From positions 1-55,789 of the forward strand of contig CAKKRC010000026.1 of NCBI GenBank assembly GCA_919902495.1: 55,789 nucleotides of DNA, in the 5' to 3' direction. How positions within the stretch are numbered: position 1 is the first letter of the stretch; each line of letters begins with the position of its first letter. The notes under the pieces are model-generated. The model did no database searches, had not been told where the DNA came from, and saw only the letters and a program-made list of their open reading frames with translations. A program made the position numbers and the translations under genes. This document shows positions 1 to 55,789 of this stretch, in pieces. This stretch comes from Nitrospiria bacterium. Its GTDB lineage: Bacteria > Nitrospirota > UBA9217.

Positions 1-2017
1 CGGTCTCGCTCTCCATGCCGACGGACAGGGCGGGGCCGAAGGCGATCTTCGGATGGGGATTGAATCCCTGGGAGAAGGCGAGGGGAACGCCTGCACGGAC
101 GGCTGTCCGGTGGAACAGCGTCATGAAGTCAAGATGGGAAAGGAACCGCACGCGTCCGATGCGCGAGAATTTCATTCTGATGCGGGTCGTGATCTCCGGG
201 GGGGCCGGGGCCCTTTTCGCCGGGGTTGCCTGCTCCGCCTGGGTGCTCCGAGCTGCTCGTACTTCCGGCCTTCCCATTTCCGGAACACCGCCGTCGGCGC
301 ACCCGATGCCGCAGTGGGTGCATTCCTCACGGCAGTTCCCGGTGACTACGGAATCGACAGCCCGCTGATATTCTTTTTTCAAGAAGGCGTCGGTCACGCC
401 GGTCCTGATATGGCCCCAGGGAAGCTCTTCGTCCAGGGCATAGGTCCTGCCGGCGCAGGCCGCGAGATCGATCCCGCACGCCGCAAAGGCCTCGTTCCAT
501 TTCCTGAGATCGAAGGTCTCCGACCAGCCATCGAAGCGGCAGCCGAGGTCCACGGCCTTCTCGATGACCCTGCCGAGAGCTGCATCGCCGCGGGCGAAGG
601 CCGCCTCGAGCAGGCTCGTCTCGGGATCGTGGGCCTTGAGCGTGATGCCCCGCCTCCTGAGGCCCTGGCCGAGATAGGCCTGTTTTCTCCTGATCTCGTC
701 CATAGGCGCCTGGCCCATCCACTGGAACGGGGTGTGGGGCTTCGGCACGAAGGTCGACACGCTGATGTTGAGCTGGATGCTGCGCTTCGCCAGCCGCTTG
801 CCGCGGGCAAACAGTTCGTTCGACAGCCTGATGATGCCGTCCAAGTCCTCATCGGTCTCCGTGGGAAGGCCGATCATGAAGTAAAGCTTGATCGTGTTCC
901 AGCCATTCGCGAAGATGGTCTCCGCGGCATCCATGAGGTCCAGGTCGCTCACGGGCTTGTTGATGACCCTCCGGAGCCGCTCGGTCCCCGCCTCCGGCGC
1001 AAGGGTGAAGCCGGTCTTCCGCGTCCCGGCGATGGCCTCGATCATGGCGGGCGTGAGCGTGCCGACGCGCAGCGAGGGGAGCGAGACCGAGACGCGGCCT
1101 TCGCGGTACGTCCTCATGAGCTCGCCGATGAGCGGTTCGATGTCGGAATAGTCACCGGTGCTGAGCGAGGCAAGGGAAAGCTCTTCGTACCCGGTGCAGG
1201 CAAGGGACCCCCGCAGGAGGTCCTTGACCGTCTCCTGGCTCCGCTCGCGGTAGGGCCGGTAGATGATGCCGGCCTGGCAGAAGCGGCAGCCGCGGATGCA
1301 TCCGCGCGCCACCTCGACCGTAACGCGGTCGTGGATGGGCTTCATGAGCGGCAGGAGCGGCCTGTCGGGATAGGGCGCCGATTCGATGCTCTTCAGGAAC
1401 CGCCGCCGGACCTGTTTCTTCCCGAGAGCAGGAACGAAGAACCCGTCAGCCCGGCTGATCGCTTCGAGGAACGCCTGCTTTCCGGGATGCCGCTGCTTCA
1501 GCTCGACGATCTCGTGCACCGATTCTTCCGCCTCTCCGATGAAGAAGACATCGATGAAGTCCGCAAGCGGCCCGGGATTGACGGCGCACGGTCCGCCGGC
1601 GACGATGACGGGATGGGCGTCGCTCCGGTCTACGGAACGGCGGGGGATGCCGCCGAGGTCCAGGGCGGTCAGGATGTTGGAGTACGAAAGCTCGTACTGG
1701 AGCGTAATGCCGACGATGTCGAATTTGCCGACGGGCAGGTTCGATTCAAGGCTCGTAAGCGTCCGCCCCGAAGCCCGGAGCCTCGCCTCATAGTCCGTCC
1801 AGGGCGAGAAGACGCGTTCGCAGACGGTGTCGTCGCGCTTGTTCAGGATATGGTAGAGGATGCGGAGGCCCAGGTGCGACATGCCGACCTCATAGGTATC
1901 GGGGAACAGGAGGCAGACCTTCGTCCGCACGGAACTGAGGTCTTTGTGCACGGCATTGACCTCGGAATCGATGTACCGGGCCGGCTTGCTGACGAGCGGG
2001 AGAAAAGATTCGTACAT
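1..2017 (-). CDS. B12-binding/radical SAM protein fused to DUF2344 (partial, runs off left edge)
   Basis: No stop codon interrupts this frame from an ATG to the window edge, about 672 codons. The first ~200 residues look like a cobalamin-binding-type domain. A radical SAM core follows with CIRGCRFC, giving the CxxxCxxC iron-sulfur cysteines at 240, 244 and 247. A Cys-rich segment (CREECTHCGIGC) links to a C-terminal DUF2344-like domain (RMKFSRIGRVRFLSHLDF) that is cut by the edge. This order matches the fused TIGR03960/TIGR03936 proteins. Their substrate is not established; from family knowledge they often lie next to ribonuclease G or ribosomal genes, which would be outside this window. A long frame on the opposite strand covers the same bases but has no recognisable domain. 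It follows rodA on the same strand after an 8-bp-period repeat. Confidence 0.9.
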   Translation of the reverse strand, partial: MYESFLPLVSKPARYIDSEVNAVHKDLSSVRTKVCLLFPDTYEVGMSHLGLRILYHILNKRDDTVCERVFSPWTDYEARLRASGRTLTSLESNLPVGKFDIVGITLQYELSYSNILTALDLGGIPRRSVDRSDAHPVIVAGGPCAVNPGPLADFIDVFFIGEAEESVHEIVELKQRHPGKQAFLEAISRADGFFVPALGKKQVRRRFLKSIESAPYPDRPLLPLMKPIHDRVTVEVARGCIRGCRFCQAGIIYRPYRERSQETVKDLLRGSLACTGYEELSLASLSTGDYSDIEPLIGELMRTYREGRVSVSLPSLRVGTLTPAMIEAIAGTRKTGFTLAPEAGTERLRRVINKPVSDLDLMDAAETIFANGWNTIKLYFMIGLPTETDEDLDGIIRLSNELFARGKRLAKRSIQLNISVSTFVPKPHTPFQWMGQAPMDEIRRKQAYLGQGLRRRGITLKAHDPETSLLEAAFARGDAALGRVIEKAVDLGCRFDGWSETFDLRKWNEAFAACGIDLAACAGRTYALDEELPWGHIRTGVTDAFLKKEYQRAVDSVVTGNCREECTHCGIGCADGGVPEMGRPEVRAARSTQAEQATPAKRAPAPPEITTRIRMKFSRIGRVRFLSHLDFMTLFHRTAVRAGVPLAFSQGFNPHPKIAFGPALSVGMESET

Positions 2018-2032
2018 GTAGTTCCTTGATCT

Positions 2033-2093
2033 GCCACAAAGACACGAAGACTCGAAGAAAGCAAGAGCCGACTTTGTGCCTTCGTGGCGAAGA
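2033..2093. repeat. palindromic short-period repeat between rodA and the radical SAM gene
   Basis: The left arm holds CACAAAGA, CACGAAGA and CTCGAAGA (8-bp period). The right arm is an inverted version (CTTTGTGCCTTCGTGGCGAAG). The arms could fold into one imperfect hairpin. The rodA stop lies just outside it. Confidence 0.65.
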
Positions 2094-2096
2094 ATT

Positions 2097-3227
2097 TTAA
2101 TAGAACAGCATAAACCGCCGCGACTGGATGTTCAAGAGCAATCCGAGGGCGAGGAAGGTGGTAACGATGGACGTGCCGCCGTAGCTCACGAGGGGGAGCG
2201 GGACGCCCACGACGGGCAGGATGCCGGTAGCCATGCCGACATTGATGAAGACATAGAGCGAGAGCATCGAAACGATGCCGCCCGCCATGAGCGAGCCCAG
2301 TTTGTCCTTGGCGCTCTTCGCGGCGTCCACGCCGGTCAGGAGCAGGACAAGATAAAGGATGATGAGCAGGCTTGCGCCGATGAACCCGCGCTCCTCGGCG
2401 ATGACGGCGAAGATAAAGTCCGTGTGGCGTTCAGGCAGGAACGCCATCTGGCCCTGGGTCCCCTTGCGGAACCCCTTGCCGGTCGTCTGGCCCGAGCCCA
2501 CGGCGATCTTGGCCTGCGTCGCGTGGTAGCCGCTCCCGAGGGGGTCCGAGGATGGATCGATGAAGGCGGTGATCCGCTTCTGCTGATAGGGCTTGAGGGA
2601 CTTCCATATTTTGCTGCGCACGGGCGATACGAAGAGGACCGCCGACGCGACCACCGCGCCGATCATGACGACGGTCATCACGGTCTTGAACCGGATCCCG
2701 GCAAGGACGACGATAAGCGACGAGGTGAAGAGCAGCATGAGGGCCGTGCCGAGGTCCGGCTGCTTCATGACGAGGACGAGCGGGACGAGGACCATGGCCC
2801 CCGGCACGAGCAGGTCCCTGAGCTCGTACCCGCCCCCCTTCGGGTCCTCGGCGAAATACCGCGCCAGGGCGAGAACGAGCGACAGCTTCGCGAGCTCCGA
2901 GGGCTGGAACGCGAACGGCCCGATCGGGAGCCAGCGCTGGGCGCCCATGCCGGTCCTGCCCACGATGGCCACGAGGATCAGGAAGAAGATCGAGAGCGCG
3001 TAGAGCACGTAGGCGTAGCGGCCGACCGTATGGTAGTCCGGGACCAGCGCCGCGAACATGACGATGAGGCCCAGGCAGATCCAGACGAGCTGCTTCTTGA
3101 AGAGCGACGAAAGGCCGCTCGCCGCGTAGGTGGTGCTGTACACGGCCGAAAGCCCGACCAGCGCGATGGCGATGATGAGGGCCACCATGCCCCAGGGCAC
3201 GTTACCGAGCAGTCTTCGTTCCAGCAT
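2097..3227 (-). CDS. rodA: peptidoglycan glycosyltransferase RodA (SEDS family)
   Basis: RodA polymerises lipid II into glycan strands in the elongasome, working with PBP2. The 376-residue protein is almost wholly hydrophobic, with about ten membrane helices. It has SEDS signatures: RWLPIGPFAFQPSELAKL, the large loop with SGQTTGKGFRKGTQGQMAFLP, ERHTDFIFAVIAEERGF, and a C-terminal VPLPLVSYGGTS. Length is normal for RodA. The start has a good ribosome binding site (GAGGAG) and lies 26 bp inside the upstream PBP2 gene, so the two are translationally linked. It is the last gene of the mre operon in transcription order. Confidence 0.95.
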   Translation of the reverse strand: MLERRLLGNVPWGMVALIIAIALVGLSAVYSTTYAASGLSSLFKKQLVWICLGLIVMFAALVPDYHTVGRYAYVLYALSIFFLILVAIVGRTGMGAQRWLPIGPFAFQPSELAKLSLVLALARYFAEDPKGGGYELRDLLVPGAMVLVPLVLVMKQPDLGTALMLLFTSSLIVVLAGIRFKTVMTVVMIGAVVASAVLFVSPVRSKIWKSLKPYQQKRITAFIDPSSDPLGSGYHATQAKIAVGSGQTTGKGFRKGTQGQMAFLPERHTDFIFAVIAEERGFIGASLLIILYLVLLLTGVDAAKSAKDKLGSLMAGGIVSMLSLYVFINVGMATGILPVVGVPLPLVSYGGTSIVTTFLALGLLLNIQSRRFMLFY

Positions 3228-5010
3228 GTTTCATATACTCCTCGATCACTTTTTTTGCCACTGGAGCCGCTGCAGCGCCGCCGTGCCCGCCGTGCTCCAC
3301 GACCACGGCGACGGCGATCTTCGGATCGTCCGCCGGCGCGTAGGCCACGAACCATGCGTGATCCTGCGTCGTTGCGGTGAGCTTCCCGCCCGCGACCTTC
3401 TGCGCGATGACCTGGGCCGTACCGGTCTTGCCGGCCACGGCGGCGAGCGGCGTCGCCGCGCCGTGCGCCGTGCCTCCCGCCTCGGACGTGACGCCGAGCA
3501 GCGCGCTCCGCACCGCCTCGAGCGCCTCGGGTTTGAAGACAGCCCTGCGTTTCTCCTGGGGCGCGAAGACCTTCTCCGCGCCGGTCCCGCGGTTCCGTGT
3601 CCGCTTGAGCAGCATGGGCTGATAGAACACGCCGCCGTTCGCCACGGCGCCGATCATCTGGGCCGCCTGGATGGGGCTGACCTGCATGAATCCCTGGCCG
3701 ATGGAATTGATGAAGTTATCGGCGGGGTACCAGGGCTCACGGACCTTTTCCCGCTTCCATGCCGCAGTGGGGACGAGACCGGGTTTCTCGTCCGCCAGCG
3801 CGATGTCCGTTTTGCTGCCCAGGCCGAGCTTCCGGGCATACTCGGCGACGTGGTCGAAGCCCATGCGGTCGCCCATGGTGTAGAAATAAACGTCGCAGGA
3901 CTCCACAAGACCCTTGTGAAAGTCGACCTGGCCATGGCCGCCCCTCTTCCAGCACCGGAAGGCCCTGCGTCCGGTGCGGAGGGAGCCGGTGCAGGTGATC
4001 TTCTCGTCGGGATCGATCTTTCCCGAATCGAGCCCGGCAAGGGAAACGACGATCTTGAAGGTGGAGCCCGGCGGATAGACGCTCTGGATCGCCCGGTTAT
4101 ACAGGGGATGGGACGGATCGTTCGAGAGCTTGACCCAGTCCCGGGGCGATATCCCCCGCGGGAAGAGGTTCGGATCGTACGTGGGGTGGCTCACCAGCGC
4201 CAGGACCTCGCCCGAGTTGGGGTCCATTGCCACCACGGCCCCGGCCCGGCTGCCGAGTGCATCTTCTGCCGCGCGCTGCACATCGAGGTCCAGGGTGAGG
4301 TAGAGGTCGGTGCCCGGCTTCGGCTCCTCGATGCCCAGGTCCTTCACCTTCATGCCCGCGGCGTTCACCTGGAGCATGCGCCTGCCGGCCGTGCCGCTCA
4401 ACAGCTTTTCGTAGACCTTCTCGAGCCCTCCCTGCCCCACGAGGAGGCCGGTGTCCACGTGCTCCTGTTTTTTCTGGGACCGGGTCAATTTGCCGATGTA
4501 GCCGAACTGGTGCGACGCCATGCCGCCGTAGGGATAGTGCCTGCGATGTTCGGGCTCCACAATGACGCCGGGAAGGTCGTTCTGCCGGGCCTCCGCCAGG
4601 GCAACTTCGTCCCAGGGGGCCTCTTCCTTGATCTTGACCGGTTCGTACTTGCCGCGCACGGACTCCGCCTGTTCGAGCGCGGACCGGATGGCCTCGGGTC
4701 TCATCTTGACGATGGAGGCGAGCCGGGCGATCGAATCCTCGAGGTCGGGGGCATCCTCCGGCACGATGGAGATGTCGAAGGTAAGGGCATTTTCGACCAG
4801 GGGACGTCCATGCCGGTCATAGATGATCCCCCGGGGAGGACGGATCTTGATGGGCCGGATGCGGTTGCTCTCGGCCAGTTCCTGGTAGGTGGCGCCCTTC
4901 ACGACCTGCAGGTACCATAGCCGGAAAAAGAGGACGACGGCGAACAGAACGATGAACGCCGCGAGGAGGGGAAGCCGTTTCTGAATATCCGCCGGAGTGT
5001 CCTGCTGCAT
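3202..5010 (-). CDS. mrdA: penicillin-binding protein 2 (elongasome transpeptidase)
   Basis: Class B PBP that cross-links peptidoglycan during cell elongation. A single membrane anchor lies near residues 13-33, followed by the dimerisation domain and the transpeptidase domain. The catalytic motifs are visible: STFK with Ser316, a second motif Ser371-Cys-Asp373 (SCD in place of the usual SxN, as is common in PBP2), and KTG at 528-530 in GKTGTAQ. 602 residues is typical. The start follows AAGGAG and abuts the mreD stop. The order mreC-mreD-mrdA-rodA is the classical rod-shape operon. Confidence 0.95.
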   Translation of the reverse strand: MQQDTPADIQKRLPLLAAFIVLFAVVLFFRLWYLQVVKGATYQELAESNRIRPIKIRPPRGIIYDRHGRPLVENALTFDISIVPEDAPDLEDSIARLASIVKMRPEAIRSALEQAESVRGKYEPVKIKEEAPWDEVALAEARQNDLPGVIVEPEHRRHYPYGGMASHQFGYIGKLTRSQKKQEHVDTGLLVGQGGLEKVYEKLLSGTAGRRMLQVNAAGMKVKDLGIEEPKPGTDLYLTLDLDVQRAAEDALGSRAGAVVAMDPNSGEVLALVSHPTYDPNLFPRGISPRDWVKLSNDPSHPLYNRAIQSVYPPGSTFKIVVSLAGLDSGKIDPDEKITCTGSLRTGRRAFRCWKRGGHGQVDFHKGLVESCDVYFYTMGDRMGFDHVAEYARKLGLGSKTDIALADEKPGLVPTAAWKREKVREPWYPADNFINSIGQGFMQVSPIQAAQMIGAVANGGVFYQPMLLKRTRNRGTGAEKVFAPQEKRRAVFKPEALEAVRSALLGVTSEAGGTAHGAATPLAAVAGKTGTAQVIAQKVAGGKLTATTQDHAWFVAYAPADDPKIAVAVVVEHGGHGGAAAAPVAKKVIEEYMKHAGTKTAR

Positions 5011-5523
5011 CTAGAACTCCTTCTGCAGTTCGCGCCGCCTGATCCACGAAAGGACATGCTTCCCGGTGATGAGCCGGAGGATGGCATAGCCGGTCAGGGC
5101 GGTCGTTGCCGCCCGGAGGATCGCGCGGCCGAAAAAGAGGCCGACGACCGGGACCGACCCGTAGGTGATCTCCAGGAAGAGCGCGGAGAACAGCGAATCT
5201 GCGAGGCTGATGACGAATAGAAAGATGATGTTCGACGGGCTTTGGATGTCCAGGACGCGCCTCCCGAGGAGACCCGTAACGAGCCCCGCGAGCCCCCGGG
5301 TGAATCCCGAGAACCCAAGAAGGCTTGCCGAGCCCACGTCCTGCAGGAGGCCGATCGCGATCCCGGCCAGCGCCCCTTCGATCGGGCCGGTCAGAAGCCC
5401 GACACAGTAGAGGACGGCCAATCCCAGGTCCGGCACAGCGGCGCCCAGGGGAAGGGGGCCGAACAGACTTGCCTGGAGAGGGATAAGCAGCAGGAAGATG
5501 ATGAGATACGCGCGCGGTTTCAT
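5011..5523 (-). CDS. mreD: rod shape-determining protein MreD
   Basis: Small inner-membrane protein of the elongasome that partners MreC. 170 residues with about five hydrophobic helices (MKPRAYLIIFLLLIPLQASL at the N-terminus) and the small-residue-rich MreD profile (GLLTGPIEGALAGIAIGLLQ). Its start codon overlaps the mreC stop by four bases and its stop abuts the mrdA start. The family is poorly conserved, so position in the operon is much of the evidence. Confidence 0.9.
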   Translation of the reverse strand: MKPRAYLIIFLLLIPLQASLFGPLPLGAAVPDLGLAVLYCVGLLTGPIEGALAGIAIGLLQDVGSASLLGFSGFTRGLAGLVTGLLGRRVLDIQSPSNIIFLFVISLADSLFSALFLEITYGSVPVVGLFFGRAILRAATTALTGYAILRLITGKHVLSWIRRRELQKEF

Positions 5524-6326
5524 TTCAGGAGCACCAGGGCTTCTTCGAGCCGGGATATCCGGACGACCGGTTCGGCATAGACGGTCTGGAATGAACTTGC
5601 TTCGTGTTTTCGGACCTTGGTCACGACGGCCACCGGGAGGCCCTTGGGATAGATGCCGTCCAGTCCGGATGTTACCAGGAGGTCGCCCTCCTGGACATCG
5701 ATGTAGTAGGATACGTATTTGAGGGCGCAGCGGTCGATCTTGCCCTCCAGCAGGCCTTCTTCCCGGTTCCGCTGGACCCGCACGGCTATGGTGTTCCCCG
5801 GATCGGTGAGCAATTGCACGCGGGCGGTTCCAGGCAGGACCGTCTGGACCCGTCCCACGACGCCGTCGGGCGTGATCACCGCGTGGTCGCGTCCGATGCC
5901 GGAGGAGGATCCTTTGTTCACGGTGATCGTGCTGGATGACGGGGAGGATTCCTTGCCGATGACCTGCACCACGGCCGATCTCGGCGGATTGAGCTTCATG
6001 AATCCCAGTGCGGACCGGAGACGGTCATTTTCCGACAGGAGCTCGTTGGTGATCTGGTTCTCGAGCCGCAGGCGGCCGATCTCGTTCTTGAGGCGTTCGT
6101 TCTCCCGCTCCGTGCGGACGAGGAACGCATAGCCTCGGCCGAGGTCGATCACGGCATGATAGGTCCCGGAGATGATCCGCTCGACGAAGCCCGATACGGC
6201 CAGGACCGGCCGTTCGAGCACGGTGAACCGGCCCGCCTTGACCTGGATGGTGACCAGCCAGAAGAGGAGGAGGAACAGGACCAGAATGGCGATGTACTTT
6301 TTGTTCTTTTCGAAGAAGCCGGGCAT
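5520..6326 (-). CDS. mreC: rod shape-determining protein MreC
   Basis: Bitopic membrane protein that scaffolds the elongasome in the periplasm. The N-terminus is cytoplasmic, with a membrane helix near residues 11-27 (IAILVLFLLLFWLVTIQV). A coiled coil follows (RENERLKNEIGRLRLENQI), then the periplasmic beta domain with VIGKESSPSSSTITVNKG and GIGRDHAVITPDGVVGRV, which are typical MreC motifs. Length (268) is normal. It sits 18 bp downstream of mreB. Confidence 0.94.
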   Translation of the reverse strand: MPGFFEKNKKYIAILVLFLLLFWLVTIQVKAGRFTVLERPVLAVSGFVERIISGTYHAVIDLGRGYAFLVRTERENERLKNEIGRLRLENQITNELLSENDRLRSALGFMKLNPPRSAVVQVIGKESSPSSSTITVNKGSSSGIGRDHAVITPDGVVGRVQTVLPGTARVQLLTDPGNTIAVRVQRNREEGLLEGKIDRCALKYVSYYIDVQEGDLLVTSGLDGIYPKGLPVAVVTKVRKHEASSFQTVYAEPVVRISRLEEALVLLK

Positions 6327-6344
6327 GGTGCCGCCGTTCTCACG

Positions 6345-7370
6345 CTACATCATGACTTTTCTGAGGACGTCGAGATCGTCCAGCACCTTGCCTGCCCCGA
6401 GGGCGACGCAGGTGAGGGGGTCCTCGGCGATGATGATGGGCAGTGAGGTCTCCTCGCGCAGGAACACGTCGAGGCCCTTGAGGAGCGCTCCTCCGCCGGC
6501 CAGCACGATCCCCTTGTCCACGATGTCCGCCGAGAGCTCGGGCGGCGTGTTCTCCAGGGCGAGCTTGATGCCGTTCAGGATCTGGCTTACCGGCTCGGCC
6601 AGGGATTCGCGCACCTCGTCGTCGTCGAGGATGAGGGTCTTGGGGATGCCGGACACGAGATCGCGGCCCTTGATCTCCATGGTCTGGCGCGTGCTTTCCG
6701 TTTTGTATGCCGAGCCTATCTCCAACTTGATCATCTCGGCCATCATTTCGCCGATGAGCAGATTGTACTTGCGCTTGATGTAGTTGATGATGGCCTCGTC
6801 CATCTTGTCGCCGCCGACGCGGATGGCCTTCGAGTACACGACTCCGTCCATGGAAATGACGGCGATGTCCGTCGTGCCGCCGCCGATGTCCACGATCATG
6901 TTGCCCGAGGGCTCCGAGATGGGCAGGCCCGTGCCGATGGCCGCCGCCACCGGTTCTTCGATCAGGTAGACCTCGCGGCCGCCCGAGGAGATCGCGGCGT
7001 CCTTCACGGCGCGCTGCTCCACCTGGGTGATGCCCGAGGGTACGCCGATGACGATGCGGGGCCGCATGAAGGACTTGCGGTTGTGCACCCGCTGGATGAA
7101 GTACCGGAGCATTTCGCCGGTCACGTCGAAGTCGGAAATGACGCCGTCCTTGATGGGACGGATCGTCTGGATATCGCCGGGCGTCCGGCCGAGCATCCTC
7201 TTTGCCTCGGCGCCCACGGCGATGACCTTGCCGGTCTTGACGGACTTGGCGACGACCGAGGGCTCGTTGCAGACAATGCCCCTGCCCTTGACATAGACCA
7301 GGGTATTGGCCGTGCCGAGGTCGATGGCCATGTCGTTGGAGAACCAACCCATGATGGTATTGATGAACAT
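6345..7370 (-). CDS. mreB: rod shape-determining protein MreB (actin homologue)
   Basis: ATP-binding bacterial actin that forms membrane-bound filaments and steers wall synthesis. The phosphate-1 motif [17 protein letters not shown] lies near residue 18, the phosphate-2 motif [14 protein letters not shown] near 164, and the adenosine motif [17 protein letters not shown] near 287. 341 residues matches the family. Translation starts after AAGGAGC. It is the first gene of the mreBCD-mrdA-rodA run; the RDD-protein gene lies 57 bp upstream on the same strand. Confidence 0.97.
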
Positions 7371-7427
7371 GACGGTGTGAAGCTCCTTTCAAGAAATGCC
7401 TGGATCCGGAAAATGCCCGGCAGTGTA

Positions 7428-7886
7428 TTACCGGGTCGTATCGCTCATGCCCGCATCTGCTGCCGGTCCTTCCGGGACCGCCGCCGCGGCGTTCGCCTGC
7501 ACCGTGTACGTCCGTGCGAGGAGGTCGCCGATGCGCATGCCCCGCTCATCACCCATCGCCGTGAGGGCCTCGACCGTCAGCGCCAGGGGAGCGAGCAGCC
7601 AGCCGGCATAGGGGACCAGGAACAGCAGGTAGGCAACGGCAAGCGGTACGTTCCGAATGATCGATTCGCGGAACGAGACGGTCTTCCCGGGATCGTCGGT
7701 GAGCGCGACGCGCAGCCCGATCACTTTCTTGCCGACGCTCTGTTGGGCGAACAGGCCGTCCCGGACGAGAATGTACCCAATGACGACGAGGAACCCCAGG
7801 ACATCGGGAAGCCGCGCCATGCCGATGACGAGGAGAAGATCGATGAAGCCCGCGACCGCCCGGGTGGTGATATCCGCCTTTTGCAT
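7428..7886 (-). CDS. RDD family membrane protein
   Basis: A 152-residue integral membrane protein starting MQKADITTRAVAGFIDLLL. It shows the RDD-family pattern: an early Arg, the Phe-Ile-Asp of helix one, QSVGKKVIGLRV between helices two and three, and a hydrophobic third helix. The ATG is chosen because GAGGAGGCGC just before it is the ribosome binding site; the upstream in-frame TTG lies inside that site. RDD proteins are proposed transporters or chaperone-like membrane proteins, and no substrate can be assigned. It lies upstream of mreB and may share its promoter. Confidence 0.8.
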   Translation of the reverse strand: MQKADITTRAVAGFIDLLLVIGMARLPDVLGFLVVIGYILVRDGLFAQQSVGKKVIGLRVALTDDPGKTVSFRESIIRNVPLAVAYLLFLVPYAGWLLAPLALTVEALTAMGDERGMRIGDLLARTYTVQANAAAAVPEGPAADAGMSDTTR

Positions 7887-7913
7887 GCGCCTCCTCAAGC
7901 CCGGGCATCATAG

Positions 7914-8465
7914 CAGAACAGCGTAATGATTTCAAGTGATTTCAAGGTATAAGACGGTTTCTCGGGAGTACGAAGGACCGCGGAAGGCATTTCCTGGCAC
8001 GCAGGAAAGGTGACAAAAGAGGCTTGTTTTTTTGGCAGCTCAGTGCGACGCTGTGCTAAGCATGCAGAAAGAGATTTAACGTTCCTTTGTTAATTGTCCA
8101 TTGCCGGCAGCGCTTCCCCTCGCTCTTTAAGGACGGGCTCGGATGCGCTGCTTTTAGTCTGTAGATATTCCAGGCTTATCAGGGCATGCATACGCACAGT
8201 CGTCGCGACCGAGCCGCCCGGCGCAGGGGTACGTCAAAAGCCTTGGAACTGTCACTGGCTTGTGCTTTTCCAAGGGCCCCTGCATCCCGTGATGAGGGAC
8301 TCGCACAAGCGTGACCGGAAGATGACTCAAAAAAACCACAGTCATGCCTGCGCGTGCGTACTCGCGAAAGCGCACATGGAAGACTCTACTGTCGTGTAAA
8401 CACTAAAGACAATATGTCACGCCTGCGAGGACCTCAGAACCGGGGTGCAGAAAAAAAGAGCCATG
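7914..8465. other. gene-free, hairpin-rich intergenic region
   Basis: About 550 bp with no convincing coding frame. Two strong inverted repeats are visible. GCAGCGC (8107) pairs with GCGCTGC (8145), followed by TTTT. GCAGGGG (8223) pairs with CCCCTGC (8277), enclosing CCTTGGAA/TTCCAAGG (8241/8268). A third small one is GTGCG/CGCAC near 8355-8375. It could hold a small RNA, but I cannot match it to tRNA, tmRNA, 6S, SRP or RNase P RNA by eye. Confidence 0.5.
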
Positions 8466-9299
8466 TTATTGAGGTGAGGAATGCTCAGTTGTTCGATGTT
8501 GATCTTCGCCGTCGGCAGCTTCTATCCGCTCATGCACATAACTCCGCAGGTTGCCGACGATCCGCGCGGTCTCTTCGGTCCGCGGGACAGATGCGGTGAG
8601 CCGTTCGATGACGCTCCGCTCGAGGACCATGGCCAGGCTCGGGGCGAAGTTCAGGTCGTAGATCCAGGCGAGTTGGAGCAGCTTGAAGTCGTTCAGGGTC
8701 CGGAGGCTGGTGAGCCGCACCATCTGCCGCTGCTCGAGCGCTGCGAGGACCGAGGGCGAGCATGCCGGTGTGTCGGGAAGCCCGAGGCTCGTCGCCGACG
8801 GCCACGTGGCAGGATCCCGGTCCGAGAGCTCGATGAACACGCGCCAGATATCGAGCTTGTCGGCGTCGCGGACGATCTCCGCGTGCAGGCGGACCTCGTC
8901 GTCGAGCCTGGCGGGCAGGATGAAAACGTTGTGCAGGGCGACGGCGCGGACGATGAGGGAGCGCTCCCGGACCGGTAGGTCCCGCAGCACATTCCGCTCG
9001 AGCAGGACCTTCGCGCCCAGGACCGCATGGTTCACCGAACGGCTGTCCTCAAAAGTCCGGTAGCGGGCGTACTGGGGAAACCTGCCGACGTCGTGAAAGA
9101 GGGCGATGGCCCCGGCCAGCGCGGTCGCGTCCGCGTCCAGGCCGAGCCCGACGGCGATCCGCAGGGCATTGCCGCAGACCCCTGCGGTATGCTCCTCTTT
9201 GAGAAGGATGTTTCGCTGGTCCAGCTCGTTCTTCGTCGCGTGTTCCTGCACGAAGCGGATAAACCAGGTCCGGTAGTGTGCGATACGCTCGTTGTCCAT
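8466..9299 (-). CDS. HD domain phosphohydrolase
   Basis: A 277-residue HD-superfamily metal-dependent phosphohydrolase. His37 (EEHTAG), the His69-Asp70 pair in FHDVGRFPQ and the later ALHN and RDADKLDIW motifs supply metal ligands. The NALRIAVGLGL helix and the RDADKLDIW motif are typical of stand-alone HD proteins with unknown nucleotide substrates. The start at MDNERIAHYR is chosen because AGGAAC precedes it and homology-like sequence begins there; the upstream extension is non-conserved-looking. The C-terminal 20 residues are polar and likely disordered. It is divergent from the histidine kinase gene. Substrate unknown. Confidence 0.8.
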   Translation of the reverse strand: MDNERIAHYRTWFIRFVQEHATKNELDQRNILLKEEHTAGVCGNALRIAVGLGLDADATALAGAIALFHDVGRFPQYARYRTFEDSRSVNHAVLGAKVLLERNVLRDLPVRERSLIVRAVALHNVFILPARLDDEVRLHAEIVRDADKLDIWRVFIELSDRDPATWPSATSLGLPDTPACSPSVLAALEQRQMVRLTSLRTLNDFKLLQLAWIYDLNFAPSLAMVLERSVIERLTASVPRTEETARIVGNLRSYVHERIEAADGEDQHRTTEHSSPQ

Positions 9300-9547
9300 G
9301 GTGTTCCTGATACCGCGGCCGCGAACCCACTCGACGTGCGGCTGCTGCGTGATGTCGCTGTTTCCATTCCCGACAGGTCGGGATGCCGGAGGGGCTCCAC
9401 TATGTACCATATTTTCGCGATGGTCCGCAAGGAGAAAGGGCCGGCCGTTCGCCCGCGCCTCGCAACCTACAATTCCATTGACATTTGCCAGGCACAGCGA
9501 TAAATTCATTCAGTGCGCGCCCGCGCCGGTCTGGTTCGAGGGACCCC

Positions 9548-11788
9548 ATGATAAAATCACACAAGCTCTGGTACGAAGAAAATGTCGTGATGGTCGCGAT
9601 TATCGCCGGTCTCGTTGCCTGGCTCCTGGACGCGGCCTTCGATTCCCTGCTGTTCTCCCGGGAGTCGTTCTTCGATTCCCTGATCCTCGAGGTCACCCCC
9701 CACGAGCTCTATTTCCGTCTGTTCATCGTCCTGACCCTGTTCATCTTCTCCATTGTTACGGCAAGGACGCTGGCCCGGCGCAGACACGCAGAGGACGAGC
9801 TCCGGAAGGCCCTGGCCACGATCGCGGACGAAAAGGCGAAATCCGAAGCGGTCATCGCGGCCATACCCGACGGCATCAGCATTCAGGACCGGAACTACCG
9901 CATTCTCTATCAGAACGAGGTCCATCGGTCCCTGGTCGGGGACCAGCTGGGAAAGACGTGCTATGAGGCCTATTCCGAGCGCGATACGGTCTGCCCGGGG
10001 TGCCCCGTCGCACGTTCTTTCGCCGACGGCGGGAACCATGTCCTGGAGAAGCAGCGGGAAACGGGGAACGGAACGATCTTCATCGAGATCCACTCCTCGC
10101 CGCTCAGGAACGCCGGGGGGGAGATCGTCGCCGGCATCGAAGCGGTGCGGGACATCACGGAGCGCAATCGCGCGGAGCAACGGCTCAAGATGTTCTCCCA
10201 GGCGATCAACGAGGCGATGGACGGCGTGCAGATCGTCGGCCTGGACGGGAAGATACTCTATTCCAACAAGGCGGTCGAAGAGATCTACGGATTCACTGAC
10301 GAGGAATTCAGGGGAAGGGACGTCAACGAGCTGAACGCGGACCGGGAGTTCGCGAAGACCGTGATCTTCCCGAGCATTCAGAAGCACGGCCGGTGGAGCG
10401 GCGAGGTGACCGTCCTCCACAAGAACGGACGGAAGTTTCCTGTCTGGCTTTCCACCTCGTTCGTGAAAAATGACGCCGGCGAGCCTGTCTCGATGGTGGG
10501 GATCATCCGGGACATCACGGCGCGCAGGAAGATCGAGGAAGAGCTGAAAAGACACCAGGAACAGCTCGAAGACCTGGTGGAGGAGCGGACGGCCGAGCTG
10601 AAGAGCAGCAACAGCCGGCTGCAGAGGGAGATCGCCGAGCGGGAGCGCATGGAGGCCGAGCTGTCGCGCGTGCAAAAACTGGAGTCGCTGGGGCTGCTGG
10701 CCGGCGGCATTGCCCACGATTTCAACAACCTGCTGGGCGCCATCATGGGGAACATTTCGCTTGCCATGCTTGACGTGGACCCGGAAAACAGCGCATACCA
10801 GCAATTGACCAAGGCCGAGCGGGCCTCATTCAGGGCGCAGGACCTGACCCGGCAGCTGCTCACCTTTTCACGGGGCGGCGCGCCCGTGAAAAAGACCATC
10901 ACCCTGCCCGGCATCATTACCGAAGCGGCCGGTTTTTCCCTGCGAGGCTCACGGGTCCTGCATGAGCTGTCGATCGCGGCCGACCTCTGGCCCGTGGATG
11001 CCGACGAGGGGCAGATGATGCAGGTCTTCAACAACCTGCTGATCAATGCGGACCAGGCCATGCCTGCAGGCGGTATCATCCGGATCGCGGCGGGGAACGT
11101 CACGCTCGGGCCGGGCGATGTGCCCTCCCTTGCTGCCGGCAGGTATGTGCGGGTAACGGTCAGTGACCAGGGCACCGGCATCCCCCGGGAGCACCTGGGC
11201 AAGATCTTCGATCCCTATTTCACGACCAAGCAGAAAGGGAGCGGTCTCGGTCTCGCGGCCACCTATTCCATCATCAGGAAGCATGACGGTCACATCATCG
11301 TGGCGTCGGAACTGGGCAAGGGGACGGTCTTTCATATCTACCTGCCCGCTTCACAGGGCGAGGTGACGCTGCCGCCCCGCCAGGAGAAGCTCGTGCGGGG
11401 AAGAGGGGCCGTTCTCATCATGGACGACGATGAGGACATGCGGAAGACCACCGGCGACATGCTTATACGCATGGGCTATACGGTGGACTATGCCGACGAG
11501 GGAAATGCGGCCATTGCCAGGTACCGGCAGGCCCGGGAGGCCGGCCGTCCGTTTGCAGCGGTCATTATGGACCTCACGGTCCCCGGCGGCATGGGAGGCA
11601 AGGAGGCCATCGGGAAACTGCTCGCGATCGATCCTGCGGTCAGGGCCATTGTTTCCAGCGGCTACTCCGAGGACCCGGTGATGGCGGATTTTCGTGCGTA
11701 CGGATTCCGGGGCGTGGCGATCAAGCCGTACCGGATCCGGGAGCTTTCAGAGGTCATCGCGGCCGTGATCGGGAGTGAAGGGGGGTAG
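9548..11788 (+). CDS. membrane hybrid histidine kinase (PAS-PAS-HisKA-HATPase-REC)
   Basis: 746 residues. Two membrane helices lie near 14-30 and 55-72. PAS 1 spans about 97-203, with three cysteines (138, 149, 152; CPGCP). PAS 2 spans about 212-325. A coiled coil leads to HisKA with phospho-acceptor His390 in GGIAHDFNNLLGA. The ATPase domain has the N box (FNNLLINADQA), G1 (DQGTGIP) and G2 (GSGLGLA). A C-terminal receiver has acidic DDDED near 626-630, phospho-acceptor Asp675 and Lys726. The start follows GAGGGA. The receiver may take the phosphate internally or pass it on; no DNA-binding partner is next door. The short gap to the cupin gene suggests co-transcription. The signal is unknown; the Cys triad could bind metal or sense redox. 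Confidence 0.92.
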   Translation: MIKSHKLWYEENVVMVAIIAGLVAWLLDAAFDSLLFSRESFFDSLILEVTPHELYFRLFIVLTLFIFSIVTARTLARRRHAEDELRKALATIADEKAKSEAVIAAIPDGISIQDRNYRILYQNEVHRSLVGDQLGKTCYEAYSERDTVCPGCPVARSFADGGNHVLEKQRETGNGTIFIEIHSSPLRNAGGEIVAGIEAVRDITERNRAEQRLKMFSQAINEAMDGVQIVGLDGKILYSNKAVEEIYGFTDEEFRGRDVNELNADREFAKTVIFPSIQKHGRWSGEVTVLHKNGRKFPVWLSTSFVKNDAGEPVSMVGIIRDITARRKIEEELKRHQEQLEDLVEERTAELKSSNSRLQREIAERERMEAELSRVQKLESLGLLAGGIAHDFNNLLGAIMGNISLAMLDVDPENSAYQQLTKAERASFRAQDLTRQLLTFSRGGAPVKKTITLPGIITEAAGFSLRGSRVLHELSIAADLWPVDADEGQMMQVFNNLLINADQAMPAGGIIRIAAGNVTLGPGDVPSLAAGRYVRVTVSDQGTGIPREHLGKIFDPYFTTKQKGSGLGLAATYSIIRKHDGHIIVASELGKGTVFHIYLPASQGEVTLPPRQEKLVRGRGAVLIMDDDEDMRKTTGDMLIRMGYTVDYADEGNAAIARYRQAREAGRPFAAVIMDLTVPGGMGGKEAIGKLLAIDPAVRAIVSSGYSEDPVMADFRAYGFRGVAIKPYRIRELSEVIAAVIGSEGG

Positions 11789-11797
11789 GCAGGGACC

Positions 11798-12157
11798 ATG
11801 TTCATCCGACGCCTGCAGGATTGCACAGAGTTCATCGCGGGGGATAACTGCCGGCTCCGGGAGATCCTGCATCCGGACAAGGCCGACCTGCAGCTTCGCT
11901 ATAGCCTCGCGCACGCGGTCGTTGCTCCCGGCCAGACCACGTGGCTCCACGCGCTCAGGACATCCGAGGTCTACTACATCCTGTCCGGCGAGGGCATCAT
12001 GCACATCGATGGCGAGTCGCGCCCCGTCGTCCCCGGCGACACCGTCTATATTCCGCCGAAGGCGAAACAGCAGATCACCAATACCGGCCCATCGGACCTC
12101 GTGTTCATATGCATCGTTGACCCCGCATGGCGGAAGGAGGACGAAGAGGTCGTGTAA
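11798..12157 (+). CDS. small cupin-domain protein
   Basis: A 119-residue single-domain cupin. Cupin motif 1 is recognisable as TSEVYYILSGEGIMHIDGE and motif 2 as PGDTVYIPPKAKQQITN. The first motif has Glu and one His but lacks the usual HxH pair; His69-like positions remain possible metal ligands, so catalysis is uncertain. Such proteins may be sugar isomerases, dioxygenases or simple ligand binders. It starts nine bases after the hybrid kinase stop, so the pair probably forms an operon. Function cannot be assigned more closely. Confidence 0.8.
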   Translation: MFIRRLQDCTEFIAGDNCRLREILHPDKADLQLRYSLAHAVVAPGQTTWLHALRTSEVYYILSGEGIMHIDGESRPVVPGDTVYIPPKAKQQITNTGPSDLVFICIVDPAWRKEDEEVV

Positions 12158-12178
12158 ATTTCTTTCCCGGTGTTTTTT

Positions 12179-13882
12179 TTAGTTTAGCTGCGGCCCTGCC
12201 CTTTCTCCGTGTCCCCCCGGCTTTAACCGTTTCTTCCGGTTCTTTTCTTCGTACATCAGGGCATCGGCCTGGGAGATCAGCCTGTCGAAGGTGCTCGGAT
12301 GTTCCGGATCATATACCTGCAGCCCGATGCTGAGGGAGATCGACGCCGCGCCCGGTGCACGTTCATGGTGAGCGCGGATCGCATTCTGCAGGCGGTCCAG
12401 AATGACGGCCGTGTCGGGAGTATTGCTGTCCTCGGTCAGCAGTACCGCGAACTCATCTCCTCCCAGCCGGGCGATGATGTCGGATTCGCGGAAAACATCC
12501 CGGAGGAGCTTGGCGGTTTCGACGAGCATCAGGTCTCCTGCCGCATGACCGAGTGAATCATTGACCGTCTTGAGCCCGTCGATATCCCCGTAGAGCAGGA
12601 ACAACCGCCGCTTGGTACGATTGGCGAGCTTGATCTGCTGCTGGGTGAGCGTAAAAAAGCCGCGCCGGTTCAGAAGACCGGTGAGGTCGTCGGATATGGA
12701 GATGGTCTCCAATGTGTCCTGCAAGGCCTTCCGCTCATGGATGTCTAGGCAGGAACTGATATACCCCGCGAGCTGGCCGTCGATCCCCCGGTAGGGACTC
12801 CCGGACTCGACGACCCACCGGAATCCGCCTCCTCCATGGCGCAGCCGATATTCCACCATGAAGGGTCGCTGCTCCCTGATCGAGTTCTGGTAGAGTGTGC
12901 GGAACCGCTCCCTGTCATCGGGATGGAGGCTCTCCATCCAGCCGTCCCCGATCTCCTGGTCCGCTCGCCGTCCCGTAAAATCGAACCATGCACGGTTGAA
13001 ATAATCGCACTTTCCGTCGGTGTCCGCCAGCCGGATGGGATTGGGCAGCTCATCCATCAGTTTCCGGTAAAAATCGCGGGACTTGATGACGGCATCCTCT
13101 GCCCGCTTTCGCTCGGTAATGTCCTCGCTTATACGGATGGCGTACTGCACGTTCCGGTTCGCACCGCGCACCAGGGTGACCGAGAGGAGGACCCATATCG
13201 CTCTGCCATCCGTCCGAAGGTCCCGTTTCGCCAGGCGATAGGAATCCCGCGTCCCTTCCAGGAGCTCCCGGAACAGGTTGCCGTCCGCGGCCCGGTCATC
13301 CGGGTGTGAATAGCTGGAAAAGTGCCTGCCCAGAAGCTCCTCTTTGCCGGATCCGAGCATGTCATCAAGGGCGCTATTGTTCTCGATGATCCTGCCCTCG
13401 GCATCCACGAAGGCGATACCGACGGGAGCGCTCAGGAAGAGCGCCTTGAACCGCGCTTCCGATTTTCTCAGCTCCGCCTCGAGCTCTTTCCGCCGGGTAA
13501 TGTTCCGGAACGTGCATTGGATGAGCTTTTGATCGCCCACCCGATGCACCGTACAGGACAGTTCCACGCTGATCCGGTTCCCTCCGCGCTGCACGAACGG
13601 CAGGTCATCGTAAAAGATGTGGTCCCTGACCTTGAGTTCCCTGAAGATCACGATGCCGGCGTCTATCGCTTCCAGCGGCCCGATCTCCCACAGAGATCTT
13701 GTTACGATCGCATCGGGGTCATACCCTGACAGGACGGTAAAAGCGCGGTTCACCGAGCCGATACGGCCCGTTTCTCCGCTCACCAGCACAATGCCGTCCT
13801 TGGCCGTTTCAAAAAGCTCCCGGTACGGCATTGTGTCGCCGAATACGGGGCCGGGCTTTGCCTTGAGAGGGTCATTGTGCAT
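12179..13882 (-). CDS. PAS-repeat diguanylate cyclase (GGDEF)
   Basis: 567 residues from the ATG at MHNDPLKAKPG. Three PAS domains in series (about 18-125, 140-255, 265-385) carry PAC-type ends such as DITERKRAED and LDIHERKAL. The GGDEF domain follows, with the intact active motif LGGDEF near 474-478. The sequence RESD lies five residues before it and matches the product-inhibition I-site. It should therefore make cyclic di-GMP from two GTP and be feedback-inhibited. No membrane helix is seen, so a cytoplasmic signal is likely. Two upstream in-frame codons could extend the protein; I chose this ATG for its fit to the PAS start, with only a weak ribosome site. Confidence 0.9.
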   Translation of the reverse strand: MHNDPLKAKPGPVFGDTMPYRELFETAKDGIVLVSGETGRIGSVNRAFTVLSGYDPDAIVTRSLWEIGPLEAIDAGIVIFRELKVRDHIFYDDLPFVQRGGNRISVELSCTVHRVGDQKLIQCTFRNITRRKELEAELRKSEARFKALFLSAPVGIAFVDAEGRIIENNSALDDMLGSGKEELLGRHFSSYSHPDDRAADGNLFRELLEGTRDSYRLAKRDLRTDGRAIWVLLSVTLVRGANRNVQYAIRISEDITERKRAEDAVIKSRDFYRKLMDELPNPIRLADTDGKCDYFNRAWFDFTGRRADQEIGDGWMESLHPDDRERFRTLYQNSIREQRPFMVEYRLRHGGGGFRWVVESGSPYRGIDGQLAGYISSCLDIHERKALQDTLETISISDDLTGLLNRRGFFTLTQQQIKLANRTKRRLFLLYGDIDGLKTVNDSLGHAAGDLMLVETAKLLRDVFRESDIIARLGGDEFAVLLTEDSNTPDTAVILDRLQNAIRAHHERAPGAASISLSIGLQVYDPEHPSTFDRLISQADALMYEEKNRKKRLKPGGHGERAGPQLN

Positions 13883-13969
13883 GGGGGATCCGTAGTGGTA
13901 TCGAGTCTGATCTCTATTAAAGTGTAGCAAACCGAGGCGGCTAAATATAGGGGAGAACAAAGATATTTC

Positions 13970-13998
13970 TTGACAAGTCTGCCTGGATATGGGAATAT
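13970..13998 (+). promoter_or_regulatory. candidate sigma70 promoter for the cold-shock gene
   Basis: A perfect TTGACA is followed after 17 bp by GAATAT, a poor -10. It would give a leader of roughly 110 nt before the cold-shock start, as is common for csp genes. Confidence 0.4.
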
Positions 13999-14034
13999 CG
14001 CATAGAAGTTCGGAAGTCTTTGTCGTTCACGTAG

Positions 14035-14066
14035 CCGCAAAGATCCCATCTTTGCGGTATTTTTTT
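14035..14066 (+). terminator. terminator-like hairpin in the csp leader
   Basis: CCGCAAAGAT and ATCTTTGCGG form a perfect 10-bp stem with a CCC loop, followed by TATTTTTTT. It lies about 50 bp before the csp ribosome site, on the coding strand. It could attenuate the csp transcript or stop read-through from upstream. Confidence 0.65.
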
Positions 14067-14117
14067 GTGACACACGTTTCCGCCACTTCAATTCTCACGG
14101 AAGGAGGTTCCGCACAC

Positions 14118-14318
14118 ATGGCAAAAGGAACCGTAAAGTGGTTTAATGACTCCAAGGGATTTGGATTCATTGCCGCAGAGGACGGAGCAGACGTGTTTGT
14201 TCACTTTTCTGCTATTCAGGACGCGGGCTTCAAGTCCCTGGCCGAAGGTCAGGCAGTGACGTTCGACATTGAAGACAGCCCGAAGGGTCCCAAGGCAGCG
14301 AATGTCGTAAAGGCATAG
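14118..14318 (+). CDS. cold-shock domain protein
   Basis: A 66-residue single-domain CspA-family protein starting [20 protein letters not shown]. Both RNA-binding motifs are intact: KGFGFI (RNP1) and VFVHFSAI (RNP2). It binds single-stranded RNA or DNA and melts secondary structure. The start has an ideal AAGGAGG; an in-frame extension further upstream is not part of the family. The long leader with a terminator-like hairpin and a terminator after the stop mark it as a single-gene unit with likely RNA-level control. Confidence 0.96.
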
Positions 14319-14338
14319 TTCGCGTCATCTCTGAACAA

Positions 14339-14372
14339 GGCAGGTTACCTACGGGTAGCCTGCCTTTTCTTC
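14339..14372 (+). terminator. intrinsic terminator of the cold-shock gene
   Basis: GGCAGGTTACC pairs with GGTAGCCTGCC around a TACG loop (one mismatch) and is followed by TTTTCTTCT. Confidence 0.85.
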
Positions 14373-14399
14373 TGTACCAGCTTTGATCGCCTCGCAAGT

Positions 14400-14477
14400 C
14401 GTCACCCCGGTGAAAAGCGGGGTCAAGCGATAATCGGATCATTTCATAGCCTGGATACCGGCTTTCGCCGGTATGAC
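14400..14477. repeat. REP-like bipartite palindromic element
   Basis: Two inverted halves begin and end with GTCA/TGAC. The left has a CCCCG...CGGGG hairpin and the right ATACCGG...CCGGTAT. The halves are homologous when one is reverse-complemented, but their stems differ by paired changes. This resembles widespread dispersed 'CTGGATTCCCGC'-type repeats. Confidence 0.6.
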
Positions 14478-14497
14478 GAGACCGGGCGAAAAAAACC

Positions 14498-14522
14498 GGG
14501 CAGGGAGTTTGCCTCCCTGCCC
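14498..14522. other. perfect 10-bp inverted repeat
   Basis: GGGCAGGGAG and CTCCCTGCCC around a 5-nt loop, without a T run. It may help block transcription between csp and the acyl-CoA ligase gene. The remaining ~200 bp before that gene hold only AT-rich promoter-like sequence. Confidence 0.5.
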
Positions 14523-14722
14523 TTCTGCTATCCCCTTGGTGCCTGCCGATAATGACCCGGAGGTCATGGTCTGCAACTTATTGAAAAGGCCGATCTATAT
14601 AGAGGATAGTATAAATCCTGTATGTTGTCAAGCTAAAAACCGTTCCGCCGCTGCCGCGCAAAGGCCGGACAAGCCGCGTATTTTCCTTCCTTTTTCCGCT
14701 TTTCTCCCCCGGGGTAGTATGC

Positions 14723-14735
14723 TATACTTCCGCCT
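14723..14735 (+). promoter_or_regulatory. candidate -10 box directly before the acyl-CoA ligase start
   Basis: TATACT lies 7 nt before the ATG and no Shine-Dalgarno sequence is present. Transcription could begin at the start codon (leaderless). The -35 region is poor. Confidence 0.3.
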
Positions 14736-16274
14736 ATGAAAAATGAGATGCTTCCCCTCGACCAGATGCTGGGTGAGCAGGCCCGGCAGATCCCCCGAAG
14801 GACGTACGTTAAATTTGAAGGCAGGAAGTATTCGTACCGGGACATGGACCGGCTTGCCTCGGGTTTCGCGGCCTTTCTCCTGGAGCGCGGCATCAGGCGC
14901 GGCGACCGGATCGCCCTCCTGAGCTGCAATTGCCACGAGTACATTGCCGCCTATTTCGGCATCATCAGGGCCGGGGGATGCGTCCTGCCGGTCAACAACA
15001 TGCTGACCCACGAAGAGGTGGACTTCATTCTTCAGGATGCCGGCGTGACCACCGTATTCTACGACGGCGAATGTTCGAATACCGTGCACAAGCTCCAGCA
15101 GCGGGACCGCGAGAGCCGCCAGTATCATTCTCTTGCGGAGACCGCGCGGAAGTTCTCTCCCTCCTCTCTGTTGCCGGAATTTCCCCGGACCGATCCCGAT
15201 GACGTTTCTACCATCCTGTACACGTCAGGCACCACGGGCAGACCCAAGGGCGCGCTCCTGACCCATCGGAACATCGTTGCCAATGCGCTCGCCTCGAACG
15301 AGGTCATCCACATCTCTCCGAAGGACCGGTTCGTGGTCTTCCTGCCGCTGTTCCATTCCTTTACCTTTACCGTCTGCGCCGTTCTGCCGCTCCTGCGGGG
15401 CGCCATGATCTCGCTGCTGCCGGGCGTGAGGCCTTTCCAACGGGTCGTGAAGAGCCTGATCGTGGACCGGATCACGCTTTTCGTGGCCATTCCTACGGTC
15501 TACAAGATCCTCGCTGAGAAGAACATGCCCTTCATCATAAAACTGCTGCTGAACCTCAGGCTGTGCGTCTCCGGCGCGGCACCCTTGCCGGTCAAGGTCA
15601 TCCGGGAGTTCGAGGCGGCCTTTAAGGTGCCGCTCCTGGAAGGATACGGGCTCACCGAAGCCTCGCCTGTCGTTTCCATCAATCCCCTGGAAAAGGGGAT
15701 GAGCAAGCCCGGCACCGTCGGCAAACCGCTCCCGGGGATCGAGGTCAAGATCGTGGACGATGCCGGCGCGCCGCTCCCCGTGGGGACCCCCGGCGAACTG
15801 ATCGTCAAAGGGCCCAATGTGATGAAGGGGTATCTGAACCGCCCCGAGGACACGGCCAAGACCATCAAGGACGGCTGGCTCTATACCGGCGATATTGCCG
15901 CGCTCGATGAGGACGGCTACATCAAGATCATCGACCGGAAGAAGGACCTGATCATCGTCGACGGCCTCAACGTCTATCCCTATGAAGTGGAGGAGGTCCT
16001 CTACCGGCATCCGGCGGTCAAGGACTGTTCCATGATCGGCGTTCCCCACGAGCACGAAGAGGGGAAGGAACTGGGCATCATGTACGTGGTGCTCCAGGAG
16101 GGGAAGTCCGCGAATCAGAAGGACCTCCGCGACTACCTCGCCGAACATGTGGCCCATTACAAGATACCGCGGCGGTTCATCTTCACCGAAGAGCTGCCGA
16201 GGACCGCGACCGGAAAGATCATGAAGAAAGAGCTCCGCGTTTGGTACAAGGAACGGGAGATGAAGAAGCAATAG
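14736..16274 (+). CDS. AMP-forming acyl-CoA ligase (long-chain fatty acid type)
   Basis: 512 residues of the ANL superfamily. It activates a carboxylic acid with ATP to an acyl-adenylate and then to acyl-CoA. The P-loop-like TSGTTGRPKGALLTHRN lies near residue 167. The A5 motif is YGLTEASPVVSINP, A7/A8 is GWLYTGDIAALDEDGYIKI with DRKKDLIIVDGLNVYP, and the catalytic C-terminal lysine is in TATGKIMKKEL. The mid-region is most like long-chain fatty-acid-CoA ligases, but chain length cannot be read from sequence. It is followed by a strong terminator and appears monocistronic. Confidence 0.9.
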   Translation: MKNEMLPLDQMLGEQARQIPRRTYVKFEGRKYSYRDMDRLASGFAAFLLERGIRRGDRIALLSCNCHEYIAAYFGIIRAGGCVLPVNNMLTHEEVDFILQDAGVTTVFYDGECSNTVHKLQQRDRESRQYHSLAETARKFSPSSLLPEFPRTDPDDVSTILYTSGTTGRPKGALLTHRNIVANALASNEVIHISPKDRFVVFLPLFHSFTFTVCAVLPLLRGAMISLLPGVRPFQRVVKSLIVDRITLFVAIPTVYKILAEKNMPFIIKLLLNLRLCVSGAAPLPVKVIREFEAAFKVPLLEGYGLTEASPVVSINPLEKGMSKPGTVGKPLPGIEVKIVDDAGAPLPVGTPGELIVKGPNVMKGYLNRPEDTAKTIKDGWLYTGDIAALDEDGYIKIIDRKKDLIIVDGLNVYPYEVEEVLYRHPAVKDCSMIGVPHEHEEGKELGIMYVVLQEGKSANQKDLRDYLAEHVAHYKIPRRFIFTEELPRTATGKIMKKELRVWYKEREMKKQ

Positions 16275-16294
16275 ACCCGCCTCCCGCACTCACT

Positions 16295-16325
16295 CGCCGC
16301 GTCGTCCGACGCGGCGTTCCTTTTT
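16295..16325 (+). terminator. intrinsic terminator of the acyl-CoA ligase gene
   Basis: CGCCGCGTC and GACGCGGCG form a 9-bp stem with a GTCC loop followed by TTCCTTTTTTT. Confidence 0.92.
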
Positions 16326-16435
16326 TTCTCTCGGCAGTTGCCGCGCTGTGTCCATCATGGTAATATTACGAAATTCACGAAGCTGCTCCAGCCCGGCGTT
16401 CAGGCGGCTCCTGGAGAAGGAGAAGGGAGACGGAT

Positions 16436-16897
16436 ATGATAGATCGTTTTTTGCGGTTGTGGACGGGAGCTGCGCTGCTGTGCATCATCACGGCTTCGAC
16501 CGTTGCGGCAGGCGACGTGCGGTATACGACGGACATCAAGGCGGTATTCGAGCGTCAGTGCTCGATGTGCCATGGGGCGGGATCGCCGGAATACGGCGAA
16601 TTCAAGAAGGACAAAGAAACATTCGTCAAACTGCTCAAAGGACCGAAGATGGACAGCTACGCCCATCTGGTCTTCTTCGCCGGCTGGCCGGACACGGGCG
16701 CGCTCATGCGCCGTCTCGATGACGGGAAGGGCGCGAAGGACGGCAAGGCGGGGAACATGTACCGCTATCTCGGCGCGGACGACGCGGAGCGGCAGAAGAA
16801 CCTGAAACTCTTCAAGGACTGGGTCGGGAACTGGACGCTCAAGCGGTTCCCGGACATCACGAAAGAGGAGCTTGCGGGGATCACCGTGAAGTACTGA
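16436..16897 (+). CDS. periplasmic mono-haem c-type cytochrome-like protein
   Basis: 153 residues with a signal peptide (about 1-25, ending STVAAG). One CSMCH haem c motif near residue 41 lies in VFERQCSMCHGAGSPEYGEF. The remainder is a conserved-looking domain (FFAGWPDTGALMRRLDDG, GNMYRYLG, FKDWVGNWTLKRFPDI) without a second haem site; Met76 or Met90-region residues could be the sixth ligand. It is probably exported and matured in the periplasm as a small electron carrier or sensor. GAAGGGAGA precedes the start. It converges on the kinase gene 17 bp away. Redox partner unknown. Confidence 0.8.
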   Translation: MIDRFLRLWTGAALLCIITASTVAAGDVRYTTDIKAVFERQCSMCHGAGSPEYGEFKKDKETFVKLLKGPKMDSYAHLVFFAGWPDTGALMRRLDDGKGAKDGKAGNMYRYLGADDAERQKNLKLFKDWVGNWTLKRFPDITKEELAGITVKY

Positions 16898-16914
16898 TGA
16901 CCCTGCCAGGCAGG

Positions 16915-18198
16915 TCAGTTGGCGGGAAGGGTCTTTTTCTTCTTCTTTTTCGGCGCAGCGGATTTTTTCCGGTCCCCCGTGGTCTGGGTGCGTTTCTGCG
17001 CGACTGACGATGTCGGTGACGGTCTCGTCGTGACCGCCGGGGAACTGGACGGCGGGACCGTGACGGCAGGTATGCCGGGCTGAACAGCCGTTGCTGTCGG
17101 GGTAGTGGCCGTATGCGGCAGCGTCACGAGTGGCGCGACCGGCAACGCAGGGGGCGGCTGGAGCGCGCTTCTCCCCTCCATTGGCTGGAAATAATAATAG
17201 TAGGCCCCGGCTCCCGCTCCCAGCAGGAGCAGCAGCGAACCCGCGACAGCAGTGTTCCTGAACCGCGCCGGACTCTTCGGCTTGCCGGTTATGACGATGG
17301 TCTCCTGCTCCGGGGCCGCCTCGAACAGCTTCCGGGACACGAGATAGTCGGCGATCCGGTTGAGCGAGGCGGCCTTGGTCGTTCTGCCCGCGAGCCGTCT
17401 TCCCAGCTTCTTCTCGACCTCCAGCATGGATCCGAAGCGCCTTTTGGGTTTCTTCCGGAGGCACTTCCTGATGATGCACTGAACGCGCCGGGGGATGTCC
17501 CGGTTGATGCGGCGAGGCGAGGGGTAGTCGTCCTTCATGATCTTCGCGGTCACGGCGCGGGTGTCCTCGTCGGTGAAGGGCTTTGCCCCAGTCAGCATCT
17601 CGTACAGCACGATGCCGAAGGAAAAGATGTCCGACCGGACATCGAGCGGCTGGCCGATGATCTGCTCCGGGGACATGTAGGCCGGCGTGCCGATGAGCGT
17701 GCCGGGCAGCGTCAGGGCATCGAGGTGCTTCGTGTGGGCGATGCCGAAGTCCATGAGCTTGACCTCGCCGTTGCGTTTGATCATGATGTTGCTGGGCTTG
17801 ATGTCGCGGTGGACCAGCCCCCGCATGTGGGCATAGTCCAGTGCGCTGCAGACCTGGATCGCGATCATGATCCCCACATCGACGGGCAGGGCGCCGCTCT
17901 TCTCGATGACCTCGGCAAGGTTGGTGCCGTCGACGTATTCCATCACGATGGCGTAGGTGGGCTTGTTCCAGTAGTCGTAGATATGGACGATGTTCTCATG
18001 CTGGAGCGAGGCGGCCATCCTGCTTTCGCGCTCGAAGCGCTTGACGATCTGTTCGTCGGCGTGGTAGGCCTTTTTCAGCTCCTTGATGGCCACCGGCCGG
18101 TCGAGTGACCTCTGGATCGCCTTGTGGACCGTGGCCATCCCGCCGGAGCCGATCTCTCCCAGGATCTGATATTCGTCTTTTATCTGTTGTCTTGGCAT
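16915..18198 (-). CDS. membrane Ser/Thr protein kinase (first of two in the island)
   Basis: 427 residues. The PknB/Hanks-type kinase domain covers about residues 9-270. It has GSGGMATVHKA as the Gly loop, Lys in VAIKEL, catalytic HRDIKPSNIM, MDFGIAH for DFG, and GTPAYMSPEQ as the P+1 loop with APE-like SPE. A single membrane helix follows (AGSLLLLLGAGAGAYYY). The exported tail is rich in Thr, Pro and Ser and ends in a Lys run (KKKKKK); it has no PASTA repeat. The ATG is chosen for AAGGATCCC upstream; a TTG five codons earlier is less likely. It is third in an FHA-PP2C-kinase row, separated from the phosphatase by a palindromic element. Confidence 0.93.
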   Translation of the reverse strand: MPRQQIKDEYQILGEIGSGGMATVHKAIQRSLDRPVAIKELKKAYHADEQIVKRFERESRMAASLQHENIVHIYDYWNKPTYAIVMEYVDGTNLAEVIEKSGALPVDVGIMIAIQVCSALDYAHMRGLVHRDIKPSNIMIKRNGEVKLMDFGIAHTKHLDALTLPGTLIGTPAYMSPEQIIGQPLDVRSDIFSFGIVLYEMLTGAKPFTDEDTRAVTAKIMKDDYPSPRRINRDIPRRVQCIIRKCLRKKPKRRFGSMLEVEKKLGRRLAGRTTKAASLNRIADYLVSRKLFEAAPEQETIVITGKPKSPARFRNTAVAGSLLLLLGAGAGAYYYYFQPMEGRSALQPPPALPVAPLVTLPHTATTPTATAVQPGIPAVTVPPSSSPAVTTRPSPTSSVAQKRTQTTGDRKKSAAPKKKKKKTLPAN

Positions 18199-18230
18199 GG
18201 GATCCTTGATCAAACCGGAACATCTTCTTT

Positions 18231-18346
18231 GTCACCACGGTCCCGCGAGTACGCGGGAACACGGTTAGAGGCTCGTCCTGAACAGCATAAACTTTTTGCC
18301 GTTATCTGTGTGTTCCGACGAAGTCGGAACCCGTGGTTAAAATGCG
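18231..18346. repeat. palindromic element with nested hairpins between PP2C and kinase genes
   Basis: The left half contains CCCGCG...CGCGGG and the right half TTCCGAC...GTCGGAA. The two halves align when one is inverted (ACCACGG...AACAC in both). The inner stems differ by compensating changes. Confidence 0.65.
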
Positions 18347-18362
18347 TTCAAGATCTGGGTTT

Positions 18363-19124
18363 CTAGACCTCCACCACCTGCACCACCACCGCGGTGATGT
18401 TGTCCACGCCGCCCTGCGCGTTCGCCGCGTCGATCAATTTCCGGGCCGCGTCGCGAGGAGCGGACCCCGCCAGGATCCTGCCGATCTCGCGGTCGTCCAC
18501 CATTTCCGTCAGTCCGTCTGAACACAAAAGGAACATGTCGCCGGGCTTCACGGGCTGCTCCATCAGGTCCGGGGCCGCCTCCCGGTCGGTGCCGAGGACC
18601 CGGGTGATCACATGGCGATAGGGGCTCGTCCGCGCCTGCGCTGCAGTGATGACGCCCGACCGCACCTGCTCGGCAACTACGGAATGGTCGTTCGTCAATT
18701 GCTCAAGCGTTCCGACGCGCAAGCGATAGGCGCGGCTGTCGCCGATGTGCGCAAGGAAGGCACGCTTCCGCGCCACGAGGAGCGCCGTCAGCGTAGTCCC
18801 CATGCCGGCCCGGGCAGGAGTCTTCGCGGCTTCCTCGAAGATGTTCCGGTTCGCCAGCACGACCGCATGGCGGAACGCGGCAAGCTCGGGAACATCTCCG
18901 GCGCGGGACCCCGTAGGCGGGGTCCGGTCTTTGTCGCCCAGCAGATCCGGCATTGCGCTAGCGATCGTATCCACGGCGATGCGGCTCGCGACCTCGCCGG
19001 CCTCGCTGCCCCCGACACCGTCGGCAACGGCGTAGAGCCGCAGTTCGTCGTTGACGAGGTAGGAGTCCTCGTTGTTGGCCCGCTTTTTCCCGGGGTCGGT
19101 CGCACCGAAGGAGAGGATCTTCAT
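18363..19124 (-). CDS. PP2C-type Ser/Thr protein phosphatase
   Basis: 253 residues, soluble. All PP2C metal motifs are present: RANNEDSYLV, VADGVGGSEAG, IGDSRAYRLR, LCSDGLTEMVDDREI and DNITAVVVQV. It should remove phosphate from Ser/Thr and oppose the neighbouring kinases. The start codon lies right after the FHA gene stop, so the two are co-translated. The kinase gene follows 165 bp downstream, giving the common pairing of kinase, PP2C and FHA reader. Confidence 0.94.
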   Translation of the reverse strand: MKILSFGATDPGKKRANNEDSYLVNDELRLYAVADGVGGSEAGEVASRIAVDTIASAMPDLLGDKDRTPPTGSRAGDVPELAAFRHAVVLANRNIFEEAAKTPARAGMGTTLTALLVARKRAFLAHIGDSRAYRLRVGTLEQLTNDHSVVAEQVRSGVITAAQARTSPYRHVITRVLGTDREAAPDLMEQPVKPGDMFLLCSDGLTEMVDDREIGRILAGSAPRDAARKLIDAANAQGGVDNITAVVVQVVEV

Positions 19125-19523
19125 TTAGGAGATCTCGTAGGTCCTGCCCCTGCCGCTGTCCTGGAGGATGAACTGGAGCGTGGTGTCGCCCACGCGGAAC
19201 TTGTCGCCATGGCGCAGCTTCCTTTGCCGGATGGACGCGCCGCGCATGTGCGTGCCGTTGGTGCTGTCCAGGTCCTTCAGGACGAAGGCGTTCTCATGGA
19301 ACACGATCACGGCGTGCTCCCGCGAGGCCAGGGGGTCCTTGATCGGTATCGCGGCGTCCCTGCTCCTGCCGATGATGGCGTAGGTCCTCTCGATCGGATA
19401 TTCCATGCCCGCGGCATAGCCCTGAAGGATCACGACGGAGGCCTGGTACCGGGCTGGGATCCCTTTCGTAGCTGGTGCCGTCTGGCGTATTTGTGTCCTG
19501 TCATCTCCTGCTGCGGTTGCCAT
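19125..19523 (-). CDS. stand-alone FHA-domain protein
   Basis: 132 residues. After a polar N-terminal ~28 residues comes one FHA domain that should bind phosphothreonine peptides. The conserved residues are visible: IIGRSRDAAIPI, SREHAVI and STNGTHMRG. The N-terminal segment contains several Thr residues that a kinase could modify. The ATG is chosen for the GGGAGGGA ribosome site. It is the first gene of the FHA-PP2C-kinase operon and is divergent from the FHA-sigma54 activator gene. Confidence 0.9.
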   Translation of the reverse strand: MATAAGDDRTQIRQTAPATKGIPARYQASVVILQGYAAGMEYPIERTYAIIGRSRDAAIPIKDPLASREHAVIVFHENAFVLKDLDSTNGTHMRGASIRQRKLRHGDKFRVGDTTLQFILQDSGRGRTYEIS

Positions 19524-19634
19524 GGTAACGTCCCTCCCTATTCCGCTCTCAGATGAGGACAATGATAGGATACTGCCGGGAAAAGGTCAAGGTCAAAGCA
19601 GGCTCCGCGCTGCTTCATAGCGGTCCGAACAGTA

Positions 19635-19669
19635 TTATCATTTCTCTGCTCTTGTGATACAATGATCCC
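19635..19669 (+). promoter_or_regulatory. candidate promoter giving a leaderless activator mRNA
   Basis: TTATCA, 17-bp spacer, then TACAAT with a TG one base upstream (extended -10). The expected start point coincides with the ATG of the next gene, which lacks a Shine-Dalgarno sequence. Confidence 0.42.
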
Positions 19670-21016
<1,347 letters not shown>

Positions 21017-21161
21017 TCAATAATTTGTTATGCGATCACCTTTCTGTTAGTGTGATGTTATTCACAAAGGCTATAGGTGCGTGCTATAAGCTTTATTCGA
21101 GAACTTAACAGTACTCAAAGATAGAACCCACACGATAGCCGTACATGAATCTTTTTCGAAT

Positions 21162-21169
21162 GATATAAT
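21162..21169 (+). promoter_or_regulatory. extended -10 promoter element
   Basis: TGATATAAT is a perfect extended -10. It lies about 65 bp before the chosen start of the AT-rich lipoprotein gene. No clear -35 is present. The rest of the ~200-bp gap shows nothing else. Confidence 0.5.
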
Positions 21170-21234
21170 GATGGACCGCATGTTGCTATTTCATTGTTTT
21201 GTTTCACTGAATGGATTTAATCTGGGACCCAACT

Positions 21235-21975
21235 ATGCTATATCGTAAACCCATAATGATATTTATTGTGACTGTAGCCTGGATGTTTTCAACTGGTTGC
21301 TCAATCTATAGAATTGTTGATTCCTATGCTGGAGTGGAGGTGCGGGTAGGCACCGAATATAAACAGGATGACGCCCTTGCGACTTTGCGGATAGAGGAAA
21401 ACGTTGTTTTTGAGTCGATAGGTCCACTATGTTTGCCTATAATTCCTTTGGTGAACTCTAACAAAATAACTGTCATCTCATTTCTCTTGCTGCGAAATGA
21501 ACACCCCTTTTCCATTAATGCAAAGCCATGCATTGTAACTGATGCGTCCAAGAAAATTTGCGCTAACATGCTAACCGCAAGCGCCAAGGCAACGTTTCCC
21601 CATGATTACATAAAATCGCATGAAGAACCTAAGGATCGGTTGTATGGCGTAATTGGAGCGATACTTAGTAGAGAAGCAAAAAAATACGGTGCCTTTGAAA
21701 GAGAAGATGAGCTGCTCGTAGACCCGTCTGAGGATAACTCTGTGAGTCGTATCGGCACAGAAGAACTATATAAGCATTATAACTATGGAGGAGATCCTCG
21801 ATGGGAAGACCTGCAAATCACTTTTACTTATACATTTACTTGTGCTGGTTCCTGTCCGAACAAATTCACCTTGGATGCAAAAGATTTTCTAACTATAGGT
21901 AATGAAATGTTTCTTGATGCTGAATATGATTATGTAAAAAAAGAACGTCAAAAAAGATTCTACTTCATGTTCTAA
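21235..21975 (+). CDS. AT-rich putative lipoprotein, unknown function
   Basis: 246 residues from ATG at MLYRKPIMIF; an ATG eight codons upstream is also possible. A short signal sequence ends in a lipobox-like FSTGC, so the mature protein would be lipid-anchored. No known domain is recognised. It contains a mid-region Cys (FTCAGSC) and a charged C-terminus (YVKKERQKRF). Base composition and codon use are clearly more AT-rich than every neighbour, suggesting recent gain by transfer. It sits alone between the activator and the second kinase, and may be unrelated to the island. Confidence 0.65.
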   Translation: MLYRKPIMIFIVTVAWMFSTGCSIYRIVDSYAGVEVRVGTEYKQDDALATLRIEENVVFESIGPLCLPIIPLVNSNKITVISFLLLRNEHPFSINAKPCIVTDASKKICANMLTASAKATFPHDYIKSHEEPKDRLYGVIGAILSREAKKYGAFEREDELLVDPSEDNSVSRIGTEELYKHYNYGGDPRWEDLQITFTYTFTCAGSCPNKFTLDAKDFLTIGNEMFLDAEYDYVKKERQKRFYFMF

Positions 21976-22121
21976 TAAATCACAGGGAGCGTTTCATCAT
22001 TTCCACAATAACCGCACGACATATCATCGAGCGGACATTTCTGCCCAACCTCAGGGTAACCAGCGCCGCTTAGGTTTCGCCGTTACAGTCTTGAAAGTAT
22101 AGTCCGCAGTGCCCCCGCATC

Positions 22122-23309
22122 CTACCTCATCATCAACACCCCTGCGATAGCCGCCGCGATCAACATCGAATCGATCAGCAGCCACGGCCAGGGCCGTTTG
22201 AAGGAGAGCTGCGGCCGGAGGATGCCGGCGTCGGTGTGCACGGTGATCGTCGGTCGGTACTCCCTGCCCATCCTGAGCTTCGCAGCATCGACGCGGAACA
22301 GGAGCTGCGTGGCGGCATGACTGAAGGCCCGGGGTTTCGGATGGAGCCAGCGGTCGTGGGACGACAGGGTGCCGGTCGTTCCGTTGCACCCCAGGGCCAT
22401 CACGGGCATGCTGACCCAACTGGTCTTCCTCCACCACGGCAGGTTGATGGGCTTGCCTGCTACTGCATGGATGACGCTGTCCACGCCTTTCGGCAAGGTC
22501 TCGAGGTTCTGCAGCACGCTCTGGATCGCCTGCTTCATCGCGAGCGCGCTTTGATAGCGCCGCTGCGCATCCAGGTCCAGCGCCTTCTTGATGATCTTCG
22601 CCGTCCCCTTGTTCAGCTTTGGATTCAGGAGGAGCGGGTCCGGAAAGTCCAGCGGATGCGCCGACGGGTCCCTGCCAGTGAGGCAGTGATGAAGCGTGGC
22701 GCCGAGGGAGAAGATGTCGGAGCGCACGTCGGTCTGGCCGGTGCCATACTGCTCCGGTGCTGCATAACCCGGGGTTCCGTACACGTAGGTATCCTCCTGC
22801 TTATCCTCCTTGAAGAAACGGGCGATGCCGAAGTCGATGAGCTTCACGCGGCCGGTCCGGTCGATCATGATGTTCGACGGCTTCAGGTCCCGGAACACGA
22901 CGGGCCTCGGCTTCTGGACGCTCAGGAACTGCATTGCACGGCAGATCTGGAGGCCCCAGGAAAGGGCGAGCCGCTCGTCTATGACTTTTCCCCGCCTGGC
23001 ATTGAGCAATTGCTCCAGCGTCCTGCCCTGAACATATTCCATCACGATATAGTGCGACCCGCCGAAGGAGAAGTAATCGGTCACCTTCGGGAGGTTCGGG
23101 TGCGTGAGGCGGGAGAGGATGAGCGCCTCGGTCCGGAAGAGCGCGATGGATTCAGTTGCCTTGTTCGGCGCCTGGTTCGTTGTGCGCAGTTCCTTTACGG
23201 CGAGGACCTTGCCGCGGGCGGAGCGGTCCGCGACCTTGTACACAGAGCCCATGCCGCCCTGGCCGAGGGTGCCGGTGATCTCGTACCGATTCTTTAAGAG
23301 TTTGGTCAT
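22122..23309 (-). CDS. membrane-anchored Ser/Thr protein kinase (second in the island)
   Basis: 395 residues. The Hanks-type kinase domain covers about 1-270, with LGQGGMGSVYKV, Lys in LAVKEL, FRDLKPSNIM, IDFGIARF and GTPGYAAPEQ. The catalytic HRD reads FRD (His to Phe), a change seen in some active bacterial kinases. A ~100-residue linker follows, then a C-terminal hydrophobic segment (WPWLLIDSMLIAAAIAGVLMM) that should anchor it in the membrane almost at the end, with essentially no exported tail. It lies downstream of the FHA-vWA membrane protein gene on the same strand, with a 105-bp palindromic element between them. Confidence 0.92.
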   Translation of the reverse strand: MTKLLKNRYEITGTLGQGGMGSVYKVADRSARGKVLAVKELRTTNQAPNKATESIALFRTEALILSRLTHPNLPKVTDYFSFGGSHYIVMEYVQGRTLEQLLNARRGKVIDERLALSWGLQICRAMQFLSVQKPRPVVFRDLKPSNIMIDRTGRVKLIDFGIARFFKEDKQEDTYVYGTPGYAAPEQYGTGQTDVRSDIFSLGATLHHCLTGRDPSAHPLDFPDPLLLNPKLNKGTAKIIKKALDLDAQRRYQSALAMKQAIQSVLQNLETLPKGVDSVIHAVAGKPINLPWWRKTSWVSMPVMALGCNGTTGTLSSHDRWLHPKPRAFSHAATQLLFRVDAAKLRMGREYRPTITVHTDAGILRPQLSFKRPWPWLLIDSMLIAAAIAGVLMMR

Positions 23310-23341
23310 AGATTTCTTTACAACTTAAACAATAAGAACAA

Positions 23342-23446
23342 TCTTTGACACTGATCGAGGCGGATTAAGATCCTGATAAGTGCGGATACGTCAAGGTCTT
23401 GATCATGCTTCTTCATACGTCAAATCCGCCGTTATCTGTGTCAAAA
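23342..23446. repeat. 105-bp palindromic element, copy A
   Basis: Ends are inverted (TTTGACAC and GTGTCAAA), with inner inverted GGCGGATT/AAATCCGCC. The whole unit is 105 bp and aligns gap-free with copy B at 27832. No coding frame or transposase is inside. Confidence 0.85.
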
Positions 23447-23456
23447 GTTATAAGTC

Positions 23457-25700
23457 TTATGCTGTCTTGACGCCGCACTTCGCGCAGAACTTCGCGCCCG
23501 GCCGCAGGGCTTCGCCGCAGCCCCGGCAGGCCTGCATGGTCGGCTCGCTGAACACGATCGTGGCGTTGCCCACGTCGATGACGTCGCCGTCCCGGAGCGT
23601 CTGCCTGCCCGTCACCTTCCTCTTGTTCACGAAGGTTCCCGTTGCCGCGCCCTTGTCCTCGATCACATACCGGCCGTTCTCCTGGACCACCTCGGCGTGC
23701 TGAGGCGCGATGGTCCGGTCCCTTGTCAGGCCGATGGTGCTGCCCGCTGCCGCGCCGATGGTCACGGTCTTGCCGATATCGATGCCCTTCGTCGTGCCCT
23801 TACCGCGCACGAGGCTCAGGTGGCCGGTCGCGTATTGGCGCTCCATCGTCCTGAGGGATATGGCCATGAGACCCAGAAGGCTCAACAGGGACATTGCGAA
23901 GGTCGCATACGGCGGCCTCATTTTTCCAGAGCCGAAGAGGGACGAGTCAGGCTGGAAGTAGGAGCGCATGGCTGTCGGACCCGCGCTCAGGGTGAGGAAC
24001 ACGTTCCTGAGATAATCGGCCCGGTCCTGCGTATGGTACGTAACGACGTATTCATTACGGATCCTCTTGCTGACGGCCTCGTATATCTCGGCAAGGCCCG
24101 ACGCCGCCGGCGTGAAGAAATAGGAGCCGCCGGTCTCCACTGCGATGCGTTCGAGCCGTGCAGTCCTGACGTCAGCGCCCAGGCCGATGACGGTGACGGA
24201 TATATAATCCTTGACCGCTTCGGCGATGGCCTGATGGATGTCGAGGCTTCCGCGGTTGGCGATCCCGTCGGTCAGTACGACAACGGCCTTCCGGCCGGGA
24301 ACGTCTTTGAGCGCTCCGGCACCCTGGGCAATGGCGTCGTAGAGCGCCGTATGCCCTTCAGGTTCGATGGCCTGCACAGCATTGGTCAGCCTGGCCTGGT
24401 CGTTGGTCAACGGTTCGAGCAGCGCGACTGTGTCGCTGAAAGCGATGAAGGCCGCCCGGTCACCAGGCTCCATGAGCGCGATGAACCGGAGCACCGATTC
24501 CTTCGCGCGTTCTATCTTCTCCCCGGACATGGATCCGCTCCGGTCGAGGACGATGGCGAGGCTGAGCGGTTCGCGGTCGCCGCCGGTTCCCGTCGTCGCC
24601 ATGCTGTCGATGGACATTTGCTGGCCGTTCTCCAATAGTACCGCGTTCTCCTTTGTCAGGCCCCGGACCGGCTTACCGTTCCCGTCGAGCACGGAGACAT
24701 AGGCCTTGACGACGGGGAAGCTGCCCAGGTCGAACTGGGTGATCTGCGCTGAGGTGGGTTCACCGGCAAACACAGGAGCAGCCAGGCCGGCCAGCAGGAC
24801 GACGGCCGCGATCGCCGCCGCCTTTTTTACGGCCGAGAACATGAGCAGGATACTGCCGACGCGGATGACATCGCCGTCAGCAAGCTTGCTGTTCCGGGTG
24901 AGGACCTGATTCACGTAGACCGCCTTTCCCTGTTCGTCGGTCTCGATCAGGTAGTGACCGTTGTTCCGCTTGATGCCTGCGTGCTGCAGGGCCACGCCTT
25001 CGGCGCCTGAGAGGCAGACATCGGAGCGGTCGTCCCGTCCGATCACGTTCATCTCTTTAAGCAGCGGGAACTCCCTGTTCAGGTGTCTTCCTTTGATCAC
25101 CCTGACCTTGGCGGACACGAACGCCTCCTCGACGAGACTGATCAACGCCCCGATCGAAAACCCCAGCAGGGCGAGCCCTGCCAGGACCGGCCAGAAGCTG
25201 GCTGTCGCCAGGACGGAGTAGAGGCCGCCGCCGAGAAGCCCGCCGAGCGATCCGCCCGCAAGACCGTACCACGCGCGCTCGCGGGACCTGATCATGAGGC
25301 CGCCGCTGATGCCGATCGCCGCGCCCAGGATGGCCCAGCCCAAACTGACGGCCAGGATGATCCCGAGCGATGCAGCAAATCCGCTCTGTTCTGCCGCGTA
25401 CCTGCCCAGGATGGAGAAGATCGTATTGCCGAGGCCCGCGCCCAAAGCGCCGCCCAGCAGACCGGCAGCGGCGCCGAAGGCCGCGCGTCTTATTGCAGTT
25501 CCGAACTGCCTGCCCGCAAGCGCCTCGTGGCTCCAGATGAAACCGCCGAGGAACACGCCCGTAACGGCGCCGAGCAGGATCTCCGTGCGCAGTCCGGCAG
25601 CCGCAGAGGCGGAAAGGGCAAGCACGAAGGCCCAGGCCGTGGAGCCGCCTAGCGCCCCCGCAGCGCCGTACAAGAGAGTCTTATGAGTGGGTCTGGTCAT
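23457..25700 (-). CDS. multi-spanning FHA-TM-vWA-TM-FHA-zinc ribbon protein
   Basis: 747 residues with an unusual order. Residues 8-190 are Gly/Ala-rich helices, probably six or more membrane spans. FHA 1 (about 198-290, IGRDDRSDVCL) is degenerate. A helix at 292-312 crosses the membrane. A vWA domain (about 378-548) has a full MIDAS start (Asp386-Arg-Ser-Gly-Ser) and LTDGIANRG. Another helix lies at 597-617. FHA 2 (about 626-718) contains APQHAEV and TGTFVN. A zinc ribbon has Cys725, 728, 739 and 742. The vWA domain would be outside and both FHA domains inside. It could carry an external signal to phosphothreonine readers. The start has AGGAGG. Confidence 0.9.
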   Translation of the reverse strand: MTRPTHKTLLYGAAGALGGSTAWAFVLALSASAAAGLRTEILLGAVTGVFLGGFIWSHEALAGRQFGTAIRRAAFGAAAGLLGGALGAGLGNTIFSILGRYAAEQSGFAASLGIILAVSLGWAILGAAIGISGGLMIRSRERAWYGLAGGSLGGLLGGGLYSVLATASFWPVLAGLALLGFSIGALISLVEEAFVSAKVRVIKGRHLNREFPLLKEMNVIGRDDRSDVCLSGAEGVALQHAGIKRNNGHYLIETDEQGKAVYVNQVLTRNSKLADGDVIRVGSILLMFSAVKKAAAIAAVVLLAGLAAPVFAGEPTSAQITQFDLGSFPVVKAYVSVLDGNGKPVRGLTKENAVLLENGQQMSIDSMATTGTGGDREPLSLAIVLDRSGSMSGEKIERAKESVLRFIALMEPGDRAAFIAFSDTVALLEPLTNDQARLTNAVQAIEPEGHTALYDAIAQGAGALKDVPGRKAVVVLTDGIANRGSLDIHQAIAEAVKDYISVTVIGLGADVRTARLERIAVETGGSYFFTPAASGLAEIYEAVSKRIRNEYVVTYHTQDRADYLRNVFLTLSAGPTAMRSYFQPDSSLFGSGKMRPPYATFAMSLLSLLGLMAISLRTMERQYATGHLSLVRGKGTTKGIDIGKTVTIGAAAGSTIGLTRDRTIAPQHAEVVQENGRYVIEDKGAATGTFVNKRKVTGRQTLRDGDVIDVGNATIVFSEPTMQACRGCGEALRPGAKFCAKCGVKTA

Positions 25701-25722
25701 GGCGACCTCCTTCTTGCTTGCG

Positions 25723-25848
25723 TCAATGAGAATCAGACAACAGGTAGTAGACCGTGGTCAGGATCCACGCGATCGCTACCGCGATGCCGTACACCACCGT
25801 TCTCAATGTCCCTGGTCTGGTCCCAGTCCTATAGGAAAGCCTGATCAT
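25723..25848 (-). CDS. 41-residue single-pass membrane microprotein
   Basis: A short frame with an ideal ribosome site (AAGGAGG, 5 bases before ATG). It encodes a basic N-terminus (MIRLSYRTGTRPGTLR) and one membrane helix (VVYGIAVAIAWILTTVYYLL), ending DSH. It fits exactly between the FHA-zinc ribbon gene and the FHA-vWA membrane protein gene on the same strand, with 22 bp to the latter. The positive-inside rule puts the N-terminus in the cytoplasm. No homologue is recognised. The strong ribosome site and clean helix argue for a real gene, perhaps a regulator of the adjacent membrane protein. Confidence 0.65.
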   Translation of the reverse strand: MIRLSYRTGTRPGTLRTVVYGIAVAIAWILTTVYYLLSDSH

Positions 25849-25865
25849 CGGAACCTCCTTAAACT

Positions 25866-25979
25866 ATTGCGGATTGATGATTTCGGATTGCGGATTAACA
25901 AAGCAATGAGCAAAGCTGATCACGGAAAAAGGCATGAGCTTACGCTGGATTCCGCAATCCGCAATCCGCATTCCGCAAT
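25866..25979. repeat. palindromic 7-bp array (ATTGCGG type)
   Basis: Five 7-bp units (ATTGCGG, ATTGATG, ATTTCGG, ATTGCGG, ATTAACA) on the left. Four inverted units (CCGCAAT, twice, CCGCATT, CCGCAAT) on the right, with about 50 bp between. Confidence 0.85.
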
Positions 25980-25983
25980 TGAA

Positions 25984-26421
25984 TTACGCTGCCTTGAGCG
26001 AGAAGGTCAGCTTGCCGAACCGGATCTCGTCGCCGGGTTTTATCGCCTGCGGCGTGTTCGGCAGGATCTTCTTGCGGTTGATATAGGTCCCGTTCGTGGA
26101 GCCCATGTCCTCGACAGTATAATCCGCGCCGGAGCGGTGAATGACCGCGTGCTTTCGCGAAACGCCCTTTTCCATCCCGCCGAAGCCCGTCAGATCGAGA
26201 TCGGGGAAGACCTCGCTGATGGGATCCTCCCTGCCGATGACCACTTCATCCTTCGCGGGGATCTCCAGCGTGCTGCCGTCGACAGACGCGAGCACCAGCC
26301 GCTCTGTCGGACTTCCCTTCACGGTCTCCTGCAGTTCGTTCTTCGCTTCAAGCTGTGCGCCGCACTCTTCGCAGAAGAGCGCTCCTTCGATGTTCTCCAT
26401 CTGGCATTGTGTGCATTTCAT
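25984..26421 (-). CDS. zinc ribbon-FHA protein
   Basis: 145 residues. An N-terminal zinc ribbon (CTQCQMENIEGALFCEECG; CxxC at both ends) is followed by a linker and a complete FHA domain (about 60-143) with VIGREDPISEV, SRKHAVI and STNGTYINR. It should be a cytoplasmic phosphothreonine reader. The linker has several Thr/Ser residues (ETVKGSPTER), resembling GarA-type FHA proteins that are themselves kinase targets; this comparison is inference. GGAGGAAAT precedes the ATG; upstream in-frame codons are 7-bp repeat DNA. It lies between the vWA gene and the microprotein. Confidence 0.92.
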   Translation of the reverse strand: MKCTQCQMENIEGALFCEECGAQLEAKNELQETVKGSPTERLVLASVDGSTLEIPAKDEVVIGREDPISEVFPDLDLTGFGGMEKGVSRKHAVIHRSGADYTVEDMGSTNGTYINRKKILPNTPQAIKPGDEIRFGKLTFSLKAA

Positions 26422-26441
26422 GGCAATTTCCTCCTTTTTAC

Positions 26442-26483
26442 GATTGCGGATTTCGGATTGCGGATTGCGGATTGTCGAACTCC
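26442..26483. repeat. one-armed 7-bp array (GATTGCG type)
   Basis: Six consecutive units: GATTGCG, GATTTCG, GATTGCG, GATTGCG, GATTGTC, GAACTCC. It lies between the vWA and zinc ribbon-FHA genes. Confidence 0.8.
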
Positions 26484-26521
26484 GCGTATACCGCAAGCCG
26501 CGCTTCGCTGGCTGATTTAAT

Positions 26522-27787
26522 TTACTTGCCAATAGACGTTGTCATCACCTGCGTAAGCTTGCGCGTGCCGTACTCGAGCTTCTTGGTCCCCGCTGCGGTG
26601 AACGCCCCGGTCTTTTTGAGCGACGCTATCTCTCGCTCCACTGCATCGGCAAGTTCGTCCTCGCCCAGGTCCAGCAGGACCGTGGCGGCGGCCTGAAACT
26701 GCCGCGTTGCCGCGGCGATGTTGCCGGTACGAGCCTCGGTGAGCGCCCGGGTCTGGAACTTGAATGCCGTCACCTTTTCCACGAGATTCATCACTTCGGC
26801 GTTCACTTTTGCAGCGTCCGCCGCGTTTGCGGCGAAGGCGACGTTCAGGTCGGCCTTGACGCTCTGGCCGGTGAGCCCTTGCGATGGGACGTCATACCCG
26901 ATCTCCACCTGGCCGAGCCGGAAGGGTCCCGCTTTCTGCGCAGGCACCCGTGCCTCGATCAGCACCTTCTGTCCTGTCTTGGCATCGAGCGAACCGAGGT
27001 CCGCCTGTATCGTGCCGCCATTGATCGTCCGGCTGCTGACATCGGCGATCATCGGGCTGGTGGTGTATACCTTGACGGGCCGTACGCCCGCGCTCATGCG
27101 TCCGGTGATCGTCAGGTTCGTCGCGGCGATCGCCTGCATGCCGTCCACCTCCTGCCGGAAGGCGTCGAGGATGGCGATGGGATTCTGGATCCAGTGCGAG
27201 TTGCCGTGCGACCGCTCTGCGATCTGGAGCAGGAGCTTTTCGTTCCACTCGTTGCCGATCCCGATGCTCGTGATCGCAACGCCCTGCTTTCCCGCCTCGT
27301 CGGCAAGCCTGAGGCAGGCGTCCTCGTCGTCCCACGTCTGTCCGTCGGTCAGAAGCAGTACCCGGCTCACGCGGTCCTGGCCGAAGCCTTTCTTTGCTTC
27401 CGCGAGTCCTGCGGAGAGGCCGTCGGATATCTGGGTCCCGCCGCGGGTGATCACCTGGCTGAGCTTGGTCTTGATCTCGTCCCGGTTCTTCGCGGGCTGA
27501 CTCGATACCAGCGTCTCGACCTGGTCATCGAAGATCGTGACGGAGACAAGGTCCTCATCGCCCAGACGGTCCACCACATAGCCTACGGCTTCCTTGAGAT
27601 TGTCCATCTTTTCGCCGTCCATGGAACCGCTCCGGTCGAGCACCAGCGCGATGTTCGATGGCATGGTCCCGATGCCCAAGCTCGTACCGGCCTTGATGTC
27701 CACCAGGGCGTAGACAGCCTGCTCGCCGCCGGTTACGGGCAGCGTGTCCTTGCTCATGATGCAGCGGATGTTCAGTTCGTTCTTCAT
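26522..27787 (-). CDS. cytoplasmic vWA-domain protein
   Basis: 421 residues without signal or membrane segment. An N-terminal beta region is followed by a vWA domain (about 44-225) with intact MIDAS DRSGSMDG (Asp51, Ser53, Ser55) and LLTDGQTWDD. The C-terminal half resembles the beta and helical parts of Ca-activated-channel-like or inter-alpha-trypsin-type vWA proteins (VEIGYDVPSQGLTGQSVKAD; TAFKFQTRALTEARTGN). Such soluble vWA proteins act as metal-dependent scaffolds, and in TerY-type systems they pair with PP2C and kinase genes. GGAGGGAAT gives the start. It lies between the second PP2C gene and the zinc ribbon-FHA gene. Confidence 0.9.
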   Translation of the reverse strand: MKNELNIRCIMSKDTLPVTGGEQAVYALVDIKAGTSLGIGTMPSNIALVLDRSGSMDGEKMDNLKEAVGYVVDRLGDEDLVSVTIFDDQVETLVSSQPAKNRDEIKTKLSQVITRGGTQISDGLSAGLAEAKKGFGQDRVSRVLLLTDGQTWDDEDACLRLADEAGKQGVAITSIGIGNEWNEKLLLQIAERSHGNSHWIQNPIAILDAFRQEVDGMQAIAATNLTITGRMSAGVRPVKVYTTSPMIADVSSRTINGGTIQADLGSLDAKTGQKVLIEARVPAQKAGPFRLGQVEIGYDVPSQGLTGQSVKADLNVAFAANAADAAKVNAEVMNLVEKVTAFKFQTRALTEARTGNIAAATRQFQAAATVLLDLGEDELADAVEREIASLKKTGAFTAAGTKKLEYGTRKLTQVMTTSIGK

Positions 27788-27831
27788 AATTCCCTCCTTA
27801 TTTCTTAAGATCGAAAAACCGAAGATCAAGT

Positions 27832-27936
27832 TCTTTGACACTGATCGAGGCTGATCAATATCCTGATAAGAGCGGATAAGACAAAGTCGTGATCATGCTT
27901 CTTCATAAGTCAAATCCGCCTTAATCCGTGTCAAAG
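27832..27936. repeat. 105-bp palindromic element, copy B
   Basis: Same length and same TTTGACAC/GTGTCAAA ends as copy A, with most positions identical, including GATCATGCTTCTTCATA in the centre-right. It lies between the PP2C stop and the vWA start. Confidence 0.85.
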
Positions 27937-27944
27937 ATCCTCTT

Positions 27945-28850
27945 TCAATTGACTTTGACCACGATCGCCGTGATGTTGTCCTTACCGCCGTTCGCCTCAG
28001 CCCTCTGTACGAGCCGTGCGCAGATCAGGTCGGTATGCTTTTCACCAGCGCAGATCTTGCGGATCTCCTCGTCGTCAACCTCGCCCCAGAGCCCGTCCGT
28101 ACAGAGCAGCAGCGTGCCGCCTCTCGCAACAGGCACCGTACAGATGTTCACCTTGACCGTTTCATCGTTCCCGATGGTGCGGTACAGGAGGTTGGCGCGG
28201 GGGTGGTTCCGTGCATCTTCCTTCGTTAACTGCCCTTTGGCAACGAGCTTCGCGACCACGGAGTGGTCCTCGGTGATCTGGGTGATGGAGGCGTTCTCGA
28301 TCCAGTAGACCCTGCTGTCTCCCACGCTGCCGATGAATGCCGTGCCATCCGACATGAGCGCGACACTGAGCGTCGTGCCCATGTTCGAGCCTGTGCGTGA
28401 AGCTTCTCGATTAACTTCGGTATTCGCCCGCTGCACGGCGCGTTCGACGAGTTCGAGAGGGTCCGTGCCCCGTTTCTTTGCCTCCCGCACTTCGCTGCAT
28501 ACGGCCTGCACTGCGATGGCGCTCGCGATCTCTCCGGCATCATGGCCGCCCATGCCGTCGGCCACGACGAAGAGGGTCTTGTCCCCGAGATCGAGGAATG
28601 TGAAATTGTCCTCGTTATGGTCTCTCACCAGGCCGGTGTCCGTGATGCCGTGCCACGAGAGCGCGAGCGGCGCGGGCATCTGCGCTTCTTCAGGCTCGGG
28701 CCGCAGCCGCACCGTGTGGACCGGCTGAAGCACCCTGGTCAGGGACCGCGCTGATGCCGGATCGATACCCACCCGGGAGAGGGTCATCGTTTCCCAGGCG
28801 ACATCCATACCAATAATCCTTTTCAGCAAGTTCCAGAGGCTGCTCATCAT
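27945..28850 (-). CDS. PP2C-type phosphatase with N-terminal extension
   Basis: 301 residues. The first ~55 residues (MMSSLWNLLKRIIGMDV...) are not part of the catalytic fold and may be a targeting or docking segment. The PP2C domain follows with VRDHNEDNF, VADGMGGHDAGE, GSVGDSRVYWI, LCTDGLWGEVDDEEI and KDNITAIVVKV, so all metal ligands are present. The start has AGGAG in the right place; a longer in-frame extension upstream lacks conservation. It is the first gene of the row PP2C, vWA, zinc ribbon-FHA, microprotein, FHA-vWA, kinase. Confidence 0.93.
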   Translation of the reverse strand: MMSSLWNLLKRIIGMDVAWETMTLSRVGIDPASARSLTRVLQPVHTVRLRPEPEEAQMPAPLALSWHGITDTGLVRDHNEDNFTFLDLGDKTLFVVADGMGGHDAGEIASAIAVQAVCSEVREAKKRGTDPLELVERAVQRANTEVNREASRTGSNMGTTLSVALMSDGTAFIGSVGDSRVYWIENASITQITEDHSVVAKLVAKGQLTKEDARNHPRANLLYRTIGNDETVKVNICTVPVARGGTLLLCTDGLWGEVDDEEIRKICAGEKHTDLICARLVQRAEANGGKDNITAIVVKVN

Positions 28851-29125
28851 GACCGGCTCCTGTGAGGATTGACATTCGTTTCGTTCTGCTGTGTATGTTG
28901 CATTGAGCGTGCCAGATCGGAACGGGTCGACGGGAAAGGGGAAAGAGCAGGTATTACAGAATGTTTCCGCCGAGCCACGGAGGGACGAGAACGGGATCGT
29001 GCGAGGGATCCTCTGATTTTCGAAGGAGGGGTATTCGATTATCGAACATCCAGTTCTTGTCAAGAGAAATGGTTCTTTCCCCCTTTCACCTCATTAAGGT
29101 TTGCTATCAACTGCGGCTCTTGCCG

Positions 29126-29154
29126 TTGCAAAGAGGCCCTGTTTATGGTATCGT
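29126..29154 (+). promoter_or_regulatory. candidate sigma70 promoter for rdgB
   Basis: TTGCAA, 17-bp spacer, TATCGT; each box has four of six consensus bases. The predicted start point is about 40 bp before the rdgB ATG. Confidence 0.42.
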
Positions 29155-29200
29155 TTGCCCTTGAATTTAGGACGTCCAGAAGGCGGTCGTAAGGAAGGCC

Positions 29201-29800
29201 ATGGAAATAGTTCTCGCCACGCGAAATAAGAAGAAGGTCGAGGAGATCCGGCGCATCACTACGGATCTGCCCGTCACCGTCCTCTCGCTCGACGATTTTC
29301 CCGCATGCCCCGTCACCGTCGAGGACCGGGACACCTTCGAGGGAAATGCCGTCAAAAAGGCCTTTGAGGCCGCTCTGTACACGGGAAAACCGGCCCTTGC
29401 AGACGATTCGGGGCTCGAGGTGGACGCCCTTGGCGGAGCTCCCGGAGTGTATTCGGCACGGTATGCGACCGACGCGGAAAGCGGGAACGATCCGAAGAAT
29501 TACATCAAGCTGCTGAAAGACCTCATCAATATCCCTCCCCAGGAGCGAGGCGCCCGGTTCGTCTGCTGCCTTGCCCTGGCCTACCCGGACGGCAGGACAA
29601 AGACCTTTTTCGGTTACGCCAAAGGACACATCGGACGTGAATCCCGCGGTAAAAAGGGGTTCGGATACGATCCGGTCTTTTACCCCGAGGGTTTTGACCG
29701 TACCTTCGCCGAAATGACGGCTGACGAGAAGGATGCCCTGAGCCACCGGGGAAAGGCCCTCGAAAAACTCGCAGAATTCCTCCACTCGTTTTCAAGGTGA
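29201..29800 (+). CDS. rdgB: XTP/dITP pyrophosphatase (HAM1/RdgB)
   Basis: 199 residues. It hydrolyses non-canonical purine triphosphates (XTP, dITP, ITP) to monophosphate and PPi. The N-terminal substrate loop ATRNKKKVEEI, the metal/base motif LADDSGLEVDALGGAPGVYSA, and GFGYDPVFYPEG with LSHRGKALEKL are family hallmarks. Length is typical. AAGGAAGG precedes the start. It is transcribed away from the signalling island and probably as a single gene. Confidence 0.96.
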   Translation: MEIVLATRNKKKVEEIRRITTDLPVTVLSLDDFPACPVTVEDRDTFEGNAVKKAFEAALYTGKPALADDSGLEVDALGGAPGVYSARYATDAESGNDPKNYIKLLKDLINIPPQERGARFVCCLALAYPDGRTKTFFGYAKGHIGRESRGKKGFGYDPVFYPEGFDRTFAEMTADEKDALSHRGKALEKLAEFLHSFSR

Positions 29801-30180
29801 GACTGCCAACGGATGATATCCGATCGAAAATCAATCGCTTTTCCCGTCCTTAGAACGCTGAAACAAGCCAATATATAGCCCTTCCTTCCGCTAAATTCAC
29901 CCTCCCGTTGAGCAGGGCCTTTCATCAGGGAAATGAGCGCTCTTGAGGAATGGTGCTTAAAACATATGACGCTATATGACTGAATTATAATGACTTTTTC
30001 GGCTCCGTTTTTTCCTACATTAGGAAAACTAATATTCAAATTATAATTTTTAACTTGCAAAAGAAGGCCGATTCAACGATATTACTGCCTGCGCCAAAAG
30101 TACGCTTATGCGAGGTGCGGGCAGTGCCCTCCTCGTTCGCTCCAACGCTTCTAACTCATTCTCATTCGCGCACTCGATAA
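29801..30180. other. gene-free AT-rich intergenic region before adk
   Basis: No credible coding frame. It is more AT-rich than its surroundings. It contains a perfect TATAAT at 29986 on the plus strand without a clear -35, and ATTATAATT-type inverted AT blocks near 30030-30050. A promoter for adk is likely here but not pinpointed. Confidence 0.45.
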
Positions 30181-30204
30181 TCCTCTGACGGAGGTTTCGC
30201 TCTC

Positions 30205-30852
30205 ATGGCAACACGTGTCGTCCTTCTTGGTGCTCCCGGTGCAGGCAAAGGCACCCAGGCGAAAATGCTCATCGAACGGTTCAAGATCCCGCAGATATCC
30301 ACGGGCGACATCCTCCGGAAGGCCGTTACCGACGGCACGCCGCTCGGTAAAGAAGCGAAGGTGATCATGGATTCGGGCGGCCTCGTGTCCGACAAGATCG
30401 TGCTCGGCCTCGTGGAAGAGCGGCTCAAACAGCCTGACTGCAAGAACGGCTTCATCCTCGACGGGTTCCCGCGCAACACGGCCCAGGCCGAGGCCCTCGA
30501 CAAGATCCTCACCGCCTCGGGCATGCCCCTCACCACGGCGCTCAACATCGATGTGGACCTGAACGACCTCCTGAAGCGCCTCACGGGTCGCAGAACCTGC
30601 AAGGCCTGCCAGCAGATGTACAATATCTTTTTCTCCGCCCCCAAGAAAGAAGGGATCTGCGACAAGTGCGGCGGCGAGCTGTTCCAGCGCGACGACGACA
30701 AGGAAGCGACGATCAAGAAACGGCTTGACGTGTATCAGCAGCAGACCGCTCCGCTCATCGATTATTATTCCAAAAAGAACATCATGAAGACGGTCATGGG
30801 AGTCGGCAGCATCGACGATATCTTCAAGAAGGCCGTCGCGGCGCTCATCTGA
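30205..30852 (+). CDS. adk: adenylate kinase, zinc-LID type
   Basis: 215 residues. It interconverts ATP + AMP and 2 ADP. The P-loop GAPGAGKGT lies at 9-17, the AMP site is GFILDGFPRNTAQA, and the LID domain has four Cys (132, 135, 152, 155) that bind structural zinc. A ribosome site (GGAGG) precedes the ATG. It sits directly upstream of sat and aprBA. APS reduction releases AMP and Sat uses ATP, so this kinase is well placed to return AMP to the ADP pool. A 112-bp 7-bp-period repeat separates it from sat. Confidence 0.97.
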   Translation: MATRVVLLGAPGAGKGTQAKMLIERFKIPQISTGDILRKAVTDGTPLGKEAKVIMDSGGLVSDKIVLGLVEERLKQPDCKNGFILDGFPRNTAQAEALDKILTASGMPLTTALNIDVDLNDLLKRLTGRRTCKACQQMYNIFFSAPKKEGICDKCGGELFQRDDDKEATIKKRLDVYQQQTAPLIDYYSKKNIMKTVMGVGSIDDIFKKAVAALI

Positions 30853-30873
30853 GGCAGGGAAAATAATAAATAA

Positions 30874-30985
30874 CAAATCCCAAAATACAAATCTCAAATC
30901 AATTCCAATATCGAAATTCAATGTTTGGATATTGAAGTTTGGAGCTTATTTGAGATTTGATGCTTGAGATTTGGAGCTTGTGTTA
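30874..30985. repeat. long 7-bp-period array between adk and sat
   Basis: Sixteen consecutive 7-bp units, starting CAAATCC, CAAAATA, CAAATCT, CAAATCA and ending in inverted types such as TGAGATT (twice) and TGGAGCT. The two halves are roughly complementary. Confidence 0.88.
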
Positions 30986-31016
30986 GAGTTTTAAAATTTC
31001 ATAAGGAGGAAATGTT

Positions 31017-32255
31017 ATGGCACTGGTAAAGCCTCATGGCAAAAAGAAGAAGCTTATGCCTCTTCTTCTCGAAGGATCGGCCCTTCAGAAAGAGCTCAAG
31101 AAGGCCAAGACCCTGAAGCAGCTCAAGATCTCCTCGCGCGAGACCGCTGATCTCGTGATGATGGGCATCGGCGCGTTCACGCCGCTCACGGGTTTCATGA
31201 CCAAGAAGGACTGGAAGGGCGTTTGCGACAAGTTCAAGATGGCTGACGGAACGTTCTGGCCCGTCCCGGTCACGCTCTCGGCAACGCCGGAGTTCGCCGC
31301 ATCGCTCAAGAAGAACGAAGAGATCACCCTGGTGGATGAAGAGTCAGGCGAGATCATGGCCACCATGAAGGTGGCCGAGAAGTACGCCATGACGAAGGCC
31401 GACAAGGAGCACGAGTGTACGAAGATCTTCCGCACTAATGATGTCGCCGGTCACCCGGGCGTGCAGAAGGTCATGGGCCAGCCCGACGTCAACCTGGCCG
31501 GTCCGGTGAAGGTCCTGTCCGAGGCGCACTTCCCCCAGACCTTCAAGGGCATCTATATGAAGCCGGTGGAGACCCGCAAGATATTCGAGGCCAAGGGCTG
31601 GAGCAAGATCGCGGCGTTCCAGACCCGGAACCCCATGCACCGCTCCCATGAGTACCTTGCCAAGATCGCCATCGAGACCATGGACGGCGTTCTGATCCAC
31701 CAGATCCTGGGCAAGCTCAAAGAGGGCGATATCCCGGCCGATGTGCGCGCCGACGCCATCAACACCCTCATGGACAAGTACTTTGTGAAGGACTCCGCCG
31801 TTCAGTGCGGCTATCCCATGGAAATGCGCTACGCCGGTCCCCGGGAAGCCCTCCTCCACGCGCTCTTCCGGCAGAACTTCGGCTGCAGCCACCTGATCGT
31901 CGGCCGCGACCACGCGGGCGTGGGCGACTACTACGGCCCCTTCGACGCGCAGAAGATCTTCGACGAGATCCCGGCGGGCGCGCTCGAGACCCAGCCGCTC
32001 AAGATCGACCACACCTTCTATTGCTTCAAGTGCGACGGCATGGCCTCCATGCGGACCTGCCCCCACGGCAAGGATGACAGGCTCATGCTTTCCGGCACCA
32101 AGCTGCGGAAGATGCTGTCCGAGGGCGAGAACGTTCCCGACCACTTCAGCCGCCCCGAAGTGCTCGAGATCCTCAAAAAGTACTATGCCGGCCTCACCGA
32201 GAAGGTGGAGATCAAGCTGCACAGCCACGCGGAAGGCACGCATACCAATAAGTAA
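31017..32255 (+). CDS. sat: dissimilatory ATP sulfurylase (sulfate adenylyltransferase)
   Basis: 412 residues. It converts sulfate and ATP to APS and PPi, the first step of sulfate reduction (or the last step of oxidation in reverse). The active-site motifs are [11 protein letters not shown] (202-212) and [16 protein letters not shown] (297-312). A Cys-rich segment (CFKCDG...RTCPHG) matches the zinc site of dissimilatory Sat proteins, followed by [10 protein letters not shown]. There is no fused APS kinase, as expected for the dissimilatory type. AAGGAGG precedes the ATG. It begins the sat-aprBA row. Confidence 0.97.
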
Positions 32256-32316
32256 CCAGGTCGCATCGACTGCGGAAGCAGTTAACTAAATTCCACAGAT
32301 AGGAGGAAGAGATAAC

Positions 32317-32748
32317 ATGCCGAGTTACGTAATTACCGAGAAGTGTGACGGCTGTAAGGCGCAGGATAAGACTGCTTGCCAGTACATCTGTCCGAACGAC
32401 CTCATGATCCTGAACAGGGACACCATGAAGGCGACCAACCAGGAGCCTGAGCAGTGCTGGGAGTGCTACAACTGCGTGAAGATCTGCCCGCAGCAGGCTA
32501 TGGAGGTCAGGGGCTACCAGGATTTCTGCCCCATGGGGGCGAACGTGATCCCGTTGAGGGGCACGGACTCCATTATGTGGACCGTGAAGTTCCGGAACGG
32601 GATCCTGAAGCGTTTCAAGTTCCCCATCCGGACAACCGCCGAAGGCTCGGTCGATCCCTACAAGGGCAAGCCGGAAGCGGATTTCGCCAACATCAAAAAA
32701 ACGGGCTTTTTCACCACGACGAAGCCGATGCCCGTCATCAAGAAATAA
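32317..32748 (+). CDS. aprB: APS reductase beta subunit
   Basis: 143 residues. This iron-sulfur subunit passes electrons to the FAD of AprA. Two [4Fe-4S] sites are visible: Cys10/13/21/25 with one spacing longer than usual, and Cys47/50/53/57 in CWECYNCVKICPQQA. The C-terminal arm that wraps around AprA is present. It is in the normal aprB-aprA order, 14 bp before aprA, with GGAGGAAGAG upstream. Confidence 0.97.
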   Translation: MPSYVITEKCDGCKAQDKTACQYICPNDLMILNRDTMKATNQEPEQCWECYNCVKICPQQAMEVRGYQDFCPMGANVIPLRGTDSIMWTVKFRNGILKRFKFPIRTTAEGSVDPYKGKPEADFANIKKTGFFTTTKPMPVIKK

Positions 32749-32762
32749 GGAGGATATGATAA

Positions 32763-34781
32763 ATGGAAAAGGAAACCTGTACATTTTCGTTCTGCGCGAA
32801 GCCGGCAGTAGAAGAGGTTGAGACCGATCTCCTCCTCATCGGCGGCGGTATGGCGTGCTGTGGTTCGGCGTTCGAAGCTGCGCGCTGGGCGAACCCCAAG
32901 AAGATCAAGATCACCATGGTGGACAAGGCCGCGACCGACCGGTCCGGCGCCGTCGCCATGGGTCTGTCGGCCATCAACACCTACTGCGGTGAAAATGATC
33001 CGGCGGACTATGTAAAGTACGTACGCAACGACCTCATGGGCATCACGCGCGAGGACCTGGTTTATGACCTGGGCCGCCACGTTGATGATTCCGTGCATCT
33101 CTTCGAAGAGTGGGGCCTCCCGATCTGGAAGATGGGCGACGACGGCTTCTCCCTCGACGGTTTCCAGGCAAAGGAAGCAGGCAAGACCATGCTGAAGGAC
33201 GGCGGTAAGCCGGTCCGTTCCGGTAAGTGGCAGATCATGATCAACGGCGAGTCCTACAAGGTCATCGTGGCGGAAGCCGCGAAGAAGGCCCTGGAGACCA
33301 ACCGTGCCGCGACCGGCGTGAAGACCAACCACTATGAGCGCGTGTTCATCGTGAAGCTGTATCATGACGCCAAGGACCCGAAGCGCGTGGCGGCAGCGGC
33401 CGGTTTCAGCGTCCGCGAGAACAAGATCTATATCTTCAAGGCAAAGGTCATGGTACTGGCAGCCGGCGGCGCAGTGAACGTGTTCCGCCCCCGGTCTACC
33501 CAGGAAGGCCAGGGCCGCGCCTGGTACCCGGTATGGAACTCCGGCTCCGGTTACGCCCTCGGCATGCAGGCCGGCGCGGAGCTGACCATGATGGAGAACC
33601 GCTTCGTGCCCGCCCGCTTCAAGGACGGCTACGGACCGGTGGGCGCCTGGTTCCTGTTCTTCAAGGCCAAGGCGACCAACAGCCTGGGCGAGGATTATTG
33701 CCTGAATCCGGAATATCTGGCGGAAGCCAAGGCGAAGTACGGCAAGTACGTTGACGCCCTCGGCACGGCCATCCGGAACCACCTGATGATGAAGGACATG
33801 AAGGCGGGCAAGGGCCCGATCCTCATGAACACGCACCATGCCATGGATGCGATCAACAAGTCCTTCACCGAGAAGCTCGGCGAGAAGGAAGGCAAGAAGA
33901 AGGTGAAGCACCTCGAGGCGGAGGCGTGGGAAGACTTCCTCGATATGTGCATCGGCCAGGCCGGTCTCTGGGCCTCCAAGAACATCGAGCCGGACAAGAC
34001 CCCGTCCGAGATCATGCCGACCGAGCCCTATCTCCTCGGTTCGCATGCCGGCTGCGCCGGATTCTGGTGCTGCGGTCCCGAAGACCTCGGCGCGCCGGAA
34101 GAGTGGAACAAGAAATGGCCGGGCGGCAGCTACAACCGCATGTCGACCGTGCCGGGCCTCTTTATGTGCGGCGATATCTGCGGCGCGTCGGGCCACAAGT
34201 TCTCCTCGGGCTCGCATGCCGAGGGCCGCATCGCGGCCAAGAGCGCGATCGCGTTCCTGCTCGACAACCCGAACTATACGCCGACCATCAAGGAAACGGC
34301 GGACCAGATCTCGGCCGAGCTCTATCTGCCGTTCGAGGTGTTCGAGAAGTACAAGACCTTCACTACGGACACGGCGATCAACCCGAACTACATCAAGCCG
34401 AAGATGCTCCAGACCCGTCTGCAGAAGATCGCCGACGAGTACTTTGGCGGCATCGGCACCTGGTACATGACCTCGAAGACCATGCTCGACGAAGGCCTCA
34501 GGCAGCTCGACATGCTCAAGGAAGACACGAGCAAGATGGCGGCCGGCAACCTGCACGAGCTGATGCGCTGCTGGGAGAACTATCACCGTATCCTCTCCGT
34601 TGAGGCCCATGCGCGCCACATCCTGTTCCGGGAAGAGTCGCGGTATCCCGGCTACTACTATCGCGGCGACTTCGACAAGATCGACGACGACAACTGGAAG
34701 TGCTTCGTGAACTCCATCTACGATCAGGACAAGAACACCTGGATCGTCAAGAAGGTTCCCTACGCACAGCTGGTTCCGTAG
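32763..34781 (+). CDS. aprA: APS reductase alpha subunit (flavoprotein)
   Basis: 672 residues. It reduces APS to sulfite and AMP with FAD (reversible in sulfur oxidisers). The FAD-binding N-terminus has LLIGGGMACCGSAFEAARW. Further family signatures are RSGAVAMGLSAINTYCG, NRFVPARFKDGYGPVGAW, GSHAGCAGFWCCGPEDLGAP, and GLFMCGDICGASGHKFSSGSHAEGR split over the active site. The length equals known AprA proteins. A terminator follows, so aprBA mRNA probably ends before qmoA. Confidence 0.97.
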   Translation: MEKETCTFSFCAKPAVEEVETDLLLIGGGMACCGSAFEAARWANPKKIKITMVDKAATDRSGAVAMGLSAINTYCGENDPADYVKYVRNDLMGITREDLVYDLGRHVDDSVHLFEEWGLPIWKMGDDGFSLDGFQAKEAGKTMLKDGGKPVRSGKWQIMINGESYKVIVAEAAKKALETNRAATGVKTNHYERVFIVKLYHDAKDPKRVAAAAGFSVRENKIYIFKAKVMVLAAGGAVNVFRPRSTQEGQGRAWYPVWNSGSGYALGMQAGAELTMMENRFVPARFKDGYGPVGAWFLFFKAKATNSLGEDYCLNPEYLAEAKAKYGKYVDALGTAIRNHLMMKDMKAGKGPILMNTHHAMDAINKSFTEKLGEKEGKKKVKHLEAEAWEDFLDMCIGQAGLWASKNIEPDKTPSEIMPTEPYLLGSHAGCAGFWCCGPEDLGAPEEWNKKWPGGSYNRMSTVPGLFMCGDICGASGHKFSSGSHAEGRIAAKSAIAFLLDNPNYTPTIKETADQISAELYLPFEVFEKYKTFTTDTAINPNYIKPKMLQTRLQKIADEYFGGIGTWYMTSKTMLDEGLRQLDMLKEDTSKMAAGNLHELMRCWENYHRILSVEAHARHILFREESRYPGYYYRGDFDKIDDDNWKCFVNSIYDQDKNTWIVKKVPYAQLVP

Positions 34782-34793
34782 TTTAGCGTCATG

Positions 34794-34828
34794 TCCGGGG
34801 AAGGCGCAAGCCTTCCCCGGAATTTATT
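34794..34828 (+). terminator. intrinsic terminator after aprA
   Basis: TCCGGGGAAGGC and GCCTTCCCCGGA form a perfect 12-bp stem with a GCAA loop, followed by ATTTATT. Confidence 0.88.
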
Positions 34829-34927
34829 GCAAATTGCAAATTGCAAATTGAAAATTGCAGAATTGCGGAAAGCGAGCGATGCTCGCTTCTTTTTTAAGTT
34901 TCAAACTTGCAATTTCCAATTTACAAT
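34826..34927. repeat. palindromic 7-bp array (ATTGCAA type) enclosing a terminator
   Basis: Left arm: ATTGCAA three times, ATTGAAA, ATTGCAG. Right arm, inverted: TTGCAAT, TTCCAAT, TTACAAT. A terminator hairpin sits between the arms. Confidence 0.87.
34870..34895 (+). terminator. second intrinsic terminator between aprA and qmoA
   Basis: AAGCGAGC and GCTCGCTT form an 8-bp stem with a GAT loop, followed by CTTTTTT. It lies in the loop of the larger 7-bp palindrome. Confidence 0.8.
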
Positions 34928-34965
34928 TTTTTCGGTCTTAGAGCTTTGAAGGAGGATTACGTACC

Positions 34966-36216
34966 ATGGCGGAAAATAAGGTGTTGGTTGTCGGCGGAGG
35001 CTTTAGCGGCCTTACGGCAGCAGTGGAAGCCGCGGAAGCGGGGTCGGATGTCATCCTTGTCGAAAAGAACCCCTACCTCGGTGGACGGGTGACGCAGCTG
35101 AACAAGTACTTCTGGAAAATGTGCCCCCCGAACTGCGGACTCGAGATCCAGTACAAACGGATCAAGAACAACGGCCAGGTCAAGATCTATACGATGGCTG
35201 AAGTGGAGAAGATCTCCGGCAGCGAAGGCAACTTCGAGGTGACCATCAAGACCCAGCCCCGCTTCGTGAACGAAAAGTGCACGGGCTGCAACAAGTGCAC
35301 CGAGGCTTGCCCGGAAGAGCGCTCCAACGATTTCGACTTCGGGATGAGCAAGACCAAGGCGGCCTATTTGCCGCATAACCAGGCCTTTCCTCTTCAGTAT
35401 GTGATCGACGCCAAAGCGTGCAAGGGCTCGTCCTGCGCCAAGTGCGTAGCGGCCTGCGCTTATGACGCCATCAAGCTCGACATGAAGCCGGAGACGGTGA
35501 CGGTGAAGGTCGGGGCGGTGGTCATGGCGACCGGCTGGAACCCCTATGACGCGACCAAGATGGACAATCTCGGGTTCGGCGCGGTCCCGAATGTGATCAC
35601 CAACATGATGATGGAGCGTATCGCCGCTCCGAACGGCCCCACGGGAGGCAAGATCGTGCGGCCCTCCGACGGCAAAGAGGTCAAGAACGTCGCCTTCGTG
35701 CAGTGCGCGGGTTCGCGCGACGAGAACCACCTGGCCCATTGCTCGTATATCTGCTGTCTGGCATCGCTGAAGCAGGCATCCTATGTCAGGGAACTCTATC
35801 CCGACGCCAAGGTAAAGATCTTCTATATCGACATCCGCACCCCCGGACTCTATGAGAACCGGTTCTACACCAAGATCAAGGAAGACAAGAACGTGTCCTT
35901 CCTCAAGGGCAAGGTCGCCAGGGTCGAGCAGGCGCCGAACGGCGACGTGAAGGTCACCGCCGAGGACATTCACGGCGGCAGCAAGATCACCGAGACCTTC
36001 GATATGGTCGTGCTTGCCACCGGCATGCAGCCCACCGCGGCATCGCTGAAGAACGCCGGTGTTGCAATGACCGATGACGGGTTCGTGGACCAGGCGGCGC
36101 TCCCGAAGGGCATCTACGCGACCGGCACGCTCAAGACGCCCGTTGACGTGGCACGGTCGGCGCAGGATGCAACGGGTGTGGTCATGAAGAGCATCCAGAG
36201 TTTGAGGAGGAAATAA
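34966..36216 (+). CDS. qmoA: quinone-interacting oxidoreductase subunit QmoA
   Basis: 416 residues, HdrA-like flavoprotein of the QmoABC complex. The N-terminal FAD site is VVGGGFSGLTAAVEAAEAG. Cysteines for iron-sulfur binding are in CTGCNKCTEACPE and CAKCVAACAYDA. FVQCAGSRDENHLAHCSYIC is typical of HdrA-type subunits. The complex links the menaquinone pool to AprBA. AAGGAGG precedes the start. It is two bases ahead of the qmoB start. Confidence 0.95.
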   Translation: MAENKVLVVGGGFSGLTAAVEAAEAGSDVILVEKNPYLGGRVTQLNKYFWKMCPPNCGLEIQYKRIKNNGQVKIYTMAEVEKISGSEGNFEVTIKTQPRFVNEKCTGCNKCTEACPEERSNDFDFGMSKTKAAYLPHNQAFPLQYVIDAKACKGSSCAKCVAACAYDAIKLDMKPETVTVKVGAVVMATGWNPYDATKMDNLGFGAVPNVITNMMMERIAAPNGPTGGKIVRPSDGKEVKNVAFVQCAGSRDENHLAHCSYICCLASLKQASYVRELYPDAKVKIFYIDIRTPGLYENRFYTKIKEDKNVSFLKGKVARVEQAPNGDVKVTAEDIHGGSKITETFDMVVLATGMQPTAASLKNAGVAMTDDGFVDQAALPKGIYATGTLKTPVDVARSAQDATGVVMKSIQSLRRK

Positions 36217-36218
36217 GG

Positions 36219-38453
36219 ATGGAGAAGAAATACTGCGTATATATCTGCAAAGGATGCGGCATCAAGGAGGCGCTGGACGTCGACAAGCTCTCCGGCGCAG
36301 CCAAGAAGGTGCAGAATTTCAAGATCCATGATGTTCTGTGCAGCCCTGAAGGCGTCCAGCTGATCAAGGACGACATGGTGAAGGACGGCATCAATACGAT
36401 CATCATCGCCGCCTGTTCGCCGCGCGCAAAGGCGGCTGAGTTCACGTTCCCCGGCGCGCTGGTGGAGCGGGTCAACATCCGCGAGTTCGTCGCCTGGACC
36501 ATGGAGCCGAACACGGAAGGGACGAACGATGCCGCTTACGACTACCTCACCATGGGCATCGTCAGGACCCAGAAGTCGGAACTGCCGGAGCCGAACATCC
36601 TTCCGGACCTGAACAGCACGATCCTCGTGATCGGCGGCGGCATCGCCGGCATGACCGCGGCGCTTTCCGCCGCGGGCGCCGGCCAGCAGGTGGTTCTGGT
36701 GGAGAAGGAAGCCCACCTCGGCGGCTTCGTGAACAAGCTCTACAAGAAGATCCCGACGGGGTCCTATATCAACAAGCCGCTCATTGTGGACACCGACATC
36801 AACAAGACCGTCACCGAGGTCGAAAACAACCGGAACATCAAGGTCTACAAGTCCACGACCGTGTCCAAGACCGACGGCCAGCCGGGCCTGTACAACGTAA
36901 CGCTCTCGAACGGCGAAACCGTGAAGATCGGCGCCATTGTCATGGCCTCCGGTTGGAAACCCTATGATGCGAACAAACTCGACTATCTCGGCTACGGCAA
37001 GATGAAGAACGTGGTCACGAACTTCGAGCTTGAAGAGATCGCCAAAAAGAACGGCGGCAAGCTGCTCCGTCCGTCTGACGGCAAGCCCGCCCTGAAGGTC
37101 GCCTTTATCCAGTGCGCCGGGCAGCGCGATCCGAACCATCTCCCGTACTGCTCCTCCATGTGCTGCGCCACCTCGCTCAAACAGTCCCAGTATGTGCGGC
37201 AGAACGAAGACGCCCTTGCCATGATCTTCTACAAGGACATCCGGACGCCGGGCAGGACCGAGCTCTACTACAAGGAAGCCCAGAACAACCCGGGCGTGAT
37301 GCTCTCCAAAGCCGATGTGACCGGCGTTTCCGATGCCGGCAACGGCAACATGTTCGTTGAGATGGAGAACACCCTCTTCGGGACCAAGACCGGCGAAAAG
37401 GTGAAGGTGGAGGCCGATCTCGTGGTCCTCGCTACCGGCATGGTGCCGACCTCGCGTGCCCCGCAGGAATACGCTGACGGGCTTACGAAAGCGGCAGGGG
37501 GCGGCGATGAAGCCAAGAAGAATTATCTGGAACAGACCCCCAAGCCGGACTATATCCTGAACCTCGGCTACCGCCAGGGTCCTGAGCTCCCGACCCTCGA
37601 AGGGGCCTCGGGTTTCGCCGATTCGAACTTCATCTGTTTCCAGTATGAAACGCGCAGGACCGGCATCTACGCCGCGGGCAGCGTGCACCAGCCCATGAAC
37701 ATGGCCGAAGCCATGGAAGACGGCGCCGGCGCGGCCTTCAAGGCCATCCAGGCCGTCGACCACGCGCAGCGCGGCATCGCGGTCCATCCGCGCGCCTGGG
37801 ACATGACCTATCCCGACCCGCTGATCATCAAGTGCACGGCCTGCAAGCGGTGCACGGAAGAGTGCCCCTTCGGCGCCATCGACGAGGACGAGAAGGGCAT
37901 CCCCAACTACAATATCAACCGCTGCCGTCGCTGCGGCACCTGCATGGGCGCCTGCCCCGAGCGCATCGTGTCCTTCAAGGACTACAGCGTTGACATCGTG
38001 GGTTCCATGCTCAAGGCCATCGACGTGCCCGATGACGAAGATGTATTCAGGATCGCCTGTCTCGTGTGCGAGAACGACTCCTATCCGGCTCTCGACACGG
38101 CGGCCATCGTCGGCAAGAAGATCGATCCCAGCGTACGCTTCATCTCTATGCGCTGCCTGGGTGGCATGAACCTCGTCTGGGTCGCCGACGCGCTCTCCAA
38201 GGGCATCGACGGCATGCTGCTCCTGGGCTGCAAGTACGGCGAGAACTACCAGTGCCACTTCGTCAAAGGAAGCGAACTCGCAAATACCCGCTTCAGCAAG
38301 GTCAGCGAGACCCTGAACCGGCTTCAGCTCGAATCGGGTCGTGTTGAACTGATGCAGATCGCCATCAATGAGTACGACAAGCTGCCTGAGATGATCAACG
38401 AATTCGTTGAGAAGGTGAAAGTGTTCGGGCCGAACCCGTTCAAGAGCATGTAA
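36219..38453 (+). CDS. qmoB: quinone-interacting oxidoreductase subunit QmoB
   Basis: 744 residues. An HdrA-like core has the FAD motif VIGGGIAGMTAALSAAGAG near residue 132 and FIQCAGQRDPNHLPYCS. Two ferredoxin-like clusters follow (CTACKRCTEECPFGAI and CRRCGTCMGACPERI). The C-terminal ~130 residues form an MvhD-like domain (IACLVCENDSYPALD, GMLLLGCKYGENYQCHFVKG). QmoB is thought to contact AprBA and may take part in electron confurcation; this is family knowledge, not seen here. It is tightly spaced after qmoA. Confidence 0.95.
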   Translation: MEKKYCVYICKGCGIKEALDVDKLSGAAKKVQNFKIHDVLCSPEGVQLIKDDMVKDGINTIIIAACSPRAKAAEFTFPGALVERVNIREFVAWTMEPNTEGTNDAAYDYLTMGIVRTQKSELPEPNILPDLNSTILVIGGGIAGMTAALSAAGAGQQVVLVEKEAHLGGFVNKLYKKIPTGSYINKPLIVDTDINKTVTEVENNRNIKVYKSTTVSKTDGQPGLYNVTLSNGETVKIGAIVMASGWKPYDANKLDYLGYGKMKNVVTNFELEEIAKKNGGKLLRPSDGKPALKVAFIQCAGQRDPNHLPYCSSMCCATSLKQSQYVRQNEDALAMIFYKDIRTPGRTELYYKEAQNNPGVMLSKADVTGVSDAGNGNMFVEMENTLFGTKTGEKVKVEADLVVLATGMVPTSRAPQEYADGLTKAAGGGDEAKKNYLEQTPKPDYILNLGYRQGPELPTLEGASGFADSNFICFQYETRRTGIYAAGSVHQPMNMAEAMEDGAGAAFKAIQAVDHAQRGIAVHPRAWDMTYPDPLIIKCTACKRCTEECPFGAIDEDEKGIPNYNINRCRRCGTCMGACPERIVSFKDYSVDIVGSMLKAIDVPDDEDVFRIACLVCENDSYPALDTAAIVGKKIDPSVRFISMRCLGGMNLVWVADALSKGIDGMLLLGCKYGENYQCHFVKGSELANTRFSKVSETLNRLQLESGRVELMQIAINEYDKLPEMINEFVEKVKVFGPNPFKSM

Positions 38454-38456
38454 ACC

Positions 38457-38491
38457 GATTGCGGATTGCGGAATGCGGATTGCGGATCAAA
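38457..38491. repeat. 7-bp array between qmoB and qmoC
   Basis: Five units: GATTGCG, GATTGCG, GAATGCG, GATTGCG, GATCAAA. One arm only. It occupies half of the 72-bp gap within the qmo operon. Confidence 0.82.
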
Positions 38492-38525
38492 AAAGCTTTC
38501 CGAACCGAATCTATGGAGGATATTT

Positions 38526-39689
38526 ATGTCAGAAGCAACCGTGATTAAACCAGATTTAGCGTTCGTGAACGAGATCATCAAGGGCGGCGGCGAGTCCCTT
38601 AAAAAGTGCTACCAGTGCGCCACCTGCTCGGTGGTGTGCAACGTGACTCCCGAGGGGAACCCCTTCCCGCGCAAGGAGATGGTCCTCGCCCAGTGGGGCC
38701 AGAAGGACAAGCTCATCGCGAGTCCCGACGTGTGGCTCTGCCACCAGTGCAGCGACTGCACTGCCTATTGCCCGCGCGGCGCAAAGCCCGGCGAGGTGCT
38801 GAACGCCATCCGGAAGCAGAGCATCAAGCATGTGGCCATGGTGCCGCTCTTCGCGCGTATCGCACAGGACCCCAAACTCATCTGGCTTCTTTTCGCCATT
38901 CCGATGGCGCTATTCGCCATTGTCGCGACGATTCTCGGGAACACTGACATCGCAGCGGTGCGGGCAAAAAGCGCGGTCATGGCGTACCATAATTTTATGC
39001 CCGTACCGGCCATCGATATCATCTTCATCCTGACCGCCCTGTTCGCGGCGGCCTCCGCTTTCGTGGGGATCAAACGGCTCTGGAGCGGCATGAAGGCCCA
39101 GGCCGGGGAGATGCAGTCCGGCGGGAATATCGTCGCCGATGTCATCTCGTCCCTGACCCAGATCATGGCCCACACGAAGTTCGCCGACTGCAACGTGAAC
39201 CGCCTCCGGCAATGGGGACATCTTCTGCTGTTCTACAGTTTCGCGGGACTTGCCGTGGTCACCACCTGGGCGATCGTGTATCTCTACGGTCATGAGCTGC
39301 TGCATATCAAGGCCTTCGGCGTGTTCAACTTCGGCGAGGCGCCCTATCCGATCACCGATCCCATGAAGATGCTCGCGCTGGCAAGTTCGGCCGCATTTGC
39401 CCTGGGGATAACGATCATCCTGCTGAACCGTCTCGCCAAGGCGGGGAAGGCCGGCATGGGTTCCTACTTCGACTGGATCTTCCTCGCGATCGTGATCGGC
39501 GTCGGCGCCACCGGGATGCTCTCCTGGGGTATGCGTTTGCTGGATATGACCGCCGGCTATTATGTGTACTATTTCCACCTGGTGTTCGTGTGGTCGCTGT
39601 TCGCCTACGCGCCCTATTCCAAGTTCGCTCACCTGTTCTATCGTACGACGGCCATGGTGTTCGCGAAGCATAGCGGCAGGGACAAGTAA
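38526..39689 (+). CDS. qmoC: quinone-interacting oxidoreductase membrane subunit QmoC
   Basis: 387 residues. An HdrC-like N-terminus has two cluster motifs (CYQCATCSVVC and CHQCSDCTAYCPRG). A HdrE/NarI-like membrane part follows with about six helices, and His residues in it (such as WGHLLLFYSFAG and YYFHLVFVW) could bind haem b. It should accept electrons from menaquinol and pass them to QmoAB. The ATG after GGAGGATATTT is chosen; upstream in-frame codons are repeat DNA. No qmoD follows; the next gene is a CBS protein. Confidence 0.95.
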   Translation: MSEATVIKPDLAFVNEIIKGGGESLKKCYQCATCSVVCNVTPEGNPFPRKEMVLAQWGQKDKLIASPDVWLCHQCSDCTAYCPRGAKPGEVLNAIRKQSIKHVAMVPLFARIAQDPKLIWLLFAIPMALFAIVATILGNTDIAAVRAKSAVMAYHNFMPVPAIDIIFILTALFAAASAFVGIKRLWSGMKAQAGEMQSGGNIVADVISSLTQIMAHTKFADCNVNRLRQWGHLLLFYSFAGLAVVTTWAIVYLYGHELLHIKAFGVFNFGEAPYPITDPMKMLALASSAAFALGITIILLNRLAKAGKAGMGSYFDWIFLAIVIGVGATGMLSWGMRLLDMTAGYYVYYFHLVFVWSLFAYAPYSKFAHLFYRTTAMVFAKHSGRDK

Positions 39690-39822
39690 TAAAGTTACGA
39701 GTTTCGCTCTTTGATGACCATATGCGAGGGAGGTGTGCCTCTTTCTCTTGACGGACAGGAGTTTTTTTCCTATTATGGGGCGTTTGCAGGGGCCGGTCAG
39801 CCCTGCGGCACGGAGGCAGATC

Positions 39823-40254
39823 ATGAAGGTCAAGGAATTATTAGGCATCAAGGGTATCGAGTGCTTCAGCATCATGAGCGATCAGACGCTGATCGACGCA
39901 TCGAAGCAGATGGCTGAGTGCCGCATTGGGGCGCTTCTTGTCATGGAGAAGGGAAAGCTTGCCGGGATCCTCACCGAGCGTGATATCGTGCGGGCCGTCG
40001 CGAACGACCGGAACTGCAAAGAGGTCCACATCAAAGAGGTCATGACCACAAACCTGATCGTTTCCAAGTCCGGCGACGATCTCGATTACGTTATGGCTGT
40101 CATGATCCAGAACAACATCCGGCACCTGCCGGTCGTGGACGAACACGGCCTCGTCGGCATGCTTTCCATGCGGGACGTCGTGCGGGTGCTGGTGAAGAAC
40201 CTCAAGGCCGAGAACCAGTATTTGAAGGACTTCATCGGCGGTTTCGACGCTTAA
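39823..40254 (+). CDS. tandem CBS-domain protein
   Basis: 143 residues made of one CBS pair (Bateman module) and little else. CBS 1 spans about 20-75 (ALLVMEKGKLAGILTERDIVRAV) and CBS 2 about 80-135 (IRHLPVVDEHGLVGMLSMRDVVRVL). Such modules commonly bind AMP, ATP, SAM or other adenosyl ligands. The start is set by GGAGGCAGATC. It lies between qmoC and hppA on the same strand. A role as an adenylate sensor for the neighbouring APS/AMP or PPi enzymes is an attractive inference, unproven. Confidence 0.9.
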   Translation: MKVKELLGIKGIECFSIMSDQTLIDASKQMAECRIGALLVMEKGKLAGILTERDIVRAVANDRNCKEVHIKEVMTTNLIVSKSGDDLDYVMAVMIQNNIRHLPVVDEHGLVGMLSMRDVVRVLVKNLKAENQYLKDFIGGFDA

Positions 40255-40457
40255 AGAACACAAACGCCTATGCCGGGCGCTGTCCGGAATATACTAAACT
40301 CTATGCGGGGAGGGATGCCGGAAAAAGGTATATAAGGTGAAAAGAGGATCTCAAGCGTTACCGATGCACCAGTGTTCATTATATTACGTTGTCAGGCATT
40401 TATGTGCGATAGGCATTTTTAGAATTAAAAAACTGAAGCAAAAGGAGGAGATTATCA

Positions 40458-42536
40458 ATGAGTAACACGATTCTTTTTGCCCTGGTATGCGGCGTTGCCG
40501 GCGTGATCTACGGCATCATAACCGCGATCTGGGTGAACAAGCAGGATGCAGGCAATCAGAAGATGATCGACATTTCCAATGCAGTGAAGGAAGGCGCCAA
40601 TGCGTTCCTGGCGCGCGAGTACAAGACGGTTGCAGTCGTCGCAGCGGTTCTGGTGCTTATCCTTGCCTTCGTTCCCGCACTCGGGAAATGGGCAGCAGCC
40701 GGATTTATCATCGGTACGGTGGGTTCCGCCCTCGCCGGCTTCATCGGCATGTGGGTGTCGCTCCGCGCCAACGTTCGTACGGCAGCAGCTGCGAGCAAAG
40801 GCCTCCAGGCCGCGCTCAGCCTCGCGTTCAAGGGCGGCTCCGTGACCGGCATCATGGTTGTGGGCCTCGGCATCATCGGCCTTGCCGGTTTTTACTTCAT
40901 CGCCAAGACGTATGCTCCGGCTGCGCAGGTCTCCACCGCGCTTATCGGGCTCGGCTTCGGCTGCTCGCTCATGAGCGTGTTCGCCCGTATCGCAGGCGGC
41001 ATCTACACCAAGGCTGCTGACGTGGGCGCCGACCTCGTGGGTAAGGTCGAGAAGAACATCCCCGAAGACGATCCGCGCAATCCGGCCGTCATCGCCGACA
41101 ACGTGGGCGACAACGTGGGCGACTGTGCCGGTATGGCAGCCGACCTCTATGAGACCTACACGGTGACCCTCGTGGCCGCCATGCTTCTCGCCAAGACCGT
41201 GTTCGGCGACAGCAGCCCGTGGATCGAGTTCCCCCTCATGCTTGGCGCTGTTTCGATCATCGCTTCCATCGTGGGCACCTACTTCGTTAGACTTGGCAAG
41301 AACAACTACATCATGGGCGCCCTGTATAAGGGATTGGCCGTTGCAGGAGTTATTGCGGCAATAGCGTTCTATTTCGTAGCAGACAGCTTTATCAAGGGCC
41401 TCGGCGCCAATGCCGGGGTTTTCACGGCGAACACCGTGTTCTTCATCTCCCTCATCGGCCTTGCCCTCACCGGCCTGATCGTCTGGATCACCGAGTACTT
41501 CACCGCGAAAGAGTATCCCCCGGTGCAGCACATCGCACAGGCCAGCCTGACCGGCCACGGCACGAACGTGATCGCCGGACTCGCGGTCAGCATGAAGTCC
41601 ACCTCAGCGCCGGTGCTCGTGATCGTTGCCTCGATCCTCGGCGCCTACTGGCTTGGCGGCGGATTCTCCGGCCAGGCGAACGCAGCCTCGGGCGGCATCT
41701 TTGCAATCGCACTGGCAGCAGTGTCCATGCTCTCCATGACCGGCATCGTTGTGGCCATCGACTCCTACGGCCCGATCACGGACAATGCGGGCGGCGTCGC
41801 TGAAATGGCCGGTCTCCCGAAAGAGATCCGCGATATCACGGACCCCCTCGACGCGGTCGGCAACACCACCAAGGCAGTGACCAAGGGATATGCCATCGGC
41901 TCCGCAGCCCTTGCCGCTTTGGTGCTGTTCTCGGAATATTCACGCTCCTTCGGTAAGGAGATCTTCTTCGACCTTTCGAACCCCATGGTCCTTTGCGGCC
42001 TGTTCATCGGCGGCCTGCTTCCCTACTACTTCGGCGCGCTCCTCATGGAGTCCGTGGCCAAGGCTGCAGGCGGCGTGGTGGAGGAAGTGCGCAGACAGTT
42101 CCGCGAGATCAAGGGCATCATGGAAGGCACCGGCAAGCCGGAATACGGCAAGTGCGTTGACATCGTGACCAAGAGCGCCATCCACGAGATGATGCTGCCG
42201 GCGCTCCTGCCGGTGGTCGTCCCGGTCGTGGTGGGTCTGTTCCTGGGCAAAGAAGCCCTGGGCGGCGTGCTCATCGGCGCCATTGTGACCGGCCTGTTCC
42301 AGGCCATTGCCATGACCTCCGGCGGCGGAGCATGGGACAATGCCAAGAAGTCCTTTGAGGACGGCGTGACCGACAGCAAGGGCGTCGTACATAAGAAGGG
42401 CAGCGACGGACACAAGGCTTCGGTCACGGGCGACACGGTCGGCGATCCCTACAAGGACACCGCAGGCCCGGCGATCAACCCGATGATCAAGGTCATCAAC
42501 ATCGTTGCGCTCCTGATCGTACCGTTGATCAAGTAA
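40458..42536 (+). CDS. hppA: membrane-bound proton-pumping pyrophosphatase
   Basis: 692 residues with about 16 membrane helices. It hydrolyses PPi and pumps protons across the membrane. Substrate motifs are [20 protein letters not shown] and [19 protein letters not shown], with [10 protein letters not shown] and GGAWDNAKK further on. The sequence [16 protein letters not shown] has Lys where K+-dependent enzymes have Ala, predicting a K+-independent H+ pump. AAGGAGGAG precedes the start. It can conserve the energy of PPi released by Sat, encoded upstream on the same strand. A strong terminator ends the unit. Confidence 0.97.
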
Positions 42537-42562
42537 GCAGCGAGTACCGCATGAACACGCGA

Positions 42563-42593
42563 GGGGCTGGCCAACAGGCCAGCCCCTTTTTTT
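42563..42593 (+). terminator. intrinsic terminator of hppA
   Basis: GGGGCTGGCC and GGCCAGCCCC form a perfect 10-bp stem with an AACA loop followed by TTTTTTT. Confidence 0.95.
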
Positions 42594-42637
42594 AGTCTTT
42601 AGCAAGATTGGCGGTCTTGTGAAAAGCATGCAGTGCT

Positions 42638-42724
42638 GTCATTGCGAGGAACGGAGTGACGCGGCAATCTCGTTTTATTGATCGGTTGCGAACTGCGAGA
42701 TTGCTTCGCTACGCTCGCAAAGAC
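42638..42724. repeat. REP-like inverted repeat (TTGCGAG...CTCGCAA)
   Basis: The left half TCATTGCGAGGAACGGAGTG and the right half ending CTTCGCTACGCTCGCAA are inverted copies with GCAATCTCG/CGAGATTGC inner arms. This matches a dispersed repeat family known from many bacterial genomes. Confidence 0.75.
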
Positions 42725-42767
42725 GGCTTTATAAGAGCTATTTCGAAAGCAGCAAGATTGTATTCAA

Positions 42768-42795
42768 TTGAAATTTGTCCCAAAAGTGGTATATT
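42768..42795 (+). promoter_or_regulatory. candidate sigma70 promoter before the HDIG gene
   Basis: TTGAAA, 16-bp spacer, TATATT. The predicted start is about 5 nt before the first ATG of the gene, and no Shine-Dalgarno sequence is present, so the mRNA may be leaderless. Confidence 0.48.
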
Positions 42796-42806
42796 ATGCC
42801 TCTCCA

Positions 42807-43304
42807 ATGCTGGATGAAAAAATTTTGATAGAGGCTGGGTGTTCCCCGGGCGTGATCGCGCACTGCGAAGCCGTCTCACGTACGGCGGTCAACTTCGCGG
42901 AGCGGATAAAAAGGGTCACCGTTGACCGTGAGTTAGTGAAGCTGGGCGGACTTTTCCATGATATCGGCAGGTCCCGTTCGCATGACATCCACCACGCGCT
43001 GGCAGGCGTCAAGATCGGTCGGGAGAGGGGATTTTCCGAACCGCTCCTTGGTATTATTGAACGACACATCGGGGCAGGGATCACGGCTGCCGAGGCCGAG
43101 CGGCTGGGGCTGCCAAAGAAGGACTATCTGCCGATCACGCCGGAAGAGAAGATCGTGTCCTACGCGGACAACCTGACCAAGGGCGCGTCTGTTATGGGCT
43201 TTGAGGAGGCCCTTGAACGGTTCCGGCAGGTCCTCGGCCCGGGACATGAGGGGATCGGGCTCTTTCTCCGGCAGCATGAAGAGGTACAGGGGTGGATGAA
43301 GTAG
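42807..43304 (+). CDS. HDIG-domain phosphohydrolase
   Basis: 165 residues, a single HD domain of the small HDIG type (TIGR00295-like). Metal-binding residues include His19 (VIAHCEAVS), His51-Asp52 in LFHDIGRSRSHDIHH, and HIGAGITAAEAERLGLP. These proteins are often adjacent to nucleotide or cofactor genes, but the substrate is not known. The first ATG is taken as the start because a TTG 13 codons upstream overlaps the candidate -35 box. It is followed on the same strand by the YkgJ-type gene after a 7-bp array. Confidence 0.85.
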   Translation: MLDEKILIEAGCSPGVIAHCEAVSRTAVNFAERIKRVTVDRELVKLGGLFHDIGRSRSHDIHHALAGVKIGRERGFSEPLLGIIERHIGAGITAAEAERLGLPKKDYLPITPEEKIVSYADNLTKGASVMGFEEALERFRQVLGPGHEGIGLFLRQHEEVQGWMK

Positions 43305-43308
43305 AGGC

Positions 43309-43343
43309 AGTGCGGAGTTCGGAGTGTGGAGTGCGGAATAGTA
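43309..43343. repeat. 7-bp array (AGTGCGG type)
   Basis: Five units: AGTGCGG, AGTTCGG, AGTGTGG, AGTGCGG, AATAGTA. One arm only, in the gap between the HDIG and YkgJ-type genes. Confidence 0.8.
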
Positions 43344-43376
43344 ATTCAAAGTAAAAAGATAAGAGGGAGAAGGGCG

Positions 43377-44288
43377 ATGAGCAAGAAGAAGAAAGAAACG
43401 ACCGAGATAGACGAGACTGACATCCTCATATCGAAGGGCAAGAACGACAAGGTCGTTCCGGTCAAACTGACGAAGGACAGCCGGTTCAAGTTCCGCTGTC
43501 ACCCCAAAGTGCGCTGCTTCACCGCTTGCTGCAGCAACGTCAACATCGCCCTCCCGCCCTACGACCTGCTGCGCCTCCGCCGCCGGCTCGGGCTTACCGC
43601 CGACGAGTTCATCAAGCAGTACGGCGACATCCAGGTCCTGGACAAAACGCTCCTGCCGGTTGTCACGCTCAGGATGCGGGATGACGAGAAGAAGAGCTGC
43701 CCGTTCGTCACTCCCGAAGGCTGTACGGTCTACGAGGACCGTCCGAACATCTGCCGTTACTATCCCGTGGGCATGGCCACGCTCCGGAAACTGGACGCTC
43801 AGGGCGGCAAGGACGAGTTCTACTTCATGACCAAAGAGGACCACTGCAAGGGCTTCGAGGAAGACCATCAGTGGACCATCGGCGAGTGGCGGGCCGACCA
43901 GGGCGCCGACCTCTACGACGAGATGAACCGCGGCTGGATGGAGATCCTCATCAAGAAGAAGTCCCACGGCCAGGGAAAGGAATTCCCGGAGATCAAGAAC
44001 GAGATGTTCTTCAAGATGAGCTTCGACCTGGACTACTTTCGGGCATTCGTGTTCAACAGCACCTTCCTCGAGATCTACGACATCCCGGCGGATCGGCTTG
44101 AGAGGATCCAGGGCGATGATATGGAACTGCTGAAGCTGTCCTTCGAATGGATCCGCCAGGCAATGTTCGCAGAGGAAACGCTCAAGTTCAAGGAAGGTGT
44201 TCTCGAAAAGCGGAAGGAACGCTCTGACACGACCATGCGGAAGGTGTACGGGAACAAGCCGAAGACACAGATCGGCGATATCGATTAG
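43377..44288 (+). CDS. YkgJ-type Cys-rich Fe/Zn-binding protein
   Basis: 303 residues. After a Lys-rich start, the YkgJ/UPF0153 domain shows CHPKVRCFTACC, then DDEKKSCPFVTPEGCTVYEDRP and NICRYYPVG. These eight Cys-type positions are the expected metal cluster ligands. The C-terminal half is helical and charged with no recognised domain (FFKMSFDLDYFRAFVFNSTF). Members are common in sulfate reducers and may bind a metal or iron-sulfur cluster; the reaction is unknown. The ATG after AGAAGGGCG is chosen over an upstream in-frame codon lying in repeat DNA. Confidence 0.82.
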   Translation: MSKKKKETTEIDETDILISKGKNDKVVPVKLTKDSRFKFRCHPKVRCFTACCSNVNIALPPYDLLRLRRRLGLTADEFIKQYGDIQVLDKTLLPVVTLRMRDDEKKSCPFVTPEGCTVYEDRPNICRYYPVGMATLRKLDAQGGKDEFYFMTKEDHCKGFEEDHQWTIGEWRADQGADLYDEMNRGWMEILIKKKSHGQGKEFPEIKNEMFFKMSFDLDYFRAFVFNSTFLEIYDIPADRLERIQGDDMELLKLSFEWIRQAMFAEETLKFKEGVLEKRKERSDTTMRKVYGNKPKTQIGDID

Positions 44289-44314
44289 AGATTAGGATGC
44301 AGGGGAGCACCCTC

Positions 44315-45073
44315 TCACTGCTCGTTCTGTAACATGATCGTCATTTCCTGGTAGATCGCATTTCCGATCGTTAGCCCTTGATCGATGATCTCCGGGCCGA
44401 ACCGCGATCCGGTCTTGGTCCGGAAGGTCTCCTTGATCTTTTCGATCCCTTTCATCTTTTCCTTGAATACCCGGTGCAGGCTTTCGGGAGGGGTGTCGTT
44501 GGCATGGACGATGGTCCAGAGCGTGGTGGTGAAGTTCTCCGGCCCCCATCGGAACTTATCGGCGTCGTAGAGAGCGTCGCTCACCAGCCGGCCTTCCTTG
44601 TCCCCGGCATCCAGTGTCTCCTTGAACGCCTCATGGTTCCTGATGGCATCAGCGATGTACTTCCGGTAGTGTTTCTCCATTCCCAGGTCCTTCAGTATCC
44701 GCTCCGCCTCGATGCTGCCGAGGAGCGCGTGGTCCTTTTCCTTCCGTTTGATATCATGCAGGAGGCCGGCAAGCTCCGCCGCGAGAAAGAGCCCTGCCGC
44801 ATCGGATGCTGCGATGCCCCGCACCGGTGCTTCGATCAGGATGAGGGCCCCCGCGTCCCGGGCCACCGATTCACAGTGGCAGAGGCCATGGGCGCACTCC
44901 AACTGGGATTCATCGAGGTAGGTCCGGCACTGATGGAGCAGTTCGCTGGTCACCAGATGGTCGTCGGCGAAGCGGACGGCCGAGGCGTGACGGTCGTAGA
45001 ACGCCGGAACGGGCAGGGTCTTCGCGACCCGGTGCGCCACTTCCTGCAGCCGCTTATAAACGGTACTGCTCAT
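44315..45073 (-). CDS. HD-superfamily hydrolase
   Basis: 252 residues. HD motifs: CAHGLCHCESVARDAG with candidate ligand His near 61-66, His106-Asp107 in LLHDIKRKEKDH, IRNHEAF and DADKFRWGPENF. It resembles uncharacterised HD proteins with an N-terminal helical segment. The C-terminal part (EKMKGIEKIKETFRTKTGSRF) is helical. The start is at MSSTVYKRLQ; the upstream extension has no support. It converges on the YkgJ-type gene. Substrate unknown. Confidence 0.78.
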   Translation of the reverse strand: MSSTVYKRLQEVAHRVAKTLPVPAFYDRHASAVRFADDHLVTSELLHQCRTYLDESQLECAHGLCHCESVARDAGALILIEAPVRGIAASDAAGLFLAAELAGLLHDIKRKEKDHALLGSIEAERILKDLGMEKHYRKYIADAIRNHEAFKETLDAGDKEGRLVSDALYDADKFRWGPENFTTTLWTIVHANDTPPESLHRVFKEKMKGIEKIKETFRTKTGSRFGPEIIDQGLTIGNAIYQEMTIMLQNEQ

Positions 45074-45177
45074 GGGGCATAATAATCGGAGCGGAAGAGC
45101 GTTGTCAAGCCCAGAAACACGGATTGACATGCCGGGGTATCATTGGTAAGATGCTTGAGCTGAACAAGGCATTTGGA

Positions 45178-45256
45178 CACGGTTTCACACGGATTGAATT
45201 AGATCTCAGCAAGAAGAAGTCTTGCATCGCCCTTATCTGTGTTCATCTGTGGTTAC
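45178..45256. repeat. imperfect inverted repeat (CACGGATT family) before guaA
   Basis: Left CACGGTTTCACACGGATTG and right TTATCTGTGTTCATCTGTGG are inverted relatives, like the ends of the 105-bp elements. It covers most of the gap upstream of guaA. Confidence 0.5.
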
Positions 45257-45303
45257 AGCGCCGTTGTTTTGCAACTTATTTGAAGTCGTAAAAGGAGCAT
45301 CCC

Positions 45304-46854
45304 TTGTCCGACATCCATAGTGAACGGATCCTCATCCTCGATTTCGGGTCCCAGTACACCCAGCTCATCGCCCGCCGCGTGCGCGAGGCCAAGGTCTATT
45401 GCGAGATATTTCCCTTCAACGCGGGGCTCGACAAGGTCAAGGCCTTCCGGCCCAAGGGGCTGATCCTCTCGGGCGGGCCGTCGAGCGTGTATGACAGCGG
45501 CGCTCCCCTCATCGACAAGACGCATCTCGAGCTCGGCATCCCGGTGCTCGGCATTTGCTACGGCATGCAGCTCATCACGCATGTACTCGGAGGGCAGGTC
45601 GCCAAGTCGACAAAACGCGAATACGGCAGGGCAGATCTTAAAATTGACAATGTTGCCGGTCTTTTCAATGGCATTGGCTCCGCACTTGAAACTGTCGTCT
45701 GGATGAGCCATGGCGACCGGATCGAGAAGATGCCCGACGGGTTCTCCGCCATCGCGCATACGGACAATTCTCCGACCGCTGCCATGGCGGACGAGAAACG
45801 GAAGTTCTACGGCGTCCAGTTCCATCCGGAGGTTGTGCATACGCCGCAGGGCGTGCAGATCCTCCGGAACTTCGTGTACGGCATCTGCGGGTGCAAGCCG
45901 TCCTGGACCATGGCGTCCTTCGTGGATTTCTCGGTCGGCGAGATCCGGAAGGCCGTGGGCAGCAAGCAGGCGGTCTGCGGCCTGTCGGGCGGCGTTGACT
46001 CGTCGGTCGCCGCGGTGCTGGTGCACCAGGCCATCGGCAAGCAGCTCACCTGCATCTTCGTGAACAACGGCGTGCTCAGGAAGGACGAGGCCGAGAAGGT
46101 CCAGGAGACCTTCAAGGACATGGGATTGAACCTCAAGTATGTCGACGCCTCGGCCAAGTTCCTTGAACGGCTCCATGGCGTCGAGGACCCGGAAAAAAAG
46201 CGCAAGATCATCGGCAGCACCTTCATCGAGGTATTCGAGCAGGAAGCGCACAATGTGGGCGGCGCCGAGTTCCTTGTCCAGGGAACGCTCTACCCGGACG
46301 TCATCGAGAGCGTTTCGTTCAAGGGCCCCTCGGCGATCATCAAGTCCCATCACAACGTGGGCGGCCTGCCCGAGAAGATGAAACTGAAGCTGGTCGAGCC
46401 GCTTCGAGAACTGTTCAAGGATGAGGTGCGGGCCATCGGACGCGAGATGAAGATGGCTGACGACATCATCGATCGCCAGCCCTTCCCCGGTCCGGGGCTC
46501 GCCATACGCATCCTGGGCGAGGTGACGGAGCCGCGGCTCAGGATATTGCGGGAGGCCGACTTCATCGTCCTCGATGAGATCAAGAAAGCGGGGCTCTATA
46601 AAGATATCTGGCAGTCCTTTGCCGTGCTGCTCCCGATCAAGACCGTGGGCGTCATGGGCGACGAGCGGACCTACGAGAACGTGGTGGCCATCCGCGCGGT
46701 CACGAGCCAGGACGGCATGACCGCGGACTGGGCCAAGATCCCCTACGAGCTCCTGGGCGTCATGTCCAACCGGATCATCAATGAAGTGAAGGGCGTGAAC
46801 AGGGTGGTATTCGACATCTCGTCCAAGCCGCCAAGCACGATCGAGTGGGAGTAG
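45304..46854 (+). CDS. guaA: GMP synthase (glutamine-hydrolysing)
   Basis: 516 residues. It aminates XMP to GMP using glutamine and ATP. The N-terminal class I amidotransferase has GICYGMQLI with the catalytic Cys and FHPEVVHT for His/Glu. The ATP pyrophosphatase domain has the PP-loop [12 protein letters not shown]. The dimerisation domain carries [18 protein letters not shown] and ends [10 protein letters not shown]. It begins with TTG, set by AAGGAGCATCCC. Its PPi by-product, like that of Sat, is a possible HppA substrate. Confidence 0.97.
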
Positions 46855-46859
46855 CTGCT

Positions 46860-46887
46860 TTCGGAGTGCGGCGTGCGGAGTTCGGCG
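46860..46887. repeat. 7-bp array after guaA
   Basis: Four units: TTCGGAG, TGCGGCG, TGCGGAG, TTCGGCG. One arm only, starting 5 bp after the guaA stop. Confidence 0.72.
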
Positions 46888-46962
46888 TAGAAAAAAAGGG
46901 CAGGCAGCACTGTGGTTTAAGATTGACCATGACGCCGGGTCCGGTTCCCCTGTCAGCCTTCT

Positions 46963-48129
46963 ATGAACATCATTCATTTCTCTCCCCATTTCCCCGAAAA
47001 TTACTACCAGTTCAGCGTTGGGCTCCGCAACGCCGGTGCCACGGCGCTTGGCATCGGTGACGCGCCCTTCGACAGCCTGCGGCCGGAGCTGAAGGCTGTC
47101 CTGACCGAGTACTTCCGCGTGGACAGCATGGAGGACTACGATTCGGTCCTGCGCGCAGTCGGCCATTTCACCCACCGCCACGGCAAGATCGACCGGATCG
47201 ATTCGTTCAATGAGCACTGGCTCGATCTCGAGGCGCGCATCCGGACGGATTTCAACATGTTCGGATTGCGGATGGACGCCATCGACACGGTCAAGCGGAA
47301 ATCGATGATGAAGGAGCGCTTCCGGAAAGCCGGCATCGCGGTGGCACGGGGTGCGGTGGTACGCGACATCGAAGCTGCCCGGGCCCTCATCCGGGACACC
47401 GACTATCCCGTCGTTGCCAAGCCCGACCGGGGCGTGGGAGCGCTGCATACCTACAAGCTCGCGAACGACACAGAGCTGGCGGCGTTCTTCCGGTCAAAGC
47501 CGGACATGGACTATATCATGGAAGAGTTCATCGACGGCGAGGTCATGAGCTTCGACGGGTTGACCGACCGGGACGGAAATATCGTCTTCTGCACCGGCCA
47601 CTTTTATATGAGCGGTATCATGGAGACCGTGAACGAGGACGATCACATTTACTACTGTTCGTTCCGCCGGATACCGGAGGACCTCGAGGCAACGGGCAGG
47701 AGCGCGGTCAGGGCATTCGATGTCCGGGAGCGGTTCTTCCATATCGAGTTCTTCCAGACCCGCAAGGACAACAGGATCGTTGCTCTGGAAGTGAACATGC
47801 GTCCGCCCGGCGGATTCACAACAGACATGTTCAATTATGCAAATGACATCAACATCTACCAGGAGTGGGCGAACGTCGTTGTGCTGAACAGGTTCCAGGC
47901 AAAGTATGACAGGAAGTACCACTGCTGCTACATCGGAAGGAAGTCCAATAAGCGCTATGTGCGCACGCATGAAGCCGTGGTGAAGGAGCTGGGGCCGCTG
48001 CTGGTCTTCCACACGCCGGTGAGCGGGGTGTTCCGGTCAGCCATAGGCGATTATGGCTACCTGGCGCGGTCTGCGAACATGGATGATATCAGGAAGGCCA
48101 TCGCGGTCGTGCACGAGACGGTAATGTAG
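46963..48129 (+). CDS. ATP-grasp ligase family protein
   Basis: 388 residues. The ATP-grasp fold is indicated by the lysine of the ATP site in YPVVAKPDRGVGALHTYKLA, MEEFIDGEVMSFDGLTD and the metal motif VALEVNMRPPGG with Glu and Asn. It should form an amide or similar bond through an acyl-phosphate. The N-terminus has a preATP-grasp-like start (MNIIHFSPHFPENYYQFSVG). Substrates are not known. No clear ribosome site precedes the ATG. It precedes an esterase-family gene, a pairing I associate with small-molecule or peptide-tailoring gene sets. Confidence 0.85.
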   Translation: MNIIHFSPHFPENYYQFSVGLRNAGATALGIGDAPFDSLRPELKAVLTEYFRVDSMEDYDSVLRAVGHFTHRHGKIDRIDSFNEHWLDLEARIRTDFNMFGLRMDAIDTVKRKSMMKERFRKAGIAVARGAVVRDIEAARALIRDTDYPVVAKPDRGVGALHTYKLANDTELAAFFRSKPDMDYIMEEFIDGEVMSFDGLTDRDGNIVFCTGHFYMSGIMETVNEDDHIYYCSFRRIPEDLEATGRSAVRAFDVRERFFHIEFFQTRKDNRIVALEVNMRPPGGFTTDMFNYANDINIYQEWANVVVLNRFQAKYDRKYHCCYIGRKSNKRYVRTHEAVVKELGPLLVFHTPVSGVFRSAIGDYGYLARSANMDDIRKAIAVVHETVM

Positions 48130-48148
48130 AAGAAGGATCACAGACTGA

Positions 48149-48195
48149 ATGGGACGCGGATGACCAAAAGTAGCGCCTCTAGGCGACGCGGATCG
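48149..48195. repeat. hairpin repeat AAGTAG-CGCCTCTAGGCG, copy 3
   Basis: CGCCTCTAGGCG forms a 4-bp stem with a TCTA loop after AAGTAG, flanked on both sides by GACGCGGAT. It is related to the two copies near 50 kb. Confidence 0.72.
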
Positions 48196-48204
48196 ATGCG
48201 GATA

Positions 48205-48236
48205 GAGACAACATTTCCTGTGTAAGGAAATGTCTC
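48205..48236. other. strong inverted repeat in the gap before the esterase gene
   Basis: GAGACA, an ACA bulge, then TTTCC pairs with GGAAATGTCTC. It lacks a T run. The rest of this gap holds degenerate CGCGGAT/ATCCGCG-type inverted repeats up to about 48350. Confidence 0.5.
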
Positions 48237-48391
48237 ACCGATCAATATCGATATTCGTCTTTCTTTGCGGTTTGGCGTCTTTGCGCGAGAAGCCTTGTAT
48301 TTGGGTTGCTGGTCTTTGTTCCTGATCCGCGTTCATCCGATGTTATTCGCGTCAAAATCGGCTTAAGGAAGTTCTTTGGAGACTTGATGTT

Positions 48392-49141
48392 ATGAACCGC
48401 GAATACCACAAGTGGCACAGCCCGAGCCTGGGCCAGGACATGGAGCTCCTGGCATTCGGCCACGCAGGCCAGCCCTATCTGGTTTTTCCCACGTCATCGG
48501 GCCGGTTCTTCGATTTCGAGAGCAACGGGATGGTCCATGCCGGGGAGCGGTTCATCGAGGAAGGCAAGATCAGGCTCTATTGCGTCGACAGCATCGACCC
48601 CCAGTCCTGGGACAACCGGGAAAAGGCGCCCGGGGACAAGGCGCGCCGTCACAACGACTACGATCGGTACATCACGAAGGAAGTGGTGCCGTTCATCCAT
48701 GGCCGCAGCGGTTCATCGGAGCGCATCATGTGCACCGGCGTGAGCATGGGCGCGTCCCACTCGCTCCTGTTCTTCCTGAAGCATCCGGACCTGTTCAAGG
48801 GGACCATCGCGCTGAGCGGGGTGTACAATTTCCGCTATTTCCTGGACAACTACCAGGGCGACAGCCTCGATGTGTACTACAATTCCCCTCTCGATTTCCT
48901 GCCGAACCTCACCGACCCCGGGATCCTGAAGCAGTATCGCCACAGCACCATCATCGTCTGCGTGGGGCAGGGCGCATGGGAGCAGCCGATGGTTGCCGAC
49001 GCGATCCGGTTGCGGGGCATCCTGCAGGCAAAGGGCGTCTCCTGTTGGATCGACCTCTGGGGCCATGACGTCAACCACGACTGGCCCTGGTGGCGGAAGC
49101 AGCTCCCGTACTTCCTGACAACGTTGTACGGAAAGAGCTGA
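48392..49141 (+). CDS. alpha/beta-hydrolase esterase family protein
   Basis: 249 residues, soluble, no signal peptide. The nucleophile elbow is GVSMGASHS with the catalytic Ser. The catalytic His is probably in LWGHDVNHDWPWW and the acid lies in the preceding region. It resembles the D-esterase/S-formylglutathione-hydrolase group (COG4947-like). GGAGAC precedes the ATG. It may act with the preceding ATP-grasp ligase, but the 262-bp repeat-filled gap weakens a co-transcription claim. Substrate unknown. Confidence 0.85.
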   Translation: MNREYHKWHSPSLGQDMELLAFGHAGQPYLVFPTSSGRFFDFESNGMVHAGERFIEEGKIRLYCVDSIDPQSWDNREKAPGDKARRHNDYDRYITKEVVPFIHGRSGSSERIMCTGVSMGASHSLLFFLKHPDLFKGTIALSGVYNFRYFLDNYQGDSLDVYYNSPLDFLPNLTDPGILKQYRHSTIIVCVGQGAWEQPMVADAIRLRGILQAKGVSCWIDLWGHDVNHDWPWWRKQLPYFLTTLYGKS

Positions 49142-49219
49142 CGCCCGAAGGTTGACGCATCGGCAGCGAGCAGAGGGGGAAGAAGCGGGGACACCGGTTG
49201 GACAGCATGAGAAGCACGC

Positions 49220-49252
49220 AAGGCCTGCTCAGGATCGAGCAGGCCTTTTTGT
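49220..49252 (+). terminator. intrinsic terminator of the esterase gene
   Basis: AAGGCCTGCTC and GAGCAGGCCTT form an 11-bp stem with a 6-nt loop and a TTTGTT tail. It overlaps the 3' end of the converging permease gene. Confidence 0.88.
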
Positions 49253-49978
49253 TCTCAAATAGCGGATGCCGGTCCAGATCAGCACCGCGGCGAAGATCAT
49301 CCGCAGGGCGCTGTCCGAAAGGGTGTGGGCCAGGGTGCCGCCGAGAAATGAGCCGACGATGACGCCCGGAACGAGGCCCCAGAGCAGGGCCGTCCTGACG
49401 TTCCCCAGCTTCCAGTGGGTATACGCGCCGGCGCTGCCGGTGGGAACCATGACGAGCAGGGAGGTGCCCTGCGCCACATGCTGGTCGAACCCGGCGAGCA
49501 GGACCATGGCGGGGATCATGATGGCGCCTCCGCCGACCCCCATCATCCCCGACGTGAAGCCCGCGAGAGCGCCGGTGAACAGCAGCACCGTGATCTTCAT
49601 CACGCCCCATCCCGGCGCAGGGAGGGCGGCAAGGTGGGGTTTGAGCAGCAGGAGGATCGATACGATGATCAGGTAGCCGCCGAAGGACCGCTTGAGCTTC
49701 CATTCCGGGAGGGCGTGGGCGAAGTTCGCGCCCGAGCGTGCGGCGGCGACGGCGGTCACCGCCATCAGCAGCGATGCGGTCACATCGACGGCCCCGTTCA
49801 CGGCATAGGTGACAGCGCCGGCCAGCCCGGTGAAGACAAGGGCCACGAGGCTCATGCCGTGCGCGGTGTGCTGGTCCAGTTTCAGGATCCAGACCAGGAG
49901 GGGGATCATGACGATCCCGCCGCCGCCGCCGGTAATGCCGCCGGTGATGCCGGCCAGAAGACCAATGAGAAAGTTCAT
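49229..49978 (-). CDS. TauE/SafE-family membrane permease
   Basis: 249 residues, about eight membrane helices in two related halves. Each half begins with a Gly-rich motif (GGGGGIVMIPLLVWIL and GVGGGAIMIPAMVLLAG). A following TSLLVMVPTGSAGAYTHW is also typical. The family exports sulfite, sulfoacetate or other small organosulfur anions, or imports them. In a sulfate reducer a sulfite or thiosulfate role is tempting, but the family is broad and the gene is far from the sulfur genes, so this is weak. It ends at a shared terminator and starts just next to two hairpin repeats. Confidence 0.88.
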   Translation of the reverse strand: MNFLIGLLAGITGGITGGGGGIVMIPLLVWILKLDQHTAHGMSLVALVFTGLAGAVTYAVNGAVDVTASLLMAVTAVAAARSGANFAHALPEWKLKRSFGGYLIIVSILLLLKPHLAALPAPGWGVMKITVLLFTGALAGFTSGMMGVGGGAIMIPAMVLLAGFDQHVAQGTSLLVMVPTGSAGAYTHWKLGNVRTALLWGLVPGVIVGSFLGGTLAHTLSDSALRMIFAAVLIWTGIRYLRTKRPARS

Positions 49979-49997
49979 AGAAAGTACCGGACGCGGG

Positions 49998-50027
49998 GCC
50001 AGAAGTAGGCGCTTCTAAGCGACACGG
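49998..50027. repeat. hairpin repeat AAGTAGG-CGCTTCTAAGCG, copy 1
   Basis: CGCTTCTAAGCG forms a 4-bp stem with a TCTA loop, preceded by CCAGAAGTAG and followed by ACACGG. Confidence 0.78.
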
Positions 50028-50061
50028 GGAAGGGGGGACGGGCGAAAAAGATCGACACGGA

Positions 50062-50090
50062 GCCAGAAGTAGGCGCTTCTAAGCGACACG
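50062..50090. repeat. hairpin repeat AAGTAGG-CGCTTCTAAGCG, copy 2
   Basis: Identical to copy 1 over 29 bp and in the same orientation, 64 bp further on, also flanked by GACACGG on its left. Confidence 0.8.
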
Positions 50091-50156
50091 AGACGGGGTG
50101 ACGCGGGGACAATTTATTTTGCATCATTGGCCACCTCATCGACCTGTCGGTCAGTA

Positions 50157-50555
50157 TTAGTCGTTCGTCTTCGGTGCCTCCGGGTTCAATGTCCCGAACT
50201 CCTGGCCGAACTGGTTGGCCGCGGAAATGCCGACCTCCTGGAGCATCCTGCCGAAGGTGTCCTTCACGAGGTCCATTGAAATAGCGAGGTCCTTCGCGAT
50301 GGTCTCCAGCGGTTGCTTCTGGCTGAAGTGCCGCTCAGCGATCATGATCTTCAGAAAATCCGCTTGGATGATCTTCTCAAGCGCATTGTCCGCGATGGTG
50401 GCGCTTTCGTAGGCCTGTTTGAGGGTCTTTCCCGCCGTTATCGCTTCACGGTACTTTGTCACCGCCTCGGTGTAGATCCTGTCCTCTTCGGGCGTGAATT
50501 CCTTGAAGTCGAAGTCCGGCATGGCCGCTTTTTTCGGTGTCTTTTTCTTTTTCAT
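50157..50555 (-). CDS. small helical protein of unknown function
   Basis: 132 residues, soluble, no signal. Starts with a Lys-rich segment (MKKKKTPKKAA), then a mostly helical domain (EEDRIYTEAVTKYREAI, LEKIIQADFLKIMIAERHF) and a short acidic disordered tail. The second half (ETIAKDLAISMDLVKDTFGRML) resembles a helix-turn-helix, which could indicate DNA binding, but this is a weak impression. It is downstream of the glutaredoxin/FTR pair on the same strand, separated by a GC-rich inverted repeat. Confidence 0.7.
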   Translation of the reverse strand: MKKKKTPKKAAMPDFDFKEFTPEEDRIYTEAVTKYREAITAGKTLKQAYESATIADNALEKIIQADFLKIMIAERHFSQKQPLETIAKDLAISMDLVKDTFGRMLQEVGISAANQFGQEFGTLNPEAPKTND

Positions 50556-50574
50556 GATTTTCCCTTAATTTATC

Positions 50575-50627
50575 GGGGCGGCCAGCCCCGCTTGACCCTT
50601 GCCGGGCCAGGCTGCGGGCCGCCCCTA
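50575..50627. repeat. GC-rich inverted repeat at the FTR gene end
   Basis: GGGGCGGCC (left) and GGCCGCCCC (right) pair over a ~33-nt loop holding GCCGGGCCAGGC. It includes the stop of the FTR-like gene and may act as a terminator without T run or as a REP-type element. Confidence 0.5.
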
Positions 50628-50957
50628 CATTTTGCGCTTCTCCTTCGGCCGGCGTTCCGGCACCTGCCGGTGCTCCATCCTGCCTTCATTCCATTCCACC
50701 GAGACGTACAGCTCGCAGTAACAGCTTCCGAATTCCCTGATGTCCGGGTCGCGGTACACGCAGGGGCAGATGATGTCGGCGTCCTGCTCCTTTGTTCCCC
50801 ACGCCAGGCGGCAGGGACAGGAACGGTATCCATAGCGGGCCGCATTCGTGAGCAGGCCCCGCAGGATGTCCATGACGAGTTCCCGGTCCTGGTTCAGCCG
50901 AATGCCCTGGGACTCGGCGTATTTGGACAGGATGGGGTGCAGTTCTTCGGCGGTCAT
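50625..50957 (-). CDS. ferredoxin:thioredoxin reductase catalytic-subunit-like protein
   Basis: 110 residues. The six-cysteine pattern CPC (47, 49), CPC (64, 66), CYC (79, 81) resembles the FTR beta subunit, which carries a [4Fe-4S] cluster and a redox disulfide. Spacings (14 and 12 residues between motifs) and the third motif (CYC for CHC) differ from plant enzymes. It would pass electrons from ferredoxin to a thiol protein. Its start overlaps the glutaredoxin stop, so a glutaredoxin is the likely partner. C-terminal ERRPKEKRK is basic and disordered. Confidence 0.87.
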   Translation of the reverse strand: MTAEELHPILSKYAESQGIRLNQDRELVMDILRGLLTNAARYGYRSCPCRLAWGTKEQDADIICPCVYRDPDIREFGSCYCELYVSVEWNEGRMEHRQVPERRPKEKRKM

Positions 50958-51220
50958 GGTTTCTTACCCAGCGCCTTGAGGATACGCTCCTCGTTGAATC
51001 CTACGAGAACGTTGTCGTCGATGCAGATGGTGGGGAAGGTGCAATCCGGGTTCAGCTTGCGGACCTCGTTCATGATCTTTTCCCGCTCCTCGCCGGTCAG
51101 GAGATCGACGTCGGTAACCTCCGCTTCGATGCCGTTTTCATTGAAGAACTTCTTGGTCTTCAGGCAATGGGAGCAGGTGCTCAGGGTGTAGAGCTTGATC
51201 TTCGGGTGTTTTTTTACCAT
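50954..51220 (-). CDS. glutaredoxin-family protein
   Basis: 88 residues with a thioredoxin fold. The active site is CSHC (LYTLSTCSHCLKTKKFF), and a later cis-Pro lies in CTFPTICIDD. The GFNEERILKALG C-terminus resembles NrdH/glutaredoxin-type proteins. It is the first gene of a two-gene unit with the FTR-like protein; the four-base overlap with it indicates coupled translation. The ATG after GGAGGCTTCC is chosen. Confidence 0.92.
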   Translation of the reverse strand: MVKKHPKIKLYTLSTCSHCLKTKKFFNENGIEAEVTDVDLLTGEEREKIMNEVRKLNPDCTFPTICIDDNVLVGFNEERILKALGKKP

Positions 51221-51246
51221 ACGGAAGCCTCCGTTCAGTGCGGAAC

Positions 51247-51275
51247 AGTATAACATGGCGATAAGGGCCATGCAA
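51247..51275 (-). promoter_or_regulatory. sigma70-type promoter of the glutaredoxin-FTR pair
   Basis: On the minus strand: TTGCAT, 17-bp spacer, TATACT. Predicted start point about 20 bp before the ATG. Both boxes match the consensus well. Confidence 0.65.
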
Positions 51276-51338
51276 ATTATTTTGCCGGGACCGCGTGCGT
51301 GAGCTGTTCAAACAGGTCCGTACCGGCCGTAAATACGC

Positions 51339-51344
51339 TATAAT
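51339..51344 (+). promoter_or_regulatory. candidate -10 box for the binding-lipoprotein gene
   Basis: TATAAT is perfect and lies 66 bp before the ATG. The -35 region is poor. Confidence 0.35.
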
Positions 51345-51409
51345 ACAGCTATATATGCATGCTCATTCTTCGTTCTCCCTTGTCCGGTCAGAGTAACAAG
51401 GAGGCCTCT

Positions 51410-52348
51410 ATGGTTCGAAAAATTATTCAGCTCGGTTTTCTCGGTATCCTGCTCCTGGGCCTGGCGGCTTGCAGCGACAGCGGAGCGCCGAAGAAGGTCA
51501 GCCTTGAAAAGCGGGAGGCTACAGGACCGTCCGTTAATAACAAGGGTGAAAAACCGCTGCGCATCGCCGTCGGCGGGATGATCACGCCGCGCGAGGGCTT
51601 TGTCTACTACCGGGGGTTCCTCGATCATATCGGCAAGAAACTGGGCAGACAGGTGGAATTCATCGATCGGGAAGGCTACAAGGAGATCAATCAGCTTTTG
51701 AGATCAGGCAATGTCGATGTCGCTTTTGTGTGTTCGGGGCCCTATGTAGAAGGACGCCGGGAATTCGGCCTCGAACTGCTTGTGGCGCCGCAGGCGTACG
51801 GTCAGACCGTCTATTACGCTTATATCATCGTTGCCAAGGACAGCACGATCACGAGATTCGAAGAGCTCAGGGGCAGATCGTTCGCCTTCGCCGATCCCGA
51901 TTCGAACACCGGCAGGCTGGTCCCCGAATTCATGCTTGCCAAGATCGGCGAGACCCCCGATTCGTTCTTCAGCAAGCATGTCTTCACCTATGCCCACGAC
52001 AAGTCGATCAAGGCGGTTGCGCAGGGCATCGTTGACGGTGCGTCCGTGGACAGTCTTATCTGGGACTACGCCGACAAGCGGAATCCCCAGTTCACGTCGA
52101 AGACGAAGATAATCAGAAAGTCCGCGCCCTACGCGATCCCGCCGGTCGCGGTCAGACCGGGGCTGGACAGAGAACTGAAAAAGGAATTGAAGCGGGTCTT
52201 TCTGGCCGCCCATGCCGACCCGGAAGGGAAGGAGATCCTCAAGAACATGATGATCGACAAGTTCGTTGAGATCGATGACAAGGCCTATGATTCGATCAGG
52301 GAAATGAAGGAGTGGGTGAAGCAGCAGAAAAAGAGGGGGATCCCGTAG
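51410..52348 (+). CDS. PhnD-like solute-binding lipoprotein
   Basis: 312 residues. The signal peptide ends in the lipobox LLLGLAAC, so it is lipid-anchored in the periplasm. The mature part is a type 2 periplasmic binding fold of the PhnD/phosphite-binding group (RIAVGGMITPREGFVYYRGF, INQLLRSGNVDVAFVCSGPY, FAFADPDSNTGRLVPEFML). These bind phosphonate, phosphite or phosphate-like oxyanions, but the ligand residues are not diagnostic. No ABC permease or ATPase gene is next to it. It ends three bases before the membrane sensor gene, so ligand binding probably feeds the sensor rather than transport. Confidence 0.9.
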   Translation: MVRKIIQLGFLGILLLGLAACSDSGAPKKVSLEKREATGPSVNNKGEKPLRIAVGGMITPREGFVYYRGFLDHIGKKLGRQVEFIDREGYKEINQLLRSGNVDVAFVCSGPYVEGRREFGLELLVAPQAYGQTVYYAYIIVAKDSTITRFEELRGRSFAFADPDSNTGRLVPEFMLAKIGETPDSFFSKHVFTYAHDKSIKAVAQGIVDGASVDSLIWDYADKRNPQFTSKTKIIRKSAPYAIPPVAVRPGLDRELKKELKRVFLAAHADPEGKEILKNMMIDKFVEIDDKAYDSIREMKEWVKQQKKRGIP

Positions 52349-52351
52349 ATC

Positions 52352-53692
52352 ATGAAACACCTTAACAGCCTCTACGCGAAGGTCCTCGCTGGAACGATCG
52401 GGACCATCGTGGTGATGGGCGCGGCGCTTGCGGCGATCATCATGACCTCCGTGCATTCCAGGCTGGAGGACGCGCTCAAAAAGCGGGGGGAATTCATGGC
52501 GCAGCATATCGCCGGCCAGAGCGCGACGCCGATCCTGACCGAACGGTTCTTCGAGCTGGATATGCTGTTCAGGGACCTGACGGCATCGGAAAAGGACATC
52601 GAATATTGTTTTGTTGTGAACAGCCGGGGTCATGTCGTTGCGCATACCTTCGGGACGGAATTTCCCACGGACCTGAAGGCGCCGGGGCCGGCGCTGAACG
52701 TGCAGGTATCCCGCACCGAGCTCCTGGCCACGGAAAAGGGCGCGATCCTCGATTTTGCCGCGCCGATCCTGCAGGGCAGGATCGGTACCGTACATCTCGG
52801 AATGTCTGAGCGGCCGATCGAACAGGCGCTCTCGGCCATGATCCGGCAACTTATGCTGATCATCATGATCGTCCTGGTCCTGGGAAGCGCCGCCGCCATC
52901 ATTCTTGCGCGGGCGATCACGAGGCCGGTCCAGGAACTGGTCCGGGCGACCCGGGAGGTCGCGGGAGGGAACCTTGCTGTCGCTATCGACATCCGCGGGA
53001 CCGACGAGATCGGCGTCCTGGCCGGATCGTTTCGCGACATGCTGAGCAAACGGCAGGAGGTGCTTGCGGCGCTCAAGGCGAGCGAGAAGAAGCTGGCCGA
53101 TATTGCGGCGAGCCTGGGTGAGGGTGTGCTCGTCATCGACGGGGACGGGAGGCTCACCTTCATGAATCCCGAGGCCGAGCGGCTGCTCGGATGGACGAGC
53201 GAGGAGCTGCTCGGCGAGGTGCTGCACGCGCTGATACATCATCAACGGCCCGATGGCACACCCTATCCCATTGGAGAATGCCCGAGCCACGAGGTCCTGC
53301 GGAACGGCGTGCGGCAGGTCGTCGAGCGGGACATGTACCTGTGCAGGGACGGTGCCTTCCTGCCGGTTTCCTATATCGCCGCGCCGATCCGGAATGGCGC
53401 CACGGTCGTCGCGGCCGTCATCGCCTTCCAGGACATCACCATGCGGCAAATGATCGAGGAGGAGCGCGAGCGGCTCATCGGGGAGCTGAAGGAAGCCCTG
53501 GAGAACGTCAAGAAGCTCGAAGGGATGTTGCCTATCTGCTCCTCCTGCAAGCGGATCCGCGACGACAAGGGAGGCTGGAACCAGCTGGAGGTATATATCC
53601 ATGAACATTCTAATGCCGAGTTCAGCCATGGGATCTGTCCGGATTGCGCGGTCAAGCTGTATCCCGACTACTTCAAAAAGGACCGGGCCTGA
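52352..53692 (+). CDS. membrane HAMP-PAS sensor with C-terminal Cys-rich module
   Basis: 446 residues. Membrane helices near 13-32 and 166-186 enclose a periplasmic sensor domain. HAMP follows (about 186-240), then a PAS domain (about 246-365, ASLGEGVLVIDGDGRLTFMNPEAERLLG) and a coiled coil. The last ~50 residues form a small module with Cys396, 399, 429, 432 and the text GMLPICSSCKRIRDDKGGWN. This module occurs at the end of various bacterial signalling proteins and may bind zinc. No histidine-kinase, GGDEF or methyl-accepting output is visible. Linked to the preceding binding lipoprotein by a 3-bp gap. Confidence 0.88.
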   Translation: MKHLNSLYAKVLAGTIGTIVVMGAALAAIIMTSVHSRLEDALKKRGEFMAQHIAGQSATPILTERFFELDMLFRDLTASEKDIEYCFVVNSRGHVVAHTFGTEFPTDLKAPGPALNVQVSRTELLATEKGAILDFAAPILQGRIGTVHLGMSERPIEQALSAMIRQLMLIIMIVLVLGSAAAIILARAITRPVQELVRATREVAGGNLAVAIDIRGTDEIGVLAGSFRDMLSKRQEVLAALKASEKKLADIAASLGEGVLVIDGDGRLTFMNPEAERLLGWTSEELLGEVLHALIHHQRPDGTPYPIGECPSHEVLRNGVRQVVERDMYLCRDGAFLPVSYIAAPIRNGATVVAAVIAFQDITMRQMIEEERERLIGELKEALENVKKLEGMLPICSSCKRIRDDKGGWNQLEVYIHEHSNAEFSHGICPDCAVKLYPDYFKKDRA

Positions 53693-53719
53693 GCGCAACC
53701 GCCCGGGGGAGGAGATATC

Positions 53720-54295
53720 ATGAGGAGAGCCCTGTTGTTGACCGCCATTGTGGGTTTGGCCCTTGCGGGCTGTTCGCCCGTATTGAACCGCGACCTGATG
53801 AACAAGGGCGCCCGGGAGTTCCAGTTATCCCATCTCGTGGAGACGCCCGAGGTGTTCAAGGACCACCTCTTCATCCTGGGCGGGGTGATCGTGGATACGA
53901 AGCTCACGGAGAAGGGCTCCCAGATCGAGGCGCTGTTCATTCCGGTGAACGCATCCGGCTACCTCAGGGATTCCACGCGGCATCAGGGGAGGTTCCTGGC
54001 GGTCTATTCCCGGTCGAAGGGCATCCTGGACCCCCTGATCTACAAAAAAGGGCGGGAGATAACGCTGGCAGGGGACTTTGTGGAAGTGCGGAAGGGGAAG
54101 ATCGACGAGATGGAATACTCCTATCCGGTGTTCGAGGTCCGGCAGGTCCATCTCTGGGAAGAGTACAGGGATCACCCCTACGTCTGGCCCTATCCGTATC
54201 CTTACTATAATCCCTACTACTACCGTTCCCCGTTCCTCTATGACCCGTGGGGACGGCCCTATCCGGGCCCCTACTGGCCGCCGCCTCCGTGGTAG
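53720..54295 (+). CDS. Slp-family outer-membrane lipoprotein
   Basis: 191 residues. Lipobox GLALAGC sets the mature N-terminal Cys. The Slp-like domain covers about 25-155 (HLVETPEVFKDHLFILGGVI, GRFLAVYSRSKGILDP, YSYPVFEVRQVHLWEE). The last ~45 residues are rich in Tyr, Pro and Trp (YPYPYYNPYYYRSPF) and are probably extended at the surface. Slp proteins are induced on starvation or stress in some bacteria; function is unknown. A GGAG ribosome site is present. It follows the sensor gene on the same strand by 27 bp. Confidence 0.87.
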   Translation: MRRALLLTAIVGLALAGCSPVLNRDLMNKGAREFQLSHLVETPEVFKDHLFILGGVIVDTKLTEKGSQIEALFIPVNASGYLRDSTRHQGRFLAVYSRSKGILDPLIYKKGREITLAGDFVEVRKGKIDEMEYSYPVFEVRQVHLWEEYRDHPYVWPYPYPYYNPYYYRSPFLYDPWGRPYPGPYWPPPPW

Positions 54296-54364
54296 GTCTG
54301 TTTATGGATAATCGGAACGCTAAAGGGCGTCTCTCGCAGAGCACGCAGAGTTGAACTTGCAATT

Positions 54365-54461
54365 CCCTCCCCCTTGATGGGGGAGGTCAGGTGGGGGTGA
54401 TGAGCACGAACGCCTGATACTTCACCCTCCCCCTTAGTCCCCTCCCATCGAAGGGAGGGGA
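54365..54461. repeat. inverted CCCTCCCCCTT-type dispersed repeat
   Basis: CCCTCCCCCTTGATGGGGGA and its inverted relative (CCCTCCCCCTTAGTCCCCT...GGGAGGGG) lie about 20 bp apart. This matches a repeat family common in bacterial genomes. The rest of the ~245-bp gap shows nothing else. Confidence 0.72.
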
Positions 54462-54540
54462 GATTTTCACCATTATCTCGCTGACAATCCCGTTTTTCAG
54501 TCTTGCCATTTCCCCTGATTTGTAATAATCTCTTTTCACC

Positions 54541-55761
54541 ATGAGCGCACCCAAGCAGAGCGGGGAACGACCCATCCCGTGCCCTCCCGAGGTCCTCACC
54601 CTCGTCGAACATTTCGAGCGGAACCGCGACGACTACAGATCCGGCCAGTACAACGAAGCCCAACTCCGGCAGCAATTTCTCAATCCCCTGTTCGAGGCCC
54701 TCGGCTGGGACATGGCCAACAGGGCGGGCTATGCCGAGGCGTACAAAGAGGTTATCCACGAAGACGCCATCAAGATCGGCAAAGAGACCAAAGCGCCTGA
54801 CTACTGCTTCCGCATCGGCGGCACCCGCAAGTTCTTTCTCGAAGCAAAAAAACCATCGGTATTCATAAAAGAAGACATCCCCGCGGCCTTCCAGCTGCGC
54901 AGATACGCCTGGTCAGCCAAACTCCCGCTTAGCATCCTGTGCGACTTCGAGGAATTCGCGGTCTACGACACCCGCATCAAGCCCGACCGGAATGACAAGG
55001 CCTCAACCGCCCGCATCAACTACTTTACCTATAAAGATTACGCCGAGAAATGGGGCGAGATCGTCTCCGTCTTCTCCAAGGACGCCGTTCTTAGGGGCTC
55101 ATTCGACAAGTACGCCGAGACCACCCGTCTCAAAAAAGGTACGGCGACCGTTGACGATGCGTTCCTGACCGAGATCGAGGATTGGCGCGACCTGCTTGCC
55201 AAGAACATCGCCCTCCGGAATGCCGATCTTACCACGCGTGAGTTGAACTTCTCCGTCCAGCGCACCATCGACCGCATCGTGTTTCTGCGCATCTGCGAGG
55301 ACCGGGGCATCGAGGAATACGGCAGACTCCAGGCCCTCCAGAACGGGACCAATGCCTATAAGCGCCTCGTCCAGCTTTTCTCCCAGGCAGACGACCGGTA
55401 CAACTCCGGCCTGTTCCATTTCCAAAAAGAAAAAGACCGCCACGAAGAACCCGACACCCTCACCACAAAGATCGAGATCGACGACAAACCTTTAAAAGAT
55501 ATTATCAAGCGGCTCTACTATCCTGAAAGCCCCTACGAATTCTCCGTCCTCTCCGCTGACATCCTCGGCCAGGTGTACGAGCAGTTCCTCGGCAAGGTCA
55601 TCCGACTCACCGCAGGGCATCAGGCAAAGGTGGAGGAAAAACCCGAGGTTCGGAAAGCAGGCGGTGTTTACTACACGCCGAAGTACATCGTCGATTACAT
55701 CGTGAAGAATACGGTAGGGCGGTTGTTGGGCGGCGCGGATCGGGGATCGGAGGTCAGTTAG
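54541..55761 (+). CDS. N-terminal part of a type II restriction-modification protein, ended by a 7-bp array
   Basis: 406 residues up to a TAG. The N-terminal nuclease-like region (about 30-160) has the PD-(D/E)xK-type signature APDYCFRIGGTRKFFLEAKKP. A helical linker follows (NFSVQRTIDRIVFLRICEDRGIEEYG), then SADILGQVYEQFLGK and the start of the methylase domain, GGVYYTPKYIVDYIVKNTVG. Eco57I-type proteins continue from here into a full DNA adenine methylase (DPACGSG and NPPY motifs), which is missing before the stop. The stop lies in repeat DNA, so the gene may be a broken or truncated copy, or may resume beyond the window. No ribosome site is visible before the ATG. Confidence 0.82.
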   Translation: MSAPKQSGERPIPCPPEVLTLVEHFERNRDDYRSGQYNEAQLRQQFLNPLFEALGWDMANRAGYAEAYKEVIHEDAIKIGKETKAPDYCFRIGGTRKFFLEAKKPSVFIKEDIPAAFQLRRYAWSAKLPLSILCDFEEFAVYDTRIKPDRNDKASTARINYFTYKDYAEKWGEIVSVFSKDAVLRGSFDKYAETTRLKKGTATVDDAFLTEIEDWRDLLAKNIALRNADLTTRELNFSVQRTIDRIVFLRICEDRGIEEYGRLQALQNGTNAYKRLVQLFSQADDRYNSGLFHFQKEKDRHEEPDTLTTKIEIDDKPLKDIIKRLYYPESPYEFSVLSADILGQVYEQFLGKVIRLTAGHQAKVEEKPEVRKAGGVYYTPKYIVDYIVKNTVGRLLGGADRGSEVS

Positions 55762-55785
55762 CAGGAATCGGGGATCGGCCGGCCG
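55737..55785. repeat. 7-bp array (GGATCGG type) inside the restriction gene
   Basis: Seven units: GGATCGG, GGATCGG, AGGTCAG, TTAGCAG, GAATCGG, GGATCGG, CCGGCCG. It continues to the window edge. The TAG stop is in TTAGCAG. Confidence 0.82.
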
Positions 55786-55789
55786 GGGA

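Follow-up and report, generated by a model that had tools for sequence, protein, structure and literature searches.

The window analysed here, i. e. the whole stretch of 55,789 nucleotides on one contig of a Nitrospiria bacterium, contains an operon that codes for a PP2C phosphatase, a soluble vWA protein, a zinc-ribbon-FHA protein, a large membrane protein (in the following called the receptor) and a Ser/Thr protein kinase (Table 1). This five-gene order was kept in all relatives in which the contig was long enough, and a C-terminal TM segment was present in the kinase of every complete orthologue. Among 296 sampled Nitrospirota genomes the full-length receptor occurred in 15, the zinc-ribbon-FHA protein in 12 and the soluble vWA protein in 13, the gaps falling at contig ends. 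The receptor gene is read from the minus strand; in the plus direction the same region is interrupted by stops. It is preceded by a GGAGG ribosome site, and its third codon positions have a GC content of 0.81, compared with 0.60 for the window.

Table 1. Features of the receptor operon and its surroundings. Positions are those of the window except in the last line, which gives locus L124; residue numbers refer to the receptor.
Feature	Position	Strand	Remark
FHA - sigma-54 AAA+ - Fis HTH activator	19670..21016	+	candidate operon regulator
Ser/Thr protein kinase, C-terminal TM anchor	22122..23309	-	conserved downstream of receptor
FHA-vWA-FHA-zinc ribbon membrane protein (receptor), 747 aa	23457..25700	-	
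CxxC...CxxC zinc ribbon, residues 722-745	23466..23537	-	
FHA2, degenerate, residues 626-718	23547..23825	-	AF2; homologue alignment
TM helix returning to cytoplasm, residues 597-617	23850..23912	-	
Exported block (beta-sandwich + vWA), residues 313-597	23910..24764	-	invariant MIDAS; no Cys
Signal-peptide-like segment, residues 292-312	24765..24827	-	K293 and A312 near-invariant
FHA1, residues 197-290	24831..25112	-	Pfam; alignment; AF2
Six Gly/Ala-rich TM helices, residues 3-194	25119..25694	-	AF2 helices; invariant Gly columns
Zinc-ribbon-FHA protein, ArnA-like	25984..26421	-	intact pThr pocket
Soluble vWA protein, ArnB-like	26522..27787	-	beta-sandwich, vWA, C-terminal helices
PP2C phosphatase (Stp1/IreP type)	27945..28853	-	operon's first gene
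Sigma-54 -24/-12 promoter TGGCACGCTCAATGCA	28899..28914	-	61 bp upstream of PP2C start
Second dyad, candidate enhancer site 2	29012..29024		22 bp from site 1
Upstream dyad TTCGATAATCGAA, candidate enhancer site 1	29034..29046		
Free-standing homologue of 6TM part	L124:6058-6984		

The first-pass annotation had read the receptor as FHA - membrane - vWA - membrane - FHA - zinc ribbon, and this anatomy is supported by Pfam, by AlphaFold2 (AF2) and by the homologues. Pfam found two FHA stretches and a VWA domain at residues 381-540 (5.9e-20); the zinc ribbon stayed below its threshold. Residues 330-561 of the vWA block scored above the curated cut-off of TIGR03436 (116.1 vs 81.25 bits). The exported block thus passes the cut-off of these acidobacterial VWA proteins, but in the receptor the vWA domain is set between TM helices and FHA domains. 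The AF2 model (mean pLDDT 77.5) was built on a 16-row alignment, and its pTM of 0.54 does not allow the packing of the domains to be read. It contains six N-terminal helices (residues 3-32, 37-62, 66-106, 110-137, 140-164 and 169-194), FHA1 (197-290), the vWA domain (379-548) within a beta-sandwich, a helix at 597-617 and FHA2 (626-718). Residues 294-315 were modelled with low confidence. Foldseek with the full receptor recovered vWA folds only. Gly and Ala make up 38% of residues 1-190 and 22% of the remainder, in line with the Gly/Ala-rich membrane helices predicted in the first pass. The MIDAS, likewise described there as intact, is invariant in the homologues at all five residues (D386, S388, S390, T451, D478), and all four ribbon Cys are conserved. 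Since full-length orthologues exist in which the MIDAS and the ribbon Cys are conserved, the domain order is not due to chance. Between the receptor gene and that of the zinc-ribbon-FHA protein there is an ORF of 41 amino acids (25723-25848) that has a good ribosome site and is predicted to form a single TM helix.

The vWA domain, an integrin-like metal-binding domain, had been proposed to lie outside the membrane, with both FHA domains and the ribbon inside, and this topology is well supported by the computational evidence. At both flanking helices the charge bias (positive-inside) puts the FHA sides in the cytoplasm. Residues 313-597 contain no Cys in any of the 15 homologues, whereas Cys is present elsewhere in the chain. 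The junction in front of the block resembles a signal peptide, and in relatives without the N-terminal half an ordinary signal peptide stands at the N-terminus in front of the same vWA block. A cytoplasmic vWA domain, with hydrophobic segments that do not cross the membrane, would fit the low confidence of the model at residues 294-315; against the charge bias, the Cys-free block and the true signal peptides of the unfused relatives we regard it as highly improbable.

Bacterial FHA domains that bind pThr share the signature GR / SxxH / NG (PMC1262709). The receptor does not carry it. The Ser and Asn pocket contacts were missing from both FHA1 and FHA2 in every homologue, the Ser being replaced by A, G or L in FHA1 and by A, D or E in FHA2. 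The GR of FHA1 (R222) is kept in all homologues except the distant L063, and that of FHA2 in every aligned copy but this one. In this copy FHA2 has GAAAGS (23739-23756) in place of the GRDERN of its relatives, i. e. the Arg was lost here only. With both pockets broken throughout the family, the earlier idea that the receptor reads phosphothreonine is not supported for this chain. FHA1 had correctly been called degenerate; HAE and TGTFVN, considered as retained features of FHA2, are present as letters but are not the phosphate-contacting residues, and in this copy FHA1 is no more degenerate than FHA2. Because Ser and Asn are lost in both domains while the pocket of the neighbouring zinc-ribbon-FHA protein is intact, it is more likely that the receptor FHA domains serve as docking modules than as pThr readers.

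Within the family, receptor orthologues are 56-69% identical; those of a second Nitrospirota family and of two MAGs labelled Deltaproteobacteria reach about 40%. The unusual domain order suspected at the outset was indeed rare: it was found in the 15 Nitrospirota genomes given above and in 'Deltaproteobacteria' MAGs, and two further matches among the 296 genomes consisted of the vWA block alone. When one genome per species was scanned, at least 16 loci (L048-L063) matched beyond the vWA block, nearly all from Nitrospirota MAGs; this number is a lower bound, as the scan relied on two short motifs and therefore undercounts. L063 is a distant homologue with 28% identity. Our literature searches found no account of this FHA-vWA-FHA-ribbon family. 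Receptor and operon were absent from two close relatives, G001 and G010, and the operon is thus dispensable. Three apparent splits of the receptor gene were set aside: those in G015 and G024 stem from contig breaks, and the fission in G040, which could have been taken as proof of two subunits, goes along with a deletion and a frame change in a MAG that is 79% complete.

The two soluble vWA and FHA proteins of the operon resemble ArnA and ArnB, which form a motility switch in the archaeon Sulfolobus acidocaldarius, in their parts and their arrangement, as judged from sequence and predicted fold. The best PDB matches of the zinc-ribbon-FHA protein were ArnA structures (5a8i/8s05_C), with both ribbon and FHA domain aligned, and it has the ArnA-type order of an N-terminal zinc finger followed by the FHA domain. 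Its pocket is intact (GR/SRxH/TN; G63, R64, S88, H91, T109 and N110 invariant or nearly so). By sequence the soluble vWA protein matches ArnB, and it has the ArnB-type build of a beta-sandwich, a vWA domain with MIDAS and a C-terminal helical domain. In the fold comparison (AF2 and Foldseek) it matched 8s05 with TM-scores of 0.67-0.75; the top match was a bacterial vWA protein (4fx5, 0.79). Its C-terminal tail GTKKLEYGTRKLT is nearly invariant and contains two Thr with Leu at +3, a known preference of FHA ligands. The archaeal system (PDB 8S05, 5A8I; PMC12852372, PMC6509490) has in common with the operon a zinc-ribbon-FHA protein with an intact FHA pocket, a protein composed of beta-sandwich, vWA and helical tail, Ser/Thr kinases and a phosphatase. 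In Sulfolobus, once ArnC has phosphorylated Thr in the C-terminal domain of ArnB, the FHA domain of ArnA binds tightly (PMC12852372). In contrast to the archaeal module, the present one is bacterial, is encoded in a single operon, uses a PP2C instead of a PP2A phosphatase and has two components absent from the archaeal one, the membrane-spanning receptor and the tail-anchored kinase. The operon PP2C of the second family is fused to a kinase-like N-terminal part into which a zinc ribbon is inserted (L039 1503-3071, L057 915-2555). Repeats of the GGATTGCGGATT type lie on either side of the ArnA-like gene (25863-25979 and 26426-26488) and occur in both orientations; they look like intergenic repeats and were set aside as regulatory elements.

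A sigma-54 promoter of the operon is supported by conservation and position. TGGCAY-N5-WTGCA was found immediately upstream of the operon's first gene in 10 of 11 genomes, L036 being the one without it; in four of them the site fits the sigma-54 consensus perfectly, and in the rest it deviates at one or two positions. Two dyads TTCGAWAATCGAA, 20-22 bp apart, follow about 110-190 bp further upstream in most genomes and are weaker in the second family. Such paired dyads occurred at this promoter only in the 200 kb scanned. Site and dyads together are arranged as in a sigma-54 promoter that has enhancer sites. Other sigma-54-like sites in the window (two mismatches allowed) were no more frequent than chance, 14 vs 21.6 expected, and therefore the promoter assignment rests on conservation and position. 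The FHA-AAA+-Fis activator, which has no receiver domain, is encoded close to the operon here and in four other genomes, and is thus the natural candidate for the regulator. Its link to the dyads is circumstantial, as the FHA-sigma-54 gene lies nearby in some genomes only. Elsewhere in the same genome (L155 4236-4464, G000:C68), a perfect dyad and, 154 bp from it, a sigma-54 site with one mismatch precede the gene of a putative membrane protein of 111 amino acids, possibly a second target of the same regulator.

The signal-peptide-like segment in front of the exported block shows an uneven conservation. K293 and A312 were each kept in 13 of 14 copies, and the columns between them have diverged. 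A312 takes position -1 of an AxA-type site, which in this copy reads PVFA before and GE after the putative cut. Position -3 is always small or aliphatic (A/V/S/L), -2 is mostly bulky, and this SPase-like site ranks top in the alignment. A possible interpretation is that the gene encodes a polyprotein: SPase I would cut the internal signal peptide to give a 6TM-FHA1 protein and a vWA-TM-FHA2-ribbon protein that pair. The conserved site argues for this, and so does G156, in which the halves are separate, adjacent genes. Yet the AxA motif could be a relic of the fusion retained as a TM helix, the hydrophobic core could span the membrane by itself, and AxA is absent from the homologue in L040. We consider processing a serious possibility, albeit one with somewhat more against it than for it. 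It is compatible with the receptor acting as a single envelope-spanning unit as discussed below. The family offers a conserved instance of what appears to be a signal peptide within a polytopic protein, together with a natural split relative, which makes internal processing directly testable.

In G156 the two halves are overlapping genes for a lipobox-vWA-TM-RING protein and a 6TM-FHA protein, the vWA gene coming first, opposite to the order in the fusion. The 6TM-FHA protein aligned with receptor residues 7-290 at an HHalign probability of 99.6%. Both genes lie among E1, E2 and JAB genes, i. e. in a ubiquitin-like conjugation locus, which suggests that parts of the receptor are reused in another signaling context. 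G311 has adjacent genes for TM-FHA, SP-vWA-TM-FHA, PP2C and FHA-kinase-FHA proteins. The SP-vWA-TM-FHA proteins of G311, G300 and G178 (L121, L123, L125) share with the receptor the exported block, the returning TM helix and a cytoplasmic FHA domain, and have FHA, PP2C and/or kinase genes alongside. Unlike the receptor they have a true N-terminal signal peptide and lack the 6TM-FHA1 half and the zinc ribbon, and the FHA pocket of L121 is canonical. Judged by these gene arrangements, the split and unfused relatives support a functional partnership of both halves.

Genes for vWA, FHA, kinase and PP2C proteins often cluster in bacteria and archaea. Here such a set comprises a membrane-spanning input component, and beside it two proteins that can be recognised as ArnA/ArnB-like; both its promoter and its candidate regulator lend themselves to testing. 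In the best-supported reading, to which we give an even chance, the receptor is an envelope-spanning receptor or scaffold of a bacterial Ser/Thr phospho-signaling module, in which it would control the kinase and thereby the ArnAB-like switch. Ligand, cleavage, phosphosites and output of this module are inferred. The MIDAS of the vWA domain would bind a ligand in the envelope or on a surface, and the TM region would relay its state to both degenerate FHA domains and to the ribbon. These could dock the kinase, and perhaps the phosphatase, instead of reading pThr. The kinase would then phosphorylate Thr of the ArnB-like protein, most likely in the conserved tail; the ArnA-like FHA domain may read this mark as ArnA reads phospho-ArnB, and the PP2C may erase it. 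A sigma-54 activator, for which the neighbouring FHA-AAA+ protein is a plausible candidate, would turn on expression of the operon. A more specific version, in which a selected internal signal peptide is cut and one gene thus yields a two-chain receptor of 6TM-FHA and exported-vWA/TM/FHA/ribbon subunits, which form a metal-dependent sensor gating a bacterial phospho-switch of the ArnAB type under its own sigma-54 circuit, appears rather unlikely as a whole.

Besides the polyprotein, a purely structural role is a live alternative. The degenerate membrane FHA domains could hold an envelope complex as in the T3SS ring protein SctD/YscD, the vWA domain capturing an envelope partner constitutively and kinase and phosphatase regulating assembly. 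SctD/YscD (Yop-YscD_cpl) also has a non-canonical cytoplasmic FHA domain beside TM helices; Yop-YscD_cpl is the best Pfam model of FHA1, and both FHA pockets are broken across the family. However, the SctD and TagH models scored far below their cut-offs (17 vs 86 bits for the SctD/YscD equivalog), no secretion-system genes, and thus no T3SS cluster, were found among the operon neighbours read, and signaling enzymes dominate the operon. This role is doubtful, though it deserves to be kept in mind beside the receptor reading.

The triad of vWA, PP2C and kinase also resembles stress or anti-phage modules of the TerY-P / MoxR-vWA type, in which these genes stand together (PMC7159879), and the ArnB-like protein matches vWA-TerF weakly (E 0.0019, below cut-off). 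But PADLOC gave no match for the receptor, the ArnA-like or the ArnB-like protein, neither vWA protein is of the TerY type, the operon contains no MoxR ATPase or Ter genes, and one of its vWA domains is exported. A module of this kind is very unlikely here. The PADLOC matches of kinases (PD-T4-6, MADS) reflect general kinase similarity and were dismissed as a link to defence.

A second phospho-signaling set adjoins the operon (16915-21016) and consists of a kinase, a PP2C, an FHA protein and the divergent FHA-sigma-54 activator; the arrangement is the same in L040 and partly so in L034 and L035. Between the two clusters lies a gene for a putative lipoprotein (21211-21975) that has no match in Pfam, NCBIfam or PADLOC. 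On the other side, at 31017-36216, the window contains sat, AprBA-like and Qmo-like genes, i. e. genes of dissimilatory sulfur metabolism.
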